From assembly GCA_028821475.1 (NCBI GenBank), contig JAPPGB010000032.1, forward strand, positions 62,001 to 126,000: DNA of 64,000 bases. The letters are read 5' to 3'. This DNA comes from Spirochaetaceae bacterium (GTDB lineage: Bacteria; Spirochaetota; Spirochaetia; SZUA-6; Bin103). The notes beneath the pieces are model-generated. The model did not search any database. It saw only the letters and a list, made by a program, of their open reading frames with translations, and had not been told where the DNA came from. A program made the translations under genes and the position numbers. Numbering within the stretch: the stretch's first letter is position 1; each line of letters starts with the position of its first letter. Below, one piece after another: positions 1 to 64,000 of this stretch.

Positions 1-735
1 TACTCCTCCAGCGTGCATTCCGCGGGCAGCTCGCACCGGACGATGCGGCTGACACAAGGGATCACTGCCGGCATCCGGCACAGCAGCCCGTGGCGGACCC
101 GGCGTCGCACCTCTCGATGCCGCCGGAGTTCGCCACGGGCGCTCTTGACGGGACGTTCCGTAGCCGTCGGCCCGTCGGCTCAGGCTTATCGCGCTTGCGC
201 ACGTCCACCGGTGACGCTCGGTTTGATTGAGCGCGGGGGTTGTTCACATTCGCCGATCGTGCCATACTAACTCCAAGAAGCCGAGACCTCGGGCCGCCCG
301 CGGAATACAAGAGCCCATAACGTCGGAGGAGTAGCTACCGCCGGCAGTGGCGAATACGCGGAACGTGCAACCTGCCTGTCTGTGTTGTCTCGGCTTTACA
401 CGGCCCGGCACCTTTGGCGGGTGATGGTAACGCCACGGTGCGGAAGATGCCGCCGGCCGCTAAAGGATAGCAGTTGTTCGTATTGTGATCGACGCCGGTC
501 GATAGCCAAAAAGCGCTATCGACCGTGGAAGATCGTGTGCGCGGCGACGCGAAGGACGACGATGAACGGCAAGCCGGAAGTGCAATAGGGGCACGTTGGT
601 TGCTGAAGCGCAGGTCGTGGATCATGGAATGTGTGTGGTAACCATCCTTACGCAACATGGGCCGCCGCAAGCATTCACGGGTGTTTGTGGCGGCCACCAT
701 GTCCAGGTGAAGTCGCTATGAGAGCTAGCTAAAGA
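1..735. other. No recognisable gene
   Basis: I found no reading frame here with convincing protein character. A 68-codon frame at 382-588 has two CxxC pairs resembling a zinc ribbon, but nothing else supports it. The stretch ends where similarity to the subtilisin gene begins abruptly near 769, so it may itself be rearranged sequence. Confidence 0.4.
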
Positions 736-1618
736 GTGATTCATCTACCTGATTCGACGGCAGATGCTGGCACGGCGATTGCGGGGGTAATCGCGGCATT
801 GACCGACAACGGCACAGGTGTGGCCGGCATGGGATGGCCGTGGGACCGCTCTCCGGTCACGATCATGCCGGTCCGAGTCGCCGGACCGCGTGGCGCCACG
901 ACCTACGACGTGGTGCAGGGCCTGCTTTACGCCGCGGGACTGGACAATGACGCCGGGACCCGACCGCCCAGACCTGCCAAGATCATCAATCTGAGCTTGA
1001 CCGAAGCCGTTCCCGGACCGATCGATCAAGTCTTGGAGGACGCACTGCGCCGGGTGACGGAAGCCGGGCGCAATCGTGGTGGCCGCGGCGGGCAATCACG
1101 GCTCTGCCGTTCGCGCGCCGGCCAACTCCACTTACACCGTGGCGGTGGCGGGGGCGAATGCGAAGGGTTCGCTGGCGCGGACCTCCAACTATGGTCCTGA
1201 AATCGACGTCGTCGCACCGGGCGGGGATCCTTCGAGTGAGATCCCGACGCTCGGCGTGGGCGGCGCACCCGACATGGCTCGTTGGATTGTACGTCCTGAC
1301 CACGGAACCTCCATCGCCGCCGCGTACGTGAGCGGCGCTCTGGCTTTGCTCGCCGGCATCGATCGGTCGCTGACCTTGGGTGAGGCGCGGGGGCTGTTGG
1401 CTTCCGCTGCCGACGACCTGGTAGCCCGGGGAGAGAATGATCGGCTTGAGTCGGAGTTGTTGGACGTATTCACCCTATTTGGCTCTTATCCGAGGCAGCG
1501 CATCGAGCGGCTTGCCTATCGACGCGCACGCGGTGTCAGGGCTGCGGCGATTGGACCGGGCGAGCGGGCGGTAACGCGTCGGCCGACGGTGCTGGCGGAA
1601 CTCCCAGCTACGGGATGA
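736..1618 (+). pseudogene. Subtilisin-like (S8) protease, C-terminal fragment with frameshift
   Basis: This is the C-terminal part of a peptidase S8 domain. The His region is present only as GTAIAGVIAA, with the catalytic His replaced by the upstream junction. The frame continues through PAKIINLSLTEA, then one extra G in the GGG at 1066-1068 shifts it. The second frame, from 1076, carries VAAAGNHGS (oxyanion-hole Asn region) and GTSIAAAYVSG with the catalytic Ser. No Asp region or signal peptide exists on this copy. Sequence from about 769 matches the second copy from 3527, so the two pieces derive from one gene. With no Asp, no His and a frameshift it cannot be active. Confidence 0.75.
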
Positions 1619-2090
1619 GGGCCGCCATTACCCGCTGCAGGATCGGGATCAGCACCGCCGCGCCACCCAATACGGCCAGGATCCAGCGCGTCTGGACAGT
1701 GATCTCCTTGCGGACGTCGGCGATCTCCTTGCCGAGATCCACCCTCACCGCGGAGACCTCCTTGCGGACGTCGGTGATTTCCTTGCCGAGATCTACCCGC
1801 ACCGCGACGATCTCCGCGTTTGTTCGCTTTTCCGACTCCGCCACGTGACGCAGAAACCGCTCCTCCAGGACCTGGAGCAGTTGCTCCTTCTGCACTTCGC
1901 GCCGCTCTTCCTGATCCGATTCGATCTGGCGCAGCATCTCGACCAACGACTCGGTCGCTGCTTCTCCGAGGCGCTCCTGCAACGGACGTGGCACTGACAG
2001 CACTGCCATGACTCGACTTCCCGCCTTTCACTGTACCGGGACTCGGCGATGATGGTCCATCACTCGGTTGGTGGTGCTCCACCTCCCCTG
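769..2090. repeat. Duplicated segment, copy 1 (protease C-terminus plus coiled-coil gene)
   Basis: This segment is repeated at 3527-4260. Shared parts are the protease His region, the stretch around GGATCCTTCGAGTGAGATCC, the whole coiled-coil gene and about 70 bases upstream of that gene. Relative to this copy, the other one has two internal deletions within the protease. Confidence 0.7.
1608..2009 (-). CDS. Coiled-coil protein with C-terminal membrane anchor, copy 1
   Basis: This 133-residue protein has a short N-terminal region (residues 1-30), then a long charged helix with repeating blocks of the type VRVDLGKEI/DVRKE (about 65-105), and a C-terminal hydrophobic helix (WILAVLGGAAVLIPILQRVMAALI) that should anchor it. 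The layout resembles DUF1640-like coiled-coil proteins, whose role is unknown. Its 3' end overlaps the end of the protease fragment on the other strand. A near-identical paralogue lies at 3793-4194 and differs mainly in the number and order of the coiled-coil blocks, which suggests slippage between repeats. It is probably expressed, because both copies stay open and conserved at protein level. Confidence 0.7.
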   Translation of the reverse strand: MAVLSVPRPLQERLGEAATESLVEMLRQIESDQEERREVQKEQLLQVLEERFLRHVAESEKRTNAEIVAVRVDLGKEITDVRKEVSAVRVDLGKEIADVRKEITVQTRWILAVLGGAAVLIPILQRVMAALIP

Positions 2091-2642
2091 GACTCCCGAG
2101 ACTCGTGGTTGCCCTCGGGGCGCCGAGTGAGGCGGTGGCCGGCATGGTACGTGGGTGGCAGGCAGCGGTGACGAGGCTGAGTGCCGCGACCACGAGTACC
2201 ACTGGCCGCTGACGCTACGGGCTCCGAGTCCTCCAGTCAAGCTCTCGCGTCGACGAGCCGCCAAGCGGCGCGCTTGCCTGACCGCGACTACGTTCCGGTC
2301 AGCGACTCAGCCGCACCACGACGGGCGGTGCGGAACCGCACGCCCGTCGTGCTGCTGGTTGCACTCCGCCGCCCTTGAGTCGCAGAGTGAACCTCCGGGG
2401 AGTAGCTATCAATACTAACGGGACGAATGTCAGCCGCGTTTCACTCGCTGGACCGGTCGAAGCTCATACAGGAGGCGCGAGTGTGACGCGATGGCCGAAA
2501 TCACGAGCGCCCGGCGTCGGCATCCAGTCAATAACGACCGGAGCGTCCTCGGGTAGCAGTCCGGCGATGCCTCGTCGGTCCCGCTTGCCGCTCGGAGTCT
2601 TCATCCTTCACGGGAATCTGGTGAGGAAATCAATGACTTTCA
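2010..2642. other. No recognisable gene
   Basis: The first 70 bases are the upstream region shared by the two coiled-coil genes (compare 4195-4265) and may hold their promoter. The remainder shows no frame with protein-like composition on either strand. Confidence 0.4.
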
Positions 2643-3662
2643 CTGCGTGAATACCGCGACTACGAAGACCTACTCCTTCAGGATCCAGAGGTATACTTGG
2701 ATCTGGAGATATCGGAGAATCCGATCTACCAGTTTCGTAGCTATAAGCTCTACTTTGACATGTTTGGACACTGTGAAGCGCGCGAGGGTGTTGCCGCGGC
2801 TGGACGATGGAATGCCTTTACCGCCGCCGTCTTGGCGAGTGACATGGTCGGTAATGCTGTATATGAAGTATGGCATTCGAGCATTGATTCCTATGTGGCG
2901 GCTGCGTTGGCGTCGTGCGCCGAACCAGTCCAACTGAGCGTCTGGGTTCATCGTTCGGAGTTGCTCGGCGATTACGCCAACCCACCCCTCTGGGAGTGGA
3001 GTTTGGGCGCGGGCGCCCGGGTCGCAGTCTTGGAGGCGTCATTCGACGGTGGGCCGTATCGACCCCTGCATCCATCGACACGGGCGTTTCGCCCGTCACG
3101 CCCTCTCGCGCCGGGAATTCACAAGCTCTCGGTCCGCGTGAGGACGGCGGGCGCATTCCCTTCGACGGCTGAGTCAGCCGCGGTGGCGCGCGTAGTGGAA
3201 ATGCCGGGTGTGCAACCGGTTCCCGACGATCCGTGCTATGCGCCGGGGGCGAACCGGTCCGGGTGTGGCAGAGTAGACTCCGGCCAGTGGCCACTGCGGC
3301 AGATACGGTTGCCGCTGTTGTGGCAGGCGATGGCAGCGGGAGTCTTGCACGAGCCCGACCCAGTCACCGTCGCGGTGCTCGACACCGGATACGTGCCGCA
3401 TCCGGACCTCGCCGACAACCTGCTCGTCGCCGACGGCTACGACTTCATCAGCGATGGGGACGCGTCCGGTGACGGCGACGGCACCGATCGCGATGCGACC
3501 GATCGCGGGATTGACGGTTCCTGGCATGGCACGGCGATTGCGGGGGTAATCGCGGCATTGACCGACAACGGCACAGGTGTGGCCGGTATGGGATGGCCCT
3601 GGGACCGCTCTCCGGTCACGATCATGCCGGTCCGAGTCGCCGGGCGGGGATCCTTCGAGTGA
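2643..3662 (+). pseudogene. Subtilisin-like (S8) protease, N-terminal part, truncated
   Basis: The open frame runs from about 2643 with protein-like sequence upstream of the first possible start (TTG 2697). Counted from the TTG, an unrecognised N-terminal region (1-80) is followed by an Ig-like beta segment (about 90-165) and the start of an S8 domain. That domain carries the catalytic Asp in VAVLDTG (Asp229) and the His in WHGTAIAG (His277). After IMPVRVAG the frame meets a deletion and stops at 3662. Bases 3645-3760 keep only scraps of the C-terminal half, including an in-place deletion of the Ser region. The missing half survives in the fragment at 736-1618, so recombination could in principle restore a gene. 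No clear signal peptide is visible. Confidence 0.7.
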
Positions 3663-4260
3663 GATCCCGGCACCCGGCGTGGGACATGGCTCGTTGGATT
3701 GTGCGTCCTGACCACGGAACCTCAGGCTGCGGCGATTGGACCGGGGCGAGCGGGCCGTAACGCGCCGGCCGACGGCGCTGGCGGTACTCCGGCTACGGGA
3801 TGAGGGCCGCCATTACGCGCTGCAGGATCGGGATCAACACCGCCGCGCCACCCAATACGGCGAGAATCCAGCGTGTCTGGACAGTGATTTCCTTGCGGAC
3901 GTCGGCGATCTCCTTGCGGACGTCGGTGATTTCCTTGCCGAGATCTACCCTCACCGCGGCGATCTCCTTGCCGAGATCCACCCTTACCGCGACGATCTCC
4001 GCGTTCGTTCGCTGTTCCGACTCCGCCACGTGACGCAGAAATCGCTCCTCCAGAACCTGGAGCAGTTGCTCCTTCTGCACTTCGCGCCGCTCTTCCTGAT
4101 CCGATTCGATCTGGCGCAGCATCTCGACCAACGACTCGGTCGCTGCTTCTCCGAGGCGCTCCTGCAACGGACGTGGCACCGACAGTACTGCCATGACTCA
4201 AGCTACCCGCCTGCGACGGTAGCGGGATTCGGCGACGATTGTCCATCACTCGCCCGGTAG
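3527..4260. repeat. Duplicated segment, copy 2
   Basis: This is the counterpart of 769-2090. It joins the protease His region to the coiled-coil gene through two deletions, at about 3643 and 3722 (VRVAG joined to the GGATCC stretch, then GGAACCTC joined to GGCTGCGGCG). Confidence 0.7.
3793..4194 (-). CDS. Coiled-coil protein with C-terminal membrane anchor, copy 2
   Basis: This 133-residue paralogue of the protein at 1608-2009 has the same N-terminus (MAVLSVPRPLQERLGEAATE), the same charged helix and the same C-terminal membrane helix. The central blocks differ: two consecutive VRVDLGKEI units are followed by two DVRKE units, while copy 1 alternates them. The function is unknown. The equal length despite reshuffled repeats argues for selection on coiled-coil length. 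It lies on the strand opposite the decayed protease and is probably transcribed alone. Confidence 0.7.
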   Translation of the reverse strand: MAVLSVPRPLQERLGEAATESLVEMLRQIESDQEERREVQKEQLLQVLEERFLRHVAESEQRTNAEIVAVRVDLGKEIAAVRVDLGKEITDVRKEIADVRKEITVQTRWILAVLGGAAVLIPILQRVMAALIP

Positions 4261-4363
4261 TGCCCGGTAGTACGTAGGCGTTGCCCGCGCGGTCGCTTGG
4301 CTGGTAGACTGCGCTCACCGGCATACCCGGACGAGGTGTGCGGTATTAAGGAGCATCCAATCC

Positions 4364-4678
4364 ATGTTGAAAAAGAGGGTCGAGGGAATCGTACATGGGG
4401 CAACCGACGTGGTTGCCGGAGCGCTGGACGCGCGGGCGAATTCGATTTCGGTGCGGCCGGACGACGAGAGCCTGAAGCGGATCGACGAGCTGGTGGAGGC
4501 GGATGTGTTCTCGGACCGTTCGTCGGCAACCACCTTTCTCGTTACCGAGGGCATCAAGGCCAATGCCGAGATGTTCGCCAAGATTCAGGACGGATTCGCG
4601 GAGATTCGCCGGGTAAAGGAGCAGTTGCGCAACCTGCGCGGCGCCGATGCGGCAAGCGAGGAGGCCGGGGAGGCGTAG
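4364..4678 (+). CDS. Ribbon-helix-helix DNA-binding protein
   Basis: The 104-residue protein has a typical RHH core at residues 25-65: a strand ISVRPDDESL, helix KRIDELVEADVF, then the SDRSSATTFLVTEGIKA helix. This matches CopG/Arc-type regulators that bind DNA as dimers. A charged helical tail (about 70-95) may extend the dimer. AAGGAG lies about 11 bases before the ATG, which supports this start. No partner toxin gene follows, since the next gene converges from the other strand, so an antitoxin role is not indicated. A stand-alone regulator is the simplest reading. Confidence 0.7.
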   Translation: MLKKRVEGIVHGATDVVAGALDARANSISVRPDDESLKRIDELVEADVFSDRSSATTFLVTEGIKANAEMFAKIQDGFAEIRRVKEQLRNLRGADAASEEAGEA

Positions 4679-4717
4679 GACTGCGCTGCCCGGCGGTGTA
4701 GTCCGGACGTTAGCGGC

Positions 4718-5668
4718 CTAGGCGGCGTGCTCCGACAGGTAGCGTTCCGCTTCCATGGCGGCCATGCAGCCGCTGCCGGCGGCGGTCACGGCCTGGCGGT
4801 AGATCTTGTCCTGCACGTCGCCGCAGGCGAACACGCCGGGCCGGCTGGTGGCGGTGGAGCTGCCGGGGGTGATCAGGTAGCCGGACTCGTCGGTTTCCAG
4901 TTGACCGGCGAGAAACGACGTGTTGGGCTCGTGCCCGATTGCGAAGAACAAGCCTCCGGCCTCGAGTTCGCTGTCGGCTCCGCTGTTCACGTTGGTGACC
5001 CGTACGCCGCCAACCAGGTCGTCGCCGAGCACCTCGCTGAGCACGGTGTTCCATGACACGTCGATGGTTTCGTTGGCGAACACCCGCTGCTGCATCGCCT
5101 TGGATGCGCGCATCTGGTCGCGGCGCACGAGCATGGTGACCCGGCTGGCGTACTTGGTGAGGAAGGTGGCTTCCTCGGCCGCGGTGTCGCCGCCGCCCAC
5201 CACGACCAGGTGCTTGCCGCGGAACACCGGCAGGGCGCCGTCGCACACGGCGCAGGCCGAGATGCCGCGCTGCCAGAGGCGCTCGGCGCCCGGCACGTAC
5301 AGCCGCTTGGCGGTGGCGCCGGTGGCGATGATCACCGTGCGCGCCGCCACCGTGGCGCCGCCGTCGGTGGTCACCCGGTAGGGCGTCGCGCTCAGGTCGA
5401 CGGCGCTCACCGTCTCGGTGACGATGCGCGCGCCGCTGCGTTCCGATTGCCGCCGCATCAGGTCCATCAACTCGGGTCCGCCGATGCCGTCCGGGAAGCC
5501 GGGGTAGTTCTCGACGTCGGTGGTGGTGGTGAGCTGGCCGCCGGCGGCGACGCCGCCGGCCATGAAGCCCTCGTACATCAACGGCTCCAGCATGGCGCGC
5601 CCGGCATACACGGCGGCCGTGTGGCCGGCCGGACCGGAACCGATGATGACGCAGTTCTCGATTGTCAC
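4718..5668 (-). CDS. trxB: Thioredoxin-disulfide reductase
   Basis: This 316-residue flavoprotein reduces thioredoxin with NADPH in the cytoplasm. The FAD-binding GSGPAG motif sits at residues 10-15, the redox-active pair is Cys139-Ala-Val-Cys142 followed by Asp, and the NADPH-binding [10 protein letters not shown] segment is near residue 157. The C-terminal FACGDV flavin motif is present. The length is that of the low-molecular-weight family. It starts 21 bases after the superoxide dismutase stop on the same strand, so the two probably form an oxidative-stress transcription unit. All key residues are intact. Confidence 0.96.
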
Positions 5669-5689
5669 TAGCAGCGGGCTGCCAGGCCG

Positions 5690-6292
<603 letters not shown>

Positions 6293-6458
6293 GTGTTACT
6301 CCTTGTAACGCGTAGTTTATGAAGCGGGATTAACCTCACCGGCAAAGTACTATCGGCCCCCAAGGGGGTCAACCGCGCGCCCGCGCGCGGGTCCTCTCCG
6401 CGTGTGGCATCGGGCCTTCGCTCGGGTGGCGCGAGAGTGTTGTTCGCGGATGGCGGGG

Positions 6459-7496
6459 TCAGCGCGCGGCGCTCAGTTGCGGCTCGCGGTGCCGTGTTGG
6501 TGTTCGCTCCGGACGGCCGCCGCGCGCCGCCCGGTGGCGCGCCACGATCGCCTGCGCGTCGGCCAGATCCGCGCACCCCATCAGCGCCACGCGCAGCGCC
6601 CTGGTGTCGGGAAAGCCTGCCAGGTAGGCCTTGAAGTGGCGGCGCATCTCCACGAACGGGCGTACCTCCCCGAGCAGGCGGTCGAACAGGGCGGCGTGCT
6701 CCAGCATCGTTGCGAGCACCCGCTCCAGTTCCAGGTCGCGCTTGCGGATGGTGGGGTGAAACAGCCACGGGTTGCCGAATATGGCGCGGCCGAGCATGAC
6801 GCCGTCGGCCCCGGTCCGCGCGGCAAGCTCGCGGCCGTGGGCGGGGTCGCGCACGTCGCCGTTGCCGATGATCGGTACGCCGCTGCCGCGCGCCTGGCTG
6901 ACCGCGCGTGCGACGGCATCCCAATGCGCGGCGGTGTTGGACAGCTCGCGTACCGTGCGGGCGTGCAGGGTGATTGCCGCCGGTCGCAGGTCCAGCAATA
7001 CCGCGAGCCACTCCTCGAGTATGTCGCGCGCTATGCCGAGCCGGGTCTTGATCGATACCGGCAGGCCGCCGGCGCCCTCGCGCGCGGCGGCGTAGATCTC
7101 GCGCATGCGCGCCGGGTCGCCGATCAGCGCGGCGCCGGCGCCCTGCCGGAGCACGCGCCGGTCCGGGCAGCCGGTGTTGATGTCGATGCCGTCGAAACCG
7201 AGCTCCCGCGCCAGTTGCGCGCAGCGGTAGAACGGCTCCGGACGCGGTCCGAAGAACTGCACCACCAGCGGCCGTTCGCTCTCGTGGTAGGTGAGTTCGG
7301 CCAGCAGCCGGTCGCGCCCGCGTGAGCACAGGCCTTCGCAGGAGGTGAATTCGGTCATCATCAGGTGCGGACGCCCACAACGCGCGATGATCTGCCGGAA
7401 CGCCGTATCGGTGACGTTGGCCATCGGCGCGAGCAGCATCATCGGCCGCGGCAGGGTGTCCCAGAAACTAGGCGGAGGAGCGGCGTTGACTTGCAC
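6459..7496 (-). CDS. dus: tRNA-dihydrouridine synthase
   Basis: This 345-residue FMN enzyme reduces uridines in tRNA to dihydrouridine. Family features are the N-terminal LAPMANVTDTAFR strand, NTGCPDRRV with the catalytic Cys, GAGAALIGDP, the SIKTRLGI lysine block, HARTV and GNGDV phosphate-binding segments, and DGVMLGRAIFGNPW. The pattern is that of the DusB-like group. The start is GTG at 7496. An internal ATG at 7442, just before LAPMAN, is a possible shorter start. It diverges from lipA with only 17 bases between the chosen start codons, so the two promoters must overlap coding sequence or one start is misplaced. Confidence 0.92.
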   Translation of the reverse strand: MQVNAAPPPSFWDTLPRPMMLLAPMANVTDTAFRQIIARCGRPHLMMTEFTSCEGLCSRGRDRLLAELTYHESERPLVVQFFGPRPEPFYRCAQLARELGFDGIDINTGCPDRRVLRQGAGAALIGDPARMREIYAAAREGAGGLPVSIKTRLGIARDILEEWLAVLLDLRPAAITLHARTVRELSNTAAHWDAVARAVSQARGSGVPIIGNGDVRDPAHGRELAARTGADGVMLGRAIFGNPWLFHPTIRKRDLELERVLATMLEHAALFDRLLGEVRPFVEMRRHFKAYLAGFPDTRALRVALMGCADLADAQAIVARHRAARGGRPERTPTRHREPQLSAAR

Positions 7497-7513
7497 GGCG
7501 CCTCAACCTACGT

Positions 7514-8527
7514 TTGTTGGTGCCCGTGGGTCCAGAGCCAAGTGAACCGACAGCGCCAACCGTAGTCTCCGCGGCTGCTGCCACCGCTGCGCCGGACATC
7601 GCGTACCGGCGCAAGCCCGAGTGGCTGCGGACCCGTCCCGCGGCCAGCGAGGAGTTCGGGGCGCTGCGCCGCCTGATGCGCGCCAAGGCGCTCACCACGG
7701 TGTGCGAGGAGGCGCGCTGCCCTAACATCCACGAGTGCTGGGGTACTCACGGCACCGCCACCTTCATGATTCTGGGCAGTGTCTGCACGCGCCGCTGCCG
7801 GTTCTGCTCGGTGGCCACCGGCCTGCCGACCGAGCTGGACCTGGACGAGCCGCGGCGGGTGGCCGAGGCGGTAGCCGAGATGGGGCTGCGCCACGTGGTG
7901 GTGACCATGGTGAACCGCGACGACCTGTCGGACGGCGGCGCCGAGGTGTGTGCGGCAACGGTGGCCGCGATCCGCGCCGCCTCGCGCTGCAGCGTGGAGC
8001 TGCTCACCTCCGACTTCGGCGGCAACGCCGCGGCCATCGCCACCGTGGTGCGGGGCGCGCCGGAGGTGCTGTCGCACAACGTGGAGACGGTGCGCCGCCT
8101 GACGCCGCGGGTGCGCTCCCATTCCCGGTACGACCGCTCGCTGCGCTTCCTGGAGACTGCGCATCGCCTCGCTCCCCACCTGCTGGTCAAATCCAGCCTG
8201 ATGGTGGGCCTCGGCGAAACGGCCGAGGAGGTGCGCGCGACGCTGCATGACCTGCGCTCGGTCGGCGTGTCGATCGTCAATATCGGCCAGTACCTGCAGC
8301 CCACCGCGCAGCAGCTCTCGGTGGTGCGCTACTGGCACCCACAGGAGTTTGCCGAGTTGCGCCGCGCGGCGCGGGCCATGGGCTTCATGCACTGCGAGGC
8401 GGGGCCGTTCGTGCGCTCTTCCTACCACGCCGGCGAGCAACTCGCGGGCCTGGCGGCGCGCCACACGGCCGCGGGCGGCGGCGCGGACCGGGAAACGCCT
8501 GGGAAGGGGGCGGGGCAGGCCGGCTGA
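7514..8527 (+). CDS. lipA: Lipoyl synthase (radical SAM)
   Basis: This 337-residue enzyme inserts two sulfurs into octanoyl groups on E2 and GcvH proteins. Both [4Fe-4S] sites are visible. The auxiliary cluster motif is CEEARCPNIHEC. The radical-SAM motif is CTRRCRFC. The C-terminal RSSYHAGE motif supplying the serine ligand to the auxiliary cluster is also present. The start is uncertain: TTG 7514 opens the frame and GTG codons at 7520 and 7526 are alternatives. Family similarity begins near YRRKPEWLRTR, about residue 31, so a low-complexity Ala/Pro leader precedes it. It converges on ctaB with 10 bases between stops. Confidence 0.95.
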   Translation: MLVPVGPEPSEPTAPTVVSAAAATAAPDIAYRRKPEWLRTRPAASEEFGALRRLMRAKALTTVCEEARCPNIHECWGTHGTATFMILGSVCTRRCRFCSVATGLPTELDLDEPRRVAEAVAEMGLRHVVVTMVNRDDLSDGGAEVCAATVAAIRAASRCSVELLTSDFGGNAAAIATVVRGAPEVLSHNVETVRRLTPRVRSHSRYDRSLRFLETAHRLAPHLLVKSSLMVGLGETAEEVRATLHDLRSVGVSIVNIGQYLQPTAQQLSVVRYWHPQEFAELRRAARAMGFMHCEAGPFVRSSYHAGEQLAGLAARHTAAGGGADRETPGKGAGQAG

Positions 8528-8537
8528 GCCGGCAGGA

Positions 8538-9479
8538 CTACGCCGGCAGCAGCCAGCGGTCGGCGAGCACGATGACCAGGAGCGCCGGCAGGTAGAGCAC
8601 CGATGCGCGCAGCAGCCGGCGCGCGCTGTCCCGGTCGCGCCGGCGGGCGAACGACACGCCGGCTGCCAGGTAGAGCAGCCCGATCGCCAGGGCGCCGGCG
8701 GCGTACACCGCGCCGGCCGTGCCGGTTGCGGTGAGCGACATCGACACCGGGATCAACGCCGCGAGAAACAGGATCACCTGGGTGGTCAGAAAGCTCCCGC
8801 CGGCGCCGACCTCGCTGGCCATCTTCAAGCCGGCGCGGCGGTAGTCGTCGCGGTACGCCCAGGCGATGGCGTAGAAGTGCGGATGCTGCCAGACGAACAG
8901 GACGGCGAACAGAATCCAGGCGCCGGCCTGCACGCCGCCGGTGGCTGCGGACCAGCCGATCAGCGGCGGCAGGGCGCCGGGAATGGCGCCGAGCGGGGTG
9001 TTCAGCCAGGAACGGCGCTTCATCGGCGTGTACACCAGCAGGTAGAGCAGCGCCGCAAGTGCGCCGATCAGCGTCGGCAGCAGGCCGCCGCCGCGCCACA
9101 GCAGGAGCGCCCCGGCGGCCAACAGCAGCGCGCCGAACCAGGCCGCGGCGCGCGGCGAAACGGCTCCGCGCGGCAGCGCGCGCCGGCGGGTACGTTCCAT
9201 GCGCCCGTCCACCTCGTGCTCGAGCACGTTGTTGAGAACCCCGGAACCGGCGGACAGCAGGGCGGTGCCGATCAGCACCAGCGCCAGCACCGCACTGCCG
9301 TCCGGCGCCGCGCCGGCCGCTCCGTAGCCGAGCGCCGTGGCGGCCACCACCATCAGCACGATACGCTCCTTGACCAGCGAGCGCAGGGCCCCGATCCGGG
9401 ACCACGTGCCGGCGCGCAGCCCGGCTTGGCCAGGGGTGGCGGCGCGCGGCGCCGGGGTGGGGGAGCCGGTCATGGCCAT
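8538..9479 (-). CDS. ctaB: Protoheme IX farnesyltransferase (heme O synthase)
   Basis: This 313-residue integral membrane prenyltransferase adds a farnesyl group to heme B, the first step to heme A for cytochrome oxidase. The first Asp-rich motif appears as NNVLEHEVDGRMERTRRR and is followed by TPMKRRSWLNTPLGAIPGALPPLIGW, both diagnostic. The second loop is WQHPHFYAIAWAYRDDYRRAG. About eight or nine hydrophobic segments are visible. It lies 108 bases downstream of ctaA on the same strand. The catalytic pair is therefore together, but no oxidase subunit genes are in the window. Confidence 0.95.
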   Translation of the reverse strand: MAMTGSPTPAPRAATPGQAGLRAGTWSRIGALRSLVKERIVLMVVAATALGYGAAGAAPDGSAVLALVLIGTALLSAGSGVLNNVLEHEVDGRMERTRRRALPRGAVSPRAAAWFGALLLAAGALLLWRGGGLLPTLIGALAALLYLLVYTPMKRRSWLNTPLGAIPGALPPLIGWSAATGGVQAGAWILFAVLFVWQHPHFYAIAWAYRDDYRRAGLKMASEVGAGGSFLTTQVILFLAALIPVSMSLTATGTAGAVYAAGALAIGLLYLAAGVSFARRRDRDSARRLLRASVLYLPALLVIVLADRWLLPA

Positions 9480-9587
9480 TGCACCACGGGAGCGGCGGCG
9501 GGCCGCAACAAGAAGGACGCGGCCCGGTCGCGGGGCGCACCGCCACCGCGTGCGCCGGTCATGGCGTTCACGAGACTCGCCGCAACC

Positions 9588-10634
9588 TCACGGCGCTGTC
9601 CCTGGTGCCGCGGCGGGCTGTCCATGCTCCGACAAGGCGCGCGCGGGCAGCGGCATGCAGCGCAACAGAAACAGCAGCGTGACGGCGAGCAGCGCCGCAC
9701 CAAGCAGGACGTGGAAGCTGGCCAGCGCCGGGGAGCGCGCGGTGAGCACGGTGAGCACGCCGAGCAGGGCCTGCAGCATGGTTGCCGTGTTGATCCACTT
9801 CAGCAGCCGCCGTGCGGAAGGAAAGCCGCCGCTGCGGTAGACGGCGCGGTTGGCGGCGACCAAGGCAACACCGACACCGGCGGCGCCGAGACGGTGGAGG
9901 AAGTGGATCACCATCTGTGCCTTGGTGACCGGTTCGAGCAACAGTTCGAACCGGTGGGCGTTGACGTGCGCCAGCATCCGGTCGTTGAACAGCGGCACCA
10001 ACTGGCCGCCCATGAGCGGAAAGTCGGGTATCGCAATGCCGGACTCGGTATGGCGCATCAGCGCCCCGAGCAGCAACTGCAGGTATACCGTCGCGATCAG
10101 AGCGATAGCGGCAGCGTACACGGCACGGCTGCGTGGCGAGGGCTCGGAACGGTGCGGCGGTGCGGGCGCCTGGGCGGCGGTGTGGCGCCCGGCCCACTCG
10201 CGCGATTCGGCGTAGGCGATGAACACCAGGAGCAGCAGCAGCGTCTGCGCCAACACGGCATGGGTCATCGAGACCGGCGTCGGCAGCAGCAAGAGCACGG
10301 TCAATCCGCCCAGCCCGCCCTGGATGAGAATCACCACCAGCGCCAGCCAGACCAGGACCCGCACCCAGCGGCGCCGCTCGCGCCAACTCACCACCACGGC
10401 CTGGATCACCACCAGCAGGCCGACGGCGGCGGCTGCCATGCGGTGGCCGTGTTCATACAGGATGCCGCCCACCATGGGTGGAAACAGCATGCCGTAGGAG
10501 AGTGGCCAGTCGGGTACCGCCAACCCCGAGCCGGTGCTGGTTACCAGGCTGCCGATGAACACGAGCAGCAGCGTCGCGCCGGCGGAAACCTTGGTCAGCA
10601 CGCGCACGCGAGCGTCAGTAGGGGTTGTCACCAT
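9588..10634 (-). CDS. ctaA: Heme A synthase
   Basis: This 348-residue membrane protein oxidises the C8 methyl of heme O to give heme A. It has two similar four-helix halves with His residues in the expected places: YEHGHRMAA and MTHAVLAQ in the first half, ALMRHTESG and VIHFLHRLGA in the second. The N-terminal GSLVTSTGSGLAVPDWPLSYG block is diagnostic. The start is ATG at 10634. ctaB follows on the same strand. Presence of both genes implies an aa3-type or related oxidase elsewhere in the genome. Confidence 0.93.
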   Translation of the reverse strand: MVTTPTDARVRVLTKVSAGATLLLVFIGSLVTSTGSGLAVPDWPLSYGMLFPPMVGGILYEHGHRMAAAAVGLLVVIQAVVVSWRERRRWVRVLVWLALVVILIQGGLGGLTVLLLLPTPVSMTHAVLAQTLLLLLVFIAYAESREWAGRHTAAQAPAPPHRSEPSPRSRAVYAAAIALIATVYLQLLLGALMRHTESGIAIPDFPLMGGQLVPLFNDRMLAHVNAHRFELLLEPVTKAQMVIHFLHRLGAAGVGVALVAANRAVYRSGGFPSARRLLKWINTATMLQALLGVLTVLTARSPALASFHVLLGAALLAVTLLFLLRCMPLPARALSEHGQPAAAPGTAP

Positions 10635-10707
10635 GAGTGTCGCCGGGCGGGTGGAAGATACGCTTTTTCAGGCCGCCGGCAACGGCAGCGCCGCGCCGTA
10701 CGGGAGG

Positions 10708-11358
10708 TTAGTGGATCGGCACCATGGCGAAGGCCAGCGACGACTCGATCTCGCGGACGGCGGAAGCGACTTCGCGCGCGATAAGGTCGAGCTTGCTGAT
10801 CTGCCGGACGCGCGGTGTGACCTGCTTCAACTCGCGGCTCGAAAGCAGGCTGCTGAAGATGCCGCACACGTCGGCGAGCGCGATCAGGACCACGTCGCGG
10901 GCGTCGGGGATCTGGTCGGTGAACAGCACCTCCATGATGCGCAGCTTGACCTCGCGCAGCGTCTGGTTGTCGATCACCGGGTAGCGGCGGGTATGGAACA
11001 CCCACAGGAAGCGGCCCTGCTCTTCGCGCAGAATGCCGCGCTTGACCAGCCGCGTAAGCGATCGCTCGCGAATATCTCCCGCATGGGGAGTAATTTGCTG
11101 AATCCAGTCGCGGGTGGTGTAGGTCACCATCGAGCTGGTGATGCGGCGGAACGTGGGCTCGAGCAGGTCGTCGTCGATCGGCGTGCGGTCTACCACGAAC
11201 AGGCGCTCCGGATCGGTGTCGATACGTCCTTCCATCGCCAGGTCCATCAGCACCGATCCTGCCAGGGCGAATTCGAGGGATTGCACCGGCAAGTCGACGA
11301 ACGTACCATCGCCGTCATCGAGCAACAGCAACATGATCTCTTCAGAGAACCTGAGCAT
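10708..11358 (-). CDS. GPP34 (GOLPH3-like) family protein
   Basis: This 216-residue protein has the GPP34 signature: MLRFSEEIMLLLLDDGDGTF, then LEFALAGSVLMDLAMEGRIDTD, and the helical blocks RSLTRLVKRGILREE and RYPVIDNQTLREVKLRIMEVLF. Eukaryotic relatives (GOLPH3, Vps74) bind phosphatidylinositol-4-phosphate and sort Golgi glycosyltransferases. Prokaryotic members exist but their role is not established. The start at 11358 is chosen because GGAGGTAGG lies 4-6 bases upstream and the family begins exactly there. The open frame extends upstream but with antisense-like composition. It stands alone, divergent from cdd. Confidence 0.85.
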   Translation of the reverse strand: MLRFSEEIMLLLLDDGDGTFVDLPVQSLEFALAGSVLMDLAMEGRIDTDPERLFVVDRTPIDDDLLEPTFRRITSSMVTYTTRDWIQQITPHAGDIRERSLTRLVKRGILREEQGRFLWVFHTRRYPVIDNQTLREVKLRIMEVLFTDQIPDARDVVLIALADVCGIFSSLLSSRELKQVTPRVRQISKLDLIAREVASAVREIESSLAFAMVPIH

Positions 11359-11502
11359 GCACCTACCTCCCCGCTCGCCGCGACCAGCGCGGACAGCGTG
11401 TTCGTAACCATGACACATCAGCCGGCTGTGGTCCAGCCCGCTGCCAGGGGCGCCGGCGCGATTGGCGCCGCTCCGACGGGACTTGCCCATTGAGGCGCCG
11501 CG

Positions 11503-11973
11503 ATGGCTGACGCCGCGGAGCCGCGGCGCCACGACCCCCACGACCCCCACGACCCCCACGACCGCCACGACCGCCATTCTGGCGACGCCGGCATCATCGC
11601 GGCGGCGACGGCGGCGCGGGACTTCTCCTACGCCCCCTACTCGCGGTTCCGGGTCGGTGCCGCGGTGCGGACCGACAGCGGCACCATCCATGCCGGCTGC
11701 AACGTCGAGAACGCGGCCTACCCGGAGGGGGTGTGCGCGGAGGCATCCGCCCTGGCGGCGATGGTGATGGCGGGCGAGCAGCGCGTGACGGCGGTCGCCG
11801 TGGTGGGCGCCGGGGAGCAACTGTGCACGCCGTGCGGCGGCTGCCGCCAGAAGATCCGGGAATTCGGGCGCGCCGACACGCGCGTGCTGGTGTGCGGCCC
11901 GGAAGGGCTGCGGAGGGAGTTCAGCCTCGGCGAGCTGCTGCCCGAGTCGTTCGGCCCCGACAACCTCGCCTGA
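11503..11973 (+). CDS. cdd: Cytidine deaminase with His/Asp-rich N-terminal extension
   Basis: This 156-residue pyrimidine-salvage enzyme deaminates cytidine and deoxycytidine. The zinc site is complete: CAE with the catalytic Glu (GVCAEASAL) and the second motif CTPCGGCRQ. FRVGAAVRT and CNVENAAYPEG are the substrate-binding blocks, and the length of the core matches the small tetrameric family. Residues 8-25 are an unusual run of His-Asp-Pro units encoded by a 9-base tandem repeat. The core begins at about residue 28, so a shorter start is not excluded, but no good ribosome-binding site was seen to decide it. Confidence 0.93.
   Translation: MADAAEPRRHDPHDPHDPHDRHDRHSGDAGIIAAATAARDFSYAPYSRFRVGAAVRTDSGTIHAGCNVENAAYPEGVCAEASALAAMVMAGEQRVTAVAVVGAGEQLCTPCGGCRQKIREFGRADTRVLVCGPEGLRREFSLGELLPESFGPDNLA
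11530..11574 (+). repeat. 9-bp tandem repeat in cdd
   Basis: About five copies of CACGACCCC, the last two varied to CACGACCGC, encode His-Asp-Pro/Arg units at the cytidine deaminase N-terminus. Confidence 0.9.
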
Positions 11974-11992
11974 GCAGCCGGCGGCCGAATGC

Positions 11993-12208
11993 TCAGGCGG
12001 CGGTGTTCAGCAACCGGTCGATCAGGACGAACGCGAGGGCGGCCTGCTCGTTGCGCGACAGGTCGTTCTCGATGGTGGCGAGCAACCGTTCGATGCGCGG
12101 CGCGGCCTGCCGGTCCTCGCGGGCGAGGCGAAACGCCGCTTCCAGTTGCGCCTGGTTGATGCAGTACACCGACTCGCCGCCGGTGATGTCGACCGACCGG
12201 ACCGCCAT
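11993..12208 (-). CDS. Small conserved-looking protein, unknown
   Basis: This 71-residue protein is not recognised. It has a short N-terminal strand region (MAVRSVDITGGESVYCI) and then two or three amphipathic helices rich in Arg, Leu and Ala, ending FVLIDRLLNTAA. It starts 6 bases after the stop of the A-type Fe-S carrier on the same strand, so the two are almost certainly cotranscribed. That suggests, without proving, a link to Fe-S assembly. No Cys pair or metal motif is present. Confidence 0.6.
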   Translation of the reverse strand: MAVRSVDITGGESVYCINQAQLEAAFRLAREDRQAAPRIERLLATIENDLSRNEQAALAFVLIDRLLNTAA

Positions 12209-12214
12209 GCGCGG

Positions 12215-12559
12215 TCAGACGGCGAAGCTGGAACCGCAGCCGCACGCCTTGCTGGCGTTGGGATTGCGGAACCGGAAGCCGAGATTGATCAGGTCGTCGG
12301 AGTAATCGATCTCCAGGCCGTCGACGTGCTGCGAGCTGTTGCGGTCGGCGAGAATGCGGACGCCGCCGGAGCCAAACACCTTCCGGTCGAAGGGGGTCTC
12401 GGTGCTGTCGACCGCGGCTTCGTAGGTCATCCCGGCGCAGCCGCCCTCGGTGACCCAGATGCGGAGGAACTGGTCGGGTTCGCCGGTGATCCGGGTGATC
12501 TCGGCGATGGCACGCTGGCTGACGTTGATCAGCGGCTGGCTGGTAATGGTTTGCTGCAC
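12215..12559 (-). CDS. iscA: A-type iron-sulfur carrier (IscA/ErpA/HesB)
   Basis: This 114-residue Fe-S assembly scaffold/carrier carries clusters to apoproteins. The three conserved cysteines are present, one in EGGCAGMTYEA and two in the C-terminal CGCGSSF. GTG at 12559 is chosen as start because GAGGAG lies 7 bases upstream and the protein then begins at the usual place before LINVSQRAI. The upstream frame extension is not family-like. Whether it is IscA, ErpA or SufA cannot be told from sequence. Fe-S proteins nearby in the window (lipA, queG) are possible clients. Confidence 0.92.
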   Translation of the reverse strand: MQQTITSQPLINVSQRAIAEITRITGEPDQFLRIWVTEGGCAGMTYEAAVDSTETPFDRKVFGSGGVRILADRNSSQHVDGLEIDYSDDLINLGFRFRNPNASKACGCGSSFAV

Positions 12560-12741
12560 GGCGCGACTCCTCGTGAGCAAGCTACTGTCGCCGCCGGACC
12601 GTGTCAAACCGCGGCGACCGCGACTGCCGCGCCGGAGACATCGCGCCGGGGCAGTCCACCCGCGGCAGTCGCACGGCAGTTGCACCTCTCTCTCGTCGCG
12701 CAACATGCTCATCCAGTACAATCGCCGGCGGAGGCTATGTC

Positions 12742-13080
12742 ATGACCAACCTGATCGAACTTGAGAACGGCAAGACCGAAGAGGGACCGGACGGTGTGTT
12801 CCGCACCACGTTGAGCTACGGTGCGGAGGCGATGCTGTGCCACTTTACGGCCAAGCAGGGCGCCAGGATCCCGCTGCACAACCATCCGGCGGTGCAGAGC
12901 GGCTTCTGCATCAAGGGCAAGGTGCGCTTCCAGCGCGGCGAGGGAGATGACCGGTTCGTGGCCAGCGCGGGAACCAGCTACTTCTTCGGCCCGAACGAGT
13001 TTCACGCCGCGGAGATGCTCGAGGACAGCGAGTTCGTGGAGGTATTCTCTCCGATGCGTCCGGAGTACGCGCCCTCGTAA
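12742..13080 (+). CDS. Cupin-fold protein
   Basis: This 112-residue single-domain cupin has the first metal motif at IPLHNHPAVQSGFCIKGKV and the second in GPNEFHAAEML. These supply His/Glu ligands for a metal in a small beta-barrel. Substrates of this family cannot be guessed from sequence. GGAGG lies 6-10 bases before the ATG, which fixes the start. queG begins 12 bases downstream and mnmE overlaps queG, so this cupin heads a tRNA-modification unit, though a direct link to tRNA is only contextual. Confidence 0.85.
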   Translation: MTNLIELENGKTEEGPDGVFRTTLSYGAEAMLCHFTAKQGARIPLHNHPAVQSGFCIKGKVRFQRGEGDDRFVASAGTSYFFGPNEFHAAEMLEDSEFVEVFSPMRPEYAPS

Positions 13081-13092
13081 CGCGCCGCAAGG

Positions 13093-14510
<1,418 letters not shown>

Positions 14511-14514
<4 letters not shown>

Positions 14515-15935
14515 ACGAGGCGGCGGCGGTCTCGGATCCCGAGCGCGACACCATAGTTGCCATTGCCACGCCGCCCGGCGCCGGCGCACTGGCGATAGTC
14601 CGGTTGAGCGGCGCCGGCGCGCTGGCGATGGCGGACGCCGTGTTTCGCGGGCGCGCGATGCTGCGCGATGCGGCGACGCACACCGCCCACTACGGCGACA
14701 TCGTGCGCGGGGCGAGTGGTGCACCGGGCGGCGGCGAGGTGGTAGACGACGTGGTCGCCACGGTGTTCCGCTCGCCGGCGAGCTACACCGGCGAGGACAC
14801 GGTGGAGATTGCCTGTCACGGGTCGGGCCTGGTGGCCGCGACGATCGTGGAAGTGCTGCTGAGGGAGGGCGCGCGCGGCGCCACCCCCGGCGAGTTTACC
14901 CGCCGCGCGTTCCTGAACGGCAAGCTTGACCTGACCCAGGCCGAGGCGGTGGCCGAGGTGATCGGGTCGGCCACCGCCGCCGCGCTGCGCGGCGCGCGCA
15001 ACCGCCTGAACGGTGCCGTCGGCGCACGCGTCGCGGACCTCCGGCGGCAGTTGCTGGACTGCGCCGCGCACGTGGAGTTGGCGCTGGACTTTGCCGAGGA
15101 GGACGTGGAGCTGGCGCCGGGTGCACAGATCGCCGCCGAGGTGCACGCGGTGCGCGCCGCCATCGCCGACATGCTCGCGACGTTCCGCGCCGGGCGCATG
15201 CTGCGCGACGGCGTGCACGTGGTGCTGGCGGGGCCGCCCAACGTGGGCAAGTCGTCGCTGCTCAATCGCCTGGCCCAGGAAGCCCGCGCGCTGGTAACAG
15301 ATATTCCGGGCACCACGCGCGACGTGATCCGCGAGGACCTGGACATCCACGGCGTGCCGGTGCGGCTGCACGATACCGCCGGAGTGCGGGCGACGGCGGA
15401 GACCGTGGAGCGGCTCGGCGTCGAGCGCACCCTCGCCACGGCACAGGACGCCGACTTGGTGCTGTTCGTGAGCGCGGCCAACGAACCGTTCCCGCATGAC
15501 GCACTGCGCCAGGTGCGCGCCGCCACCGGCGCCCCGGTCGTGGTGATCGCCAACAAAAGCGACCTGCTGGATCGCCGCGACCTGGGCGACAGCGTCGCGG
15601 CGGCGAACGTGGAGCGGCCCGCGCTGGCGGTTTCGGCCCGCACCGGCGCACACATCGACGACCTGTGCAACCTGTTGCTGGAGCGAACCGTGGGTACCGG
15701 CGGCTACACCGAGCGCACCGCGCTGGTAGCGAGCGCACGCCATCGCGACAGCCTGCAGCGCGCCGAAACGGCCCTGGCGCGCGCCGAGCAGGCCGCCGCG
15801 GCGGCGCAGGTCGGCGGCGAGCTGGTCGCGGCCGACCTGCGCGAGGCGGTCTTTCACCTGGAGGAGATCGTCGGCATCGTGGCCAGCGACGACGTGCTCA
15901 ACCGCATCTTCGCCGAGTTCTGCATCGGCAAGTAG
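14511..15935 (+). CDS. mnmE: tRNA modification GTPase MnmE
   Basis: This 474-residue GTPase works with MnmG to install 5-carboxymethylaminomethyl groups on wobble uridine. Its domains are an N-terminal tetrahydrofolate-binding domain (TIVAIATPPGAGALAIVRLSG), a helical domain, the inserted G domain with P-loop GPPNVGKSS, DTAG (G3) and NKSD (G4), and the C-terminal FCIGK with the catalytic Cys. It is complete and starts inside the queG stop (ATGA). Its 3' 587 bases plus about 85 bases downstream are repeated at 19250-19973. mnmG is 17.5 kb away at 33473. Confidence 0.97.
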
Positions 15936-16020
15936 CGCGCCCGCCGGGGGCGCCGGTGAAGGGTGCGCCGCCGGCGAAGTGGCGCGCAGGTATGGCTGTG
16001 CGGCGTAGCGAGCGTGCAGG
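15349..16020. repeat. Duplicated segment: mnmE 3' half and flank, copy 1
   Basis: This matches 19250-19973 almost perfectly, starting inside mnmE just before the DTAG motif and running about 85 bases beyond its stop. It marks the left edge of the inferred tandem duplication. Confidence 0.85.
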
Positions 16021-16061
16021 TGGATCTGGCTTGGTCCGGGCACGGCCAATCGGGTCGCGAC

Positions 16062-16244
16062 CGTAGAACGCCTCCACCGCGAGCCTTTCGCCCAGCAGTG
16101 CGCCGACGGCCACCTCAGGCTGCACGTACCATCCGCCGCGATACCTGTTGTAGTACTCCGTGCCGCCCAGAACGTGGACGTCGCGGTCGTACCAATGAAA
16201 TCGGCGACACTATGCCTCCCAACCTTCCGTACAACCTATCCTTC
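16062..16244 (-). pseudogene. Fragment of omptin-like gene
   Basis: On the minus strand this reads through the equivalents of DDRDVH and EYYN.YRGGWYVQPEVAVGA of the intact omptin-like protein, matching 20289-20473 with few changes. Both ends of the gene are missing. It stops 10 bases from the stop codon of the small membrane protein at 16254, so the boundary is a recombination or deletion junction. Confidence 0.8.
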
Positions 16245-16253
16245 GCCGTACGA

Positions 16254-16670
16254 TTAAATGAGGACTAGTGCAAGGATAATCGTTGCGGCCAGTACCCCGT
16301 GGAAACCAATCAGCGTTCTTGAGAGCATCGCTCTTGGCCACGTTCGCACAAGGCTTCTATCGGTTTGGCTATTCTTCCTGAACCGACCAATATCCATCGA
16401 GAAATCGACTTTGGCTTCGTCGAGTATGCGGACGTGGTCGTACAGGGCACGGAACAGTCTCTCCTGCCACAAAAAGTAGCCGTCGAGTCCCCAGAAACAC
16501 AACACGGGAACGAACCCGATGGGAACAAGCATATTATCCCCTTCCCTTGCCAAGAACGCAAGCAGTGCCGCAATGAGGACTACGCTCCAGCCTTTCATTT
16601 GGAACGAGTTTGTAGCGAGGCGATTGACCACTCCCTGGATAAGTTCGAGGTGTTTTATTTTCTTCTCCAT
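16254..16670 (-). CDS. Small membrane protein with two paired hydrophobic regions
   Basis: This 138-residue protein has an N-terminal helix (MEKKIKHLELIQGVVNRLATNSFQMKGW), a hydrophobic pair (WSVVLIAALLAFLA, LVPIGFVPVLCFWGLDGYFLW), a cytosolic charged segment (ERLFRALYDHVRILDEAKVDF) and a C-terminal hydrophobic helix (GFHGVLAATIILALVLI). I recall this small family as widespread and often near TIR-like or other defence genes, but I cannot verify that here. GAGAGGGA about 8 bases before ATG 16670 supports the start. A decayed TIR-like gene lies upstream on the same strand. Local GC is lower than that of the neighbours. A membrane-effector role is only inference. Confidence 0.65.
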   Translation of the reverse strand: MEKKIKHLELIQGVVNRLATNSFQMKGWSVVLIAALLAFLAREGDNMLVPIGFVPVLCFWGLDGYFLWQERLFRALYDHVRILDEAKVDFSMDIGRFRKNSQTDRSLVRTWPRAMLSRTLIGFHGVLAATIILALVLI

Positions 16671-17381
16671 ATCTAATCCCTCTCGTATGGATTTCCGCGG
16701 CGCCGGCACACCACGAGATCATCACGACCCACGGCGACGGCCCGTTGCAAGTATAGTCCCTATGGCGTCACTAAGGCAGCTTAATCCATCCTCAGGCCAT
16801 TCGCCAACCGAGCGGTTGATGCTGCCGCGCTCGTAGCGCCGCGAGGCGAGTTGGAGAACCCGGTGCACCGTATGCGACTCGAACGGCAGGCTTCAGCGCG
16901 GTGCGGGGTTGGCAAGCCAGCAGCCGCCGTGACGCCTTGACGAGGGCAATGAGCGCGCCCGGCGGCGCCCAGCCACCCGTGGATGAGCGATTCGGGCACT
17001 CGCGGGCGCCCGAGGCGTCGGCAAGCACCAAACGGGCGGCGTGCGCCCAGGGGCGAGCCGGCCCTGAGCGGCGGCTGGAAATGTCACACGGTAAGCTCGG
17101 CCCGCTGGTCCCCGGACCCCCTACTATCCCAGATTCTCAGATCACCCAGTTTCGACCAGGAATCCCACCACCCGTGTGTGTACGCGGGGCGCTGTGCCTG
17201 CGCCGCCGTGCGGGACCCAATGGGACCCGCTTCGGGGTAGGGGTGTCGCTTATTCTGTCTTCTATAGCACGAGCAAGCGTCTTACGCTCCGACCAAACTC
17301 ATACTCGTCTCCATGCCTCGGCCTCATAGTTGTTCTCGTCAAGCACCATAGTGCGTTATCGATACGACGGCGAGCTACTCA
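16671..17381. other. No intact gene; probable decayed sequence
   Basis: No convincing frame is present. On the minus strand near 17280-17350 a short stretch (VLDENNYEAEAWRRV, then in another frame VWSERKTLARAIEDRI) looks like broken coding sequence. A hairpin with GCGGG/CCCGC arms at about 17207-17227 lies downstream of the TIR-like remnant on its strand but has no T-tract. Confidence 0.35.
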
Positions 17382-17756
17382 CTATCGCTTCTTTCTAAGA
17401 TCGAATTCGTCAGCCCTTTCCGATTTCTCATACGCGTTTTCTATGAATTTATCCGGGTCATCAAGAAAGACCTTTTCATCGATTATAGATATATATGAAC
17501 CATCCAACATGCTGTGAGATTTGCAGTTATTGCAGGCGTACGCTTGCCCATTACGCCGATAGCGATTATTAGACGTATTGTACATCATGTCGGTAAGTCG
17601 TTTTCTGATTGAGTCTGTGGATGCATCGGTCAAGTCAGGAGAGTCGGATGTTTCTCCTTGATAATAAGTAGCATCGTCTCCGAGAGCCTCAATAATATCA
17701 TCGCGTAGTTTTTGGGCCTCGCTGTACTTGTAGGAAATGAACGTTCTTCTTGCCAT
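17382..17756 (-). pseudogene. TIR-like (ThsB/DUF1863-type) protein with central deletion
   Basis: The N-terminus (RRTFISYKYSEAQKLRDDII, then DATYYQGETSDSPDLTDAST) is characteristic of the TIR-like family that includes Thoeris ThsB and MTH538-like proteins. The C-terminus (NNCKSHSMLDGSYISIIDE, FIENAYEKSE) matches the usual tail with its Cys-x-x-Cys knuckle. Family members are about 200 residues. This one is 124. The roughly 75 residues that normally follow DMMYNTS (the VTIVIISP strand and WIDWEIEY helix of the fold) are missing in frame, joined directly to NNRY. AAAGGAG 6 bases before the ATG and an open frame mean it may still be translated, but the fold should be broken. The family comparison is from memory. 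Confidence 0.7.
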
Positions 17757-17822
17757 GAAGACTCCTTTGAACTTAGTGTGGGTTTCTTGCGGGTGCGGTT
17801 GATCGAGGACTACTCCTTAATT

Positions 17823-17884
17823 TCCGAGTTCTAACCCGTAACCCCTGACCAGTCCCGTTAGCATCTCTCTGATCCACATTGGCC
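17823..17884 (-). pseudogene. Scrap of DUF2971-like gene
   Basis: This 62-base piece on the minus strand encodes MWIREMLTGLVRGYGLEL, identical to the end of the longer remnant at 25067-25498. The rest of the gene is deleted in this copy. Confidence 0.75.
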
Positions 17885-18313
17885 GATGCGAGCTACGAGT
17901 GGTCCGTCGGGGTCCGTTTGTAGGATCGAGTGCGGTTCTGCAAAGACGCTGACCTTCCGGCTCCGGAGTGTCATCGGTTGGTACCTTCGCCACGATAACT
18001 CGACTTCGTCCTTCGTGCCGGCTTTTCCGCCGATACCTCACCGAATCGCCGGCACGCGGGGCCCCGCTGGATGCCACCTTCGCCAGCCGGGGATGGTAGT
18101 CTACATGAGTGTCGATACAATCGCCATGGCGGGCGCAGTACAGTAGTGGTACTGTAGAGCCGTCGTCTGGAGCAACGCTTAGATGCTGTTGCCGAAGCCT
18201 TAGTGTCCCGAATCCGGGACGCGGTGCACGGCGAGGCGGCCGGCGGCACCGGCGACACGACAACGATGTGCATGGGTTCTCGCGGCCGGTGGCGCGCGCT
18301 ATACTCGGCGCCG

Positions 18314-19174
18314 ATGGGCACGTTCGTCAGTCGCCGCCCGCGGCGCAACGGCGGCGGCGTTCGCGCGCCGCGATGCCGGTGGATGGCCGTGGCATTCGTG
18401 CTCCTGTGCGGCACCGCCGGGTTTGCCGACGGCAGCGCCGAGTTGGCCGGCTACGAGCCGTCGCCCGAGGCGCTGCGGCTGCTGGCCGAGTTCGAACGCT
18501 ACTACCATGGCACGATTCTCGACTGGCCGGGGCCGGAGCGGGTGACCGGCGATACCGAGCGCTGGCTTGAACGCGCCGCGGCGCTCACGGGCGACCCGCC
18601 CGCGCAACACTACCTGCTGGCCTGGATCGAGTTCCAGGCGTTCAGCAACCTGTGGTGGAGCGGCAGCGAGGGTGCGCACCTGCAGCGCGCACACGACCAC
18701 ATTCGCCGGTTTGCCGAGCTGAACGTGGCGTTCGCGGACGGTTTCGCGCTGTACGGCTCGATTCTCGGCCAGATGATCGCCGTCAATCCGCTCAACGTGC
18801 TCGGCTACGCCGGCACGGCGGAGCAGGTCACCCGGATCGCGCTCGAGTTGGAGCCGGACAACCGGTTGGCGCGCCTGAATTCGGGCATCGCGCTGCTGAA
18901 CGCGCCGCCCGCGTTCGGCGGCGACCCGGAACGAGCGGTGGTGGAGATGCGGACGGCTTACGCCGGCGGCGAACTCGGCATGCGCACCGTCGCCGGCCTG
19001 TGGCTGGCGGTAGCGTACGACAAGCTGGGCCGGGGGGACGACGCGATCAGGATCATCGAGGAGGTCGTGGCGCTCGCGCCCGAGTATCTGCCGGCGCTGG
19101 TCACCGCCGACGCGCTGGCGCTTGGCATCGAGCCGCTGGAACACTGGCGAGAGGTTCGCGCGGAGCGCCGCTGA
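18314..19174 (+). CDS. Exported TPR-like (TatT-like) protein, copy A
   Basis: This 286-residue protein has a signal peptide after a basic start (RCRWMAVAFVLLCGTAGFADG), then pairs of amphipathic helices with TPR-like spacing. Segments such as LNAPPAFGGDPERAVVEM and AYDKLGRGDDAIRIIEEVVALAPEYLPALV resemble the TatT family of TRAP-associated periplasmic TPR proteins, which form helical cups for hydrophobic ligands. The start ATG 18314 places the signal peptide correctly. The frame is open further upstream but reads through duplicated non-coding sequence. Copy B (25946-26803) is nearly identical. Their juxtaposition to a peptide importer in both copies is positional only, because the importer is on the other strand. 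Confidence 0.75.
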   Translation: MGTFVSRRPRRNGGGVRAPRCRWMAVAFVLLCGTAGFADGSAELAGYEPSPEALRLLAEFERYYHGTILDWPGPERVTGDTERWLERAAALTGDPPAQHYLLAWIEFQAFSNLWWSGSEGAHLQRAHDHIRRFAELNVAFADGFALYGSILGQMIAVNPLNVLGYAGTAEQVTRIALELEPDNRLARLNSGIALLNAPPAFGGDPERAVVEMRTAYAGGELGMRTVAGLWLAVAYDKLGRGDDAIRIIEEVVALAPEYLPALVTADALALGIEPLEHWREVRAERR

Positions 19175-19190
19175 CGGCTGCGCCGCCGGT

Positions 19191-19249
19191 CAGCCGCTGT
19201 CCCGGTACAGGAAGCAGGAGGCGTAGTGGCCGTCCTCTCCCACTTCGTA
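19191..19249 (-). pseudogene. 3' end of peptide ABC ATPase gene (scrap)
   Basis: This encodes the last residues (YEVGEDGHYASCFLYRDSG) of the ATPase at 26819-27820. It marks the right edge of duplication copy 1. Confidence 0.85.
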
Positions 19250-19890
19250 ACGGCGTGCCGGTGCGGCTGCACGATACCGCCGGAGTGCGGGCGACGGCGG
19301 AGACCGTGGAGCGGCTCGGCGTCGAGCGCACCCTCGCCACGGCACAGGACGCCGACTTGGTGCTGTTCGTGAGCGCGGCCAACGAACCGTTCCCGCATGA
19401 CGCACTGCGCCAGGTGCGCGCCGCCACCGGCGCCCCGGTCGTGGTGATCGCCAACAAAAGCGACCTGCTGGATCGCCGCGACCTGCTGGATCGCCGCGAC
19501 CTGCTGGATCGCCGCGACCTGCCGGACCGCCGCGACCGTGGCGACAGCGCCGCGGCGGCGAACGCGGATCGGCCCGCGCTGGCGGTGTCGGCCCGCACCG
19601 GGGCACGCATCGACGACCTGTGCAACCTGTTGCTGGAGCGAACGGTAGGTACCGGCGGCTACACCGAGCGCACCGCGCTGGTAGCGAGCGCACGCCATCG
19701 CGACAGCCTGCAGCGCGCCGAAACGGCCCTGGCGCGCGCCGAGCAGGCCGCCGCGGCGGCGCAGGTCGGCGGCGAGCTGGTCGCGGCCGACCTGCGCGAG
19801 GCGGTCTTTCACCTGGAGGAGATCGTCGGCATCGTGGCCAGCGACGACGTGCTCAACCGCATCTTCGCCGAGTTCTGCATCGGCAAGTAG
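19250..19890 (+). pseudogene. mnmE: mnmE 3' half (second copy)
   Basis: This matches mnmE from just before the DTAG motif to the stop codon, keeping NKSD and the C-terminal FCIGK. It lacks the N-terminal domain and the P-loop. The only notable difference is an expanded 18-base repeat after NKSD. The frame is open back into the TPR gene in a different phase, so there is no natural start. Near-identity to the intact gene indicates a recent duplication or gene conversion. Confidence 0.9.
19462..19533 (+). repeat. 18-bp tandem repeat expansion in mnmE copy
   Basis: Four units of GACCTGCTGGATCGCCGC (the last with two changes) encode repeated Asp-Leu-Leu-Asp-Arg-Arg. The intact mnmE has a single unit at about 15562-15579. 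Confidence 0.92.
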
Positions 19891-20142
19891 CGGCGCGGGT
19901 GCGCCGGTGGCGGGTGCGCGGCCGGCGAAGTGGCGCGCAGGTTATGGCTGTGCGGCGTAGCGAGCGTGCAAGCCGGTGCACTGCCGCGCACGGAGGTCGA
20001 ACGGTTCGAGGGACGCCTCGACGCGGGAACCAGGGTCGACTACCAGATCAGCACCATGAGATCCCACGGGCCGCGGTCACCGCCGCCCACGCCGTCCTCG
20101 GCATCTCCCCGTAGCCGTTACATCCGAGCCTGCTACGCACGA
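19891..20142. other. Intergenic, duplicated flank
   Basis: The first 83 bases repeat the sequence downstream of the intact mnmE (15936-16020). The rest shows no gene. Confidence 0.5.
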
Positions 20143-21102
20143 TTACTTGACCGGCACGGACCAAAGCAGCCGAACTCCCGCACGGTGCAAGGTCATTTCG
20201 TAGTTGGGCCTTTCTTCGGGCACAGTGACGCCATGCGGCGTCCTGATTCGTGTCCTGGTCTCTCCGAATTCGAACTGCAGCGCCGGTACGTAGAACGCCT
20301 CCACCGCGAGCCTTTCGCCCAGCAGCGCGCCGACGGCGACCTCAGGCTGCACGTACCATCCGCCGCGATACGTGTTGTAGTACTCCGTGCCGCTCAGAAC
20401 GTGGACGTCGCGGTCGTCTACCAATGAAATCGGCGAGACTATTCCTCCCAACCTTCCGTACAACCCATCCTTCACCTGTCCGAGTTCTACGAAGGCGCCG
20501 ACGCCGGCTACCTGGTGAAGCACGAGATACCGGAGCAGCTCCTGGTCGACGTCGAACCTCCCCTGCCTGTCGGGATACTCGTACTCTCCTCCACGCGCCG
20601 TCCAGGAGTGGTAGTTGCCCCGATACGCCAATCGCGCAAAGGACCGCACGTACAGCCCGCCGCGTCTCCGTTCCACCAGCATGAGGTCGGTCGAGAGCTC
20701 CCAGCCAAAGCCAAAGAGCTCCGACGTACTGACGGACCGGTGAGTAACGGCATCACTCGTCGAGTCCAGGTAGTCCAGGTTTACCAGTGTTCCTCCCGGT
20801 GTGGCGGCCAGAAACCACAGGGTTCCGTTCATTCGCAGGATGCCGCGCATACGGTGGCTGAGATGAATACCGGCACGACCGACAAGAGCATCCCAGGACA
20901 AGTGGCTCAAGTAGTCCGCGGTATACTCCGACCGCGCATCCACGATCTCTCTCGTCGTCGCCCAGGTAACTCCCGACTCCAGGCCGACCAACCACTCCGG
21001 ATTCGGATCACAGCACCTCGGCGGTAGCGGATAGAGCATATCTGCACCCGTACCGATGAATAAGGCAAGCAACGTGAGGAAAGCCAGTCGCCACTCGTTC
21101 AC
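20143..21102 (-). CDS. Omptin-family outer-membrane protease (probable)
   Basis: This 319-residue protein has an N-terminal hydrophobic signal (WRLAFLTLLALFIGTGA) and alternating strands expected of a 10-stranded barrel. Similarity to omptins shows in LDYLDSTSD (aligning with the catalytic Asp pair of OmpT), HSWTARGGEYEYPDRQG (OmpT has a very similar TARGG segment) and DDRDVHVLSG, which would supply the Asp-x-His pair. By my alignment one of the first two Asp residues is Asn (NLD), so activity is uncertain. The barrel would sit in the outer membrane and cleave between basic residues. GTG at 21102 overlaps the upstream stop (GTGA). It is last in a three-gene operon. A fragment of it lies at 16062-16244. 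Confidence 0.7.
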   Translation of the reverse strand: MNEWRLAFLTLLALFIGTGADMLYPLPPRCCDPNPEWLVGLESGVTWATTREIVDARSEYTADYLSHLSWDALVGRAGIHLSHRMRGILRMNGTLWFLAATPGGTLVNLDYLDSTSDAVTHRSVSTSELFGFGWELSTDLMLVERRRGGLYVRSFARLAYRGNYHSWTARGGEYEYPDRQGRFDVDQELLRYLVLHQVAGVGAFVELGQVKDGLYGRLGGIVSPISLVDDRDVHVLSGTEYYNTYRGGWYVQPEVAVGALLGERLAVEAFYVPALQFEFGETRTRIRTPHGVTVPEERPNYEMTLHRAGVRLLWSVPVK

Positions 21103-21746
21103 CTCGCTCGCCGCGATGTCGCCGTCAACGCCGCGGCTGCGGACCTAGTAGCAGCACCAGCGAAGGGGCCGGCGTTTGCTTCCGGTATGAACGTAATGAT
21201 TACCCTGCCCAACTCAGGGTCCTCCGTGTCGCGCTCAAGATAGAACGGCCGCTTTGGGGACTCCACAAAGAGGCGTTCCTCGGTACCGTCGGGATGCCTA
21301 TGAACCCACGAGTCGTCGCCGCAGTCCGACCCCGGCGGAACATCGCGACACCCTCGAAGCGGGTAGTAGTAGCTTCTGTAGGGAGTATCTGAGCTCTCCC
21401 CAAAAAACTCGATTTTGCTAAACGAGCGCACCAGATCACTGTCTTCCGTCGAGTCCATAGTCCCGAATGCCGATACGTCAAACACCCTTCTCTCGTTACT
21501 CTCTAGCGCTACGATTCCGCTTCCATGTGCCGACCACTGAGAGCCCGTCCCGATCTCCCGAAAGATGTCTCCATTCACATGAATGAGGACTCTGGCAGTT
21601 TCCGCGGCTTGATTCACAAATTCAATTCGATAGTGTGCGCCATGTTCAACTATTGGCTGCGCACATGCTACGATGATATGACTGGTCAACACCGCTGCCG
21701 TAGTGACAAGAACCCCTACGAATGGCTTTGAGAAGAACGATCGCAT
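21099..21746 (-). CDS. Putative lipoprotein, unknown, in protease operon
   Basis: This 215-residue protein begins with a lipoprotein-like signal (VGVLVTTAAVLTSHIIVACAQP), with the likely lipidated Cys in IVAC at about residue 28. The mature part is beta-rich and unrecognised (HYRIEFVNQAAETARVLIHVNG, SRVFDVSAFG-like strands). A Cys pair in GCRDVPPGSDCGDD could form a disulfide. ATG 21746 begins one base after the astacin-like gene's stop, and its own stop overlaps the omptin start, so the three are translationally coupled. It may be an inhibitor, chaperone or adaptor for the flanking proteases. That is inference from context only. Confidence 0.6.
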   Translation of the reverse strand: MRSFFSKPFVGVLVTTAAVLTSHIIVACAQPIVEHGAHYRIEFVNQAAETARVLIHVNGDIFREIGTGSQWSAHGSGIVALESNERRVFDVSAFGTMDSTEDSDLVRSFSKIEFFGESSDTPYRSYYYPLRGCRDVPPGSDCGDDSWVHRHPDGTEERLFVESPKRPFYLERDTEDPELGRVIITFIPEANAGPFAGAATRSAAAALTATSRRAR

Positions 21747-21747
21747 A

Positions 21748-23154
21748 TTATGGACCTGGATATGCTGGCGTCGGACTAAAGCTCGGTCTTGGATTCGGAG
21801 ACATGCCGTACATTCTCTTGATTGTGTAGATATCCCAAGGCGAGAACCAAGTGTTCCCGTTCTCACGTCCCCACACTTGGTTGTTGTCATCATTAACGGT
21901 CCAAGTCTCGCCATTTGACCTAAGTGTGATAGTACTGCTTCGGCTGCGATAGTGCATGACCGAGTGGTAGTCATACGGCGTGGAGAACGTAGTGGTGTTT
22001 TCTTCGTACCATCTGAACCACAGGAATCTAATCTCACGCAAGCGCGGAATCTTCTCGTAGTTGCTCCCTGTCGGTCGAACTCGTACGTAGTAATCGCGGT
22101 CATAGCGTTGATGCTCATGGAGCAGCCCGAAGACATGGCCCATTTCATGATTGAATATTCGTTCATTCTTGGCATACTGAGGATCCATCGTCAGCGTCGA
22201 CTTGCCAATTTTTCCCACAGTTGCCATTCCTGGACTGCTCAAGTCTCTTATCACGATACTGAGTTCACCACTCAACGAAAACGAATGCCACAGCTCCAGC
22301 CACCATTCGGGTGCATCGGATTCCTTGAATCTCATCCCGGTCCCTTTTCTCATACGACTCATCGCCGACCTCATCCATGCCCGCTGGCTGCTCGATGTCG
22401 TATCGGTGTCGAAGAAGTAGCTGACGGTGTTTCTGGGCCAAGGCCTCCCGTCCTTCCACTTGTCATGCAACCAACCATCGTCGATTGCAAATCCGCGGGC
22501 CTCCCGTTCCTCCGTCGCCTGTACAAACAACAAGAATTCCTCTGCCGTGAGAACACTGTGTCCAAGATTTAGGACACCATCTTCCGATGCGATGATATAC
22601 GAGTCTCCCACCGGTGCACCCTTCTCGTCAAGCGGCTGTACGGTCACCTCGATCGTTGGTATGGCCGCATACTGGCGTTCAAGCTTCTCGACCACCGCGA
22701 CAATCTTGGCTATCAACTCGGGATCTCTCGTCGCCAAGTGTTTCAATGCTTCGCGCTCCTTCTCGGTCAGTTCAGCAAGGCTTGCGCGATCAAGTCCAAG
22801 CGCGCGAGCCGTCGATAGGTTGCCGTTTCTTGCCTGGCTCAATGCGCGTTTGAGCGTCACATGCGCCGGATCTGGTACGGCACGTCGTGCCGCTGCGTGG
22901 CTGACGGCCACTAGTGCTTCATCTAGCGCGACGTTTATCATCGCCTGGATGTTCGGATAGGGGGCCATCGACGTTACCGAAACTGCGTCTTCCTTTTCGT
23001 CCAGTGTCAGTCGCTCGCATGACACACCGACGAGCAGTACCACAACGACGACACACGGCAGTGCCAAGCGGCCAAGTCCTTTCATTTCCCGGACTGCTGA
23101 TATTTGCGAGACCAAGGTGTCGATTACCCTTGCGGGCTTTCGGACGCTCTCCAT
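21748..23154 (-). CDS. Astacin-like (M12A) zinc metalloprotease, lipoprotein
   Basis: The zinc site is intact and diagnostic: HEMGHVFGLLHEHQR (HExxHxxGxxHE), followed by the Met-turn YDYHSVMHY with its conserved Tyr. A long alpha-helical pro-like region precedes the protease domain, which begins near RPWPRNTVSYFFD. The N-terminus has a hydrophobic stretch ending LLVGVSCERL, a lipobox, so the enzyme is probably tethered to a membrane. ATG 23154 is preferred because GGGAGAT lies 6-7 bases before it. ATG 23085 would give a more compact lipoprotein signal but lacks a ribosome-binding site at proper distance. It is the first gene of the coupled operon with the lipoprotein and omptin genes. Upstream is an integrase scrap, so the promoter must lie within about 30-200 bases. 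Confidence 0.8.
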   Translation of the reverse strand: MESVRKPARVIDTLVSQISAVREMKGLGRLALPCVVVVVLLVGVSCERLTLDEKEDAVSVTSMAPYPNIQAMINVALDEALVAVSHAAARRAVPDPAHVTLKRALSQARNGNLSTARALGLDRASLAELTEKEREALKHLATRDPELIAKIVAVVEKLERQYAAIPTIEVTVQPLDEKGAPVGDSYIIASEDGVLNLGHSVLTAEEFLLFVQATEEREARGFAIDDGWLHDKWKDGRPWPRNTVSYFFDTDTTSSSQRAWMRSAMSRMRKGTGMRFKESDAPEWWLELWHSFSLSGELSIVIRDLSSPGMATVGKIGKSTLTMDPQYAKNERIFNHEMGHVFGLLHEHQRYDRDYYVRVRPTGSNYEKIPRLREIRFLWFRWYEENTTTFSTPYDYHSVMHYRSRSSTITLRSNGETWTVNDDNNQVWGRENGNTWFSPWDIYTIKRMYGMSPNPRPSFSPTPAYPGP

Positions 23155-23183
23155 GTTGATATCTCCCATGATCGAAAGCTTCC

Positions 23184-23363
23184 GTGCAAATCGAGAAAGT
23201 GAACGAGGCTGGTCTGATGAACTGCAATCCTGCGCAAGGTGGATGGCCGGGATCCTGCCTCCGCACAATGCCGGAGGTAACTCAGGCGTTCGTCAAGCAG
23301 CGGCGCGGCGCGATAGTTGGCTATGGTGCCTCGGTGGATGAAAAGGTCTTCGAACACGATCAT
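23184..23363 (-). pseudogene. N-terminal fragment of tyrosine integrase/recombinase
   Basis: ATG 23363 has GGAGGAG 3 bases upstream and opens MIVFEDLFIHRGTIANYRAAP, LLDERLSYLRHCAEAGSRPSTLRRIAVHQ, VHFLDLH. This is the SAM-like N-terminal pattern of tyrosine recombinases found in multi-integrase transposons. The similarity stops about 60 residues in and the catalytic domain is absent. It lies just upstream of the astacin gene. The family assignment is from memory of the N-terminal pattern only. Confidence 0.5.
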
Positions 23364-23529
23364 GTCTCCTCCTGGTCGGAGACGTGACCATGGCAAACGA
23401 AAGAGTGTCAGACAATTATGTTGCGGATGGATGGAAGGATTCTCATGTGTGGCAGGCTGATCCGACCGCTCCGCAACATATTCCTGGCCGCAACATATGC
23501 CATAAAATGTTGCACGCAACATTTTTGGG

Positions 23530-24095
23530 CGCACGTGCGGCGCGCCTTCAAGGAGGCGGCCGACGCACTCGGCGAGGTATCGAACCGGGTCGGGACGGCG
23601 CACCAGGCAGTGGCGTACATCGGCAAGCTGTACCGCATCGAGGCGGAGCTCTCCAAGTATCGGGAATCGGATCCGGACCGCTTCGCCGCTGAGCGGCGGG
23701 CCAGAGCGCAGCCGGTGCTCGACAAGATGTACGGCTGGCTACGGCAGAAACAGGATCAGGTGCCGCCCAGCACGGCGCTCGGCAAGGCGATCGCGTTCGC
23801 CTTGGGACAGTGGCCGAAGCTGATCCGCTATCTCGATCACCCCCAGCTTACGCCGGACAACAACTCCTGCGAGCAGGCGATCCGGCCATTCGTGATCGGC
23901 CGGAAAAACTGGCTGTTCTCTGGCAGCCCGCGCGGGGCGGCCGCGAGCGCCCTGTTATACAGCTTGATCGAGACCGCCAAGGCGAATGGGCGCGAACCGT
24001 ACGGGTATCTTCGCGAGCTGTTCGAGAAGCTGCCCCTCGCCCACACCCGCGCCGACTATCTCGCGCTCCTCCCCACGGCCCGACCGCCGCCATAG
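23530..24095 (+). pseudogene. IS66-family transposase (TnpC), C-terminal part
   Basis: From WAHVRRAFKEAADAL to the stop this is a typical IS66 TnpC C-terminal half: LDHPQLTPDNNSCEQAIRPFVIGRKNWLFSGSPRGAAASALLYSLIETAKANGREPYGYL. The Asn-Asn-x-x-Glu region supplies the catalytic Glu of the DDE triad. The N-terminal half with its two Asp residues is missing. The frame upstream (23418-23529) is unrelated. No flanking inverted repeats or tnpA/tnpB are visible, so it is an immobile remnant. Confidence 0.9.
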
Positions 24096-24111
24096 ATAAC
24101 AGAGTCAGGTG

Positions 24112-24375
24112 CTGCCTGGCTCGGCAAGGCGATCGCGTTCGCCATGGGACAGTGGCCGAAGCTGATCCGCTACCTCGATCACGCGCAGCTTACGGTCGGA
24201 CAACAGCACCTGAGAGCAGACGATCCGGTCATTCGTGATCCGGCGCAAGAACTGGCTGTTTCCGACCGCCCGCGCGGGGCCGTCGCGAGCCCACCGCTAT
24301 ATGCTTGATCGAGGCCGCCAGGGCGAACGGCACCGCTATCTCCGCGAGCTGTTCGAGAAGTTGCCCTCGCCCGCG
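24112..24375 (+). pseudogene. Second, degenerate IS66 TnpC fragment
   Basis: At DNA level this is a diverged partial copy of 23784-24050 (GGCAAGGCGATCGCGTTCGC onward), with several frameshifts and small indels. It lies directly after the first fragment. No frame is kept, which implies an older or faster-decaying copy. Confidence 0.85.
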
Positions 24376-24399
24376 TCGACGGTCTCGCGCTTCTCCTCG

Positions 24400-24567
24400 G
24401 TTGTCCGGGCCGCCGCCGGCACCGCCATCGATACCTGGATTCGCCACCCGCTTACGCAGGATCTCCGCATGGCGCCTGCAGTAGGCGGCCCGCTTCCCCG
24501 TTCTGACCAGATCGGTCAGTTCTTTCCGTTCTTCTCCACTCAAACGGACTACATACACCTTCTTCAC
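24400..24567 (-). pseudogene. N-terminal fragment of IS630-family transposase
   Basis: The minus strand encodes VKKVYVVRLSGEERKEL followed by TDLVRTGKRAAYCRRHAEILRK, the usual start of IS630 transposases (KYVVRLT.EER..L..L...GK.AA....HA.ILLKAD). The frame then runs antisense into the IS66 scrap. Only about 50 residues remain. Confidence 0.65.
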
Positions 24568-25066
24568 GATCACGTCCCAGCAGCGTGACTGTGACTTGCC
24601 GAGAGACACTTTTGCATGCAGCCTTATTTCGTTGAGGTACTAGAGTCGACCAAGCAGGCCCTAACGAGCAGGTTCAAATGCGCACCACTGGTGAGAACAG
24701 CTGGAGCGCCGGGGCCACGTAGACCGGCTCCTTTGTGATGAGTTCGGCGAGGCCGGTGCACGATCGTCAACCCCCGGGCTGACAGGTGGTGATACCAAGA
24801 CGACAGAAACCGCCTCACCGGACGCTCCGGGCGATCCTGAGAGTGGTCGAGATGATCACATCGGACCGTGATGAGGCGTTGAAGGACGATCTGTCCATCG
24901 CTAACGAGTTGGCCGTAGGGAATGTCTATGTGTTCGACCCGTGCTTCGGCGCATCGCGGTCAATATCGACGAGCAGGGCGTTGGTGCGCTAGCCGGCATA
25001 CGGGTGAAGCAAGTCGCAACGAAACATGTCTTCCGGCAATTAGGTCGTCCTCGGGGCGTCGACAGT
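24568..25066. other. No intact gene; possible IS4-like transposase scrap near 24840-25000
   Basis: On the plus strand SDRDEALKDDLSIANELAVGNVYVFDPCFG resembles the segment around the second catalytic Asp of IS4-type transposases (usually VFDRGF). The next conserved segment, NIDEQGVGALAGIRVKQ, would be in another frame. The similarity is short and uncertain. The remainder of the stretch shows nothing. Confidence 0.3.
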
Positions 25067-25498
25067 CTACATAGTCGGAGTGGCGTCAAGCCGAGATGGA
25101 GATACATCGAGTTCTAACCCGTAACCCCTGACCAGTCCCGTTAGCATCTCTCTGATCCACATTGGCGCTCCCGGATAGGCCCGTATGTCGTCGATGATCT
25201 TGCCTGGGTCGATCGGTATCATGATACCCACCCCACGAGCCGGAATGACATCGCCTCTTGTATGTCGACCGTCTGAGTCAGCAAGCATTCTTGTTATCAT
25301 GTCCTCGTTGGCGAGCCGGTTTATCTCGGTGAGCGAGCCCTCGAAGGGGTCTCCAAGTGTGTCGGCGCGCGCCAAGTACAGTGCTCTTGACTGCAGTAGC
25401 CCAATGAACTTCGGTAGATTCATATAACGCCAGACCTTGATACAGTCATTGTTCGGCTGGCGCGGTTGGAACACTGGGTGTGTCGTGTCAGCTGGCAT
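25067..25498 (-). pseudogene. DUF2971-like protein, C-terminally truncated
   Basis: The 143-codon frame starts with a GGAG-preceded ATG and carries VWRYMNLPKFIGLLQSRALYLARADTLGDPFEGSLTE, the N-terminal hallmark of DUF2971 proteins (function unknown, common near phage and defence loci). Family members run to 250-300 residues. Here similarity ends after VRGYGLELD. The same break point (around GAGTTCTAACCCG) bounds the shorter scrap at 17823, so the truncation predates the duplication or is a shared junction. Confidence 0.65.
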
Positions 25499-26874
25499 TT
25501 TGGTCTCCTGTACTCTGCGGCCGATGCGAGCTACGTGTGGTTCCTCGGGGTCCGTCTGTAGGATCGAGTGCGTTTCAGCAAAGACGCTGACGTTCCGGCT
25601 CCGGAGTGTTATCGGTTGGTACTTTCGCCACGATAACTCGATTTCGTCCTTGGCGCCGGCTCTTCCGCCGATACCTCACCGAATCGCCGGCACGCGGGCC
25701 CCGCTGGATGCCACCTTCGCCAGTTGCGGATGGTAGTCTACATGAGTGCCGATACAATCGCCATGGCGGGCGCAGTAGTAATGCTGCAGAGCCGTCGTCT
25801 GGAGCAACGCATAGACGCTGTTGCCGAAGCCTTAGTGCCCCGAATCCGGGACGCGGTGCACGGCGAGGCGGCCGGGGGCACCAACGACACGACAACGGTG
25901 TGCATGGGTTCTTGCCGCCGGTGGCCGGCGGTATACTCGACGCCGATGGGCACGTCCGTCAGCAGCCCGCGGTGGAACGGCGGCGGCGTTGGCGCGCCGC
26001 GGCGCCGGTGGATGGCGGTGGCAATGGTGCTCCTGCGTGCCGCGGCGGGGTTTGCCGACGGCAGCGCCGAGTTGGCCGACTACGAGCCGTCGCCCGAGGC
26101 GCTGCGGCTGCTGGCCGAGTTCGAACGCTACTACCATGGCACGATTCTCGACTGGCCGGGGCCGGAGCGGGTGACCGGCGATACCGAGCGCTGGCTTGAA
26201 CGCGCCGCGGCGCTCACGGGCGACCCGCCCGCGCAACACTACCTGCTGGCCTGGATCGAGTTCCAGGCGTTCAGCAACCTGTGGTGGAGCGGCAGCGAGG
26301 GTGCGCACCTGCAGCGCGCACACGACCACATTCGCCGGTTTGCCGAGCTGAACGTGGCGTTCGCGGACGGTTTCGCGCTGTACGGCTCGATTCTCGGCCA
26401 GATGATCGCCGTCAATCCGCTCAACGTGCTCGGCTACGCCGGCACGGCGGAGCAGGTCACCCGGATCGCGCTCGAGTTGGAGCCGGACAACCGGTTGGCG
26501 CGCCTGAATTCGGGCATCGCGCTGCTGAACGCGCCGCCCGCGTTCGGCGGCGACCCGGAACGAGCGGTGGTGGAGATGCGCACGGCGTATGCCGGCGGCG
26601 AACTCGGCATGCGCACCGTCGCCGGCCTGTGGCTGGCGGTAGCCTACGACAAGCTGGGCCGGGGCGACGACGCGACCAGGATCATCGAGGAGGTCGTGGC
26701 GCTCGCGCCCGACTATCTCCCGGCGCGGGTTACCGCCGACGCGCTGGCGCGCGGGATCGAGCCGCTGGAGCATTGGCGGGAGGTTCGAGCGGCACGCCGT
26801 TGACGGCAGCGCCGCCGGTCAGCCGCTGTCCCGGTACAGGAAGCAGGAGGCGTAGTGGCCGTCTTCGCCCACTT
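25107..26874. repeat. Duplicated segment: DUF2971 tail, TPR-like gene, ABC-ATPase tail, copy 2
   Basis: This is the partner of 17823-19249. The TPR genes differ at a modest number of sites, mostly near the N-terminus. The upstream 400 bases are also conserved. Confidence 0.85.
25946..26803 (+). CDS. Exported TPR-like (TatT-like) protein, copy B
   Basis: This 285-residue near-identical paralogue of 18314-19174 has the signal peptide RRRWMAVAMVLLRAAAGFADG and the same helical repeats. Differences include Asp for Gly near residue 43 and small changes in the last 40 residues. ATG 25946 is chosen by the position of the signal peptide. The upstream frame is duplicated non-coding DNA. Both copies remain open, so dosage may matter or the duplication is recent. 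The function is unknown beyond a likely periplasmic ligand-binding or scaffold role. Confidence 0.75.
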   Translation: MGTSVSSPRWNGGGVGAPRRRWMAVAMVLLRAAAGFADGSAELADYEPSPEALRLLAEFERYYHGTILDWPGPERVTGDTERWLERAAALTGDPPAQHYLLAWIEFQAFSNLWWSGSEGAHLQRAHDHIRRFAELNVAFADGFALYGSILGQMIAVNPLNVLGYAGTAEQVTRIALELEPDNRLARLNSGIALLNAPPAFGGDPERAVVEMRTAYAGGELGMRTVAGLWLAVAYDKLGRGDDATRIIEEVVALAPDYLPARVTADALARGIEPLEHWREVRAARR

Positions 26875-27820
26875 CGTACAGGCGCGGCGGGCTGCGGTGG
26901 CACTCCTCCATCGCGTGCGGGCAGCGGCGGTAGAACCGGCATCCCGCCTTGTCGCCCTTGCCGAGTTCCTCGTCCGCGGACACCTCGATCTCCTCGGACC
27001 ACTTGCGGGCAGGATCGGGGGTGGGAACGGAGCCGATCAGCAACTGGGTGTAGGGATGCCGGGGGTTGCCGATGACCCCGGTGGCGTCGCCGGTTTCCGA
27101 TACGGTGCCCTCGTAAAGAATGAAGATGCGGTCGCTGATCTGGTAGGCGGTGGACAGATCGTGGGTGATGTACAGGAAGCTGATGCCGAACTCGTCCTTC
27201 AGCTTGAGCATGATGTCGAGGATCATCGCCCGCAGGGAGGCGTCGATCATCGACACCGGCTCGTCGGCCACGATCAGGCGCGGCTTGAGCAGGAAGGCGC
27301 GCGCGACAATGAGCCGCTGGCGCTGGCCGCCCGAGAGCTGGTGCGGGTACTTGCCGAGGATCTCCTGCGGGCGGAGGCCCACCACCTCGAGCGCTTCACC
27401 GATGATGCGCGCCTCATCCGCCTTGCGGCGCGCCAGCTTGAATTCGGTGACCGCCATGTGGAACACGTGATCGACGCGGTAGAACGGGTTGAAGGCGGCG
27501 TACGGGTCCTGGAACACGGCCTGGCACTCGCGCCGGTACGACATCAGTTCCTTCCTGGACATCTTGTGGAGGTTGCGGCCGCGCCACAGGATCTCTCCCG
27601 CGGTCGGCTTGATGAAGTCCAGAATGAGGCGCGCGAGCGTGGTCTTGCCGCTGCCCGACTCGCCGGCGATCGCCGTGATCATCGGCTGGTCGTCGTACAG
27701 AGTGAGGGAGAAGTCCTGGAGCGCGATCGTTTTGTGCTGCCTGCCGATGCCGCTGCCGAACACCTTCTTCACGTTCTTCACTTCCAGCAGCCGGTTGCTC
27801 ATTCTCGCCGTCCCATTCAC
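26819..27820 (-). CDS. Peptide-type ABC transporter ATP-binding protein (OppF/DppF-like)
   Basis: This 333-residue ATPase energises the importer. Motifs are Walker A GESGSGKTT, Q-loop AVFQDPYAAFNP, signature LSGGQRQRL, Walker B RLIVADEP and switch His ITHD. The C-terminal oligopeptide-family extension includes HPYTQLLIGSVP and the Cys cluster CRFYRRCPHAMEEC...C typical of Opp/Dpp ATPases, which may hold an Fe-S cluster. It is the last gene of the five-gene operon, 36 bases after its partner ATPase. Its final bases are duplicated at 19191-19249. Confidence 0.93.
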   Translation of the reverse strand: MNGTARMSNRLLEVKNVKKVFGSGIGRQHKTIALQDFSLTLYDDQPMITAIAGESGSGKTTLARLILDFIKPTAGEILWRGRNLHKMSRKELMSYRRECQAVFQDPYAAFNPFYRVDHVFHMAVTEFKLARRKADEARIIGEALEVVGLRPQEILGKYPHQLSGGQRQRLIVARAFLLKPRLIVADEPVSMIDASLRAMILDIMLKLKDEFGISFLYITHDLSTAYQISDRIFILYEGTVSETGDATGVIGNPRHPYTQLLIGSVPTPDPARKWSEEIEVSADEELGKGDKAGCRFYRRCPHAMEECHRSPPRLYEVGEDGHYASCFLYRDSG

Positions 27821-27856
27821 TCGTACAAATGCACGCGACTCATTCGTACAGGTTCC

Positions 27857-28861
27857 TCACGTTCCACTTCCAGCAGCCGGTTGCTCGTTGTCGCCGTCCC
27901 ACTCATCGTACAAATGGCACGCGACCATGCGCCCGGGCCGGACCTCCCGATAGCGCGGCACCTCCACCCGGCAGCGCTCGGTGGCGTGCGGGCAACGGGG
28001 ATGAAAGATGCATCCGGACGGCGGCGCGAGGAGGTCGGGAGGCAGTCCCGGTATGCCCTCCAGCGGCTTTTTCTCCTTCACCGAAGGCACCGAGCCGATC
28101 AGGAGCTGGGTATAGGGATGCAGGGGGTCCTTGTAGATGTCCTCGGCCGGACTGACCTCGGCGACCTTGCCGGCATACATCACCGCGAGGCGGTGCACCA
28201 GTTGGGCCAGGAGGCCCATGTCGTGCCCGATGATGACGAGCGCCGCGCCAAGCCCTTCCTGCACCTTGATGAGGGTCTGCGTGACCACGCGCTGCACCAC
28301 GACGTCGAGTGCGCTGGTCGGCTCGTCGGCGACGATCACCTGGGGCTGCAGGACGATCGCCATCGCAATGCATACGCGTTGCTTCATGCCGCCGGACAGT
28401 TCGTGCGGGTACATGTGGTAGACGCGGGCCGGCAGGCCCACCCGGCCGAGCAGCTCGATGATTCTGGCCTTCGACTCCGCGCGTCCGCCGCCGCCGCCGT
28501 GGGCGGTGACCGCGTCGTTTATCTGGCTGCCGATCTTCACCACGGGGTTGAGCGAGTTCATCGAGCCCTGCGGAATCAGCGAGATCCGGCTCCAGCGCAC
28601 GGATCTCATCCGGTCCTCGTCGAGTTGCAGTATGTCCTGGCCGCCGACGAAAATGCGTCCCTGCTCGACGGACCCGGGCGGCTTGATAAGGCGCAGCAGC
28701 GTGGTCGCGGTGGTCGACTTGCCGCAGCCGGATTCGCCGACGATGCCGAAGCGCTCGCCCCGCCTCACTTCGAGGTCGATGCCGTCTACCGCCTTGACCG
28801 GTCCGCGGGCGGTCCAGTAGTAGACCTTGAGGTCTTCCACCTTGAGCGCAACATCGCTCAT
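27857..28861 (-). CDS. Peptide-type ABC transporter ATP-binding protein (OppD/DppD-like)
   Basis: This 334-residue partner ATPase has Walker A GESGCGKSTT, Q-loop ISLIPQGSMNSLNP, signature LSGGMKQRV, Walker B QVIVADEPTSALD and IIGHD. The C-terminal HPYTQLLIGSVP and CIFHPRCPHATERC cluster are present. The start ATG 28861 overlaps the upstream permease stop (ATGA), which fixes it. A His/Gly-rich AHGGGGGRAE linker sits in the helical domain. It forms a heterodimer with the ATPase at 26819 by family precedent. Confidence 0.93.
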   Translation of the reverse strand: MSDVALKVEDLKVYYWTARGPVKAVDGIDLEVRRGERFGIVGESGCGKSTTATTLLRLIKPPGSVEQGRIFVGGQDILQLDEDRMRSVRWSRISLIPQGSMNSLNPVVKIGSQINDAVTAHGGGGGRAESKARIIELLGRVGLPARVYHMYPHELSGGMKQRVCIAMAIVLQPQVIVADEPTSALDVVVQRVVTQTLIKVQEGLGAALVIIGHDMGLLAQLVHRLAVMYAGKVAEVSPAEDIYKDPLHPYTQLLIGSVPSVKEKKPLEGIPGLPPDLLAPPSGCIFHPRCPHATERCRVEVPRYREVRPGRMVACHLYDEWDGDNEQPAAGSGT

Positions 28862-29739
28862 GCCGGTGCCGCTCCCTTGCGGACCCTGGGGTTGTACACC
28901 TCGTCGAGGCCGATGTTGATGAGCTGCAGGCCGAGGAAGATCAGCACCAGGATCACCATCGGCGGCAGTACCCACCACAGGATGCCGCGGATCATGGCCC
29001 CGCGCCACATCGCCCAGTACACCATGACGCCGAGGGTGGTGGTGTTCTGCGGCCCGAGGCCGAGAATCTCCAGGAACACCTCGGCCAGGATCGCGCCCGA
29101 CACGGCGTTCGCGAAGGTGGTGCCGACGTAGGGCAGCATGTTGGGCAGGATTTCCCGAAACACGATCTTGATGTCGCTCATCCCGGACAGCTTGGCGAGA
29201 TTGATGAACTCCCGCTTGCGCAGGCTGAGGACCTGGGAGCGAAAGGTGCGGGCCGGGAACGGCCAGGCGAACACGGCCAGGATCAGGACCAGCGCGGGAA
29301 TGGTCAGGAAGCGGACGTAGGAGGACAGCACCACGAGCAGGGGAATGGTGGGGATCACCAGGAACACGTCGGTGACGCTGCGCAGCGAGTCGTCCACCAA
29401 GCCGCCCCGGTAGCCGCTGAATATGCCGACCGCCGATCCGACCACCAGGCCTACCAGGCCGGTAAAGAACCCGATGATCAGCGACTGCCGGACCGCGTGC
29501 ACCAACTGGTCGAAGACGTCGCGCCCGAGCGTGTCGGTACCGAGCAGGTTCTGGAACGAGGGCGGCAGGTCGGGCGCGTGAAGTCCGATCGACGCCACGT
29601 CGTAGGGAGCCAGCAGGTCGGCCGCGACGGAGATCAGCACCAGCAGCAGGACGATGGTGAAGCCGGCCGACAGCTTGGCGTTGGTGCGGAACGCGAACTT
29701 GACAACGCTCTTAGCCGAGGAAGCGATGGACGCCGTCAC
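28858..29739 (-). CDS. Peptide-type ABC transporter permease (OppC/DppC-like)
   Basis: This 293-residue membrane protein has the OppC N-terminal domain (LLAPYDVASIGLHAPDLPPSFQNLLGTDTLGRDVFDQLVHAVRQSL) and about six membrane helices. The EAA-type coupling loop is near EFINLAKLSGMSDIKIVFREILPNMLPYV. It starts 2 bases after the preceding permease stop and overlaps the following ATPase start, so the operon is translationally coupled. Confidence 0.92.
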   Translation of the reverse strand: MTASIASSAKSVVKFAFRTNAKLSAGFTIVLLLVLISVAADLLAPYDVASIGLHAPDLPPSFQNLLGTDTLGRDVFDQLVHAVRQSLIIGFFTGLVGLVVGSAVGIFSGYRGGLVDDSLRSVTDVFLVIPTIPLLVVLSSYVRFLTIPALVLILAVFAWPFPARTFRSQVLSLRKREFINLAKLSGMSDIKIVFREILPNMLPYVGTTFANAVSGAILAEVFLEILGLGPQNTTTLGVMVYWAMWRGAMIRGILWWVLPPMVILVLIFLGLQLINIGLDEVYNPRVRKGAAPA

Positions 29740-29741
29740 GG

Positions 29742-30749
29742 TCAGTCACCTCCATGGCTGATGCGCGGATCGATGATCGGATACAGGATTTCCAGAATGA
29801 GATTGGCGGTCAGCACCGACAGGATGGTCAACAGCAGAATACCCTGCAACAGGTTGTAGTCGAGATTGCCGATCGCGGACAGCAGCAGTGCTCCGAGGCC
29901 GGGATAGTTGAATATGGTTTCGGTCAGGATCGACCCGTTCATGACGAAGCCGAGGGCTATTCCGAACGCGGCCACCTGCGGCAGCAGGGCATTCCTGAGG
30001 GCGTACTTGGTCAGAATCATCGACCGCTTCAGGCCCTTGGCCTCGGCGAGCAGGATGTAGTCTTCGCCGAGCGTGGTCAGGATCATCGAGCGCATGGTGA
30101 TGACCCATAAACCGATCGATGCGATCACGATCGACAGCGCCGGCAGGGTGGCATGGTAGATGATGTCCCAGACCAGCTTCCAGCCCTCCGGGCGCCCGCC
30201 GATCAGGCTGAAACCGCCGGAAGACGGGAACACGGACAGATTGTAAGAGAAGAAAAAGACCAGCAGCAGGGCCACGAAGTAGTAAGGGATCTGGTTGAGC
30301 CCGAGACTCAACACGACAATCGCCGAGTTTATCTTCGAATCGCGCCGCCAGCCGACGATCGCGCCGAGCAGGTTGCCGAGCACCCAACTGATCACGGTGG
30401 CCACCAGGAGCAGCCCCATGGTCCATGGCAGGGCGGTCACCAACAACTCCTGCACGGTAGTGGGAAACGCCATGATCGACGGTCCGAGGTCGCCGCGCAG
30501 CAGGCTCCACAGGTACCTGAAGTATTGCTCCATCCAGGTGCCGTCGAGGCCGAACTGCTCCTTGTACGCCGCGACTATCTCGGCACCCCCGGAAACCACC
30601 TCGCCGTGCTGCGCCATCTGGTCGATGAGCGCGGAGATGGGGTCGCCCGGAATCATCCGTGGAATGAAGAAATTGGCGCTGATCGCGACGATCACGGTCA
30701 GGAAATACGCCAACAACCTCCTGCCGATGTACGTTACAAGAGCGGCCAT
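29742..30749 (-). CDS. Peptide-type ABC transporter permease (OppB/DppB-like)
   Basis: This 335-residue permease has the OppB-type N-terminal helix (YIGRRLLAYFLTVIVAISANFFIPRMIPGDP), a periplasmic region, and the coupling loop DYILLAEAKGLKRSMILTKYALRNALLPQV. A large extracellular segment (FSYNLSVFPSSGGFSLIGGRPEG) is usual for this group. It follows the binding-protein gene after 105 bases containing a strong hairpin, so its expression is probably lower than that of the binding protein. Confidence 0.92.
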   Translation of the reverse strand: MAALVTYIGRRLLAYFLTVIVAISANFFIPRMIPGDPISALIDQMAQHGEVVSGGAEIVAAYKEQFGLDGTWMEQYFRYLWSLLRGDLGPSIMAFPTTVQELLVTALPWTMGLLLVATVISWVLGNLLGAIVGWRRDSKINSAIVVLSLGLNQIPYYFVALLLVFFFSYNLSVFPSSGGFSLIGGRPEGWKLVWDIIYHATLPALSIVIASIGLWVITMRSMILTTLGEDYILLAEAKGLKRSMILTKYALRNALLPQVAAFGIALGFVMNGSILTETIFNYPGLGALLLSAIGNLDYNLLQGILLLTILSVLTANLILEILYPIIDPRISHGGD

Positions 30750-30772
30750 GAATGCTCCCCCCGCGTCGAAAG

Positions 30773-30821
30773 GACTCCCCCTCTCCCGCGGAATGTCAAG
30801 CGCACTGGGAGAGGGGGAGTC
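30773..30821 (-). terminator. Strong intercistronic hairpin between binding protein and permease genes
   Basis: A perfect 15-bp inverted repeat has arms 30773-30787 (GACTCCCCCTCTCCC) and 30807-30821, separated by 19 bases. It lies between the substrate-binding protein stop and the first permease start. There is no T-tract, so it more likely acts as an mRNA stabiliser or partial terminator that keeps the binding protein in excess, as in other importer operons. Confidence 0.8.
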
Positions 30822-30854
30822 AAAGAATCGGTAACCGCCGTCGTACGTGCCGGC

Positions 30855-32561
30855 TTACTGGGGCTCGACGTTCAGCAGCGTGAACAGGAAGTGCGGCCAC
30901 CAGTGAAAGGGCGTGATGTAGGGATCGTCTTCGCTCGGAAAGCCCTTCCAGTGCAAGGTGTCGTAGGTATTCGAGGTAACCGTCTGCAGGGTGCCGATGA
31001 CGGGCAGATCGCGCATGTAGATCTCCTGCGCCTGCGCGAGCACCTCGTCGGCGCGCGGATCGTCCGGGAGCAGTGCGGTCAGCTCGTCGAGGAGTGCGTC
31101 GTACTCGGGGTTCGAGTAGCGGATGCGGTTCTGGTCGGCGGACTCCCCTTCCGGCAGGGCATACTTGCTGTGGAAGCCCTCCAGCCAGGCGTACGGGTCC
31201 CACGCTTGACCGAGGCCCTGGGCACACGCCCACGCCACGTTCATGTCGTAGTCGTTGCGCCGCCACGCTTCACCGTGAGGCGCGGGTTCCAGCACCTTCC
31301 ACGACGCGTCGACGCCGATCGCCTTGAGATCCTCGCTGATGCTCTGCGCCATCTCGCGGTGACCGGACCACGGCGGAGAAATGATGATCCAGGAGAGCCG
31401 GATGCCGTCCGGGGTGACGTAGATGCCGTCGCGGCCCTTCTCGAAGCCGAGGTCTTCCAGCATCTCGACGGCGCGCTCGGGGTCGTACTCCTCGGTGTTG
31501 TACTTCTCCAGCATCTCCTTCCAGTCCTCCAGGTACGGCGTGATCGTGCCGTAGTAGGGATAGGGCAGCTTGGACGTCCGGGTGACCCCTTCGAAGGCCG
31601 CGAAGTTGAGCTTGTTCTTGTTGATGGCGTAGGAAATCGCCCAGCGTACTTCACGCTGGTCCAGCGGCGGCCGCTGGATGTTGAACCAGAGCGCCCTGGT
31701 GCACGGGTCGAGCGCCACCCACAGGTCGATGTCGTCGTTGCGCTTCACGACCGTCTCGTACTGCGACTTGGTGAAGCCGGACCACACGTCCATGCGATGC
31801 TCGATCTGCTCGATCATCATTTTCTCGGCCGGCCCCGGGCCGGTGACCAGCAGGAACTCGGCGCCCGGGAACTCACCCATGACGTCCTTGGCCCAATAGT
31901 CGTCGCGGCGTACCCAGGAGACTGCCTCGGCGCTCGTATCGACCAGCGTGTAGGGGCCGGTCCAGACCGGGTTGGGATAGTTCTTGAAGGTGGTCGGGTC
32001 TTCCTTGGACCAGACGTGCTCGGGCACGATCGGCGGCACCCAGAGGCCGATCAGGAAGCTGTAGTGCGCCCTGGTGTGGGGCTCTTTCAGCTTGATGAAT
32101 ACAGTGTGCGAGTCCTCCGCCCGGACCTCGGTCATCCACTCGTCGATCCATCCCGACCAACGTAGCGTGGGCGCGTTTTCCTTCAGCATGTTGTAGGTGA
32201 AGACGACGTCGTCGGCGTTGAACTCTTCGCCGTCGTTCCAGGTGACGCCCTCGCGCAGCTTGATGGTGATGGAGTCGTGGTTGGGTCCGTACTCGAACGA
32301 CGTCCCGAGCCACGGCACGATTTCGCCCTGGTACAGGTTCATGTAGAAGAGATTCTCCGCCATCCACCAGTTGCCGGTTTCACCACGGTGTCCGGCCAGG
32401 TATGGATTGTACAGTTCGGGGGCACCGAACTTTCTGCCGGCGCGGACGATGAGGGTATCTTCGCGCGGCATGTTCTGAGCCACGACCGGCTCGGCCACAA
32501 TGGCGAGGGCGAAGAATGCGAGAACGGAATATACGAACGCCCTGGTTCGTTTCGAAGACAT
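30855..32561 (-). CDS. Peptide-type ABC transporter substrate-binding protein (family 5)
   Basis: This 568-residue periplasmic solute receptor has a signal peptide (RAFVYSVLAFFALAIVAEPVVAQ). The family 5 signature region appears as ITIKLREGVTWNDGEEFNADDVVFTYNMLKE, and later EVRWAISYAINKNKL and DLGFEKGRDGIYVTPDG. Such proteins bind di- or oligopeptides, but family 5 also includes sugar and nickel binders and the ligand cannot be read from sequence. It heads the operon ahead of two permeases and two ATPases. A good sigma-70-like promoter lies about 170 bases upstream. Confidence 0.93.
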   Translation of the reverse strand: MSSKRTRAFVYSVLAFFALAIVAEPVVAQNMPREDTLIVRAGRKFGAPELYNPYLAGHRGETGNWWMAENLFYMNLYQGEIVPWLGTSFEYGPNHDSITIKLREGVTWNDGEEFNADDVVFTYNMLKENAPTLRWSGWIDEWMTEVRAEDSHTVFIKLKEPHTRAHYSFLIGLWVPPIVPEHVWSKEDPTTFKNYPNPVWTGPYTLVDTSAEAVSWVRRDDYWAKDVMGEFPGAEFLLVTGPGPAEKMMIEQIEHRMDVWSGFTKSQYETVVKRNDDIDLWVALDPCTRALWFNIQRPPLDQREVRWAISYAINKNKLNFAAFEGVTRTSKLPYPYYGTITPYLEDWKEMLEKYNTEEYDPERAVEMLEDLGFEKGRDGIYVTPDGIRLSWIIISPPWSGHREMAQSISEDLKAIGVDASWKVLEPAPHGEAWRRNDYDMNVAWACAQGLGQAWDPYAWLEGFHSKYALPEGESADQNRIRYSNPEYDALLDELTALLPDDPRADEVLAQAQEIYMRDLPVIGTLQTVTSNTYDTLHWKGFPSEDDPYITPFHWWPHFLFTLLNVEPQ

Positions 32562-32732
32562 GGGCTATGCTCCTTTCGCTGTCTTTGGTTGCTGTATTGA
32601 GATTGGTTCGAAGCGACCTGCGGATTCACGTCGGAAGGGATGGGTGATCCGCATACTGACACCTTGTTTGTTGAGTCGGTTCATGCCCCCTTGTTCGTGC
32701 TTGCGTACGGTACGGCGTAAACGCCGGTCTTA

Positions 32733-32760
32733 TGTATAGTATCCGGCATGGCCCTGTCAA
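32733..32760 (-). promoter_or_regulatory. Sigma-70-like promoter for peptide importer operon
   Basis: On the minus strand TTGACA (32760-32755) is followed after 16 bases by TATACA (32738-32733). It points toward the binding-protein start at 32561, leaving a leader of about 165 bases. A small hairpin GGCG-TAAA-CGCC (32714-32725) sits near the expected transcript start. Confidence 0.65.
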
Positions 32761-32805
32761 TACGTGGCGTGCCGCGGCCGGCGGCGCAGCGGGCGCGGCG
32801 GCGCG

Positions 32806-33462
32806 GTGGCTGAGCATCGGCTCGAGGGAGTGCGCCGGCTCAGCGCGTCCGCCTACGTGCTGCGGCTGGAGCGCGGCGGTCTGGCGTTCGAGCCGGGGCA
32901 GTACGTGACGCTCGGTGTGGCCGGCAGCACGGCGCGCCGCGAGTACTCGGTGTACTCCGGCTGCGGCGACCCGTTCCTGGAGGTGCTGATCAAGCAGGTG
33001 GAAGGCGGCTCGGTGTCGCGCCAGCTCGCGCGCCTGGCGCCGGGCGCGGTGCTCGACTGCGATGGGCCGTTCGGGTACTTCACGATACCGGCTGCGCGCC
33101 GCGGCGAACCGCTGCTGTTCATTGCCTCCGGCACCGGAATCGCGCCGTTTCGCAGCTTCGCGCGCAGCTACCCGGGCTTGGACTACCGGCTCCTGCATGG
33201 AGTCAGGACCGCGGCCGAGTGCTACGACAGCACCGAGTACCCGGCGGCCCGCTACCTGCCCTGCCTGAGCCGGGTGGCGGCGGCGGACGTTCCGCGCCGC
33301 GGCTACCGCGGCCGGGTCACCGACTACCTGCGCGCGCACCCGGTGGCGCCGGGAACCGCCTGCTACCTGTGTGGCAACAGCGAGATGATCTTCGCGGCGT
33401 TCGACATTCTCAAAAAACAGGGCGTCCCCGGCGCCGACCTGTTCGCCGAGGTGTATTTTTAG
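32806..33462 (+). CDS. Ferredoxin/flavodoxin-NADP reductase-like flavoprotein
   Basis: This FAD/NAD(P)-binding oxidoreductase has the flavin-binding motif RREYSVYSG, the phosphate-binding GGSVSRQLARL segment, the NAD-binding GTGIAPFRSFAR motif and the C-terminal CGNSEMIFAAFDILKKQG. At about 218 residues it is the compact FNR type without an iron-sulfur domain. GTG 32806 is preferred because the family begins near EHRLEGVRRLS. GTG 32764 opens the frame earlier with Arg-rich sequence. mnmG begins 10 bases after its stop, suggesting cotranscription. Whether it reduces ferredoxin or another partner is unknown. Confidence 0.85.
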   Translation: MAEHRLEGVRRLSASAYVLRLERGGLAFEPGQYVTLGVAGSTARREYSVYSGCGDPFLEVLIKQVEGGSVSRQLARLAPGAVLDCDGPFGYFTIPAARRGEPLLFIASGTGIAPFRSFARSYPGLDYRLLHGVRTAAECYDSTEYPAARYLPCLSRVAAADVPRRGYRGRVTDYLRAHPVAPGTACYLCGNSEMIFAAFDILKKQGVPGADLFAEVYF

Positions 33463-33472
33463 CGGGCACGCG

Positions 33473-35410
<1,938 letters not shown>

Positions 35411-35462
35411 CGACGCCGCGGGCGGCGGTCTTGGGGCGCCAGCGGGCCGGATCGGCGCGGCG

Positions 35463-35888
35463 TCATCCCTCGGCGCTGCGCGGCAGCACCAGCGTCAGGC
35501 GGTTCCTGCCCTCCTCGTAGCGGTAGCGCACGTCGTCGACCAGCGTACGCACCAAGTGCACGCCCACGCCCCCGATACGCCGCTCGTCGATCGACAGGTC
35601 GGCATCGAATTCGGGCGCTTCCTGCAGCGGATCGAACCGCGGGCCGTCATCGACCAGCTCGACGGTGACTGCGTTCGGCGTCGAACCGAGGATCACGTCG
35701 AGGTGGCGCGCGCCGCCGTCGCGTCCATGGGTCATGACGTTGAGCGCCAACTCCTCCAACACCAGGTTCACCTGGAACAGCAGCTTGGGTGCCCAGTCGT
35801 CCCGCTCTGCCATCTCCTCCACGGCCTCGACAACCCGGTGCAACTCCTCGGGCCGCGCGTCAAGCTGCAGGTGCACGGCTTGGCTCAC
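35463..35888 (-). CDS. Anti-sigma-type serine kinase (RsbW/SpoIIAB-like)
   Basis: This 141-residue single HATPase domain has the N-box LVLEELALNVMTHG with the Mg-binding Asn, a G1 box VDDGPRFDP and a G2 box GGVGVHLVRTL. Family members phosphorylate a STAS antagonist and bind a sigma factor. The STAS gene precedes it on the same strand by 108 bases, and a PP2C phosphatase lies further upstream, so all parts of a partner-switching module are present. No sigma factor gene is nearby, so the final target is unknown. The start is GTG at 35888. Confidence 0.9.
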   Translation of the reverse strand: MSQAVHLQLDARPEELHRVVEAVEEMAERDDWAPKLLFQVNLVLEELALNVMTHGRDGGARHLDVILGSTPNAVTVELVDDGPRFDPLQEAPEFDADLSIDERRIGGVGVHLVRTLVDDVRYRYEEGRNRLTLVLPRSAEG

Positions 35889-35996
35889 ACCGCCGGCCTG
35901 CCCGTGATCGGAGCCGGAGTGTTGCGAGGCGGGGCAGGCATCGACATCGCCAAGCGTTCCAGGTGCCGCTCTCCGGCGCCGCTTCTCGCAGCCCGT

Positions 35997-36338
35997 CTAG
36001 CCGGCTGCGACCGCCGCCACCGCGGCCGACTCGGAGTCGTGCACCGGTATGATCCGGTCGAACCCGCTGATCTCGAATACCTCGCGGATCGACTCGGTAA
36101 GCTCGCAGAGCGCGAACTTGGTGCCGCGCTTTTGCAGCATCCTCGCGACCATCAACATTACCCGCAGCCCCGAACTGCTGATATAGGACAGCTGCTTCAG
36201 TTGCAGGACCACCGCACGGTCGCCCTCGTCGATGACCCCTTCAAGGGCTTGCTGAAACTCCTGCGAATTGCTGCCGTCGACCCGCCCGGCGGCTGTTACG
36301 ATCAGAGTATCTCCCTGTCGTTCCTCTGAGATATTCAT
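35997..36338 (-). CDS. STAS-domain anti-sigma factor antagonist
   Basis: This 113-residue STAS domain has the phosphorylatable serine in the YISSSGLRVMLM loop, preceded by the strand AVVLQLKQL. Family members are released by dephosphorylation and sequester the cognate kinase/anti-sigma factor. It sits between the SpoIIE-type phosphatase and the RsbW-like kinase. The C-terminal ESAAVAAVAAG is low-complexity. Confidence 0.9.
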   Translation of the reverse strand: MNISEERQGDTLIVTAAGRVDGSNSQEFQQALEGVIDEGDRAVVLQLKQLSYISSSGLRVMLMVARMLQKRGTKFALCELTESIREVFEISGFDRIIPVHDSESAAVAAVAAG

Positions 36339-36429
36339 TCCGACGTGTCTCCTATGCCAATTTGTGATACGACACTGCGCGGATTCGCGCGAACTCGATA
36401 CGCGACCGCACGTGCAAACGTTGACGCCG

Positions 36430-36435
36430 AGTATA
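36430..36435 (-). promoter_or_regulatory. Possible -10 element upstream of STAS gene
   Basis: TATACT on the minus strand lies in the 127-base gap between the phosphatase stop and the STAS start. No good -35 hexamer accompanies it, so an internal promoter for the STAS-kinase pair is only possible. Confidence 0.3.
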
Positions 36436-36465
36436 CTACAACCCGCCGTTCGTCGTCTGCGGCGT

Positions 36466-38982
36466 TCATGCCGCGATCCGTTTTCTCATGACCAACCGAT
36501 TGCGCCCGCCAATCACCAGGTAGTCTGCATCGTCCACCTGTGCAGGGCGCGCGATCTGGGTTCCGGTGCGGCTGATGTAGCGTCCGTCGCCGCCCTCGTG
36601 GTCGGGCGGCGGATCCACGAGCGTATACGGCTGGCCGTCGTCGTCGAGGGCGATTTCCACGACGCCGTCTTCCAGGCTGAGCCTGATGTCGATCTCGTAG
36701 GTGCTGCCGGCCGGCAGCCGGAAGTCGATGGTGGTGGTAAGCACGTCGGCGATGGCGATCTGCACGTGGCGCGTATCCGAGCCGTCCATGCCGCACTGCC
36801 GCGCGAACGTCTCGACGCCCTGCGCAATGCGCGGGATCTCGGCCAGATCGTTGCGCAGGGAGAGCCGGTGCACGACCATGGAGTCCGTCTTGTCCTGGCG
36901 GCTGAGCACGAGCATCGCGATGTCGTCGAACTGCGTCGCCTCGCCCGCGAACGCCTCTACGCCGCGCAGCATGGCCTCGATGGTGTCGTTGGGGCTGCGG
37001 TCGGCATTGGCAAGCAGGTTCTCGCGCATCCGGTCGTAGCCGAACTCCTCTTCGCGCAGGTCGGTGGACTCCGGAACCCCGTCGGTATACAGGAACAGCT
37101 TCCCCTGCGGCGGCAGCACCACCTCGCCGTCGTCATAGGTCAACCCATCGAACATGGCCAACGCCACGCCGCCGGTCAGCGGCAGCAGGTCGGCCCGCCC
37201 GGGAGCGACCAGCACCGGCGGGTTGTGACCGCCGTTGGCATAGCGCAGAGTGCCGTCGCGCCGGTCGAAGATGCCGTAGAACACGGTTACGAACACATCC
37301 TCGCGAGACGCGTCGGCGAGCGTGTCGTTGACCATCTCCAGGCACTTGCCCGGTCCGTCCAGAACGTAGCGCGCGGTGGCGCGGATCACGGTCCGGGTAA
37401 CCGCCATGAACAGGGACGCCGGCACTCCCTTGCCGACGACATCGCCGATCACGATGCCGATGCGATCGTCGTCGAGGGGGAAGAAGTCGTAGAAGTCGCC
37501 GCCCACCTCCCTGGCCGTCTGCATGGCCGCATGAATGTGGGCGCCGTCGGTGTCGAGGCGTTCGCCGGGCAGGAACGAGCGCTGTACGCGGGTGGCGACC
37601 TGCAGATCGTGCTGCAGCGCCAGGTACGCGGTCTGCGTGCGCAGCGCCTCCTGCAATTCGGCCACCAGCTTGCGCAGCCGTTCCTGCTGCACACCGACGC
37701 GGTCGGCCATCTTCTGGAACGCGAACCCCATCATCTGCAGGTCGCCGGCCATTTCCAGGTCGGATTGCACGTCGGTCTGTTCGTCCGCGGCGGCTTCCTC
37801 GGGAACCTCGATCTCGGCCAGGTCGCTGAGGATGTCCTGGCGCTCCTCCTCGTCGAGCGTGGTCGCCAGGCGCGTCATCTCGCCGCGAATGAAGCGCCCC
37901 TCCTGGCGCTGCCGCCTGATCGCGCGGCGGCGATGACGGCGCAGGGTGAGCGTCTGGTTGCGGAACGTATTGACCGCCTGCGCGATGCGCGCCAGTTCGT
38001 CGTTGCCCTGCTCGCCGCTGATCTTCACCGTGGCCTGGGTGTCGCCGCGCGACAGGGCGTCGAGAACCTGCACGCCTTCGATCAGCGGCGACAGCGCGCG
38101 GCGCAGATAGTAGGAGAGCGCCAGCAGGGATACCAGCAGGAAGCCGCCGATCGCCAGAAAGGTGATCATGCTCACCTCGCGCTGGCCGGCGAACGCGGCG
38201 CTCACGTCGCGCACCGTCACCACGCTCGCAACCAGGTTGCCGAGCGACGCCTCCAGCGGAAATGCGGCGATCGAGAACACGCGGTCGTCGAAACGCAGCA
38301 CTTGCGAGGCGCCGTCGCGGACGCGTGCCGTACCGCCGACCAGGTCCCAAACCTGCTCGTCGGTGCCTGCCATCAGGCGGCCGCGCCGGTTCACGATCAG
38401 CACTTCCGATCCGGAATCGTCCCTCAGTTCGCGTAGCGAGAAGCCGATGTCGGAGGCGCAGATGGCAATCGCCAACAGTGCGCCGTCTTCGCGGTACAGC
38501 GGGACGCCGACCGACAGCGTGATGTTGCGCTCGGCGTCGATCGCCACCCCGCTGCTGCCGCTGCCGGCGGCGATCATGGCGGCGATCGCATCGTCGCTCG
38601 CGGCCGCGGTCGGCTCGAACGCCGGCACCGACGAATACAGCACCTCGCGCGACCGGGACACGATATCGAGCCGGGTAACGTCCCGGTTGCGCTGCAGCGT
38701 GGCCAGGGTGCGCCGTGCGGCACCGGAGACGAGCCCGCGGTCGCCGCTGATAATGGCGTCGCGCAGGTTGCCGTCCTCGGCGACCAACGGCGTGACCTCG
38801 CGGATCCGCTGCAGCCCGGTTTCGACGATCTTGCCCCAGAGGGCGCGGCTGCCATTGATCTCCGTCGCCTCCAGTTGGAGGCGCAGCAGGTTCTCCCGCT
38901 GATAGCCGGCGAACAGCAGTCCGGCGACCATGACGGCCAGGAAGGCGACGACGATGATGCCGATGCGTGTCTTGATTCCCAC
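36466..38982 (-). CDS. Cache-HAMP-PP2C (SpoIIE-type) phosphatase with degenerate kinase-like tail
   Basis: In this 838-residue membrane protein, TM1 (8-27) and TM2 (272-293) enclose a periplasmic Cache-like sensor. HAMP (294-346), a charged linker with a second HAMP-like helix pair (about 405-450), and a SpoIIE-type PP2C domain (about 455-695) follow. The PP2C metal sites appear in EVGGDFYDF, GDVVGKGVPA and QFDDIAML. Residues 705-838 look like a HATPase_c_2 domain in which the N-box is IADVLTTTID, lacking the essential Asn, so it is probably inactive. GTG 38982 follows the previous stop by 5 bases. It should dephosphorylate the STAS protein encoded next. The open frame upstream of 38982 belongs to another phase of the preceding gene. 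Confidence 0.9.
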   Translation of the reverse strand: MGIKTRIGIIVVAFLAVMVAGLLFAGYQRENLLRLQLEATEINGSRALWGKIVETGLQRIREVTPLVAEDGNLRDAIISGDRGLVSGAARRTLATLQRNRDVTRLDIVSRSREVLYSSVPAFEPTAAASDDAIAAMIAAGSGSSGVAIDAERNITLSVGVPLYREDGALLAIAICASDIGFSLRELRDDSGSEVLIVNRRGRLMAGTDEQVWDLVGGTARVRDGASQVLRFDDRVFSIAAFPLEASLGNLVASVVTVRDVSAAFAGQREVSMITFLAIGGFLLVSLLALSYYLRRALSPLIEGVQVLDALSRGDTQATVKISGEQGNDELARIAQAVNTFRNQTLTLRRHRRRAIRRQRQEGRFIRGEMTRLATTLDEEERQDILSDLAEIEVPEEAAADEQTDVQSDLEMAGDLQMMGFAFQKMADRVGVQQERLRKLVAELQEALRTQTAYLALQHDLQVATRVQRSFLPGERLDTDGAHIHAAMQTAREVGGDFYDFFPLDDDRIGIVIGDVVGKGVPASLFMAVTRTVIRATARYVLDGPGKCLEMVNDTLADASREDVFVTVFYGIFDRRDGTLRYANGGHNPPVLVAPGRADLLPLTGGVALAMFDGLTYDDGEVVLPPQGKLFLYTDGVPESTDLREEEFGYDRMRENLLANADRSPNDTIEAMLRGVEAFAGEATQFDDIAMLVLSRQDKTDSMVVHRLSLRNDLAEIPRIAQGVETFARQCGMDGSDTRHVQIAIADVLTTTIDFRLPAGSTYEIDIRLSLEDGVVEIALDDDGQPYTLVDPPPDHEGGDGRYISRTGTQIARPAQVDDADYLVIGGRNRLVMRKRIAA

Positions 38983-38987
38983 CGCGG

Positions 38988-40037
38988 TTACTCGACCACC
39001 TGCGCGACGCGCAACAGGCCCATCGGTGGATAGATGCCCAGTTGCAGGGCCACCGGCATGCGCAGGAGGATCGCGAACCGCGCCAGCGATGCCACCGGGA
39101 TCTCCTGCGGCGGTTCGCCGCCCACCAGGATGCGCTCTGCCTGCGCCCCGGCCAGCTTGCCGATCAGGTAGTAGCGGCTGACCAGGCCGAGCATTGCGCG
39201 CGAGCGTTCGAAACTCGCTTCGACGGCGGCGAACGACGGGATGCCCTGCTGCGCCGCGCGCTCGCTGACCTGCAGACTGTGGACCGTGATGAACGAGTCC
39301 GGGCCCATGTACAGGAACTCGGCGCCGCTGCGCACCAGGTCGTCGACCAGCTCGTCCAGGCGGGTGGCGTCGGGTCTGCCCTCCGCGTTCAGCGGAACCG
39401 GGTATTCCAGCAGCTTGATGTCGCGATCGCCGGTCTCCGTGCGCAACTGATCGACGTTGGTCACCGAGTTGCGCTCCAGCGGGTTGTAGATCACGCCGAG
39501 CGTGCCGATCGGGCGGTAAGCGAGGATGGTGTCGAGCTGCGTGCTGATGGGCGTCAGGAATATGCTGCCGGTGAGCGGCCGTCCGGGGGCCTCGAACTCC
39601 TTGACGATCTTGTCCTGCACCGGGTAGGAGACGATCGAGAACACGCCGGGAATGTCGCCGATGTGCATGCCCGGCTCGGCGCCGGTGTGCGGGCCGAAAA
39701 TACCGAGCGCTACCGAGGTGCCGAAGGTATGAACCAGGTCCGGCTTTTCGGCGCGTATCTCGGCGGCGAACTCCGGGAGCCTGGCGCGGTTCCGATCGGC
39801 ATTGCGCAGGGTGTAGCGCACCGGTATTCCGCGTTCGTACATGTGGGCGCGAAAGCCGTGCTCCACGTCGGTCTCGCCTCGCCAGACCACCAGGTAGACG
39901 TGGAACGCGCCGCCGGCGGACTGCGCGGCGCCGTGACCGGCCGCGGCGAACAGCAGCGCGGCGAGGAACGCGACCGCAAGCGGAAAGCGCGGCACCGCGT
40001 ACCGGGAGCGCGGCTCCGCGCGCGGGATGCGCGTCAC
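38988..40037 (-). CDS. Periplasmic binding protein (ABC_sub_bind family), likely sensor subunit
   Basis: This 349-residue protein has a signal peptide (FPLAVAFLAALLFAAAGHGAAQ). The fold is type-1 periplasmic: FHVYLVVWRGETDVEHGF, then ADRNRARLPEFAAEIRAEKPDLVHTFGTSVA, and IGTLGVIYNPLERNS as the hinge strand. This is the family commonly encoded beside Cache/HAMP signalling proteins. No permease or ATPase is nearby. The gene overlaps the HAMP-MFS stop (ATGA) and is followed after 5 bases by the phosphatase. It therefore probably passes ligand information to the phosphatase sensor domain rather than importing a solute. Confidence 0.85.
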   Translation of the reverse strand: MTRIPRAEPRSRYAVPRFPLAVAFLAALLFAAAGHGAAQSAGGAFHVYLVVWRGETDVEHGFRAHMYERGIPVRYTLRNADRNRARLPEFAAEIRAEKPDLVHTFGTSVALGIFGPHTGAEPGMHIGDIPGVFSIVSYPVQDKIVKEFEAPGRPLTGSIFLTPISTQLDTILAYRPIGTLGVIYNPLERNSVTNVDQLRTETGDRDIKLLEYPVPLNAEGRPDATRLDELVDDLVRSGAEFLYMGPDSFITVHSLQVSERAAQQGIPSFAAVEASFERSRAMLGLVSRYYLIGKLAGAQAERILVGGEPPQEIPVASLARFAILLRMPVALQLGIYPPMGLLRVAQVVE

Positions 40038-42187
40038 GCCGACACCCGCCCGGTACCGATCCGGGCGTCCGCAGGTTCGCCCAGTCGTTCGCGGGGGTGC
40101 CCGCCCCGATCACGGGGGTGCCCGCCCCGATCACGGGGGTGCCCGCCGAACAGCGTATAGCAGACCGTGCAGGCAAACACCAGCACGCCGACGATGAGCA
40201 TGCCCTGGCCGTAGCCGACGAAGGTGACGACGGCCCCTACCGCCAGCGCGCCGGCCGCGGTGCCGATGCGCTCGATGGTGCGGAACGCGCCCACGATCGC
40301 ACCGGGTCCCAGGCCGAAGCTCCTGCCGCGTTCGGCGATTCTCTGCACGACCGCGAGTTGCGGAGCGGTGGTCAGCGCCTGCCCGGTGCCCAGCACGGCG
40401 GCGGCGGCGACCACCCCCGCCGTGGACCCGACAAGCGTCGGCAACAGGCACCCGAGCCCGCTCATCAGCCCGCCGAAGATGATGAAGGTGCGCGGCCGTC
40501 CGCTCCGGTCGGAGCCGCTCGCGGCCAGCGGCGTGATCGCTATGCAGGCGATGCCGAACACCATCAACACGCGCCCGATGTTCGACTGCGTGTTGCCCAG
40601 GTCGGCAAGGAACAGCGGCAGCAGGAAGAAGTACAGGCCGCTGAGGATCAGCTTGTTGGGCACCGCCGAGAACAGCGTCAGCACCACGAACTCGCGTTGC
40701 GAGAACACGCGCCGCCAACTGCGCATCGACTGCAGGCGCGGCCGTCGCTCCGTCTGCGAGTCGCGGTCCACCGCGATCAGCGCCGCTCCGGCGGCAAACA
40801 CGGCCATCGCGGCGGCAACGAGGAGCGTGTTTCTATAGCCGAGGCGGTCGGCGAGGATGCCGCCCATTGCCGGACCGCAGACGAATGCCGCGAAGAACGC
40901 GCCGGTGAAGCCGGTCATGCCGACGGCACGGCGCGACGCCTCCGCGTGGTGGGCGACGTAGGTCTGGGCGGCGATGAAAATGGTTCCGTAGCCGAGGCCG
41001 GCAAGTGTCCACCACAGCAGCGCCTCGACGATGGTGGTCGACAGGGCCGCTCCGACGTGACCGGCGACCGACGGCACGATGCCCAGGATGAACAACGACC
41101 GGGGGCCGAGCGTGTCGGTGATCGCACCGGCGATCGGCGTGGCGAGCAGCACCACCACCATGAAGGTCGTGAACGGCAGGCCGATGGTGAGCTCGCGGCT
41201 CAGGTTGCCGATCGGCGTATACACGTCGCCGAAGAACAGCGGCAGGAAGGGACGGGAGAGTTCCTGCGCCAGCATGAACAGGAACAGCGGAATGCGCACG
41301 TCCATCGGTGAACGGGGCACGACGGTCCGTTCGAGGCCCGGGGTAGTAAAGCGGAATCGCTCCCCGAGGCCGGTCACCACGTCTCGTATTCGCTGCTGAA
41401 TGGTGCGGTCGATCTGCACGGCGCGTGCGTCCTCGGCCTCCTCGGTCAACATGGCGAAGGCCGTGTTGACACGCTGCACGACCGAGTTGTAGGCACGCGC
41501 GACGTGGCCCACTTCGTCCCGCCTGCGCAACCCGATCCGGTACAGGAAGTCGCCCTTCGCGCCGCGGACGATCAGGCGGTCGGCCAGTCTGATGGGACCG
41601 GAAATGCGTACCACGACAAACGCCACCAGCAACTCTATGCCGATCAGCAGGGTGACCAGGAACGCGGTCACGATGTCGAACCGCAAGCCGGCCAACTCCG
41701 ACCGCACGGCGCCCTCGCGCACATCGACGTGCAGGAATCCCACCGTTGCGCCGCGCGCCACGATCGGCAACTGGAGGGAATCCGCGGCGCGCGTCGAAGC
41801 GGCCCGCGTTCCCTGCGTATAGAGTTCGGCGCCGTCGCGGGCCGACACTCCGACGTAGGTGAAGTCGGGATTGCGGATCAGAACGCCCTGCAGGAATTCG
41901 TCCATGCCGACGAGCGCTTGCAACGGTATGCCGAGCGCGACGGCGTAGCTGATCTGCTCGGTGGCGAGGCCGCCGGCCACCTCGGCCTTGCGATGGATTT
42001 CGGGGAGCAGCGAGTCTTCGAAGGAAATTGCCAGGACGTAGGAAACGACACCCTGGGCAAGGAGCAGCAGTACCGCGGTCAACGCGGCAAGGCGCAGGAT
42101 CACGCCGCGAAAGAGCCGCTGTTCGTCGGCGGGCGCGCCGCGCGCTGCCTCCTCGTCGGGTCTCGGATCTATCGGTGCATCACTCAT
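40034..42187 (-). CDS. Sensor-HAMP domain fused to a major facilitator transporter
   Basis: This 717-residue fusion starts with TM1 (about 29-50), a periplasmic Cache-like segment (51-168, with DFTYVGVSARDGAELY), TM2 (171-194), and HAMP (195-247, GPIRLADRLIVRGAKGDF and DEVGHVARAYNSVV). A 12-helix MFS domain follows (about 298-690). MFS features are the loop ITDTLGPRSLF and the helix pair around VGMTGFTGAFFAAFVCGPAMGG. The tail has a repeated GGHPRDR motif. I know of no standard role for such a fusion; it could be a transporter whose activity is set by its own sensor, or a receptor using a transporter fold. It overlaps both neighbours by 4 bases. Confidence 0.88.
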   Translation of the reverse strand: MSDAPIDPRPDEEAARGAPADEQRLFRGVILRLAALTAVLLLLAQGVVSYVLAISFEDSLLPEIHRKAEVAGGLATEQISYAVALGIPLQALVGMDEFLQGVLIRNPDFTYVGVSARDGAELYTQGTRAASTRAADSLQLPIVARGATVGFLHVDVREGAVRSELAGLRFDIVTAFLVTLLIGIELLVAFVVVRISGPIRLADRLIVRGAKGDFLYRIGLRRRDEVGHVARAYNSVVQRVNTAFAMLTEEAEDARAVQIDRTIQQRIRDVVTGLGERFRFTTPGLERTVVPRSPMDVRIPLFLFMLAQELSRPFLPLFFGDVYTPIGNLSRELTIGLPFTTFMVVVLLATPIAGAITDTLGPRSLFILGIVPSVAGHVGAALSTTIVEALLWWTLAGLGYGTIFIAAQTYVAHHAEASRRAVGMTGFTGAFFAAFVCGPAMGGILADRLGYRNTLLVAAAMAVFAAGAALIAVDRDSQTERRPRLQSMRSWRRVFSQREFVVLTLFSAVPNKLILSGLYFFLLPLFLADLGNTQSNIGRVLMVFGIACIAITPLAASGSDRSGRPRTFIIFGGLMSGLGCLLPTLVGSTAGVVAAAAVLGTGQALTTAPQLAVVQRIAERGRSFGLGPGAIVGAFRTIERIGTAAGALAVGAVVTFVGYGQGMLIVGVLVFACTVCYTLFGGHPRDRGGHPRDRGGHPRERLGEPADARIGTGRVSA
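40092..40147 (-). repeat. 21-bp tandem repeat at the HAMP-MFS C-terminus
   Basis: About 2.7 identical units encode GGHPRDR, GGHPRDR, GGHPRER, just before the C-terminal end of the fusion protein. Confidence 0.9.
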
Positions 42188-43008
42188 GAGTCAGCGGGGT
42201 CGCTCGGTGGCAGCGAAGGCGACGAAGATCGACTGGTGACCACGCGCGAGGCGTGCGGCTCGGCCTCGATCCGGCGGATTTCCCTAGTGGCCTGAACGAC
42301 CGCCTCGCACGCCTCGTCGGCGGTCCGGGCAAGGTCCGCCGCCGACGGATCATGCCCCGCCTCGCGCTCCTTTCCCGAATCTTCGAGGGTGACCCGAATC
42401 AGCTGCAGGCGCTGGCGCAGCCGGCTGGTCAGGAGCACGGCCAGCACCGTGCCGGTGAGTGAGACGAGCACCACCGTGGCGGCGCACAGTCCGGCGATGC
42501 GCACCGCCATGGCGCGCACCTCGCGGTCGAACGCGGCGCGCGAATAGCGCAGCGCAAGCGCGCCGACCGCACGCCCGAGAACGTCGTGTACGCGTACGCC
42601 GACGACGTGGGCGTCATGCTCGATCCTGGTCCACACGGGCTGATCGGGGTCCTTCCACGCGGCCGCCCATTCCGTCGACACCAGGTCGCCGCGCAGGCTC
42701 TCGTCGGAGCTGTACAGAACCGTGCCCTGTTCGTCGAACATCTCGATCGACAGCACTCCCGGATCGCGCAGCGTCCGGGCCTGCAGATCCGCGTTGACGC
42801 CGGGCAGCGAGTCGACGGCGAGGCCGAGGGACAGCGAAGCCTCGATCGAGTGGCCAACGTCCTGCAGTACCAGTGCGTGGCGGTCGCGCAGCAGGTCGGA
42901 CAGGTACTTGCGGTACTTGTAGTGGTTCATCAGTCCGGTCAGGGACACCGCGAGCGTGAGGATGAGAAAGATGTTGACCGACACGCGGGCCGGGAGATTG
43001 AAAAACAT
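42184..43008 (-). CDS. Membrane sensor with periplasmic domain and HAMP-like tail
   Basis: This 274-residue protein has TM1 (about 9-27), a periplasmic region of roughly 140 residues containing SIEMFDEQGTVLYSSDESLRGD (a Cache/PAS-like sensor strand set), TM2 (170-192), and a short cytoplasmic helix that could be HAMP. No catalytic output domain follows, so it must act through a partner. GGAGGAG lies 9 bases before the ATG. It overlaps the HAMP-MFS gene by 4 bases and follows amt by 49 bases on the same strand, so an amt-sensor link is possible. The tail (SRSSSPSLPPSDPADS) is low-complexity. Confidence 0.8.
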   Translation of the reverse strand: MFFNLPARVSVNIFLILTLAVSLTGLMNHYKYRKYLSDLLRDRHALVLQDVGHSIEASLSLGLAVDSLPGVNADLQARTLRDPGVLSIEMFDEQGTVLYSSDESLRGDLVSTEWAAAWKDPDQPVWTRIEHDAHVVGVRVHDVLGRAVGALALRYSRAAFDREVRAMAVRIAGLCAATVVLVSLTGTVLAVLLTSRLRQRLQLIRVTLEDSGKEREAGHDPSAADLARTADEACEAVVQATREIRRIEAEPHASRVVTSRSSSPSLPPSDPADS

Positions 43009-43057
43009 CTACCTTGAACTCCTCCAGTTACGAGGTGTCAGGGAGTGACAGTCCCAC

Positions 43058-44443
43058 TCAATCCTCGTCGTCGTCCTCTTCCGGCATCAGCACGAATTCC
43101 GGATAGGCGTCGATCTTCAGCTCCGCCGTATCCTGACCCATGCGCTCCACGTTCTTGGTGACCCGCACCGTGAGCAGCACGTCGATCAGCTTCCAGGCCG
43201 CGTACGACAGCACGAACACGAAGGCGCCGACCGCCAGTATCCCGACGAGTTGCACGCCGAAGCTGGCGCCGCCGGCGATGCACACCGCCAAGGTGCCCCA
43301 GACGCCGCAGATCAGGTGGGCGGGAACCGCTCCCACCACGTCGTCGATCTTCATCTTCTCCAGCGTCTTGATGCCCAGGGTGCACAGGAAACCGCCCACG
43401 GCGCCGATGATCACCGCCCACAGGTGCTGCGTGATGTCGGGTCCGGCCGTGATCGAGACCAGCCCGGCTATGGCGCCGTTGAGCGCGGCGAACATGTCGG
43501 TGCGGCCGAGGAGCCAGCGCGAACAGGCGAGCGCGGTGATCACGCCGGCGGCCGCGGCCAGGTTGGTGTTCACCATCACGTTGCTCATCGCCACCGCGTC
43601 GAGCGCGGAGCCGAGAGCGAGCTGCGAACCGCCGTTGAACCCGAACCAGCCGAGCCACAGGATGAACACCCCGAGCGTCACCAGCACGACGTTGGAGGGC
43701 GGCGTGGGCCGTACGGAGCCGTCCTTGCGGAACTTGCCGAGCCGCGGGCCGACCACCAGCACGCCTGCCAGGGCCGCCCAGCCACCGGTGCCGTGCACGA
43801 TGGTGGAACCGGCAAAGTCCTTGAAGCCCATGCCGGCGAGCCAGCCGCCGCCCCAGGTCCACGCCCCGACCACCGGATAGATGATCGCCGTCAGGATCGC
43901 CGTGAACACGAAGAACGACCACATCTTGACCCGCTCGGCGAGGGCGCCCGAGACGATCGACGCGGCCGTGGCCACGAACACCATCTGGAAGAACCAGTCC
44001 GACATGACCGCGTAGCCGCTGTCGACCACCGCCGCGGTCGCCGCGGCATCGCCGCCGAGCAACGCCAGCTCGTCCGCGGACGGGCCGTACAGCAGCTTGA
44101 ACGTGCCGATGAAGCCGCCCACGTCGACGTACATCAGGTTATAGCCGAGCAGGTAGTACGCCAGCCCGGCGATCGAGTACAGGCCGATGTTCTTCAGGCA
44201 GATGACGGAGGCGTTCTTGGTGCGCACCGAGCCTGCCTCCAGCATCGTGAAACCGGCAGCCATCCACATGACCAGCGCGCCCCACACCAGGAACGAGAAC
44301 GTGTTGAACACGAACAGCGTTTCCTCGTCCACCGCGGCGTAGGCGAGCGACGCGCCGCCGAACAGCAGGCCGAGCACCAGGAGGGCCCGCGGTGCCGACA
44401 GCGCCGGGCGCCCGGAAAGCAGGTCACCAAGTCGTCGAATCAT
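43058..44443 (-). CDS. amt: Ammonium transporter (Amt family)
   Basis: This 461-residue channel for ammonium has a signal-like N-terminal helix (ALLVLGLLFGGASLAYA), then 11 predicted helices. Hallmarks are FVATAASIVSGALAERVK, the pore His regions GSTIVHGTGGWAAL and GAVPAHLICGVWG, and ILWLGWFGFNGGS. The C-terminal tail ends in an acidic EEDDDED run. ATG 44443 is chosen for the signal helix and AAGGAG 11 bases upstream. The frame extends further upstream without family similarity. No glnK is adjacent. It may share a transcript with the signalling operon 49 bases downstream. Confidence 0.93.
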   Translation of the reverse strand: MIRRLGDLLSGRPALSAPRALLVLGLLFGGASLAYAAVDEETLFVFNTFSFLVWGALVMWMAAGFTMLEAGSVRTKNASVICLKNIGLYSIAGLAYYLLGYNLMYVDVGGFIGTFKLLYGPSADELALLGGDAAATAAVVDSGYAVMSDWFFQMVFVATAASIVSGALAERVKMWSFFVFTAILTAIIYPVVGAWTWGGGWLAGMGFKDFAGSTIVHGTGGWAALAGVLVVGPRLGKFRKDGSVRPTPPSNVVLVTLGVFILWLGWFGFNGGSQLALGSALDAVAMSNVMVNTNLAAAAGVITALACSRWLLGRTDMFAALNGAIAGLVSITAGPDITQHLWAVIIGAVGGFLCTLGIKTLEKMKIDDVVGAVPAHLICGVWGTLAVCIAGGASFGVQLVGILAVGAFVFVLSYAAWKLIDVLLTVRVTKNVERMGQDTAELKIDAYPEFVLMPEEDDDED

Positions 44444-44774
44444 AGTTGTCCATTCTCCTTTGTGCGCTGCCATGATGGGGCTTCCGACGAGGATGGCCGG
44501 AGTGAGGCCCACCCTCGCAAGGGTGCACGGCGCAGCGCTTGACAGCGACTTCAAGAAGCTCCGGGAGCATACTGTAGAACAGAACGTCCGGATGATCTAC
44601 CCGACGCAGCACGAATGGCATTCGCGCCGCCGGTGGAGGATTCGCCGGGCACGGTGGCCGGTTGCACAACGAGGTGGCTTGCGCGATGATTTCGATGATG
44701 ACTGGCAATATGTCCTGGATACCGTGGCCGGCGTGGTTCGCGGGACTTGCGGGACACCGCGCCCATCTCCCGGA
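44444..44774. other. Divergent intergenic region, amt and mtnN
   Basis: No gene is seen. A hairpin with 6-bp arms CACCCT/AGGGTG (44510-44515 and 44520-44525) lies in the amt leader. TTGACA at 44538-44543 points to mtnN, but no -10 hexamer is at proper spacing. I saw no sigma-54 site for amt. Confidence 0.4.
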
Positions 44775-45488
44775 ATGAATATAACGATCATCGCGGCCCT
44801 GCGGGAGGAGCTGGACGCCTTCCGGCGCGCCCACCACCTCACGCCGGCGCCGCCGCGCGGACCGGTCACGGCGTTTCGGTGGCGGCACGCCGCCGCGCAC
44901 GTGACGGTGCTGCACTCCGGTGTCGGCAAGGTAAGCGCCGCCATGGTGGCTCAGTACGCGGTCGATCACTTTCGGCCGGACTACCTGATCGTGACCGGGA
45001 TCGCGGGCGCGCTCTGCGGCCGGCTTGCCTTGGGAGACGTGGTGGTGAGCCGCGACTGTGTACAGCACGACCTGGACGTGACCGCGCTCGGCGTGCCGGT
45101 GGGGCAGGTTCCCCGTACCGAGCATCGGTTCCTGGCGGCCGACCCGAGGCTGGTGGCGCTGGCGATGGCAACCGAGGTGCCGGGGCAGCGCGTGGTAGCG
45201 GGACGGATCCTGACCGGCGACCAGTTCGTCGCCGTCGCCGCCACCGGGCAGGAGCGGCTGCGCTGTCTGAACGGCACCGCCGTGGAGATGGAGGGAGCGG
45301 CGGTTGCGCTGGTGGCGGCGCTGAACCGGGTCCCGTTCGTGATTGTCCGTGCGGTTGCGAACCTCGCCGACGGCGCCGCGCCGGCGGAGTTCGGCGCCTG
45401 TCTGCAGCGTGCCGCGGACAACTCGTGCACGGTGTGTGCCGGCATCCTCCGCGGTCTTGCCGCCGACCCGGACCGCGGTTCCGGGTGA
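44775..45488 (+). CDS. mtnN: 5'-methylthioadenosine/S-adenosylhomocysteine nucleosidase family
   Basis: This 237-residue protein of the PNP/UDP phosphorylase fold has the N-terminal strand and catalytic Glu region ITIIAALREELDAFR, a GVGKVSAAM glycine loop, IVTGIAGAL, GDVVVSRDCVQHDLDVTALG, the base-binding segment AVEMEGAAVA, and VRAVANLADG. This matches MTA/SAH nucleosidases, which recycle SAM by-products. The usual catalytic Asp in the SD.AD motif appears here as ANLADG, so the assignment is to the family and substrate preference is not certain. The start ATG 44775 aligns with the family. The upstream frame is not conserved-looking. Confidence 0.85.
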   Translation: MNITIIAALREELDAFRRAHHLTPAPPRGPVTAFRWRHAAAHVTVLHSGVGKVSAAMVAQYAVDHFRPDYLIVTGIAGALCGRLALGDVVVSRDCVQHDLDVTALGVPVGQVPRTEHRFLAADPRLVALAMATEVPGQRVVAGRILTGDQFVAVAATGQERLRCLNGTAVEMEGAAVALVAALNRVPFVIVRAVANLADGAAPAEFGACLQRAADNSCTVCAGILRGLAADPDRGSG

Positions 45489-45621
45489 ACCGCGTTGTGG
45501 GTGATCGCGTTGTGGGTGCGGCTGATTCGTCGGATCGGTCCGATCGGTTGGTGGCGCCGGGCGGCGGAGCCGCTGAGCGCCTGCGTGTGGCGGCTACTTG
45601 CACGGCCGCACGGTCGCCGCG

Positions 45622-46920
45622 ATGATGAACGGCATGTCAGCTAGGCGCACCGAGCGGGCCTGGGTGCTGTACGACGTGGCGAACTCGGCGTACGCGCTGA
45701 TGGTGACCACCGCCATCTTCCCGCTGTTCTACAAGAACGTTATCGCGGCGGATGTGCCGGGCGCGGTTTCGACGGCGCGGCTGGCGTTCGCGAGCAGCGC
45801 GTTCACGCTGGTGGTCGCCGTCCTGGCGACCGCGCTCGGTCCGATGGCCGACTACGAGGGGCGCAAGAAGCGATTCTTCGCCGGCTTCTTCGGGCTTGGC
45901 GTGGCCGCCACCGCGGTGCTGGCGTTCGTGCCCGCCGGGCGCGAGTTCGCGGTGCTGGCCGTGTACGGGTTGTCCGCGGTCGGATTCGCGGCCGCCAACG
46001 TGTTCTACGATTCGTTTCTGACCGACGTGACCACCCCGGAGCGCATGGACCGCGTGTCGTCGGCCGGCTATGCATGGGGCTACGTCGGCTCGACGGTGCC
46101 GTTCGTGGCGGCGATGGCGCTGATCAACCTCGCTCCGGGCGCGGGACTGCTGTCCACCGAGGCGACGGTGCGCATCGCGATTCTCATTGCAGCCGGCTGG
46201 TGGGTGGCGTTCACGGTGCCGCTGTTCCGCTCCGTGCGCCAGGTGCACTTCGTGGCGGCGGCCGGGCCGGCGCTGCGCGACCTGGTGCGCGACAGCGTGC
46301 GGCGGGTGGCGGCGGTGGTGCGCGACGTGCGCGGCCACCGGGCGGTGTTCCTGTTCCTGGGCGCCTACTTCTTCTACATCGACGGCGTCGGCACGGTGAT
46401 CAAGCTGGCCACCGCCTACGGCACCGACCTGGGCCTGTCCGCGCAGACGTTGCTGATGATGCTGCTCGTGGTGCAGTTGGTGGCGTTCCCGTGCGCGTTG
46501 ATCTACGGACGGTTGGCGGAGCGGCGCCCGGGGGCGACCCGGACCCTGCTCCTGGTGGGAATCGGCATCTATACCGTGATCACGGTGATGGCGTTCGTGA
46601 TCTGGCGGTTGCCGGAGCCGGCGCGGGTGCCGGTGTTCTGGCTGCTGTCGATGCTGGTGGCCAGCTCCCAGGGCGGCGTCCAGGCGCTGTCGCGCTCGTT
46701 CTACGCGGGATTGATACCGGCCAACTCGTCGGCCGAGTTCTTCGGCTTCTACAACATCTTCGGCAAGTTCGCGGCGATCATGGGACCGGCTTTGGTGGGC
46801 GCGTTCGCCGCGCTGACCGGCGACTCCAGCATCGGCGTGCTGAGCATCTCGGTGCTGTTCGTGGTGGGCGGCATCCTGTTGACCCGGGTACCGGACGGGA
46901 CGCCGCGCGCGGTGCGCTGA
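45622..46920 (+). CDS. UMF1-family (Atg22-like) MFS transporter
   Basis: This membrane protein of about 432 residues has 12 helices. The N-terminal block WVLYDVANSAYALMVTTAIFPLFYKNV and the loop GPMADYEGRKKRFF are typical of the UMF1 group, as is LTDVTTPERMDRVSSAGYAWGYVGS. Substrates are not established for bacterial members. ATG 45622 is chosen over the earlier TTG (45598); a third ATG at 45634 is also possible. The 109 bases before it contain a 13-base direct repeat (CGCGTTGTGGGTG). Its stop is 31 bases from the prpD stop on the opposite strand. Confidence 0.88.
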   Translation: MMNGMSARRTERAWVLYDVANSAYALMVTTAIFPLFYKNVIAADVPGAVSTARLAFASSAFTLVVAVLATALGPMADYEGRKKRFFAGFFGLGVAATAVLAFVPAGREFAVLAVYGLSAVGFAAANVFYDSFLTDVTTPERMDRVSSAGYAWGYVGSTVPFVAAMALINLAPGAGLLSTEATVRIAILIAAGWWVAFTVPLFRSVRQVHFVAAAGPALRDLVRDSVRRVAAVVRDVRGHRAVFLFLGAYFFYIDGVGTVIKLATAYGTDLGLSAQTLLMMLLVVQLVAFPCALIYGRLAERRPGATRTLLLVGIGIYTVITVMAFVIWRLPEPARVPVFWLLSMLVASSQGGVQALSRSFYAGLIPANSSAEFFGFYNIFGKFAAIMGPALVGAFAALTGDSSIGVLSISVLFVVGGILLTRVPDGTPRAVR

Positions 46921-46951
46921 CCGGCGGCCGGCAGGCTCTGAGCGCGCTGCG

Positions 46952-48421
46952 CTACGGGGCGAAGCGGGCCAGGAGCTGGTCGACGGAGAGCCGGTCGGTC
47001 CGCTCGGGAGCGTCCCACAGGCGGCGCACGGCAGCGGCTCGCGGCGCCGGCAACCGAGCTGCGTTGCGCGCCAACTTGGCGGCCAGGTGCGGCTCCGCCT
47101 CCGCGCGCCGGCGCGGGTGGCCGAGCGGGTACTCCACCGCCACCGGACTGGTCGACGTGCCGTCGCGGAAGCGTACCTGGACGCGGTTGCCGATGGCCCG
47201 TCTGGCGGGGTCGAGATACCCCTCGGTGTAGCGCGGATCCTCGTGCACCCTGGTGCGTTCGCGCAGGAAGTCGATGCGCGGATCTGCCGCGGCGGCATCC
47301 CGGTAGTGCTCGCCGCGCAACTCGCCGAACAGCAGCGCCACCGCCACCATGTACTGCAGGCAGTGATCGCGGGCGGCCGGCGTGGTGAGCGGACCCTGCT
47401 TGTCGATGATGCGCATGGCGGGCTCCTGCGTGTGGATCACGATTTCGGCCACCTCGGCGGCGCGCGGGGCCACTTCCGGATGGAGTGCGAAGGCCGCCTC
47501 GACCGCGGTCTGGCCGTGGAACTCCGCCGGGAAGCCGACCTTGAACAGGATGTTCTCGGCGACGTAGCAGCCGAGCGGCTGGCCGAGGCGCACCTCGGCG
47601 CCGCGCAGCACCACGTCCTGGAACCCCCAGCGCGGCGCGCTGAGCGCGGCCGGATAGCCCATCTCGCCGCGCAGCGCGAGCAGCGCCAGCCACAACCCGC
47701 GGCTGGTGGCGTCGCCGGCGGCCCATGACTTGCGCGATCCGGTGGTTGCTCCGTGCCGGTAGGTGCGCAGGGCGCCGCCGTCGAGGAATGCATGCGACAG
47801 CGCTGCCAGCACCTGCTCCGGGGTGCCGCCGAGCAGGCGGGAGGCGACCCCCGCGCTGGCGATGCGCACCAGGATCACGTGGTCGAGGCCGCGGCGGTTG
47901 AAGCTGTTATCGAGGGCGAGGATGCCCTGTATCTCGTATGCCTGGATCTTTGCCGTAAGCAGGTCGCCCACCGACAGGCCGCGCATCTGGGCGGCCGCGA
48001 GCAGGGCGCCGAGGTTGTCGGACGGGTGGCCCCACTCGGCCGCCAGCCAGGTGTCGTTGTAGTCGAGCCAGCGGATCAGGGTGCCGGTGTTGAACGCGGC
48101 CGTGACCGGGTCGAGCGCCAGCGCCGTGCCCGGCACGCGCACCGTGCCCGGAGCGGACTCGGCGCCCGGTGCCGGTGCGGTGTTTCGGCCGGCAGCCGGC
48201 GTGCCGGTTTGTGGGGCCGGCGCGGCGAGCGGGCCGAGTAGCCGGCGGCACTCCGGCACGTCCAGGGCGAGCAGGGCGCAGCCGAGCGAGTCGAGCAGGC
48301 TCATGCGCGCGGTGCGGTAGGCCAGCTCGCTGAACTGCGGTGGCGCGGTGAGGTAGTCGGTGATCCTGGCCAGGACCGGATCCGCGGCCGTCGCCATCTG
48401 CGGGCGACTCGGTACGGTCAC
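46952..48421 (-). CDS. prpD: MmgE/PrpD family protein, probable 2-methylcitrate dehydratase
   Basis: Family blocks in this 489-residue protein are FNTGTLIRWLDYNDTW, WGHPSDNLGALLA, KIQAYEIQGILAL, AFLDGGALRTYRHG, RKSWAAGDATSRGL, and FHGQTAVEAAF. Members dehydrate 2-methylcitrate in propionate breakdown. GTG 48421 is preferred because the leader and first codons (Val-Thr-Val) are shared with prpB. ATG 48397 is an alternative nine codons in. Residues about 73-105 hold a Pro/Ala/Gly-rich insert (APAPQTGTPAAGRNTAPAPG). prpC and prpB lie upstream on the same strand, completing three methylcitrate-cycle steps. Confidence 0.9.
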   Translation of the reverse strand: MTVPSRPQMATAADPVLARITDYLTAPPQFSELAYRTARMSLLDSLGCALLALDVPECRRLLGPLAAPAPQTGTPAAGRNTAPAPGAESAPGTVRVPGTALALDPVTAAFNTGTLIRWLDYNDTWLAAEWGHPSDNLGALLAAAQMRGLSVGDLLTAKIQAYEIQGILALDNSFNRRGLDHVILVRIASAGVASRLLGGTPEQVLAALSHAFLDGGALRTYRHGATTGSRKSWAAGDATSRGLWLALLALRGEMGYPAALSAPRWGFQDVVLRGAEVRLGQPLGCYVAENILFKVGFPAEFHGQTAVEAAFALHPEVAPRAAEVAEIVIHTQEPAMRIIDKQGPLTTPAARDHCLQYMVAVALLFGELRGEHYRDAAAADPRIDFLRERTRVHEDPRYTEGYLDPARRAIGNRVQVRFRDGTSTSPVAVEYPLGHPRRRAEAEPHLAAKLARNAARLPAPRAAAVRRLWDAPERTDRLSVDQLLARFAP

Positions 48422-48469
48422 TCCGTGGTACCGCAGACGATGAACACCGATGCCGGAGCATCGCCCACC
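48422..48469 (-). promoter_or_regulatory. Shared prp leader element, prpD copy
   Basis: On the minus strand this 48-base leader directly precedes GTG 48421. Its distal 35 bases (48435-48469) match 33 of 35 bases of 50678-50712 upstream of prpB, and the start-codon region matches too. It contains CGATGC-TCCG-GCATCG, a 6-bp stem with a UNCG-type loop, and a second CATCG 8-12 bases further on that could pair with the same CGATG. No well-placed Shine-Dalgarno is visible. Confidence 0.65.
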
Positions 48470-48589
48470 GGCCCGCTCGTGCGGACCAGGCTCGAGGTGG
48501 AACCGGGAGCGACGCCGGGAGCGGCTGGGCAAGGCGCGACGACTGAGCACATTGGGTGTCGGTGAGCGAGGAGTGACCCCGCCGCCCGC

Positions 48590-49750
48590 CTAGGCGCCAC
48601 GGCGCCGATGCGCGCCGGGCAGCGGCCGCGGCGGCGGACCGGTGTAGGCGGCGGTGGGGCGGATCAGCCGATTGTTTTCGCGCTGCTCGAGGTAGTGCGC
48701 GGCCCAGCCGGCGACGCGGCTGATCACGAACAGCGGCGTGAACAGCGCGGTGGGGACGCCGCAGTTGTGGAACAGCAGCGCGCTGTAGAAGTCGAGGTTG
48801 GGAAACAGCCCCTTCTCGCGCCGCATCACCGCCTCTATGCGCTGCGCGACGGCAAACTGGCGCCGCTGCGCGCCGGATGCCGCCAGCCGCCCGGCCCAGC
48901 GCTTCACCACCGGGCTGCGCGGATCGGACTCGCGGTACACGCGGTGTCCGAACCCCATGACCAGCTCGCGGCGGGAGAGCATCTCCAGCAGGGCGCGCTC
49001 CGCTTCGTCGGGGTCGTGGAACCGCTCGATCAGGGCCATGGCGGCCTCGTTGGCGCCGCCGTGCAGGGGGCCGCGCAGGGCGGCGATGCCGGCCGTCATC
49101 GCGGAGTGGAAGTCGCTCAGGGTCGACGCCACCACCCGCGCCGCGAAGGTCGATGCGTTGAACTCGTGCTCGGCGTACAGGATCAGGGCCGCATCGAGGG
49201 CGGCGACCTGGTCGGCGGTCGCGGCGCCGGGGCCGCGCAGCAGGTCGAGGATCCAGGCGGCCAGCGACGGTGCGCCGCCGCCCACGTCGAGGCGCTCGCC
49301 GCGGGCGGCGAACCCGTGCTGGTACAGCAGCGCGCCCGGCAGCAGCGCCAGCAGGCCGTCCGCCTGGCCGCGGACGGCGGCCGGATCGTACGCCGCGGCG
49401 CCCGCATTGGCCCCGGTGGCGCTGGTTTCCGCTTCGGCGCCCGCGAACGAGCACGCGGTGCGCAACACGTCCATCGGATGGGACGCTGCCGGCATCGCCT
49501 CCAGCACCCGGCGCAGGGCGGCGCTCAGACCGCGCCGCGCGCGCAGCGTGCGCCGGTAGTCGTCCAGGCCGGCGGCGTCCGGCAGTTCGCCATGGATGAG
49601 CAGATACGCGCACTCCTCGTAGGTGGCGTGCGCCGCCAGCTCCTCGATCGGGTAGCCGCGGTAGGTGAGTCCTGCGCCGCTCTTGCCCACCGTGCTTACC
49701 GCCGTCTCGCCGGCCACCACTCCGGCCAGTCCCGCGCTGCCGCTGCTCAT
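48590..49750 (-). CDS. prpC: 2-methylcitrate synthase / citrate synthase family
   Basis: This 386-residue enzyme condenses propionyl-CoA (or acetyl-CoA) with oxaloacetate. Active-site blocks are LTYRGYPIEELA, AEHEFNASTFAARVVAST (His), RGPLHGGANEAAM (His), VMGFGHRVYRESDPRSPVVKRW and the C-terminal NLDFYSALLFHNCGVPTALFTPLFVISRVAGW with the catalytic Asp. The short, hexamer-independent type and the prpB/prpD context point to methylcitrate synthase. An Ala/Glu/Thr-rich insert lies at about 100-125. It overlaps prpB by 4 bases (ATGA). Confidence 0.93.
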   Translation of the reverse strand: MSSGSAGLAGVVAGETAVSTVGKSGAGLTYRGYPIEELAAHATYEECAYLLIHGELPDAAGLDDYRRTLRARRGLSAALRRVLEAMPAASHPMDVLRTACSFAGAEAETSATGANAGAAAYDPAAVRGQADGLLALLPGALLYQHGFAARGERLDVGGGAPSLAAWILDLLRGPGAATADQVAALDAALILYAEHEFNASTFAARVVASTLSDFHSAMTAGIAALRGPLHGGANEAAMALIERFHDPDEAERALLEMLSRRELVMGFGHRVYRESDPRSPVVKRWAGRLAASGAQRRQFAVAQRIEAVMRREKGLFPNLDFYSALLFHNCGVPTALFTPLFVISRVAGWAAHYLEQRENNRLIRPTAAYTGPPPRPLPGAHRRRGA

Positions 49751-50664
49751 TCGATTCCATCCTCCCGACCGCGCTGCCGTGCGAGCAGGCGGTCCATGCG
49801 TTTTTCGTAGGCGGCATAGTTCAACACCCGGTACAGTTCCGCCCTGGTCTGCAGTTCGGCGAGCACCGCGTGCTGGCCGCCCTGCTCGCGCAGCACCCGG
49901 TACGCGCGTTGCGCGGCATGGCTCATGGCCCGGAACGCGGTGAGCGGATACAGCACCATCGCCACGCCGTGCGCGGCCAGCTCGTCCAGGGTGAACAGCG
50001 GGCTGACGCCGAATTCGGTCATGTTGGCCAGGATCGGCACCCCGGCGGCGTCCGCGGCGCGCCGGTACTGGTCGAGTGCGGTGGCCGCCTCGAAGAAGAT
50101 CGCGTCGGCGCCGGCGGCGGCGTACGCGGCGCAGCGCTGCACGGCGCGCTCGGGGCCCTCGGCGGCCAGCGCATCGGTGCGCGCCATGATGAGCAGGTCG
50201 CCGGCGCCGCGCGCCGCCACCGCCGCGGCGATGCGGTCGGCCATCTCCGGTGCGCCGACCAGGGCCTTGCCGAGGCGGTGGCCGCAGCGCTTGGCGGACA
50301 CTTGGTCCTCAATGTGCACGGCGGCCACGCCGGCCGCGGTCATCTCGCGCACCATCCGTTCGATGGCGAGGCCGTCGCCGAAGCCGGTGTCGACGTCGAC
50401 CAGCAGCGGCAGTTCGGTGGCCGCGGTGATGCGGCGCGCCTCGGCAACCACCTCGGACAGGGTGGTCATGGCCAGATCCGGCAGGCCGAACGCCGCGTTG
50501 GCGACGCCGGCGCCGGACAGGTACAGGGCGCGAAAGCCTGCGTCCGCGGCGAGCAGCGCGGCGTAGGCGTTGACCGCTCCTGCGATCTGCAGGGGCCGCT
50601 CCTCCTCCAGTGCCGCGAGCAACCTGTTCATGAGCGCAATCTGTTCATGAGTCTGTACGGTCAC
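49747..50664 (-). CDS. prpB: 2-methylisocitrate lyase
   Basis: This 305-residue enzyme of the isocitrate lyase/PEP mutase superfamily cleaves 2-methylisocitrate to pyruvate and succinate. Motifs are YLSGAGVANAAFGLPDLAM, LLVDVDTGFGDGLAIERMVREM (metal-binding Asp residues), AAVHIEDQVSAKRCGHRLGKALV with the catalytic Lys-Arg-Cys-Gly-His loop, and MARTDALAAEG. The start is GTG 50664, embedded in the conserved leader. prpC is coupled downstream. Confidence 0.95.
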   Translation of the reverse strand: MTVQTHEQIALMNRLLAALEEERPLQIAGAVNAYAALLAADAGFRALYLSGAGVANAAFGLPDLAMTTLSEVVAEARRITAATELPLLVDVDTGFGDGLAIERMVREMTAAGVAAVHIEDQVSAKRCGHRLGKALVGAPEMADRIAAAVAARGAGDLLIMARTDALAAEGPERAVQRCAAYAAAGADAIFFEAATALDQYRRAADAAGVPILANMTEFGVSPLFTLDELAAHGVAMVLYPLTAFRAMSHAAQRAYRVLREQGGQHAVLAELQTRAELYRVLNYAAYEKRMDRLLARQRGREDGIE

Positions 50665-50712
50665 TGCGTGACATGGAAGACGATGAAAACCGATGCCCGA
50701 GCATCGCCCACC
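50665..50712 (-). promoter_or_regulatory. Shared prp leader element, prpB copy
   Basis: This is the counterpart of 48422-48469. It aligns without gaps, including through the GTG start codon. The stem-loop CGATGC-TCGG-GCATCG is preserved, with the single loop change leaving the stem intact. The 7 bases between the two conserved blocks are not conserved. It lacks an evident Shine-Dalgarno sequence. Confidence 0.65.
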
Positions 50713-50824
50713 AGCCGGCGTTTTCGGACCAGTGCAGTGGTGCCACCTGCCGCAGTGTGTCGCCGCGCGCCGGGCCGGTCAACCGGCGGGTTTTCCGGAG
50801 ACTCGCTTGCGCGTGCCGCACGCG

Positions 50825-50854
50825 TTGACAGGAGGACGGGCGGTCCGGTAAGCT
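50825..50854 (+). promoter_or_regulatory. Likely promoter of cobalamin operon
   Basis: TTGACA (50825-50830), an 18-base spacer and TAAGCT (50849-50854) place a transcript start a few dozen bases before the cobalamin riboswitch. Confidence 0.5.
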
Positions 50855-50899
50855 GCGAAGCAGAAATTCATTCAGGCCAACCCGTCCGGTGCTCGAGGA

Positions 50900-51080
50900 T
50901 GCCAGCCGCATCCTTCGGGGTAACAGGGAAAGCGGTGAGAATCCGCTGCGGAGGGCCCACTGTGACCGGCGAGCCAGCCGCCGCAAATGCCACTGTCCTC
51001 TCGGGCGCGCACGCGCGCCGGCGCAGGATGGGAAGGGGGCGGGCGAGGCGACGAACCGGGAGCCAGGAGACCTACCGGGC
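50900..51080 (+). ncRNA. Cobalamin (adenosylcobalamin) riboswitch
   Basis: The conserved landmarks occur in order: AACAGGGAAAGCGGTGAGAA followed by the complementary TCCGCTGCGG, then GCAAATGCCACTGT, a GC-rich hairpin, GGATGGGAAGG, CGACGAACCGGGAGCCAGG and the B12 box AGCCAGGAGACCTACC (51061-51076; consensus ends CTGCC). Binding of adenosylcobalamin is expected to switch off the downstream uptake and salvage genes. A hairpin CCCC-(AC)-GCAA/TTGC-GGGG at 51137-51157 between the switch and btuC could be part of the expression platform. It has no T-run, so translational control is more likely. Confidence 0.93.
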
Positions 51081-51199
51081 AGGGCTGAGCGGCCGCTCTC
51101 CGTCCAGGGAGCGCCTCGGGATAGCGCCTTGTTCGAACCCCACGCAAGTGTTGCGGGGATTCGGTGCCAGGCCTCGTGGCTGTCTTCACCCCTTGCAGG

Positions 51200-52327
51200 A
51201 TGCCGAGCGGCAGAGGAGTCGGGTTGCCCCTCGGCATCTCGCGTGCGCCCGTGTGGCGGCGCGTTGCAGGTTCTCTATCCGCGTCCGGGTCGCCGGTCGT
51301 GTTGCGCCTTGCCCGCGGCACGGTGCTGCTGGCCGGCGCCGGCGTGCTGCTGGTGGTGACCGCGGCGGCGCTCGGGTCGTACGCGATTCCCCTGTCGGAG
51401 ACTGCGGCAATTCTGCTCGACCTGGTGGGTCTGGGGGCTGGTGGCACCGCCGGCGACACCGAGCGGGCGATCGTGGCAACGATCCGGCTGCCGCGCATCG
51501 TGCTGGCGCTGCTGGTGGGCGCCGCGCTCGGCACGGCCGGGGCGGTGATGCAGGGCCTGTTCCGCAACCCGATGGCCGATCCGGGGATTATCGGCGTGTC
51601 CACCGGCGGGGCGCTGGGAGCGGTGATCGCGATTGCCGTCGGTGCGCAGGCGGCGTTCCCGCTGGCGCTGCCGGCGATGGCGTTCGCGGGAGCCGCCGGC
51701 GCCCTGGCGCTGGTATTCGCGGTGGCATCGGTGGGCGGACGCTTCTCGATGGCGGCGCTGCTGTTGGCCGGGGTGGCGGTGAGCCTGTTCCTGGCCGCCA
51801 TCATCTCCGCCATCGTGCTGTTCACCCAGGATCTTGGTGCGCAGCGCGAAATGATCTTCTGGCTCGCCGGCGGCCTCGATGCGTCGCGCTGGACGCACGT
51901 GCGGCTGGCCGCGCCGTTCATGCTGGCGGGGCTGGCGGCGGCGGTGCTGCTGGCGCGCGATCTCAATCTGCTCACCCTGAGCGAAGAGGAGGCGCGCGCG
52001 CTCGGCGTGCGCGTCGGCATCACCCGCACCGTCCTGCTGCTCGCCGCTTCGCTGGTCACCGGGACCGCGGTCGCGTTCTCCGGCACGATCGCGTTCGTCG
52101 GACTCATCGTACCGCACGCGCTGCGGCTGCTGGCCGGCGCCGACCACCGGGTGCTGGTGCCGCTGAGCGCGCTGGGCGGGGCGCTGTTTCTGCTCGCCGC
52201 CGACACCCTCGCGCGGCTGGTGATCGCCCCGGCGGAGATGCGCGTCGGCATAATCACGTCGCTCGTGGGAGCGCCGTTTTTCATCCTGCTGCTGGCTCGC
52301 CACAAGGCGCGGGCCGGAGCAAAGTAA
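51200..52327 (+). CDS. btuC: Cobalamin ABC transporter permease (FecCD/BtuC family)
   Basis: This FecCD-type permease of about 375 residues has roughly 10 membrane helices. Signature blocks are RLPRIVLALLVGAALGTAGAVMQGLFRNPMADPGIIGVSTGGALGAV, LLAGVAVSLFLAAIIS, LWLAGG-like FWLAGGLDAS, and the coupling region GTIAFVGLIVPHALRLLAGADHRVLVPLSALGGALFLLAADTLAR. Specificity for B12 rests on the riboswitch and cob genes, because FecCD permeases also carry siderophores. The start is uncertain among ATG 51200, an earlier GTG at 51164 and a later GTG near 51251. It is first in the operon. Confidence 0.9.
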   Translation: MPSGRGVGLPLGISRAPVWRRVAGSLSASGSPVVLRLARGTVLLAGAGVLLVVTAAALGSYAIPLSETAAILLDLVGLGAGGTAGDTERAIVATIRLPRIVLALLVGAALGTAGAVMQGLFRNPMADPGIIGVSTGGALGAVIAIAVGAQAAFPLALPAMAFAGAAGALALVFAVASVGGRFSMAALLLAGVAVSLFLAAIISAIVLFTQDLGAQREMIFWLAGGLDASRWTHVRLAAPFMLAGLAAAVLLARDLNLLTLSEEEARALGVRVGITRTVLLLAASLVTGTAVAFSGTIAFVGLIVPHALRLLAGADHRVLVPLSALGGALFLLAADTLARLVIAPAEMRVGIITSLVGAPFFILLLARHKARAGAK

Positions 52328-52348
52328 CTTACTTTGGAGGAACTAGTT

Positions 52349-53365
52349 ATGATTCTGTTACGCAGGCTTTGCCGGGTCGTTGGCGGAGTGTTGGCCGGTG
52401 CCCTGTTGTGGGGCGCGGCGGCGGGCGCGTTTGCCGACGGGTATCCGGCGGTCGCCGGCATCGTGGATGTGAGCAACCGCGGCTGGCCGCGCGAAGTGGA
52501 CAGCAGCGAGGGCCGCGTGCGGCTGCAGGCGCCGCCGCAGCGCATCCTGGCGCTGTCGCTCGGCCACGACGAGATGCTGCTCGCCCTGGTGGGGCGGGAG
52601 CGGCTGGCCGGCGTCGGACCGTTCGCCGCCGACGCCACCTATTCCAACGTCGCCGGCCTGGTTGCCGGGCTCGACACCCTGCCGTCCAAGGATCCGGAAG
52701 GAATCCTGGCCATGCGTCCCGACCTGATCGTGGTGTCGCGGTACACCAAGGCGGACCTGGTGGAGCTGATCAAGGAGACCGGTGTGCCGGTGCTGCGTAC
52801 CGCGCTGGAGAACTCCGCGGCGGGAAACATTCCCAATATCCTGCTGCTCGGGTACCTGCTCGGCGCCGAGGAGCGCGCGCTGGAGCTGGTCGCGGAGATC
52901 GAGGGCCGCATTGCCGCGGTGGCGGAGCGGGTGCCGGCGTCCGGCGATGCCGCCGTGCCGGCAGTGCTGGCCATCGCGCGCTTCTCGGACACCATCTACG
53001 CGGCCGGCGGCGGTACCACCGAGGGCGGTATCATCGAGGCGGCCGGCGGCGTGAACGCGGCCGCGCGCGGCGGCATCGACGGGCACCAGACGGTGAGCAT
53101 CGAGTCGCTGGCCGCGCTGGCTCCCGAGGTGATCCTGATCACCCAGCCGGCAGAGATGGGCGGCACGGCGCTGCGCGACGAGCTGCGCGCGGCGCCGGCG
53201 CTGGCAGCCGTCCCCGCGGTCGCCGAAGAACGCGTGCTGGTGGTAGCGCCGCGCTACTACACCACGCTGTCGCACTGGAACGTGCGCGGCATCGAGGAAA
53301 CCGCCCGCCTGCTGTATCCGGATCGATTCGCGGGCGTGGAGTTCCGCGACTTCGCGCCCTATTAG
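52349..53365 (+). CDS. btuF: Cobalamin ABC transporter substrate-binding protein (BtuF-like)
   Basis: This 338-residue periplasmic receptor has a signal peptide (VVGGVLAGALLWGAAAGAFADG). The class III binding fold shows in PQRILALSLGHDEMLLAL, RERLAGVGPFA, IRPDLIVV-like MRPDLIVVSRYTKADL, and GGIIEAAGGVNAAARGG. TTGGAGGA lies 7 bases before ATG 52349, which fixes the start. It sits 21 bases after btuC and 20 before btuD. The ligand assignment depends on the riboswitch context. Confidence 0.9.
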   Translation: MILLRRLCRVVGGVLAGALLWGAAAGAFADGYPAVAGIVDVSNRGWPREVDSSEGRVRLQAPPQRILALSLGHDEMLLALVGRERLAGVGPFAADATYSNVAGLVAGLDTLPSKDPEGILAMRPDLIVVSRYTKADLVELIKETGVPVLRTALENSAAGNIPNILLLGYLLGAEERALELVAEIEGRIAAVAERVPASGDAAVPAVLAIARFSDTIYAAGGGTTEGGIIEAAGGVNAAARGGIDGHQTVSIESLAALAPEVILITQPAEMGGTALRDELRAAPALAAVPAVAEERVLVVAPRYYTTLSHWNVRGIEETARLLYPDRFAGVEFRDFAPY

Positions 53366-53385
53366 CAGCCCGTGCCGGAAGCCGG

Positions 53386-54273
53386 ATGGATCGCCGCTCG
53401 AAAGCAGCCGGAGTTTCGCCACCGGCTGCCGGCAGCAGGGCCGTGACCGCGCCGTTTGCCGGCAACGATCTGGCCGCCCGCGGCGTGTCGGTGCGCCTCG
53501 GCGGCGCGCCGGTGCTGCGCTCGGTGTCGGTGACGGCGAGAGCGGGCGAGGTGACCGGGGTGATCGGACCCAACGGGGCGGGCAAGAGCACGCTGCTGCG
53601 TGTGCTGGCTGGCGTGCTGGCCGCGGAATCGGGGTTGGTGCGCCTCGGAGTGGTGGATTTGAACGTCCTGGGCTCCCGACTCCGTGCGCAGCGCATCGCA
53701 TACCTGCCGCAGCAGGACGCCGCGCAGCCGTTCACCGCGTTGGAGACCGTGCTCATGGGCCGCTACCCCTACCTGCGGCGGTTTCAACTGGAGGGGCGCC
53801 GCGACCGGCAGATCGCGCGTGCTGCGCTGGCGCGCACCGAGAGCAGGCGGTTCGAAGCGCGCGGCCTCGACCGCCTGTCGGGCGGCGAGCGGCAGCGCGT
53901 CCTGTTGGCGCGCGCGCTGGCCCAGCAGGCCGGCGTGCTGGTGCTCGACGAACCGCTGGCGAGTCTCGACCTGCGCCACCGGCTGGCGGTGATGGCAACC
54001 CTGCGGCGCGAGGCGGCGGGCGGCGCGGCGGTGGTGGTGGCGCTGCATGACGTGGAACTGGCCGGCCGCTACTGCGACCGGCTGGTGCTGCTGGCGGCGG
54101 GGCGGGTGGCTGGCTACGGCAGCCCCCGCGAGGTGCTGGTCCCCGAGCAGTTCCGGGCGGTGTTCGGCGTGGAGGCACGGGTGTCGCGGGACACGGAAAC
54201 CGGAGAACCGCGGGTATGGCTGGTCGGTCCGAGCGAGCGCACGGGCGCGGAGGTGCCGGGTGGCCTCGACTGA
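53386..54273 (+). CDS. btuD: Cobalamin ABC transporter ATP-binding protein (BtuD-like)
   Basis: This 295-residue ATPase has Walker A GPNGAGKST, the Q-loop YLPQQDAAQPFT, signature LSGGERQRVLLARA, Walker B GVLVLDEPLASLD and switch His VALHDVELA. The family is that of FecE/BtuD/HmuV. The start could be ATG 53386 or GTG 53441 closer to the domain. The first 30 residues are not conserved-looking. The stop overlaps the cobT start by 14 bases. A very long open frame runs through this gene from far upstream, but only this part is gene-like. Confidence 0.92.
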   Translation: MDRRSKAAGVSPPAAGSRAVTAPFAGNDLAARGVSVRLGGAPVLRSVSVTARAGEVTGVIGPNGAGKSTLLRVLAGVLAAESGLVRLGVVDLNVLGSRLRAQRIAYLPQQDAAQPFTALETVLMGRYPYLRRFQLEGRRDRQIARAALARTESRRFEARGLDRLSGGERQRVLLARALAQQAGVLVLDEPLASLDLRHRLAVMATLRREAAGGAAVVVALHDVELAGRYCDRLVLLAAGRVAGYGSPREVLVPEQFRAVFGVEARVSRDTETGEPRVWLVGPSERTGAEVPGGLD

Positions 54274-55336
54274 CGCGAATCTGGCCGCGGCGCTGGCACG
54301 CATCGGGCCCCTGGACGCGGGCGCGATGCGGCGCGCCGAGGCGCGGCAGCGGGCGCTCACCAAGCCGCCCGGCAGCCTGGGGCGGCTGGAGGAGTTGGCG
54401 GTGCGGCTGGCCGGCATGTTCGGCGACGCGCGCCCGCGGATCGGCGGCACGGCAGTGATCGTGGCGGCCGGCGATCACGGCGTGGTGGCGCAGGGGGTGA
54501 CCGGCTATCCGCAGGCGGTTACCGCGCAGATGGTTGCCAACTTCCTCACCGGCGGTGCCGCGGTGAGCGTGATGTGCGGCCGGTTGGGAGTGCGGCAAGT
54601 GGTGGTGGATGCGGGTATCGCGGCTCCGGAGCCGGCGCCCGATCCGGCTCTGCGGGTAGTGCGCGCCGGGTCCGGCACCGGCGACATCAGCCAAGGCCCG
54701 GCGATGAGCCGGGAGCAGGCCGTGCGGTGTCTCGAAGCCGGCATCGAGATCGCCGGCGAGGTGGTGACCGCCGGGGCCGACCTGATTGCCACCGGCGACA
54801 TGGGAATCGGCAACACCACCGCCGCGAGCGCAATCACCGCCGCGGTGACCGGCCGTCCTCCGGAAGTGACGACGGGGCGCGGGACGGGGCGCAGCGATGA
54901 CCAGTTGCGCAACAAGATCGCCGTGGTGGAACGCGCGCTCGCGTGCAACATGCCCGATGGCGGCGACGCGCTCGACGTTCTGGCCAAGGTGGGCGGCTTC
55001 GAGATCGGTGTGCTGGCCGGCGTGATTCTGGGCGTAGCGAGCCGGCGCCGCGCCGTGGTGCTGGACGGCTTCATTTCAGGCGCGGCGGCGCTCGGAGCGG
55101 TCCTCCTCAGTCCGCATGCCCGCGGGTACCTGATCGCCGCGCACCGCTCGCCCGAACCGGGGCACCGCGCGGTGCTGGCGCACCTCGGCCTGAGGCCGCT
55201 GCTGGACCTGGAACTGCGCCTGGGCGAGGGCAGCGGCGCGGTGCTGGCGATGCCGATCATCGAGGCGGCCGCGGCCTGCCTGGCCGAGATGGCGACGTTC
55301 GCCGAGGCGGGCGTATCCGACCGCGACGGGTCATGA
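54260..55336 (+). CDS. cobT: Nicotinate-nucleotide--dimethylbenzimidazole phosphoribosyltransferase
   Basis: This 358-residue enzyme activates the lower-ligand base for cobalamin. Signature segments are LTKPPGSLGRLEELAVRLAGM, VIVAAGDHGVVAQGVTGYPQAVTAQMVANFL (with the active-site region), GDMGIGNTTAASAITAAVTG, and LDGFISGAAAL. The catalytic Glu lies in the usual C-terminal area (LRLGEGSGAVLAMPIIEAAAA). GTG 54260 gives the expected N-terminus and overlaps btuD. It overlaps cobS by 4 bases. Confidence 0.95.
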   Translation: MASTDANLAAALARIGPLDAGAMRRAEARQRALTKPPGSLGRLEELAVRLAGMFGDARPRIGGTAVIVAAGDHGVVAQGVTGYPQAVTAQMVANFLTGGAAVSVMCGRLGVRQVVVDAGIAAPEPAPDPALRVVRAGSGTGDISQGPAMSREQAVRCLEAGIEIAGEVVTAGADLIATGDMGIGNTTAASAITAAVTGRPPEVTTGRGTGRSDDQLRNKIAVVERALACNMPDGGDALDVLAKVGGFEIGVLAGVILGVASRRRAVVLDGFISGAAALGAVLLSPHARGYLIAAHRSPEPGHRAVLAHLGLRPLLDLELRLGEGSGAVLAMPIIEAAAACLAEMATFAEAGVSDRDGS

Positions 55337-56181
55337 ACGGCCTGCGCGCGGCGCTGACCTTCCTCACCATCCTGCCCGCCGGCGCCGGCAACGGCGCCGG
55401 CAGCGCGCGCTCGCTGGCGGCCGCACCCGCCTGGTTCCCGGCCGTCGGGCTGCTGCTCGGCGCCATTATCGCCGCACTCGACCTGCTGTTCGGCGTGGCC
55501 GGCCTGCGGCCCGCCTCCGATGCCTGCGACGCGGCGCGTGCCGGGGCGTGCGGTGTTCTCTCCCTGCTGGCCGCCGCGCTGCTGGTCACCGCGCTGGCGG
55601 TGCTGACTCGCGCGCTGCACCTGGACGGCTTCATGGACACCTGTGACGCGCTGCCGGGCGGACTCAGCCGCGCCCGCCGCCTGCAGATCCTGCGCGACTC
55701 TCACGTCGGCGCGTTCGCCGTAGTGGGTGTGGCGTGCCTGCTGCTGATCAAGGTCAGCGCGGTCGCCGCGCTGCCGGCCGCGAGCCGGCCCGCGGTCCTG
55801 CTGCTGTTCCCGTGCCTGTCGCGCTGGGCGATGCTGCTCGCGATGGAGATATTCCCGTACGTGCGCGAGCGCGGCGCGGGCACGCCGTTCGCCGGCGGAC
55901 GCGGCCGGTGGGCGCTGATCGCCGGCAGCGGCACCGCCGCGGCCGCCGGGCTGGCATTGGCCGGCTGGTGGTCACTGGCGCTGCTGGCGCTGGCCGGGGC
56001 GGCCGCCTGGGCGGTAGCGACGGTCGCACGCCGCCTGATCGGTGGCATGACCGGCGACATCTACGGCGCGGTGAACGAGATCGCGGAGGTTGCGGTGCTC
56101 GTGGCAGCGGCGGTGATCGCGGCCGGGAGGTCCGACGCCATGCGCTCGCCGGTCGCCGGCTGGTTGGACGGAGCGGGATGA
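55333..56181 (+). CDS. cobS: Adenosylcobinamide-GDP ribazoletransferase (cobalamin synthase)
   Basis: This 282-residue membrane enzyme joins adenosylcobinamide-GDP to alpha-ribazole or its phosphate. Diagnostic blocks are LTFLTILPAG, the motif LHLDGFMDTCDAL, ARRLQILRDSHVGAFAVVGV and CLSRWAMLLAM with MTGDIYGAVNEI near the end. Several hydrophobic helices are present. The ATGA overlap with cobT fixes the start. Its stop overlaps the cobC start. Confidence 0.95.
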   Translation: MNGLRAALTFLTILPAGAGNGAGSARSLAAAPAWFPAVGLLLGAIIAALDLLFGVAGLRPASDACDAARAGACGVLSLLAAALLVTALAVLTRALHLDGFMDTCDALPGGLSRARRLQILRDSHVGAFAVVGVACLLLIKVSAVAALPAASRPAVLLLFPCLSRWAMLLAMEIFPYVRERGAGTPFAGGRGRWALIAGSGTAAAAGLALAGWWSLALLALAGAAAWAVATVARRLIGGMTGDIYGAVNEIAEVAVLVAAAVIAAGRSDAMRSPVAGWLDGAG

Positions 56182-56825
56182 TGGAAGCAAGCAGGTGGTA
56201 CCTGGTTCGGCACGGCGAGACCGCCTGGAACCGGGAGTCGCGGTTCCAGGGGCAGGCGGATCCGCCGCTGAACGACGCCGGACGGACGCAGGCGCGGGCG
56301 GTCGCGAAGCGCCTGGCGGGGGTTTCGTTTGCCGCGGCGTACGCGAGCGACTTGGGCCGGGTCACGCAGACGGCGGCGGCCGTCGCGCGCGGCCGCGAGT
56401 TGCGGGTAACCGAGTTGGCCGAGTTGCGCGAGAAGGGCTTCGGCGAGTGGGAGGGCCTGACCTACCGGGAAGCGGAGGCGCGGGATCCGGAGCACTACCG
56501 CCGCATCTTTCGCGCGCCCACCTACGACGAGGATACCGCGCCTCCGGGCGGGGAGAGCGACCTGCAGATGTTGGGGCGGGTGTCGGGAGTCGCGCGCCGG
56601 CTGCGCGACGAGCACGGCGGGCGCGATGAGAACGTCCTCATAGTGGGACACGGCGGCTCGCTGTGTGCGCTGATCGTGTCGCTGTTGGGGTTGCCGTCGC
56701 GGGCGATCTGGCGGTTCAGAATTGCCAATTGCGGCCTGGCGCAGGTCACGGTGTTCGACGACGGCGCCGCGACGCTGGACCTGTTCAACGACACCGGCCA
56801 CCTGCGGTCATGCGCGGCGCACTGA
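56178..56825 (+). CDS. cobC: Histidine phosphatase family protein, probable alpha-ribazole phosphatase
   Basis: This 215-residue phosphoglycerate-mutase-like phosphatase has the catalytic RHGET motif (LVRHGETAWN), then RFQGQADPPLN, ASDLGRVTQTA, LREKGFGEWEG and VGHGGSL with the second His. Family members are diverse; its place inside the cob operon makes alpha-ribazole-5'-phosphate dephosphorylation the likely role. Two ATG codons in tandem (56178, 56181) start it, and it overlaps cobU by 16 bases. Confidence 0.88.
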   Translation: MMEASRWYLVRHGETAWNRESRFQGQADPPLNDAGRTQARAVAKRLAGVSFAAAYASDLGRVTQTAAAVARGRELRVTELAELREKGFGEWEGLTYREAEARDPEHYRRIFRAPTYDEDTAPPGGESDLQMLGRVSGVARRLRDEHGGRDENVLIVGHGGSLCALIVSLLGLPSRAIWRFRIANCGLAQVTVFDDGAATLDLFNDTGHLRSCAAH

Positions 56826-57376
56826 CCTTCATCGTCGGCGGCGCCCGCTCCGGCAAGAGCACGCACGCCGAACAGCTCGCGGCGCGCGGCGAGCGGGTGC
56901 TGTACGTCGCCACCGCCGAGGGGCGCGACGCGGAGATGCGGAGCCGCATTGCCGCTCACCGGGCCGCCCGGCCGGAGCACTGGGACACCCTGGAGGAACC
57001 GCTCGACCCGGCCGGCGCGTTGCGGTCCGTTCACCACCGCTACGACACCGTGTTGATCGACTGCCTCACCCTGTGGGTCAGCAACCTGCTGCTCGATCGC
57101 CAGCCGGGCACCGCTTCGGAGCGCGATCTGGAGGAGCGTATCTTGATCTCTACAAGAGAGTTGCTGGACGTCTGCGCGGGTTCGCGCGCGCACTGGATCG
57201 TGGTCAGCAACGAGGTCGGGCTGGGCGTGGTGCCGCCATCGCCGCTGGGTCGCGCCTACCGCGATGCGCTCGGCCGGGTGAACCAGGCGGTCGCCGCGCG
57301 GGCCGGCGAGGTGTGCCTGATGGTGGCGGGCTTGCCGCTGCAGATCAAACCGCCCGCGAAAGGAGATTTGGAGTGA
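56810..57376 (+). CDS. cobU: Adenosylcobinamide kinase / guanylyltransferase
   Basis: This 188-residue bifunctional enzyme phosphorylates adenosylcobinamide and transfers GMP to it. The P-loop is GGARSGKSTHAE near the N-terminus. Other blocks are VLYVATAE, RIAAHRAARPEHWDTLEEP with the His that accepts GMP, VLIDCLTLWVSNLLL and WIVVSNEVGLGVVPPSPLGRAYRDALGRVNQ. ATG 56810 matches the family start. The stop TGA shares its last A with the ATG of cobO. Confidence 0.95.
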   Translation: MRGALTFIVGGARSGKSTHAEQLAARGERVLYVATAEGRDAEMRSRIAAHRAARPEHWDTLEEPLDPAGALRSVHHRYDTVLIDCLTLWVSNLLLDRQPGTASERDLEERILISTRELLDVCAGSRAHWIVVSNEVGLGVVPPSPLGRAYRDALGRVNQAVAARAGEVCLMVAGLPLQIKPPAKGDLE

Positions 57377-58026
57377 TGACCGACCGCAATGACAGCGCAG
57401 AGGCGCGCGAGTCGCCGGGCGCCGGCGCCGCCGACCGCGAGCACGCCGAGCGCATGCGCCGGCTGCAGGCCGAGCAGCGCGCCAAGGTGGCGCGTGCCGT
57501 GAATCCGGAGCGCGGGCTGGTGCTGGTGCACACCGGCAATGGCAAGGGCAAGTCGAGCGCCGCCTTCGGCGTGGCCGCGCGCGCCCTCGGCTGGGGACAG
57601 CGCGTCGCAATCGTGCAGTTCATCAAGGGCAAGTGGCAGACCGGCGAACGGCGTTTCTTCAGCCGCTTCCCGGAGCAGGTGGAGTGGCGCACCACCGGCC
57701 AGGGCTTCACCTGGGACACCCAGAACCGAGCACTGGACATCGCCACCGCCCGGGCCGGACTCGACATCGCGCGCGAGTCGATCGCCGGCGGGCAATTCGA
57801 CCTGGTGGTGCTGGACGAGATCAACGTGGTGTCGAGCTACAACTACCTGCCGGCCGCCGAAATAATCGACTGCCTGGAGGCGCGCGCCGCCCGCACCCAC
57901 GTCGTGCTGACCGGCCGCGGCGCCGCCCGCGAACTGATCGAGTACGCCGACCTGGTCAGCGAGATGGTAGAGATCAAGCACCCTTTCCAATCCGGAATCA
58001 AGGCTCAACGCGGCATCGACTTCTGA
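57376..58026 (+). CDS. cobO: Cob(I)yrinic acid a,c-diamide adenosyltransferase (CobO/CobA/BtuR)
   Basis: This 216-residue enzyme adenosylates corrinoids. The P-loop is VHTGNGKGKSSAAFG, followed by VAIVQFIKGKW, the WRTTGQGFTWDTQN substrate segment and the LVVLDEINVVSSYNYL Walker B-like motif. The C-terminal VSEMVEIKHPFQSGIKAQRGIDF is typical. AAGGAG sits about 11 bases upstream within cobU. It closes the operon, giving a salvage route from imported corrinoids to adenosylcobalamin. The corrin ring-synthesis genes are absent from the window. Confidence 0.95.
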   Translation: MTDRNDSAEARESPGAGAADREHAERMRRLQAEQRAKVARAVNPERGLVLVHTGNGKGKSSAAFGVAARALGWGQRVAIVQFIKGKWQTGERRFFSRFPEQVEWRTTGQGFTWDTQNRALDIATARAGLDIARESIAGGQFDLVVLDEINVVSSYNYLPAAEIIDCLEARAARTHVVLTGRGAARELIEYADLVSEMVEIKHPFQSGIKAQRGIDF

Positions 58027-58071
58027 CTCCGGCGGCGTTTACAGGCCAGTACGTGAGACGACCGGAGTCAG
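58023..58071 (+). terminator. Inverted repeat at the end of the cobalamin operon
   Basis: The 10-bp arms CTGACTCCGG (58023-58032) and CCGGAGTCAG (58062-58071) overlap the cobO stop codon. The loop is 29 bases and no T-tract follows, so it may protect the transcript end rather than terminate it. Confidence 0.4.
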
Positions 58072-58852
58072 TAGACGAGGCCGCTCAGGGTAGATGAGCC
58101 GGCGTTCGCATCGCGGAACAACGACGCTGGGCGCCGGACAGCCACTCGTCGCGGCTGCCGGAGACGTGCGGGTCACTGCGGCCACGTTGGGCACCTGCTC
58201 GGCCACAGCTTGCACGTGCGAGGTCAGCAAGCTCGTCGAGTACGGCGCGTATTGTCGGGTGCTGATCGGGCAACTGGTCGTGCCGCCCGAGGCGCGCTCC
58301 CAGGTGCCAGTCCGCAGTGTGCAGGTTCTCGCACGCCGAGGCAAGGCCCAGCGAGGGCAGCAAGATCGCGTCCCACCGCCTGCACTTGTTCCTGCTGCAC
58401 GGCGGTGTCCGGTGCCTTCCATGTGCCCCACATCGCCATAGAACCCTGGTTCACCACCTGCCTGCCAGCATAGAGATTTCTCCAGTGGGCCAGTCCGCGA
58501 TGGCGAGGCTCCCAACCAGATGACTCAACCGACGGCGAGACACGGGTAAGGCACGATCCACCAACAATCTCGCTCATGGACCCAGCCGTTCGGAACTAAG
58601 TTTCGGCGGCGACTCTGCCGTTCCTTGTCTGTTGAACGCTATGTCATGATGGTCCACCTGTCAGCGTCTGAAACCCTTCGCACGGCGAGCCACCGAGATC
58701 TCACACGCTCTCGGGAGGTCCTTTGCCGAAACCGTCCCACCCCCGGTTGTCAAGCGTACCGCGAGGCAATATCCTTTGGTCACCAATTCAGGTCTGAGCG
58801 CACTGGATGTTCTACTCTCGTATCCCGCGACACCTAGGAAGTTTGTCCGCCG
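58072..58852. other. No intact gene; boundary of lower-GC island
   Basis: Apart from a short SbcD-like scrap at 58210-58327 I see no gene. Base composition falls toward the methyltransferase gene from about 58600. I could not find a ribosome-binding site or clear promoter for the methyltransferase. Confidence 0.4.
58210..58327 (-). pseudogene. Fragment resembling SbcD/Mre11 nuclease N-terminus
   Basis: The minus strand encodes LHTADWHLGARLGRHDQL followed by PDQHPTIRAVLDELADLA, very like the start of SbcD-type exonucleases (LHTSDWHLG with the first metal-binding Asp and His). The next metal motif (GDxxD) is not found in any frame, so only about 40 residues persist. Confidence 0.55.
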
Positions 58853-59932
58853 ATGGATGAGCTTCTACCCTACGTGAGGGAGCTTGAACAGCAGATACTG
58901 ACGCAACGTCTTTCGTGGACACGGTGGACGAAATGGTGCGATGTATCGCTGAACAGCGGCGCGGCGTTAGAGCTTCGACAAGCGGCCGGTTTACGAGCTC
59001 AAAAAAGACAAGGCGCATTTTTCACGGGCGCCTCTCTCGCAGAACGAGCAGTGTCTGCACTCGGAATGTCCGTGCAAGATTCCTGTCGCTATTTTGATCC
59101 GACTTGCGGCGCAGGGGATCTTCTTTTGGCTATTGCTCGAAAAATGAACATTGGTGCGACAGTGGCGGAGACCCTCTCTCAGTGGGGAAATCGACTAGTC
59201 GGATGCGATATTTCTCCTGTTTTCGTACGCGCGGCGAGAGCGCGCCTCGCCCTGCTAGCAATGCGGCGAGTTGGTTGTCGCGAGTCCCTTACGTCACGTG
59301 AATTAGCGGAAGCTTTTCCTTCGATCACGACGGCTGACATTCGTAATTGCACTGACCTCTATTCGCAATCGGATCGAATCGTGATGAACCCACCATACAC
59401 GCTAGTCAACGTTTCGGACAAGTATGTGTGGAGTACGGGACTCACCAATGCGGCTGCGTGCTTTGCAGCTGATGCAATTGTACATTGCAAAGCCGGTGCT
59501 CGGATAGTTGCGATTCTTCCAGATGTACTTCGATCTGGCACGCGATATGAGAGATGGCGGACTATGGTCGAGAAGTTTGCTTCAATTGTTGATGTCCGTG
59601 GGTTGCATCCATGGAGCACGAAGTTGCGTGTTTCGGAGACACGGCGGTTCAAAGGGCGTCTGTTTGAGCCACCGTTTGTTGCGATCCGACGGACATCGAG
59701 TCCAAGAGATGGTAGGAGGGCTGTAGCGACAACGGTGCTAGGCCAGGAAGACGTGGCGGTAGAAAATCACATTATCGTGTGCACTCCGCGCGACCGGTCA
59801 GTGGAGAGTTGCCAGAAGTTTGTCGCACGGCTCATGAGTCAAAAGACAGATGAGTGGTTAAACGAACGAATACGTTGTCGGCATCTGACGCTTGGTGCCG
59901 TTGGTAGGTTGCCATGGTGGTCGGGCGAGTGA
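58853..59932 (+). CDS. N6-adenine DNA methyltransferase
   Basis: This 359-residue gamma-type amino-methyltransferase has motif X QGAFFTG (52-59), motif I FDPTCGAGDLLLA (81-93), a motif II Asp in VGCDISP, and the catalytic motif IV NPPY (179-182). It has little target-recognition sequence after motif VIII, so it is compact for a restriction-system enzyme. A truncated BsuBI/PstI-type endonuclease gene lies 2.5 kb downstream on the other strand, and such endonucleases pair with N6-adenine methylases, so they may once have been partners. Codon use and GC are clearly lower than in the cob operon, a sign of transfer. DUF262 follows on the same strand after 152 bases. Confidence 0.88.
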   Translation: MDELLPYVRELEQQILTQRLSWTRWTKWCDVSLNSGAALELRQAAGLRAQKRQGAFFTGASLAERAVSALGMSVQDSCRYFDPTCGAGDLLLAIARKMNIGATVAETLSQWGNRLVGCDISPVFVRAARARLALLAMRRVGCRESLTSRELAEAFPSITTADIRNCTDLYSQSDRIVMNPPYTLVNVSDKYVWSTGLTNAAACFAADAIVHCKAGARIVAILPDVLRSGTRYERWRTMVEKFASIVDVRGLHPWSTKLRVSETRRFKGRLFEPPFVAIRRTSSPRDGRRAVATTVLGQEDVAVENHIIVCTPRDRSVESCQKFVARLMSQKTDEWLNERIRCRHLTLGAVGRLPWWSGE

Positions 59933-59957
59933 GTCAGAACCGGTCAACACGATGGCG

Positions 59958-59976
59958 CGTTCGTGTGTCGCGAACG
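59958..59976 (+). promoter_or_regulatory. Small inverted repeat before DUF262 gene
   Basis: CGTTCG and CGAACG (59958-59963, 59971-59976) with a 7-base loop lie between the methyltransferase stop and the DUF262 start. This could be an operator or a weak hairpin. Confidence 0.3.
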
Positions 59977-60084
59977 GCTGAGCGAGCCGAGCGAATGCGT
60001 GTAGCTTGGGTGTTGCAAGAATGTGGCTGGAGGGGTTAGAGTTCGTAGAGGCATGCGTGGGAGCGGAGCACGGGAGGTGTTTAC

Positions 60085-61152
60085 ATGAACCGCAGTTTGA
60101 CTACCCAAGATATTAGCTGGTTCCTGGATCAGTACGAGAGGAATCAGCTTGACCTAGAGCCGGCCTATCAACGTCGTAGTGTTTGGTCACCGCGCGACAA
60201 GAAGTTTTTCGTTGATACAATCTTGAACAACTACCCAGCGCCGCCGGTGTTTTTGCACAAGACGATGGACGAAAACGGACGTGCGACTTACCATGTAGTC
60301 GATGGAAAGCAGCGGCTGCAGACGATTATCGAGTTTACACAGGACCGGGTAAGAGTACCCGACTACTTTGGTGATCGCAATCTACAGAAGAAGCGATGGA
60401 AGGATCTCGCACGAGAGACCCGCGAGAGATTCTGGAACTACGAGTTAATTGTGGAGATGATGCCGAATGTCGAGGAGGCGCAGATCCGAAGCACGTTCGA
60501 CCGCATAAACCGCAATTCACGTCGATTGACTCCCCAGGAGTTGAGGCATGCGAAGTACGAAGGCTGGTTCATCAGATTTGTCGAGCGCGAGGCCGAGAAG
60601 ATTGAGTGGAAGAATACAGGAGTAGTCACGACAGCGCGAATCAAGCGTATGCTTGACGTTCAGTTCATCTCGGAGTTGTGTGCTGTGATAATAAAGGGCC
60701 GTATTATAGGGTTCGATCAAGACGGGCTTGACGATCTGTATGCGGAGTATGAAGACGTCTCGGAGCTGTATGGATTCATTGAGGATGACTTCGTCACACA
60801 GCTGGAGGTCCTCAAGAAGAGTGTTGCAGAGATGATTGATTTGCGACCTAGTATAGCGGACTACATTAGACCTCAAGGTAACTTCTATTCATTGTGGAGC
60901 TATCTCTTCCTGGAGCGTCCGATCTCCTCTCCAAAAAGGGAATTGGTTGATCGATATGACAAGTTCATGAGAGCCGTGCAGAGGGCTAAAGATGCACAGG
61001 ATGCTAAGGAGGATCCGAACGCCGTTCTTTCTGGAGATCGCGCCTTTCGGGCTGCCGCAATCGACTATGCGAACAATACGCGAGGGGCCAGTACGGATCT
61101 GACACCGCGAACAAAGCGTCACGACGCTTTGGTAGCCGCAATGCAACAATAG
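60085..61152 (+). CDS. DUF262 (GmrSD N-terminal-like) protein
   Basis: This 355-residue DUF262 protein has the hallmark DGKQRLQTI (73-81), matching the DGQQR motif of the ParB-like NTPase/nuclease fold. The family segments LEPAYQRRSVWSPRDKKFFVDTIL near the N-terminus and FDRINRNSRRLTPQELRHAKYEGWF further on are also present. Proteins with this domain include GmrS, BrxU and SspE-like restriction factors that sense or cut modified DNA. Here there is no C-terminal DUF1524 (HNH) domain, so any cutting partner must be separate. GGAGGTG lies 5-6 bases before the ATG. The RelA/SpoT-like gene starts 11 bases after the stop, so the two are co-expressed. Confidence 0.9.
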   Translation: MNRSLTTQDISWFLDQYERNQLDLEPAYQRRSVWSPRDKKFFVDTILNNYPAPPVFLHKTMDENGRATYHVVDGKQRLQTIIEFTQDRVRVPDYFGDRNLQKKRWKDLARETRERFWNYELIVEMMPNVEEAQIRSTFDRINRNSRRLTPQELRHAKYEGWFIRFVEREAEKIEWKNTGVVTTARIKRMLDVQFISELCAVIIKGRIIGFDQDGLDDLYAEYEDVSELYGFIEDDFVTQLEVLKKSVAEMIDLRPSIADYIRPQGNFYSLWSYLFLERPISSPKRELVDRYDKFMRAVQRAKDAQDAKEDPNAVLSGDRAFRAAAIDYANNTRGASTDLTPRTKRHDALVAAMQQ

Positions 61153-61163
61153 CGCACCTCTCT

Positions 61164-62153
61164 GTGAAGATTGTCAAGTCAATTCGTGACATCCACCGAA
61201 GCTGCCAGCCTAAGTACAAGATGCTCAAATTGGATGTAGAAGAAGTATTGAAGAGCATGGTTGAAGACTCCGGATGGCTCTACTCTTCCCGTATTAAGAC
61301 ACTCGAGAGTTTCGCTCAAAAGGTCGAGACGGGGAGCGTGGTAGATCCAATGTGTCTGGAGGACTTCTTCGCATGTACAATCGTAGTTCCAACAATTGCT
61401 GAAATCGGCAGTGCGGAGGAGATGGTCTATCAGCTGTATGATCGTAGGGAACGTCGACCAATCGACGACAACTTCACAAGGAAGAGCTCTTCAGAATTTG
61501 TTTTTGACGATTTGAGACTATACGTAGCGCGGCGCCCACGAATAAGCGGGAAGGATCCGAACCTCAATGGAGTATTATTTGAGGTACAGATAAAGACGAT
61601 CCTGCAACACGCTTGGAGCGTTGCCACTCATGATCTGATTTACAAGACGGATACCGTCAGTTGGCCGCTCGAGCGCGTCGCTTTTCAGGTGAAAGCAATG
61701 CTTGAACACGCTGAGGTATCCGTGTCTGAGGCGGTGACATTAGCGCGGGCTCCGGGCATAGCGAAAGAAGATCAACAGACAAGGGAAGTACTTGAGATTA
61801 TCGATCATGCCCGGCAGTTGTGGGCGGCGGAACAACTGCCGAGGGACGTCAGGAGGTTGGCAGTGAGCGTTTTGGCGCTATTGCGCCTGTGCGGAGTCAG
61901 TGTTGGAGAGTTTCGTTCTGTAGTAGATGCTGAGAGAGGTAGGGTTGGAGGCGTGCCAAGAGAGCTGTCTCCGTATGCGTTTACGGTACAAGCATTAGCG
62001 CGGTCGAGTTTGGTGGACTTCCGGGGCGCACTGGAAGGCGAGACCGCGCATCCGCGAGTGGTGGTGATTCATAGTGGGATGGACGTTCCGGAGTGGATGC
62101 GGGGAGGGCATTCAAGGATTCTGGACCTGAACGAAACCGTGGTACCTGCATGA
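61164..62153 (+). CDS. RelA/SpoT-domain protein (alarmone synthetase-like)
   Basis: This 329-residue protein has a RelA/SpoT synthetase-like domain at about 35-165. SSRIKTLESFAQKVETG gives the Arg-x-Lys pair (43, 45), LEDFFACTIVVP aligns with the usual D.AG.RI strand, and FEVQIKTILQHAWSVATHDLIYK gives the catalytic-loop Glu140 region. The G-loop segment is FVFDDLRLYVA, without the Tyr-x-Ser-x-His pattern of housekeeping enzymes. No hydrolase, TGS or ACT domain is present. The C-terminal 150 residues are helical and unknown. GTG 61164 is the first start; ATG 61221 is an alternative. Coupled to DUF262, it resembles toxic small alarmone synthetases of defence modules, but that role is inference. 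Confidence 0.82.
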   Translation: MKIVKSIRDIHRSCQPKYKMLKLDVEEVLKSMVEDSGWLYSSRIKTLESFAQKVETGSVVDPMCLEDFFACTIVVPTIAEIGSAEEMVYQLYDRRERRPIDDNFTRKSSSEFVFDDLRLYVARRPRISGKDPNLNGVLFEVQIKTILQHAWSVATHDLIYKTDTVSWPLERVAFQVKAMLEHAEVSVSEAVTLARAPGIAKEDQQTREVLEIIDHARQLWAAEQLPRDVRRLAVSVLALLRLCGVSVGEFRSVVDAERGRVGGVPRELSPYAFTVQALARSSLVDFRGALEGETAHPRVVVIHSGMDVPEWMRGGHSRILDLNETVVPA

Positions 62154-62305
62154 ACGGTCGGACGTCGTACGGGGAAAAAGGGGGACGGTAGATCCGGATT
62201 CGATGTGGTTGGGTTGTTTCGTGGGTCACAAACGACTTGTAGAAAGTTGAAGAGACAGGGAAGGCGGGGTAGCACGTATTGAATGTTTGTGCGTCACATC
62301 GTCAG

Positions 62306-62337
62306 GCTAGTCGCAGTCGACTAGCGCTGGCGCCAGC
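62306..62337. terminator. Double hairpin between convergent genes
   Basis: Arms GCTAGTCG/CGACTAGC (62306-62313, 62318-62325) with loop CAGT are followed directly by the palindrome GCTGGCGCCAGC (62326-62337). They lie between the RelA/SpoT-like gene and the endonuclease remnant. There is no T-tract on either strand. Confidence 0.45.
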
Positions 62338-62398
62338 ATCCCAGCTACTGGCAAGGCCGGTGCGTCCTTCCGTCGACGGACGCCAGCCGGCGCATGCA

Positions 62399-62416
62399 CA
62401 GCGGCTGACGCCGCTG
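62399..62416 (-). terminator. Hairpin after endonuclease remnant
   Basis: CAGCGGC-TGAC-GCCGCTG forms a 7-bp stem just beyond the endonuclease stop codon (62428-62426) on its strand. Confidence 0.4.
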
Positions 62417-62425
62417 CGCCTTGGA

Positions 62426-62883
62426 CTACTTGGTCCCATAAGGAGTAAGTAGTCGGCCGCCATTGAAGTGGATCAGATGTGACGGTTCGTCCGCTACCCA
62501 CACCGTGGTGTGCCATGCGATGTCTGCGAGATACCGGGCGATCGCGGCGCGGGTGGGGAACGCTGTCACGTAGACGATGCCGGCCTGGGCTTCGGCGAAG
62601 AGCTCGGTCAACTCGGCATGGCGCTGGTGGTCGATGGGGCCGTGGCTGGTTACCGCGTCGACCAGTATCAGCCATCCTCGCTCCGCATTGTGGAGCACGA
62701 CATCCGGCATCTTTCCTTGAGAGTCGACCGGCACATCCAATGCGGCGAGCCGGTCGCTGTCGAAGTGTGTCCCCTTGTCGGCGGTGTCTCCGACGAAGAC
62801 AAGCGTGCTGCGCGGGACGAATCGAGATGCGAAGTCTTCGGTAATGGCGCGGATCAGGTCGTTGGATTCTCCGGGACCTGTCA
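62426..62883 (-). pseudogene. BsuBI/PstI-type restriction endonuclease, C-terminal domain only
   Basis: The visible 150 codons are the catalytic C-terminal domain of BsuBI/PstI endonucleases: ITEDFASRFVPRSTLVFVGDTADKGTHFD, GKMPDVVLH with the active-site Asp, WLILVDAVTSHGPIDHQRHAEL, VYVTAFPTRAAIARYLADIAWHTTVWVADEPSHLIHFNG. The N-terminal helical domain is missing. Similarity begins at GPGESND, exactly where the sulfatase stop codon lies, so an illegitimate junction replaced the 5' part. The frame is open upstream only as antisense-like sequence through the sulfatase. Without promoter and N-terminus it is presumably dead. Confidence 0.85.
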
Positions 62884-64000
62884 CTTGTTGCGCCACCAGG
62901 GGCTTGGGGGGGCGTGGTTGGACTCGAAGGCGGGGGAGCCGTCGTTCCAGGAGCGGCCGACGGGGCGCAACTGGCCGCCGCCGCTGACCGGCAGAGAACG
63001 GCCGTTCTTGTCCGCGGATACCTGCTTGATGAACCAGTCTTCGAGCAGGCCGCGCAGTTCTTCGATGCGCGGCTGCTGGCCGGTGTCGTCGATGCGGTTG
63101 GTGCGCTCGCCGGGATCGTTTACCAGGTCGTACAACTCGTTGGGGGCGGCCGGGAGCGTTGCGACGGGGTAGCGGTGCACGTACTTCCACTCGGCGGTGC
63201 GGATCATCCGGGTAGCGCCGTACTCGTCGTAGATCACGACGTGGTCGTGCGCCGGTGCGTCACCGCCTTGCAGGAGGCCGGCGAAGGAGCGCCCGGGGCG
63301 ACCGCGGTGCAGGACCTTGGGGAAGTCGACGCCGGCATAGTCCAGCAGGGTGGGCATGAAGTCGACTGCGCTGCACATCCGGCCGGTGGCGCGCCCCTGG
63401 GGGATGCGGCCCGGCTGGCTGGCCAGGAACGGTACCTTGATCGAGTTTTCGTACATGTTGAGCGGCAAGGTGCCGTTGCCCTTGCCCCAGAAGCCGTGGT
63501 GGCCGCAACTGAAGCCGTTGTCGCTGGTGAACACCACCAGCGTGTCGTCGCGGATGCCATGGTGTTCCAGCCGGTCGAGGATGCGACCCACGTCCAGGTC
63601 CATGGCGGTGACGGCGGCGAAGTAGCCCTTGAGCATTTCGCGGTTGCCGAGGCACTTCCGGGACAGCCAGTGGGCCCACGGATGCAGCTTTTCCTGCGGG
63701 CAAGAATCGAACGGGCAGTCGTCGTAGCTGTCGACGATGTCCTGCGGATGGCCGGTCCACGGGCTGTGCGGGGCGGTGTAGTGCACGCTCAGGTAGAACG
63801 GCGCTGCGTCGCCGGCGCGGCGGTCGATGAACTCCAGGGCGTCGTCGGTGATCACGTTGGTAACGTAGCCGGGGGCGTTGAACAGCTCGCCGTCGCGGAT
63901 CATCGGTGCGTCTTTGTACTCGCCGCCGCCCTTCTCGTGCACGAACCAGTGGCTGAAGCCGTGCTGCGGCAGGGCGCTGTTGCCGAGGTGCCACTTGCCG
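62881..64000 (-). CDS. Sulfatase family hydrolase (5' part beyond window)
   Basis: The 373 visible codons begin GKWHLGNSALPQHGF, the second sulfatase signature, and continue with SVHYTAPHSPWTGHPQDI, LDRLEHHGIRDDTLVVFTSDNGFSCGHHGFWGKGNGTLPLNMYENSIKVPFL (the metal-binding Asp-Asn), and ELYDLVNDPGERTN. The N-terminus with the formylglycine Cys/Ser motif is outside the window, so activity class cannot be checked. Such enzymes remove sulfate from polysaccharides or lipids. The last 12 residues (APPSPWWRNK) run into the junction with the endonuclease remnant, so the native C-terminus may be altered. Confidence 0.93.
   Translation of the reverse strand, partial: GKWHLGNSALPQHGFSHWFVHEKGGGEYKDAPMIRDGELFNAPGYVTNVITDDALEFIDRRAGDAAPFYLSVHYTAPHSPWTGHPQDIVDSYDDCPFDSCPQEKLHPWAHWLSRKCLGNREMLKGYFAAVTAMDLDVGRILDRLEHHGIRDDTLVVFTSDNGFSCGHHGFWGKGNGTLPLNMYENSIKVPFLASQPGRIPQGRATGRMCSAVDFMPTLLDYAGVDFPKVLHRGRPGRSFAGLLQGGDAPAHDHVVIYDEYGATRMIRTAEWKYVHRYPVATLPAAPNELYDLVNDPGERTNRIDDTGQQPRIEELRGLLEDWFIKQVSADKNGRSLPVSGGGQLRPVGRSWNDGSPAFESNHAPPSPWWRNK

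Follow-up and report, generated by a model that had tools for sequence, protein, structure and literature searches.

Transporter-like proteins act as receptors in UhpC-UhpB and in Snf3/Rgt2, and UhpC and Snf3/Rgt2 are both MFS proteins. UhpC-UhpB and transceptors such as Snf3/Rgt2 are named in the literature (PMC8871633), and the same source describes CbrA/CrbS, where a single chain contains an SLC5 transporter and a histidine kinase, and notes debate over what the transporter contributes to sensing. In the GlnH-GlnX-PknG system of Corynebacterium (PMC9769921), Ser/Thr phosphorylation is controlled by a solute-binding protein (SBP) together with a membrane protein that has four TM helices and two periplasmic domains, and SBPs also activate sensor kinases such as AgtS/AruS (PMC11113362). 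Switches comprising a PP2C-type phosphatase, a kinase, and a STAS-like protein are found in the SiaABC threonine-phosphorylation pathway (PMC7647112) and in Rsb/SpoIIA.

Here we describe an operon of a Spirochaetaceae MAG that can be compared with each of these systems. Like CbrA/CrbS, it places a full secondary transporter and a signaling protein in one chain, but CbrA/CrbS has the SLC5 fold and a histidine kinase output, whereas the set studied here has an MFS domain, an SBP, a Cache partner, and a PP2C phosphatase or cyclase; the Pfam matches of the fusion protein are to the MFS and HAMP families only, and the SLC5 domain and histidine kinase core of the CbrA type are absent. The proposed use of a transporter-like protein as receptor is shared with UhpC-UhpB and Snf3/Rgt2, which nevertheless lack a fused Cache-HAMP part and an SBP and have other outputs. 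GlnH-GlnX-PknG resembles it in combining an SBP and a membrane protein bearing periplasmic domains with a Ser/Thr phosphorylation output, but that system has no transporter domain, GlnX is modeled as all-helical, and the output is the kinase PknG. In AgtS/AruS, too, an SBP gene adjoins a membrane sensor, although there the output is a histidine kinase and no MFS protein is present. The phosphatase, kinase, and STAS protein resemble those of SiaABC and Rsb/SpoIIA, and we know of no SBP, sensor, or MFS protein belonging to those switches. In none of these nearest systems is an SBP combined with paired Cache sensors and an MFS domain. A preliminary description of this DNA had taken the architecture to be undescribed, and in the open-licence PMC papers searched we likewise found no description of a HAMP-MFS protein or of the three-gene set, although an earlier account elsewhere is possible. 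The system would belong with already known transporter-coupled signaling, and the combination of an SBP, a Cache sensor, and a Cache-HAMP-MFS protein looks undescribed.

RESULTS

Organization of the operon

The analyzed stretch of 64,000 nucleotides (hereafter the window) carries all of the genes named in the preliminary description on its minus strand, between positions 43008 and 35463 (Table 1). Open reading frames, profile searches, and a structural model bear out the operon as it had been described, with sensor, HAMP-MFS, SBP, and PP2C genes accompanied by STAS and kinase genes. The sensor and MFS genes, and likewise the MFS and SBP genes, overlap by 4 nt; the PP2C gene starts ∼5 nt past the SBP stop codon, and gaps of 127 bp and 108 bp separate PP2C from STAS and STAS from the HATPase gene, respectively.

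Table 1. Features of the operon and its upstream neighbor (window positions).
Feature	Position	Strand	Basis
Ammonium transporter AmtB	43058..44443	-	Start from comparison with L043
Sensor, 274 aa; two TM helices flanking one Cache-type periplasmic domain, no output domain	42184..43008	-	Includes homology to fusion N terminus
Cache-HAMP-MFS fusion, 717 aa	40034..42187	-	Profile match, AlphaFold2 model, structural alignment
Fusion, Cache alpha/beta core (residues 95-156)	41720..41905	-	AlphaFold2 model
Fusion, HAMP-type helices (about residues 195-256)	41420..41605	-	Pfam HAMP 21.9 bits, below cut-off; model
Fusion, 12-helix MFS domain (residues 294-681)	40145..41308	-	Profile, model, structural alignment
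Periplasmic SBP (PF04392), 349 aa, no adjoining ABC genes	38988..40037	-	
Cache-HAMP-PP2C (SpoIIE) phosphatase; start revised, probably GTG at 38982	36466..38982	-	Start from comparison with the relative L043
PP2C C-terminal HATPase-like domain, N-box Asn lost	36595..36855	-	
STAS anti-sigma-antagonist-type protein with ISSSGLR site	35997..36338	-	
RsbW/SpoIIAB-like kinase (HATPase_c_2), N and G boxes intact	35463..35888	-	

The phosphatase matched SpoIIE with an E value of 1e-46, together with sub-threshold matches to dCache and HAMP. Its PP2C Asp motifs are intact, as are the serine-containing STAS site and the kinase boxes, which is the motif complement of an Rsb/SpoIIA-type partner switch; the additional HATPase-like domain on the phosphatase is probably inactive, judging from its N box. 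The phosphatase scored 59.6 bits against the NCBIfam equivalog for SiaA (cut-off, 700) and so falls outside that family. The preliminary description had also suggested a sigma or other target of the switch. For a sigma target there is no support so far: the operon itself carries no sigma gene, on which ground we set sigma control aside, and the six Sigma70_r2 matches of the assembly all lie on other contigs.

The fusion protein and its sensor partner

The fusion is a member of the MFS by its match to Pfam MFS_1 (E value of 1e-38; 133.6 bits against a cut-off of 33.4), and its HAMP segment, with a sub-threshold Pfam score (cut-off, 25), appears as HAMP-type helices in an AlphaFold2 model (pLDDT, 87.6; pTM, 0.84; alignment of 54 sequences). 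In this model a long first helix is followed by the Cache strands (residues 95 to 156), a second TM helix leading into the HAMP-type helices (158 to 256), and then 12 MFS helices (294 to 681), in line with the 12-helix transporter first proposed. The helix count rests on AlphaFold2, since averaged hydropathy split the MFS part into fragments that could not be counted. A structure search restricted to the MFS part aligned it to solved MFS chains, including VMAT, SotB, and NorA, with Z scores of about 38 to 43 (VIA-align); it is closest to DHA1-type antiporters and lies nearest to exporters. The possibility of an artefact or an isolated fusion was rejected, as about 70 homologues have an uninterrupted frame and the genome scan described below recovered fused homologues in several bacterial classes. 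Among named relatives, "Spirochaetaceae bacterium bin103" is the closest, with a fusion protein that is 91% identical. The fusion gene ends in a short tandem repeat (∼3 copies; about 40085 to 40148), which adds a PRDRGGHPRDRGG tail that is missing in this 91%-identical relative (L010/L043).

The sensor displays two hydrophobic peaks and only a weak dCache match (E value of 0.011); in a profile comparison it aligned to the N terminus of the fusion over 234 columns (98.2%; E value of 4.6e-14). Sensor and MFS form a single protein in at least 12 loci, nine of them spirochaetal (L123 to L127, L160, and L164 to L166) and the others (L103, L118, and L122) from a Desulfobacteraceae MAG and from records titled Uliginosibacterium and Roseateles. 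Two further spirochaete proteins of ∼1,000 aa (L162 and L163) were left out of this count, their long N termini not being recognized as sensors. In an AlphaFold2 model of the L118 protein, a pair of Cache modules precedes the MFS. None of the sensor-MFS fused forms examined has the HAMP segment, which is therefore not essential.

Family spread and conserved gene order

A scan of one genome per species recovered 103 related stretches; we kept 80 of them and counted gene order for the 68 Cache-HAMP-MFS genes that they contain (Proteobacteria and Spirochaetota). Of these 68 loci, 66 have the sensor directly upstream of the fusion (overlapping it by 4 nt in 52 loci) and 58 have the SBP directly downstream; because this order recurs in most of the 68 homologous loci, it exceeds what chance would produce. 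Hosts of the family are Spirochaetota, Alphaproteobacteria, and Gammaproteobacteria, and within the Spirochaetia 14 of 297 genomes match at an E value of 1e-40 or better. The window clade groups with Proteobacterial PP2C-type loci (SH-aLRT, 91) and not with other spirochaetes, which suggests horizontal transfer, tentatively so given the long branches.

Eight Azospirillum loci encode a related MFS protein that lacks the Cache-HAMP part, and the sensor and SBP genes are absent from them too; hydrolase/phosphatase neighbors are kept wherever the contig reaches that far. Because all three are jointly absent there, the sensor, the Cache-HAMP part, and the SBP appear to go together. The Azospirillum state is likely, on an unrooted tree, to be a loss. 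From the gene neighborhoods, the conserved unit is the trio of sensor, Cache-HAMP-MFS, and SBP, with the PP2C switch as one of several companions. One locus (L050, 14858 to 17664) carries a second, very divergent sensor and Cache-HAMP-MFS pair on its opposite strand.

Companion effectors of the trio

A PP2C gene is present in 25 of the 92 loci on the tree, 22 of which also have a HATPase kinase. In 10 of the 12 other spirochaete loci the same neighborhood contains a class III cyclase with HAMP and/or Cache, and L118 and L122 share a divergent gene of one family that in L118 encodes a Ser/Thr kinase-dCache-HAMP protein. The trio occurs with T6SS genes (Hcp, VipA, TssA, VgrG, and PAAR) in 27 loci, and no PP2C gene lies within the fetched stretches of these; Azospirillum canadense has a PP2C homologue ∼16 kb from the trio, and a profile search of extended flanks in three other T6SS-type genomes found no clear Cache-HAMP effector. 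Effector labels cluster strongly on the tree (12 changes versus a shuffled mean of 49), and since the PP2C and T6SS associations each require several changes, neither is the accident of a single lineage. The preliminary picture of a transporter-sensor feeding a phosphatase switch therefore holds insofar as the operon is real but is too narrow, since class III cyclases, a Ser/Thr kinase, and T6SS operons also accompany the trio. A single gene of L080 (15433 to 17127) encodes both the HATPase kinase and a weak guanylate-cyclase-like domain; in L082 (15273 to 16978) the two are encoded by neighboring genes.

The binding protein and clues to its ligand

The SBP matched PF04392 with 71.7 bits (cut-off, 25.9; E value of 8e-20) and scored 72.3 bits against the NCBIfam equivalog for the tryptophan-binding protein TrpX, short of its cut-off of 390. 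We rejected an ABC importer because permease and ATPase genes are absent from the operon in a Pfam scan. Relatives of the SBP include 3LKV, 6HNI, and 3LFT, for which bound Phe, Tyr, and Trp have been reported (PMC6816091); comparison with these aromatic-amino-acid SBPs showed conservation in general terms. Among the 92 loci, enzyme genes near the trio encode GNAT (35 loci), ATP-grasp (16), and alanine racemase (12) proteins, which recur beside the trio in Alphaproteobacteria, and spirochaete loci have Orr-type racemase and D-Ala-D-Ala-ligase-like genes nearby; no enzymes of the racemase, ATP-grasp, or GNAT type are encoded in the window operon or in the stretches of the T6SS-type loci. Our best guess is that the ligand would be an amino acid, with a D-form or a dipeptide among the possibilities. 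Two spirochaete loci have a tandem double SBP (L165, 4179 to 6560; L166, 3948 to 6332); in L165 a lysine--tRNA ligase gene (2510 to 4168) lies between the SBP and the cyclase, and a similar-looking gene occupies the matching position in L166 (2230 to 3927).

Conserved MFS residues and stripped paralogues

DHA1-type proton antiporters are marked by an acidic residue in TM1 and an Arg in motif B. In our MFS alignment E309, K512, R636, and R640 are retained throughout or nearly so, and E308 and R393 are retained in 68 and 69 of 72 aligned homologues, respectively. The window protein lacks both antiporter marks, with Gln replacing the TM1 acid E308 and Trp replacing the motif-B R393, and this combination is found only in the window and its two nearest relatives, where it may alter or abolish proton coupling. 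Flux sensing, raised in the preliminary description, is not supported so far, and the window clade is missing these two otherwise near-invariant TM residues; its other suggestion, that the complex measures a ligand, is plausible.

Rhizobiales encode a second set of sensor, Cache-MFS, and PP2C in which the MFS part lacks most of the conserved (charged) residues and, in the one member scanned, has no Pfam match. In Azorhizobium/Xanthobacter the paralogue's MFS is gone, and the sensor, Cache part, and PP2C remain. The transporter thus seems dispensable in the Rhizobiales paralogue, where signaling to PP2C would have no need of transport.

DISCUSSION

We lean toward reading the SBP, sensor, and fusion as one inner-membrane receptor-transporter that sets an interchangeable effector, which in the window would be a PP2C phosphatase acting on the STAS protein. 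In the periplasm, the SBP would bind a small ligand, probably an amino-acid-like one, and dock on the Cache domains that sensor and fusion contribute as a pair; this docking and the state of the MFS domain attached to the fusion would jointly shift the sensor/HAMP helix bundle. The MFS domain may move the ligand in most lineages or, perhaps in the window clade, only report on it. Judging from the conserved neighborhood, the shift would act on an adjoining effector equipped with its own Cache and/or HAMP module. In the window the Cache-HAMP-PP2C protein would dephosphorylate STAS and the RsbW-like kinase would rephosphorylate it, so that the partner switch is set on a target. Support comes from the order of the sensor and SBP genes, the homology of sensor and fusion, the natural sensor-MFS fusions, the joint absence of sensor, Cache-HAMP part, and SBP in the Azospirillum loci, the different enzymes with Cache and/or HAMP near the trio, the Rhizobiales sets with a stripped or missing MFS, and the intact PP2C, kinase, and STAS motifs; we counted against it the 27 T6SS-type loci whose stretches lack PP2C, and the HAMP-less fusions.

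Neighborhood establishes association and not the direction of control, and the MFS could be an output rather than an input. The SBP and paired Cache domains would then sense a ligand outside and HAMP would relay the signal to open or close an exporter or importer, the PP2C switch being separate and co-regulated by the same cue. That an output domain normally follows HAMP, where here the MFS stands, speaks for such gating, as do the kinship to DHA1-type antiporters with charged TM residues kept in nearly all homologues and the lone Azospirillum MFS, which has the same hydrolase/phosphatase neighbors, as expected for a working transporter. We nonetheless consider it possible but doubtful, and favor the receptor-transporter over it, chiefly for the recurrence of Cache/HAMP effectors near the trio and for the MFS-degenerate and MFS-less versions that adjoin the phosphatase, the Rhizobial paralogue next to PP2C having kept its Cache part and lost MFS residues or the whole MFS. 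The sensor-MFS forms without HAMP and the loss of the TM1 acid and motif-B Arg in the window clade also weigh against gating.

In TRAP systems SBPs deliver ligand to a secondary transporter, and the sensor and Cache part might similarly be a mere docking platform that hands the SBP-bound ligand to the MFS, with unrelated signaling neighbors. An SBP without ABC partners does adjoin the MFS in most loci, and the SBP comes and goes together with the Cache part; we judge such delivery unlikely, however, given the signaling effectors beside the trio in distant clades, the MFS-less and MFS-degenerate versions with PP2C, and an MFS nearest to exporters. Cell-to-cell signaling, in which an amino-acid-derived signal would be produced by the neighboring racemase, ATP-grasp, and GNAT enzymes, exported by the MFS, and read back by the SBP and Cache domains, would fit the exporter-like MFS, the enzyme gene counts given above, and the racemase and ligase-like genes of spirochaete loci, but strikes us as very improbable when the window operon and the T6SS-type stretches have no such enzymes. 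A broader proposal is an undescribed class of transporter-coupled receptors in several bacterial classes, whose complex of SBP, Cache sensor, and Cache-HAMP-MFS would export and read an amino-acid-derived signal from neighboring racemase, ligase, and acetyltransferase genes and would control plug-in outputs, be it a PP2C partner switch, a cyclic nucleotide, a Ser/Thr kinase, or a T6SS operon. We regard it as a long shot.

If the receptor-transporter reading is true, a secondary transporter would itself belong to the sensing apparatus of a modular receptor whose output enzyme can be exchanged, and an amino-acid-type cue would be linked to partner switching, to class III cyclases, and possibly to type VI secretion. 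A direct test of signaling by substrate movement versus binding would then be at hand, since phosphatases of one kind occur naturally with an MFS that is intact, stripped, or missing altogether.

Genes flanking the operon

The AmtB gene lies 49 bp upstream of the window operon on the same strand and is a possible member of it. An Atg22-like MFS gene lies near the operon on the plus strand (45598 to 46920), and we saw no tie between it and the finding. An ammonium transporter gene adjoins the operon in the window's genus (43058 to 44443) and, independently, in a Defluviicoccus MAG (L047, 13537 to 14988).

Follow-up and report, generated by a model that had tools for sequence, protein, structure and literature searches.

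We analyzed a window of 64,000 nucleotides of DNA from a Spirochaetaceae bacterium, in which a first-pass annotation had outlined three same-strand genes of foreign composition between 58853 and 62153. Open reading frames are found at these positions, and their GC content of 50-54% compares with 66.6% for the whole window. The DUF262 gene ends at 61152 and the RelA/SpoT-like gene starts at 61164, in agreement with the 11-base gap described between them. The locus contains the following features:

58417..62905, no strand assigned: low-GC island with an approximate left and a sharp right edge (blastn against the congener locus L114)
58853..59932, plus strand: N6-type (NPPY) DNA methylase, 359 amino acids (Pfam N6_Mtase, 1.7e-4, just above the Pfam cut-off)
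60085..61152, plus strand: DUF262/GmrSD_N protein, 355 amino acids (GmrSD_N, 5.1e-21)
61164..62153, plus strand: RelA/SpoT-like protein, 329 amino acids (RelA_SpoT, PF04607, 6.3e-9, over the cut-off)
61497..61529, plus strand: altered G-loop FVFDDLRLYVA, residues 112-122 of the RelA-like protein (family alignment)
62426..62905, minus strand: C-terminal domain of a BsuBI/PstI-family endonuclease (PF06616, 1.8e-51, profile positions 14-153 of 154)
62881..63999, minus strand: sulfatase, a resident flanking gene outside the system (Sulfatase, 2.1e-27; the congener copy is 85% identical)

We compared the window to the corresponding locus of the congener by blastn. Homology extends from 55332 to 58229, continues as a 70% remnant from 58236 to 58416, and is found again from 62906. 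In the congener, the gene order at this site is cobO, SbcC, SbcD and sulfatase, with SbcC and SbcD domains present in L114. Given these end points of homology, near 58416 and at 62906, the island took the place of the congener's SbcC-SbcD locus, replacing ~7 kb, and its right edge cuts the endonuclease gene. No SbcC remains in the window's genome, and no direct repeats of 11 or more bases were found at the island edges. Vertical inheritance is unlikely, as the three other genomes of the genus and family contain no above-threshold match.

The restriction-modification (R-M) genes of the island are incomplete. An in-frame loss at about 59590 has removed ~87 internal residues from the methylase, a stretch that is conserved in 11 aligned relatives and that includes a VGxVVPHRDPxEG-like segment. 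Judged by this alignment, the window methylase is probably broken or inactive; alternatively, the deletion may represent an assembly collapse or artefact. The endonuclease is reduced to its PF06616 catalytic domain, cut at the island edge beside the sulfatase gene, and the N-terminal HTH domain PF17728 is absent from it in a Pfam scan. Both domains are complete in the endonucleases of L037 and L052. BsuBI/PstI Type II R-M systems feature a complete methylase and a complete endonuclease and the window contains neither, its R-M arm thus being probably dead. Both DUF262 and RelA appear to be intact genes and retain every family-invariant residue. With the methylase probably dead and these two reading frames open, lack of methylation on the chromosome would not by itself be lethal to its host, provided that the deletion does not reflect an assembly artefact. 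The truncated endonuclease gene, the methylase deletion and the SbcC-SbcD replacement had all been overlooked in the first-pass annotation.

The DUF262 protein had been described as having no nuclease tail, and neither the Pfam scan nor the predicted fold (AlphaFold, pLDDT 90.2) reveals a nuclease domain; a DUF1524/HNH domain or partner is likewise absent by both approaches. The C-terminal half of the protein is helical, and the nearest solved structure is BrxU, followed by ParB-type proteins and SspE. The protein contains the GmrSD-type D-G-(Q)-Q-R motif with a lysine in place of the first glutamine, and the resulting DGKQR nucleotide motif is invariant in a 49-member alignment. Among profiles, that of NsnA gives the best match (4.1e-35) and PD-T4-2_A matches at 4.6e-17; all 49 family members match the former and 48 of 49 the latter. 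NsnA and NsnB are the Menshen genes. The subfamily is sharply bounded, with matches of 1e-139 or better within it vs 5e-32 for the next DUF262 protein of the same genome, and it is rare and patchily spread, occurring in ~1 in 400 sampled genomes.

We next consider the RelA/SpoT-like protein. Its AlphaFold model (pLDDT 92.9) shows a synthetase fold followed by a helical C-terminal domain, and the best PDB matches found by Foldseek are RelQ (E 3e-8, target TM of at most 0.74) and CapRel (E 4.5e-8). No counterpart of the C-terminal ~140 residues was noted among the solved fold matches. Arg-43, Lys-45, Ser-49, Lys-53, Asp-67, Glu-140, Gln-142, Lys-144, Tyr-160 and Lys-161 are invariant in the family (49-53 members), so that the ATP- and Mg-binding residues (RxK..S...K, D and ExQ) are all kept. 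The G-loop had been noted to depart from the housekeeping pattern, and this change proves to be conserved family-wide: Phe-112, Phe-114 and Arg-118 are found in 100% of 53 members, Asp-115 in 96% and Asp-116 in 92%. In a comparison with other RSH rows that excludes the housekeeping row out_L001, their G-Y-x-S-x-H becomes x-F-D-D-x-R, with Tyr, Ser and His replaced by Phe, Asp and Arg; the tyrosine responsible for stacking onto the acceptor base is present in these other rows and is a phenylalanine in 53/53 family members. In addition, the arginine following DxxGx is a threonine in 86% of members. A housekeeping stringent-response gene can be rejected, as the same genome encodes a separate RelA/SpoT protein (8.2e-44) and the G-loop of the island copy differs. 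Taken together, the donor and metal sites are retained and the acceptor loop is changed throughout the family, which suggests an active pyrophosphotransferase that uses another acceptor. There is a precedent in the anti-phage protein CapRel, whose RelA fold acts by pyrophosphorylating tRNA (PMC9712102). The G-loop change could instead signify a weak or different enzyme, because CapRel requires its G-loop tyrosine and the Y155A mutation abolishes defence (PMC9712102).

A search across genomes had been proposed as a check of the DUF262-RelA pair. The pair recurs in association with adenine-type methylases and with genes of Type II restriction. The RelA alignment was used to scan 84,980 species and returned 50 strong homologues, a lower bound because the scan starts from two short peptide patterns; 56 loci were compared in all. 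RelA matches found phylum-wide are ordinary synthetases of 23-33% identity and lie outside the family. A DUF262 gene of one subfamily is located directly upstream of RelA in 52 of the 56 loci, the exceptions being two pTi copies split by insertion sequences, a locus at a contig end and a decayed copy. The spacing ranges from overlap to +11, often with the 4-base overlap typical of coupled genes, the largest overlaps stemming from longest-frame choice. The pairing is not due to chance. Hosts span 13 named phyla, with two archaeal bins among them, although bins can contain stray contigs; Pseudomonas pudica (L033) and Myroides indicus (L041) each carry the pair. A mobile context for the pair is supported by its recovery in plasmid searches, from Rhizobium sp. 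007 and from pTi plasmids, and by two further pairs on mobile or phage contigs in IMG/VR. The order on pTi is methylase, BsuBI/PstI endonuclease, DUF262 and RelA, with RelA interrupted by IS5.

An N6-methylase lies within 1.5 kb of the pair in 46/56 loci, upstream on the same strand in 32 and otherwise arranged in 14. The nearby endonuclease varies, being of BsuBI/PstI type (sometimes fused to the methylase), of Eco57I type, or missing. The exact trio of methylase, DUF262 and RelA outlined for the window recurs without an endonuclease at L039, L045, L048, L054, L055, L056, L061 and L065. Three loci with usable flanks (L062, L066 and L076) contain no adjoining methylase, which is thus not strictly needed. 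At L062 and L066 its place is taken by an AAA_21 ATPase bearing the BsuBI/PstI HTH domain and by a second small gene, which at L062 weakly matches PDC-M31B; the L062 ATPase also matches NsnB, and L066 has its AAA_21 counterpart. At L076 the pair stands alone.

We assessed the co-divergence of the three proteins in a set of 44 loci. Distances between RelA proteins correlate with those between DUF262 proteins (rho 0.68, Mantel p 0.0005), while DUF262 vs methylase distances (rho 0.12, p 0.04) and RelA vs methylase distances (rho 0.04, p 0.27) give much lower values, in a comparison that is noisy because the methylase classes are far apart. At least nine changes of methylase class map to the RelA tree. 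These distances indicate that the DUF262-RelA pair is the unit and that its methylase partner gets exchanged. The weak DUF262-methylase co-divergence speaks against a DUF262 protein that recognizes the particular site of its methylase, and a role for DUF262 as sequence-specific partner of one methylase is disfavoured.

Partner genes are exchanged among related modules as well. The nearest DUF262 genes found outside the subfamily, at L132 and L095 (Sulfurovum plasmid), adjoin SIR2_2-like genes, assigned by weak Pfam matches below the cut-off. The window methylase family, traced in plasmids and IMG/VR, also accompanies two other modules, one formed by a HATPase gene and two small genes, and the other, in prophages, by a convergent DUF262 and HEPN pair. 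DUF262 plus HEPN is the make-up of the described anti-phage system PD-T4-2 (PMC10952713), and the RelA-like gene therefore occupies the position of a known effector.

On balance, the evidence tips slightly towards a defence module of two genes that acts by growth arrest (abortive defence) and is carried along with Type II methylases or R-M systems. The DUF262 protein would serve as an NTP-dependent sensor and switch, and its triggering would release the RelA-like protein as the effector. The latter would transfer the pyrophosphate of ATP to an acceptor that is neither GDP nor GTP, candidates being a different nucleotide or, as in CapRel, tRNA. Its presumed toxicity would stop growth before phage multiply, and DNA would not be cut. 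The adjoining methylase may mark self DNA, and the endonuclease, where present, could form a first line of defence, with DUF262-RelA as the second.

A possible but less probable mechanism is restriction gated by methylation and carried out without cutting, in which DUF262 would check incoming DNA for the mark of the methylase, and unmarked or wrongly marked DNA would activate the RelA-like protein in place of an endonuclease. The eight endonuclease-free trios with a solitary methylase fit this idea, as does the same methylase family serving the DUF262-HEPN and HATPase modules, and the DUF262 proteins GmrSD, BrxU and SspE are readers of DNA modifications (PMC10952713). A site-specific reader should, however, track its methylase, and the rho of 0.12 is low; moreover, methylase-free pairs exist and the methylase of the window is damaged.

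We consider it unlikely that the pair guards an R-M system, being held inactive by working R-M enzymes and released by a phage anti-restriction protein or by loss of the system. PrrC, which guards EcoprrI, sets a precedent, and the pair accompanies PstI-type, Eco57I-type and solitary-methylase systems with partners swapped. Yet there are trios without an endonuclease and pairs without any R-M genes, and unrelated methylase classes are not expected to share an R-M surface. A coupled two-gene operon in mobile contexts could also be a plain addiction module, with a RelA toxin and a DUF262 antitoxin stabilizing mobile R-M islands and no anti-phage role, and toxSAS toxin-antitoxins are already known. 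We doubt this explanation, since the small antitoxins known so far do not resemble an NTPase-fold protein of 355 residues in which DGKQR is invariant, and since sister genes of this DUF262 are components of anti-phage systems. It is highly improbable that the RelA-like protein is an alarmone regulator making (p)ppGpp or a related signal that tunes growth, with the R-M link reflecting mobile-element hitch-hiking: the RelA/SpoT domain and RelQ-like fold would be compatible with it, but the canonical guanine-binding G-loop is lost in every member, methylases are neighbours in 46/56 loci of mostly unrelated genomes, and the spread is patchy at ~1 genome in 400.

Beyond the growth-arrest module, we tentatively envisage a three-part immune class, for which the odds are rather against us. 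Here, a solitary adenine methylase would mark self, a DUF262 NTPase would read the DNA state, and swappable non-nuclease toxins (RelA-like, HEPN and possibly SIR2) would cause arrest, the new acceptor chemistry of the RelA branch being set by its xF-D-D-x-R loop. If correct, the growth-arrest module would join restriction-modification, DUF262 switches and alarmone-synthetase toxins, and provide a testable case in which self/non-self DNA marking is coupled to a growth-arrest enzyme and no nuclease. Since the guanine-binding loop is replaced family-wide and all ATP/Mg residues are retained, the predicted activity is pyrophosphate transfer to a new acceptor. The RelA, HEPN and SIR2-like swaps may offer a route to what DUF262 senses in PD-T4-2, Menshen and Dazbog.

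No named system with this exact gene set had been known to the first-pass annotation and none was found in the open-access literature, although an earlier mention in subscription journals is possible. The open-access literature yielded no paper on DUF262 or GmrSD paired with an alarmone synthetase, and the titles of articles that mention DUF262 together with SpoT suggest incidental uses of the word 'spot' only. A GmrSD paper that mentions alarmones deals with polyvalent proteins. DUF262, SpoT and alarmones are unmentioned in the DefensePredictor paper (PMC13092281).

We finally compared the locus to known systems. The island shares with BsuBI/PstI Type II R-M systems a methylase and endonuclease of the kind that flanks many members and persists as a fragment in the window, but the endonuclease is missing from many pair loci. 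To our knowledge, no PstI-type system described so far includes DUF262 or RelA. With CapRel and toxSAS, the RelA-like protein has in common the RelA/SpoT synthetase domain and fold and the ATP- and metal-binding residues; because its family lacks the G-loop tyrosine we place it outside this group, and its partners are DUF262 and a methylase. No zinc-finger-like antitoxin domain was detected in the RelA-like protein. The DUF262 protein resembles GmrSD, BrxU and SspE in its N-terminal fold and nucleotide motif but contains DGKQR rather than DGQQR and has a partner gene instead of a DUF1524/HNH domain, and the absent nuclease sets it apart from GmrSD. It is of NsnA type, as in Menshen; however, the window contains no NsnB ATPase, an NsnB-matching ATPase occurs only at L062, and RelA is in the effector position. 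PD-T4-2 likewise combines a nuclease-less DUF262 protein with a small effector gene. Its partner is a HEPN protein (PF18735), whereas that of the window is RelA_SpoT with a methylase nearly always adjoining, and we file the pair outside PD-T4-2 because HEPN is absent. DUF262-RelA thus looks like a variant, apparently undescribed, of the DUF262-plus-effector systems.

The low-GC island occupies the place of the SbcC-SbcD locus found in a congener (L114). This locus is missing from the window's genome, and its sole remnant is a short stretch of 70% identity between window positions 58236-58416 and L114. Genome-wide, we counted 14 GmrSD_N/DUF262 matches, with the one in the window being the only one on its contig, and 68 sulfatase matches.

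Relatives of the island's N6-type methylase were found in two settings. One is a recurrent module of prophages and plasmids, in which the methylase is followed by a large ATPase of about 690-780 residues (L134, L135, L138, L139, L140, L146-L149, L154-L156), a HATPase in L146. The next gene encodes ~210-230 residues and is annotated as a response regulator in L134, and the third gene behind the methylase is an MBL-fold hydrolase in L134 and L135. In the other setting, a DUF262 gene and a second gene, of ~217-289 residues, lie in convergent orientation to the methylase (L141, L142, L145, L150-L153, L157, L158, L160-L163); the second gene is a HEPN gene (PF18735/PF18737) in all five loci scanned.

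The following genes accompany the DUF262-RelA pair or resemble its RelA gene:

L062:1-2116, AAA_21 ATPase with N-terminal BsuBI/PstI-endonuclease HTH domain (with second small gene)
L066:6646-8925, AAA_21 ATPase with N-terminal BsuBI/PstI-endonuclease HTH domain (with second small gene)
L008:5956-6966, RelA/SpoT-like gene of a Vibrio filamentous phage

In L062 and L066, the ATPase reuses the HTH of the BsuBI/PstI endonuclease and is followed by the second small gene and then directly by DUF262-RelA. The four-gene version (methylase, BsuBI/PstI endonuclease, DUF262, RelA) is located on two pTi plasmids, one from Rhizobium tumorigenes and one from a relative (L005:6364-8645, L006), with an identical IS5 insertion splitting RelA in both copies. 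The phage gene has a canonical GYxSxH-type loop, lacks a DUF262 partner and is possibly a CapRel-like exclusion gene.
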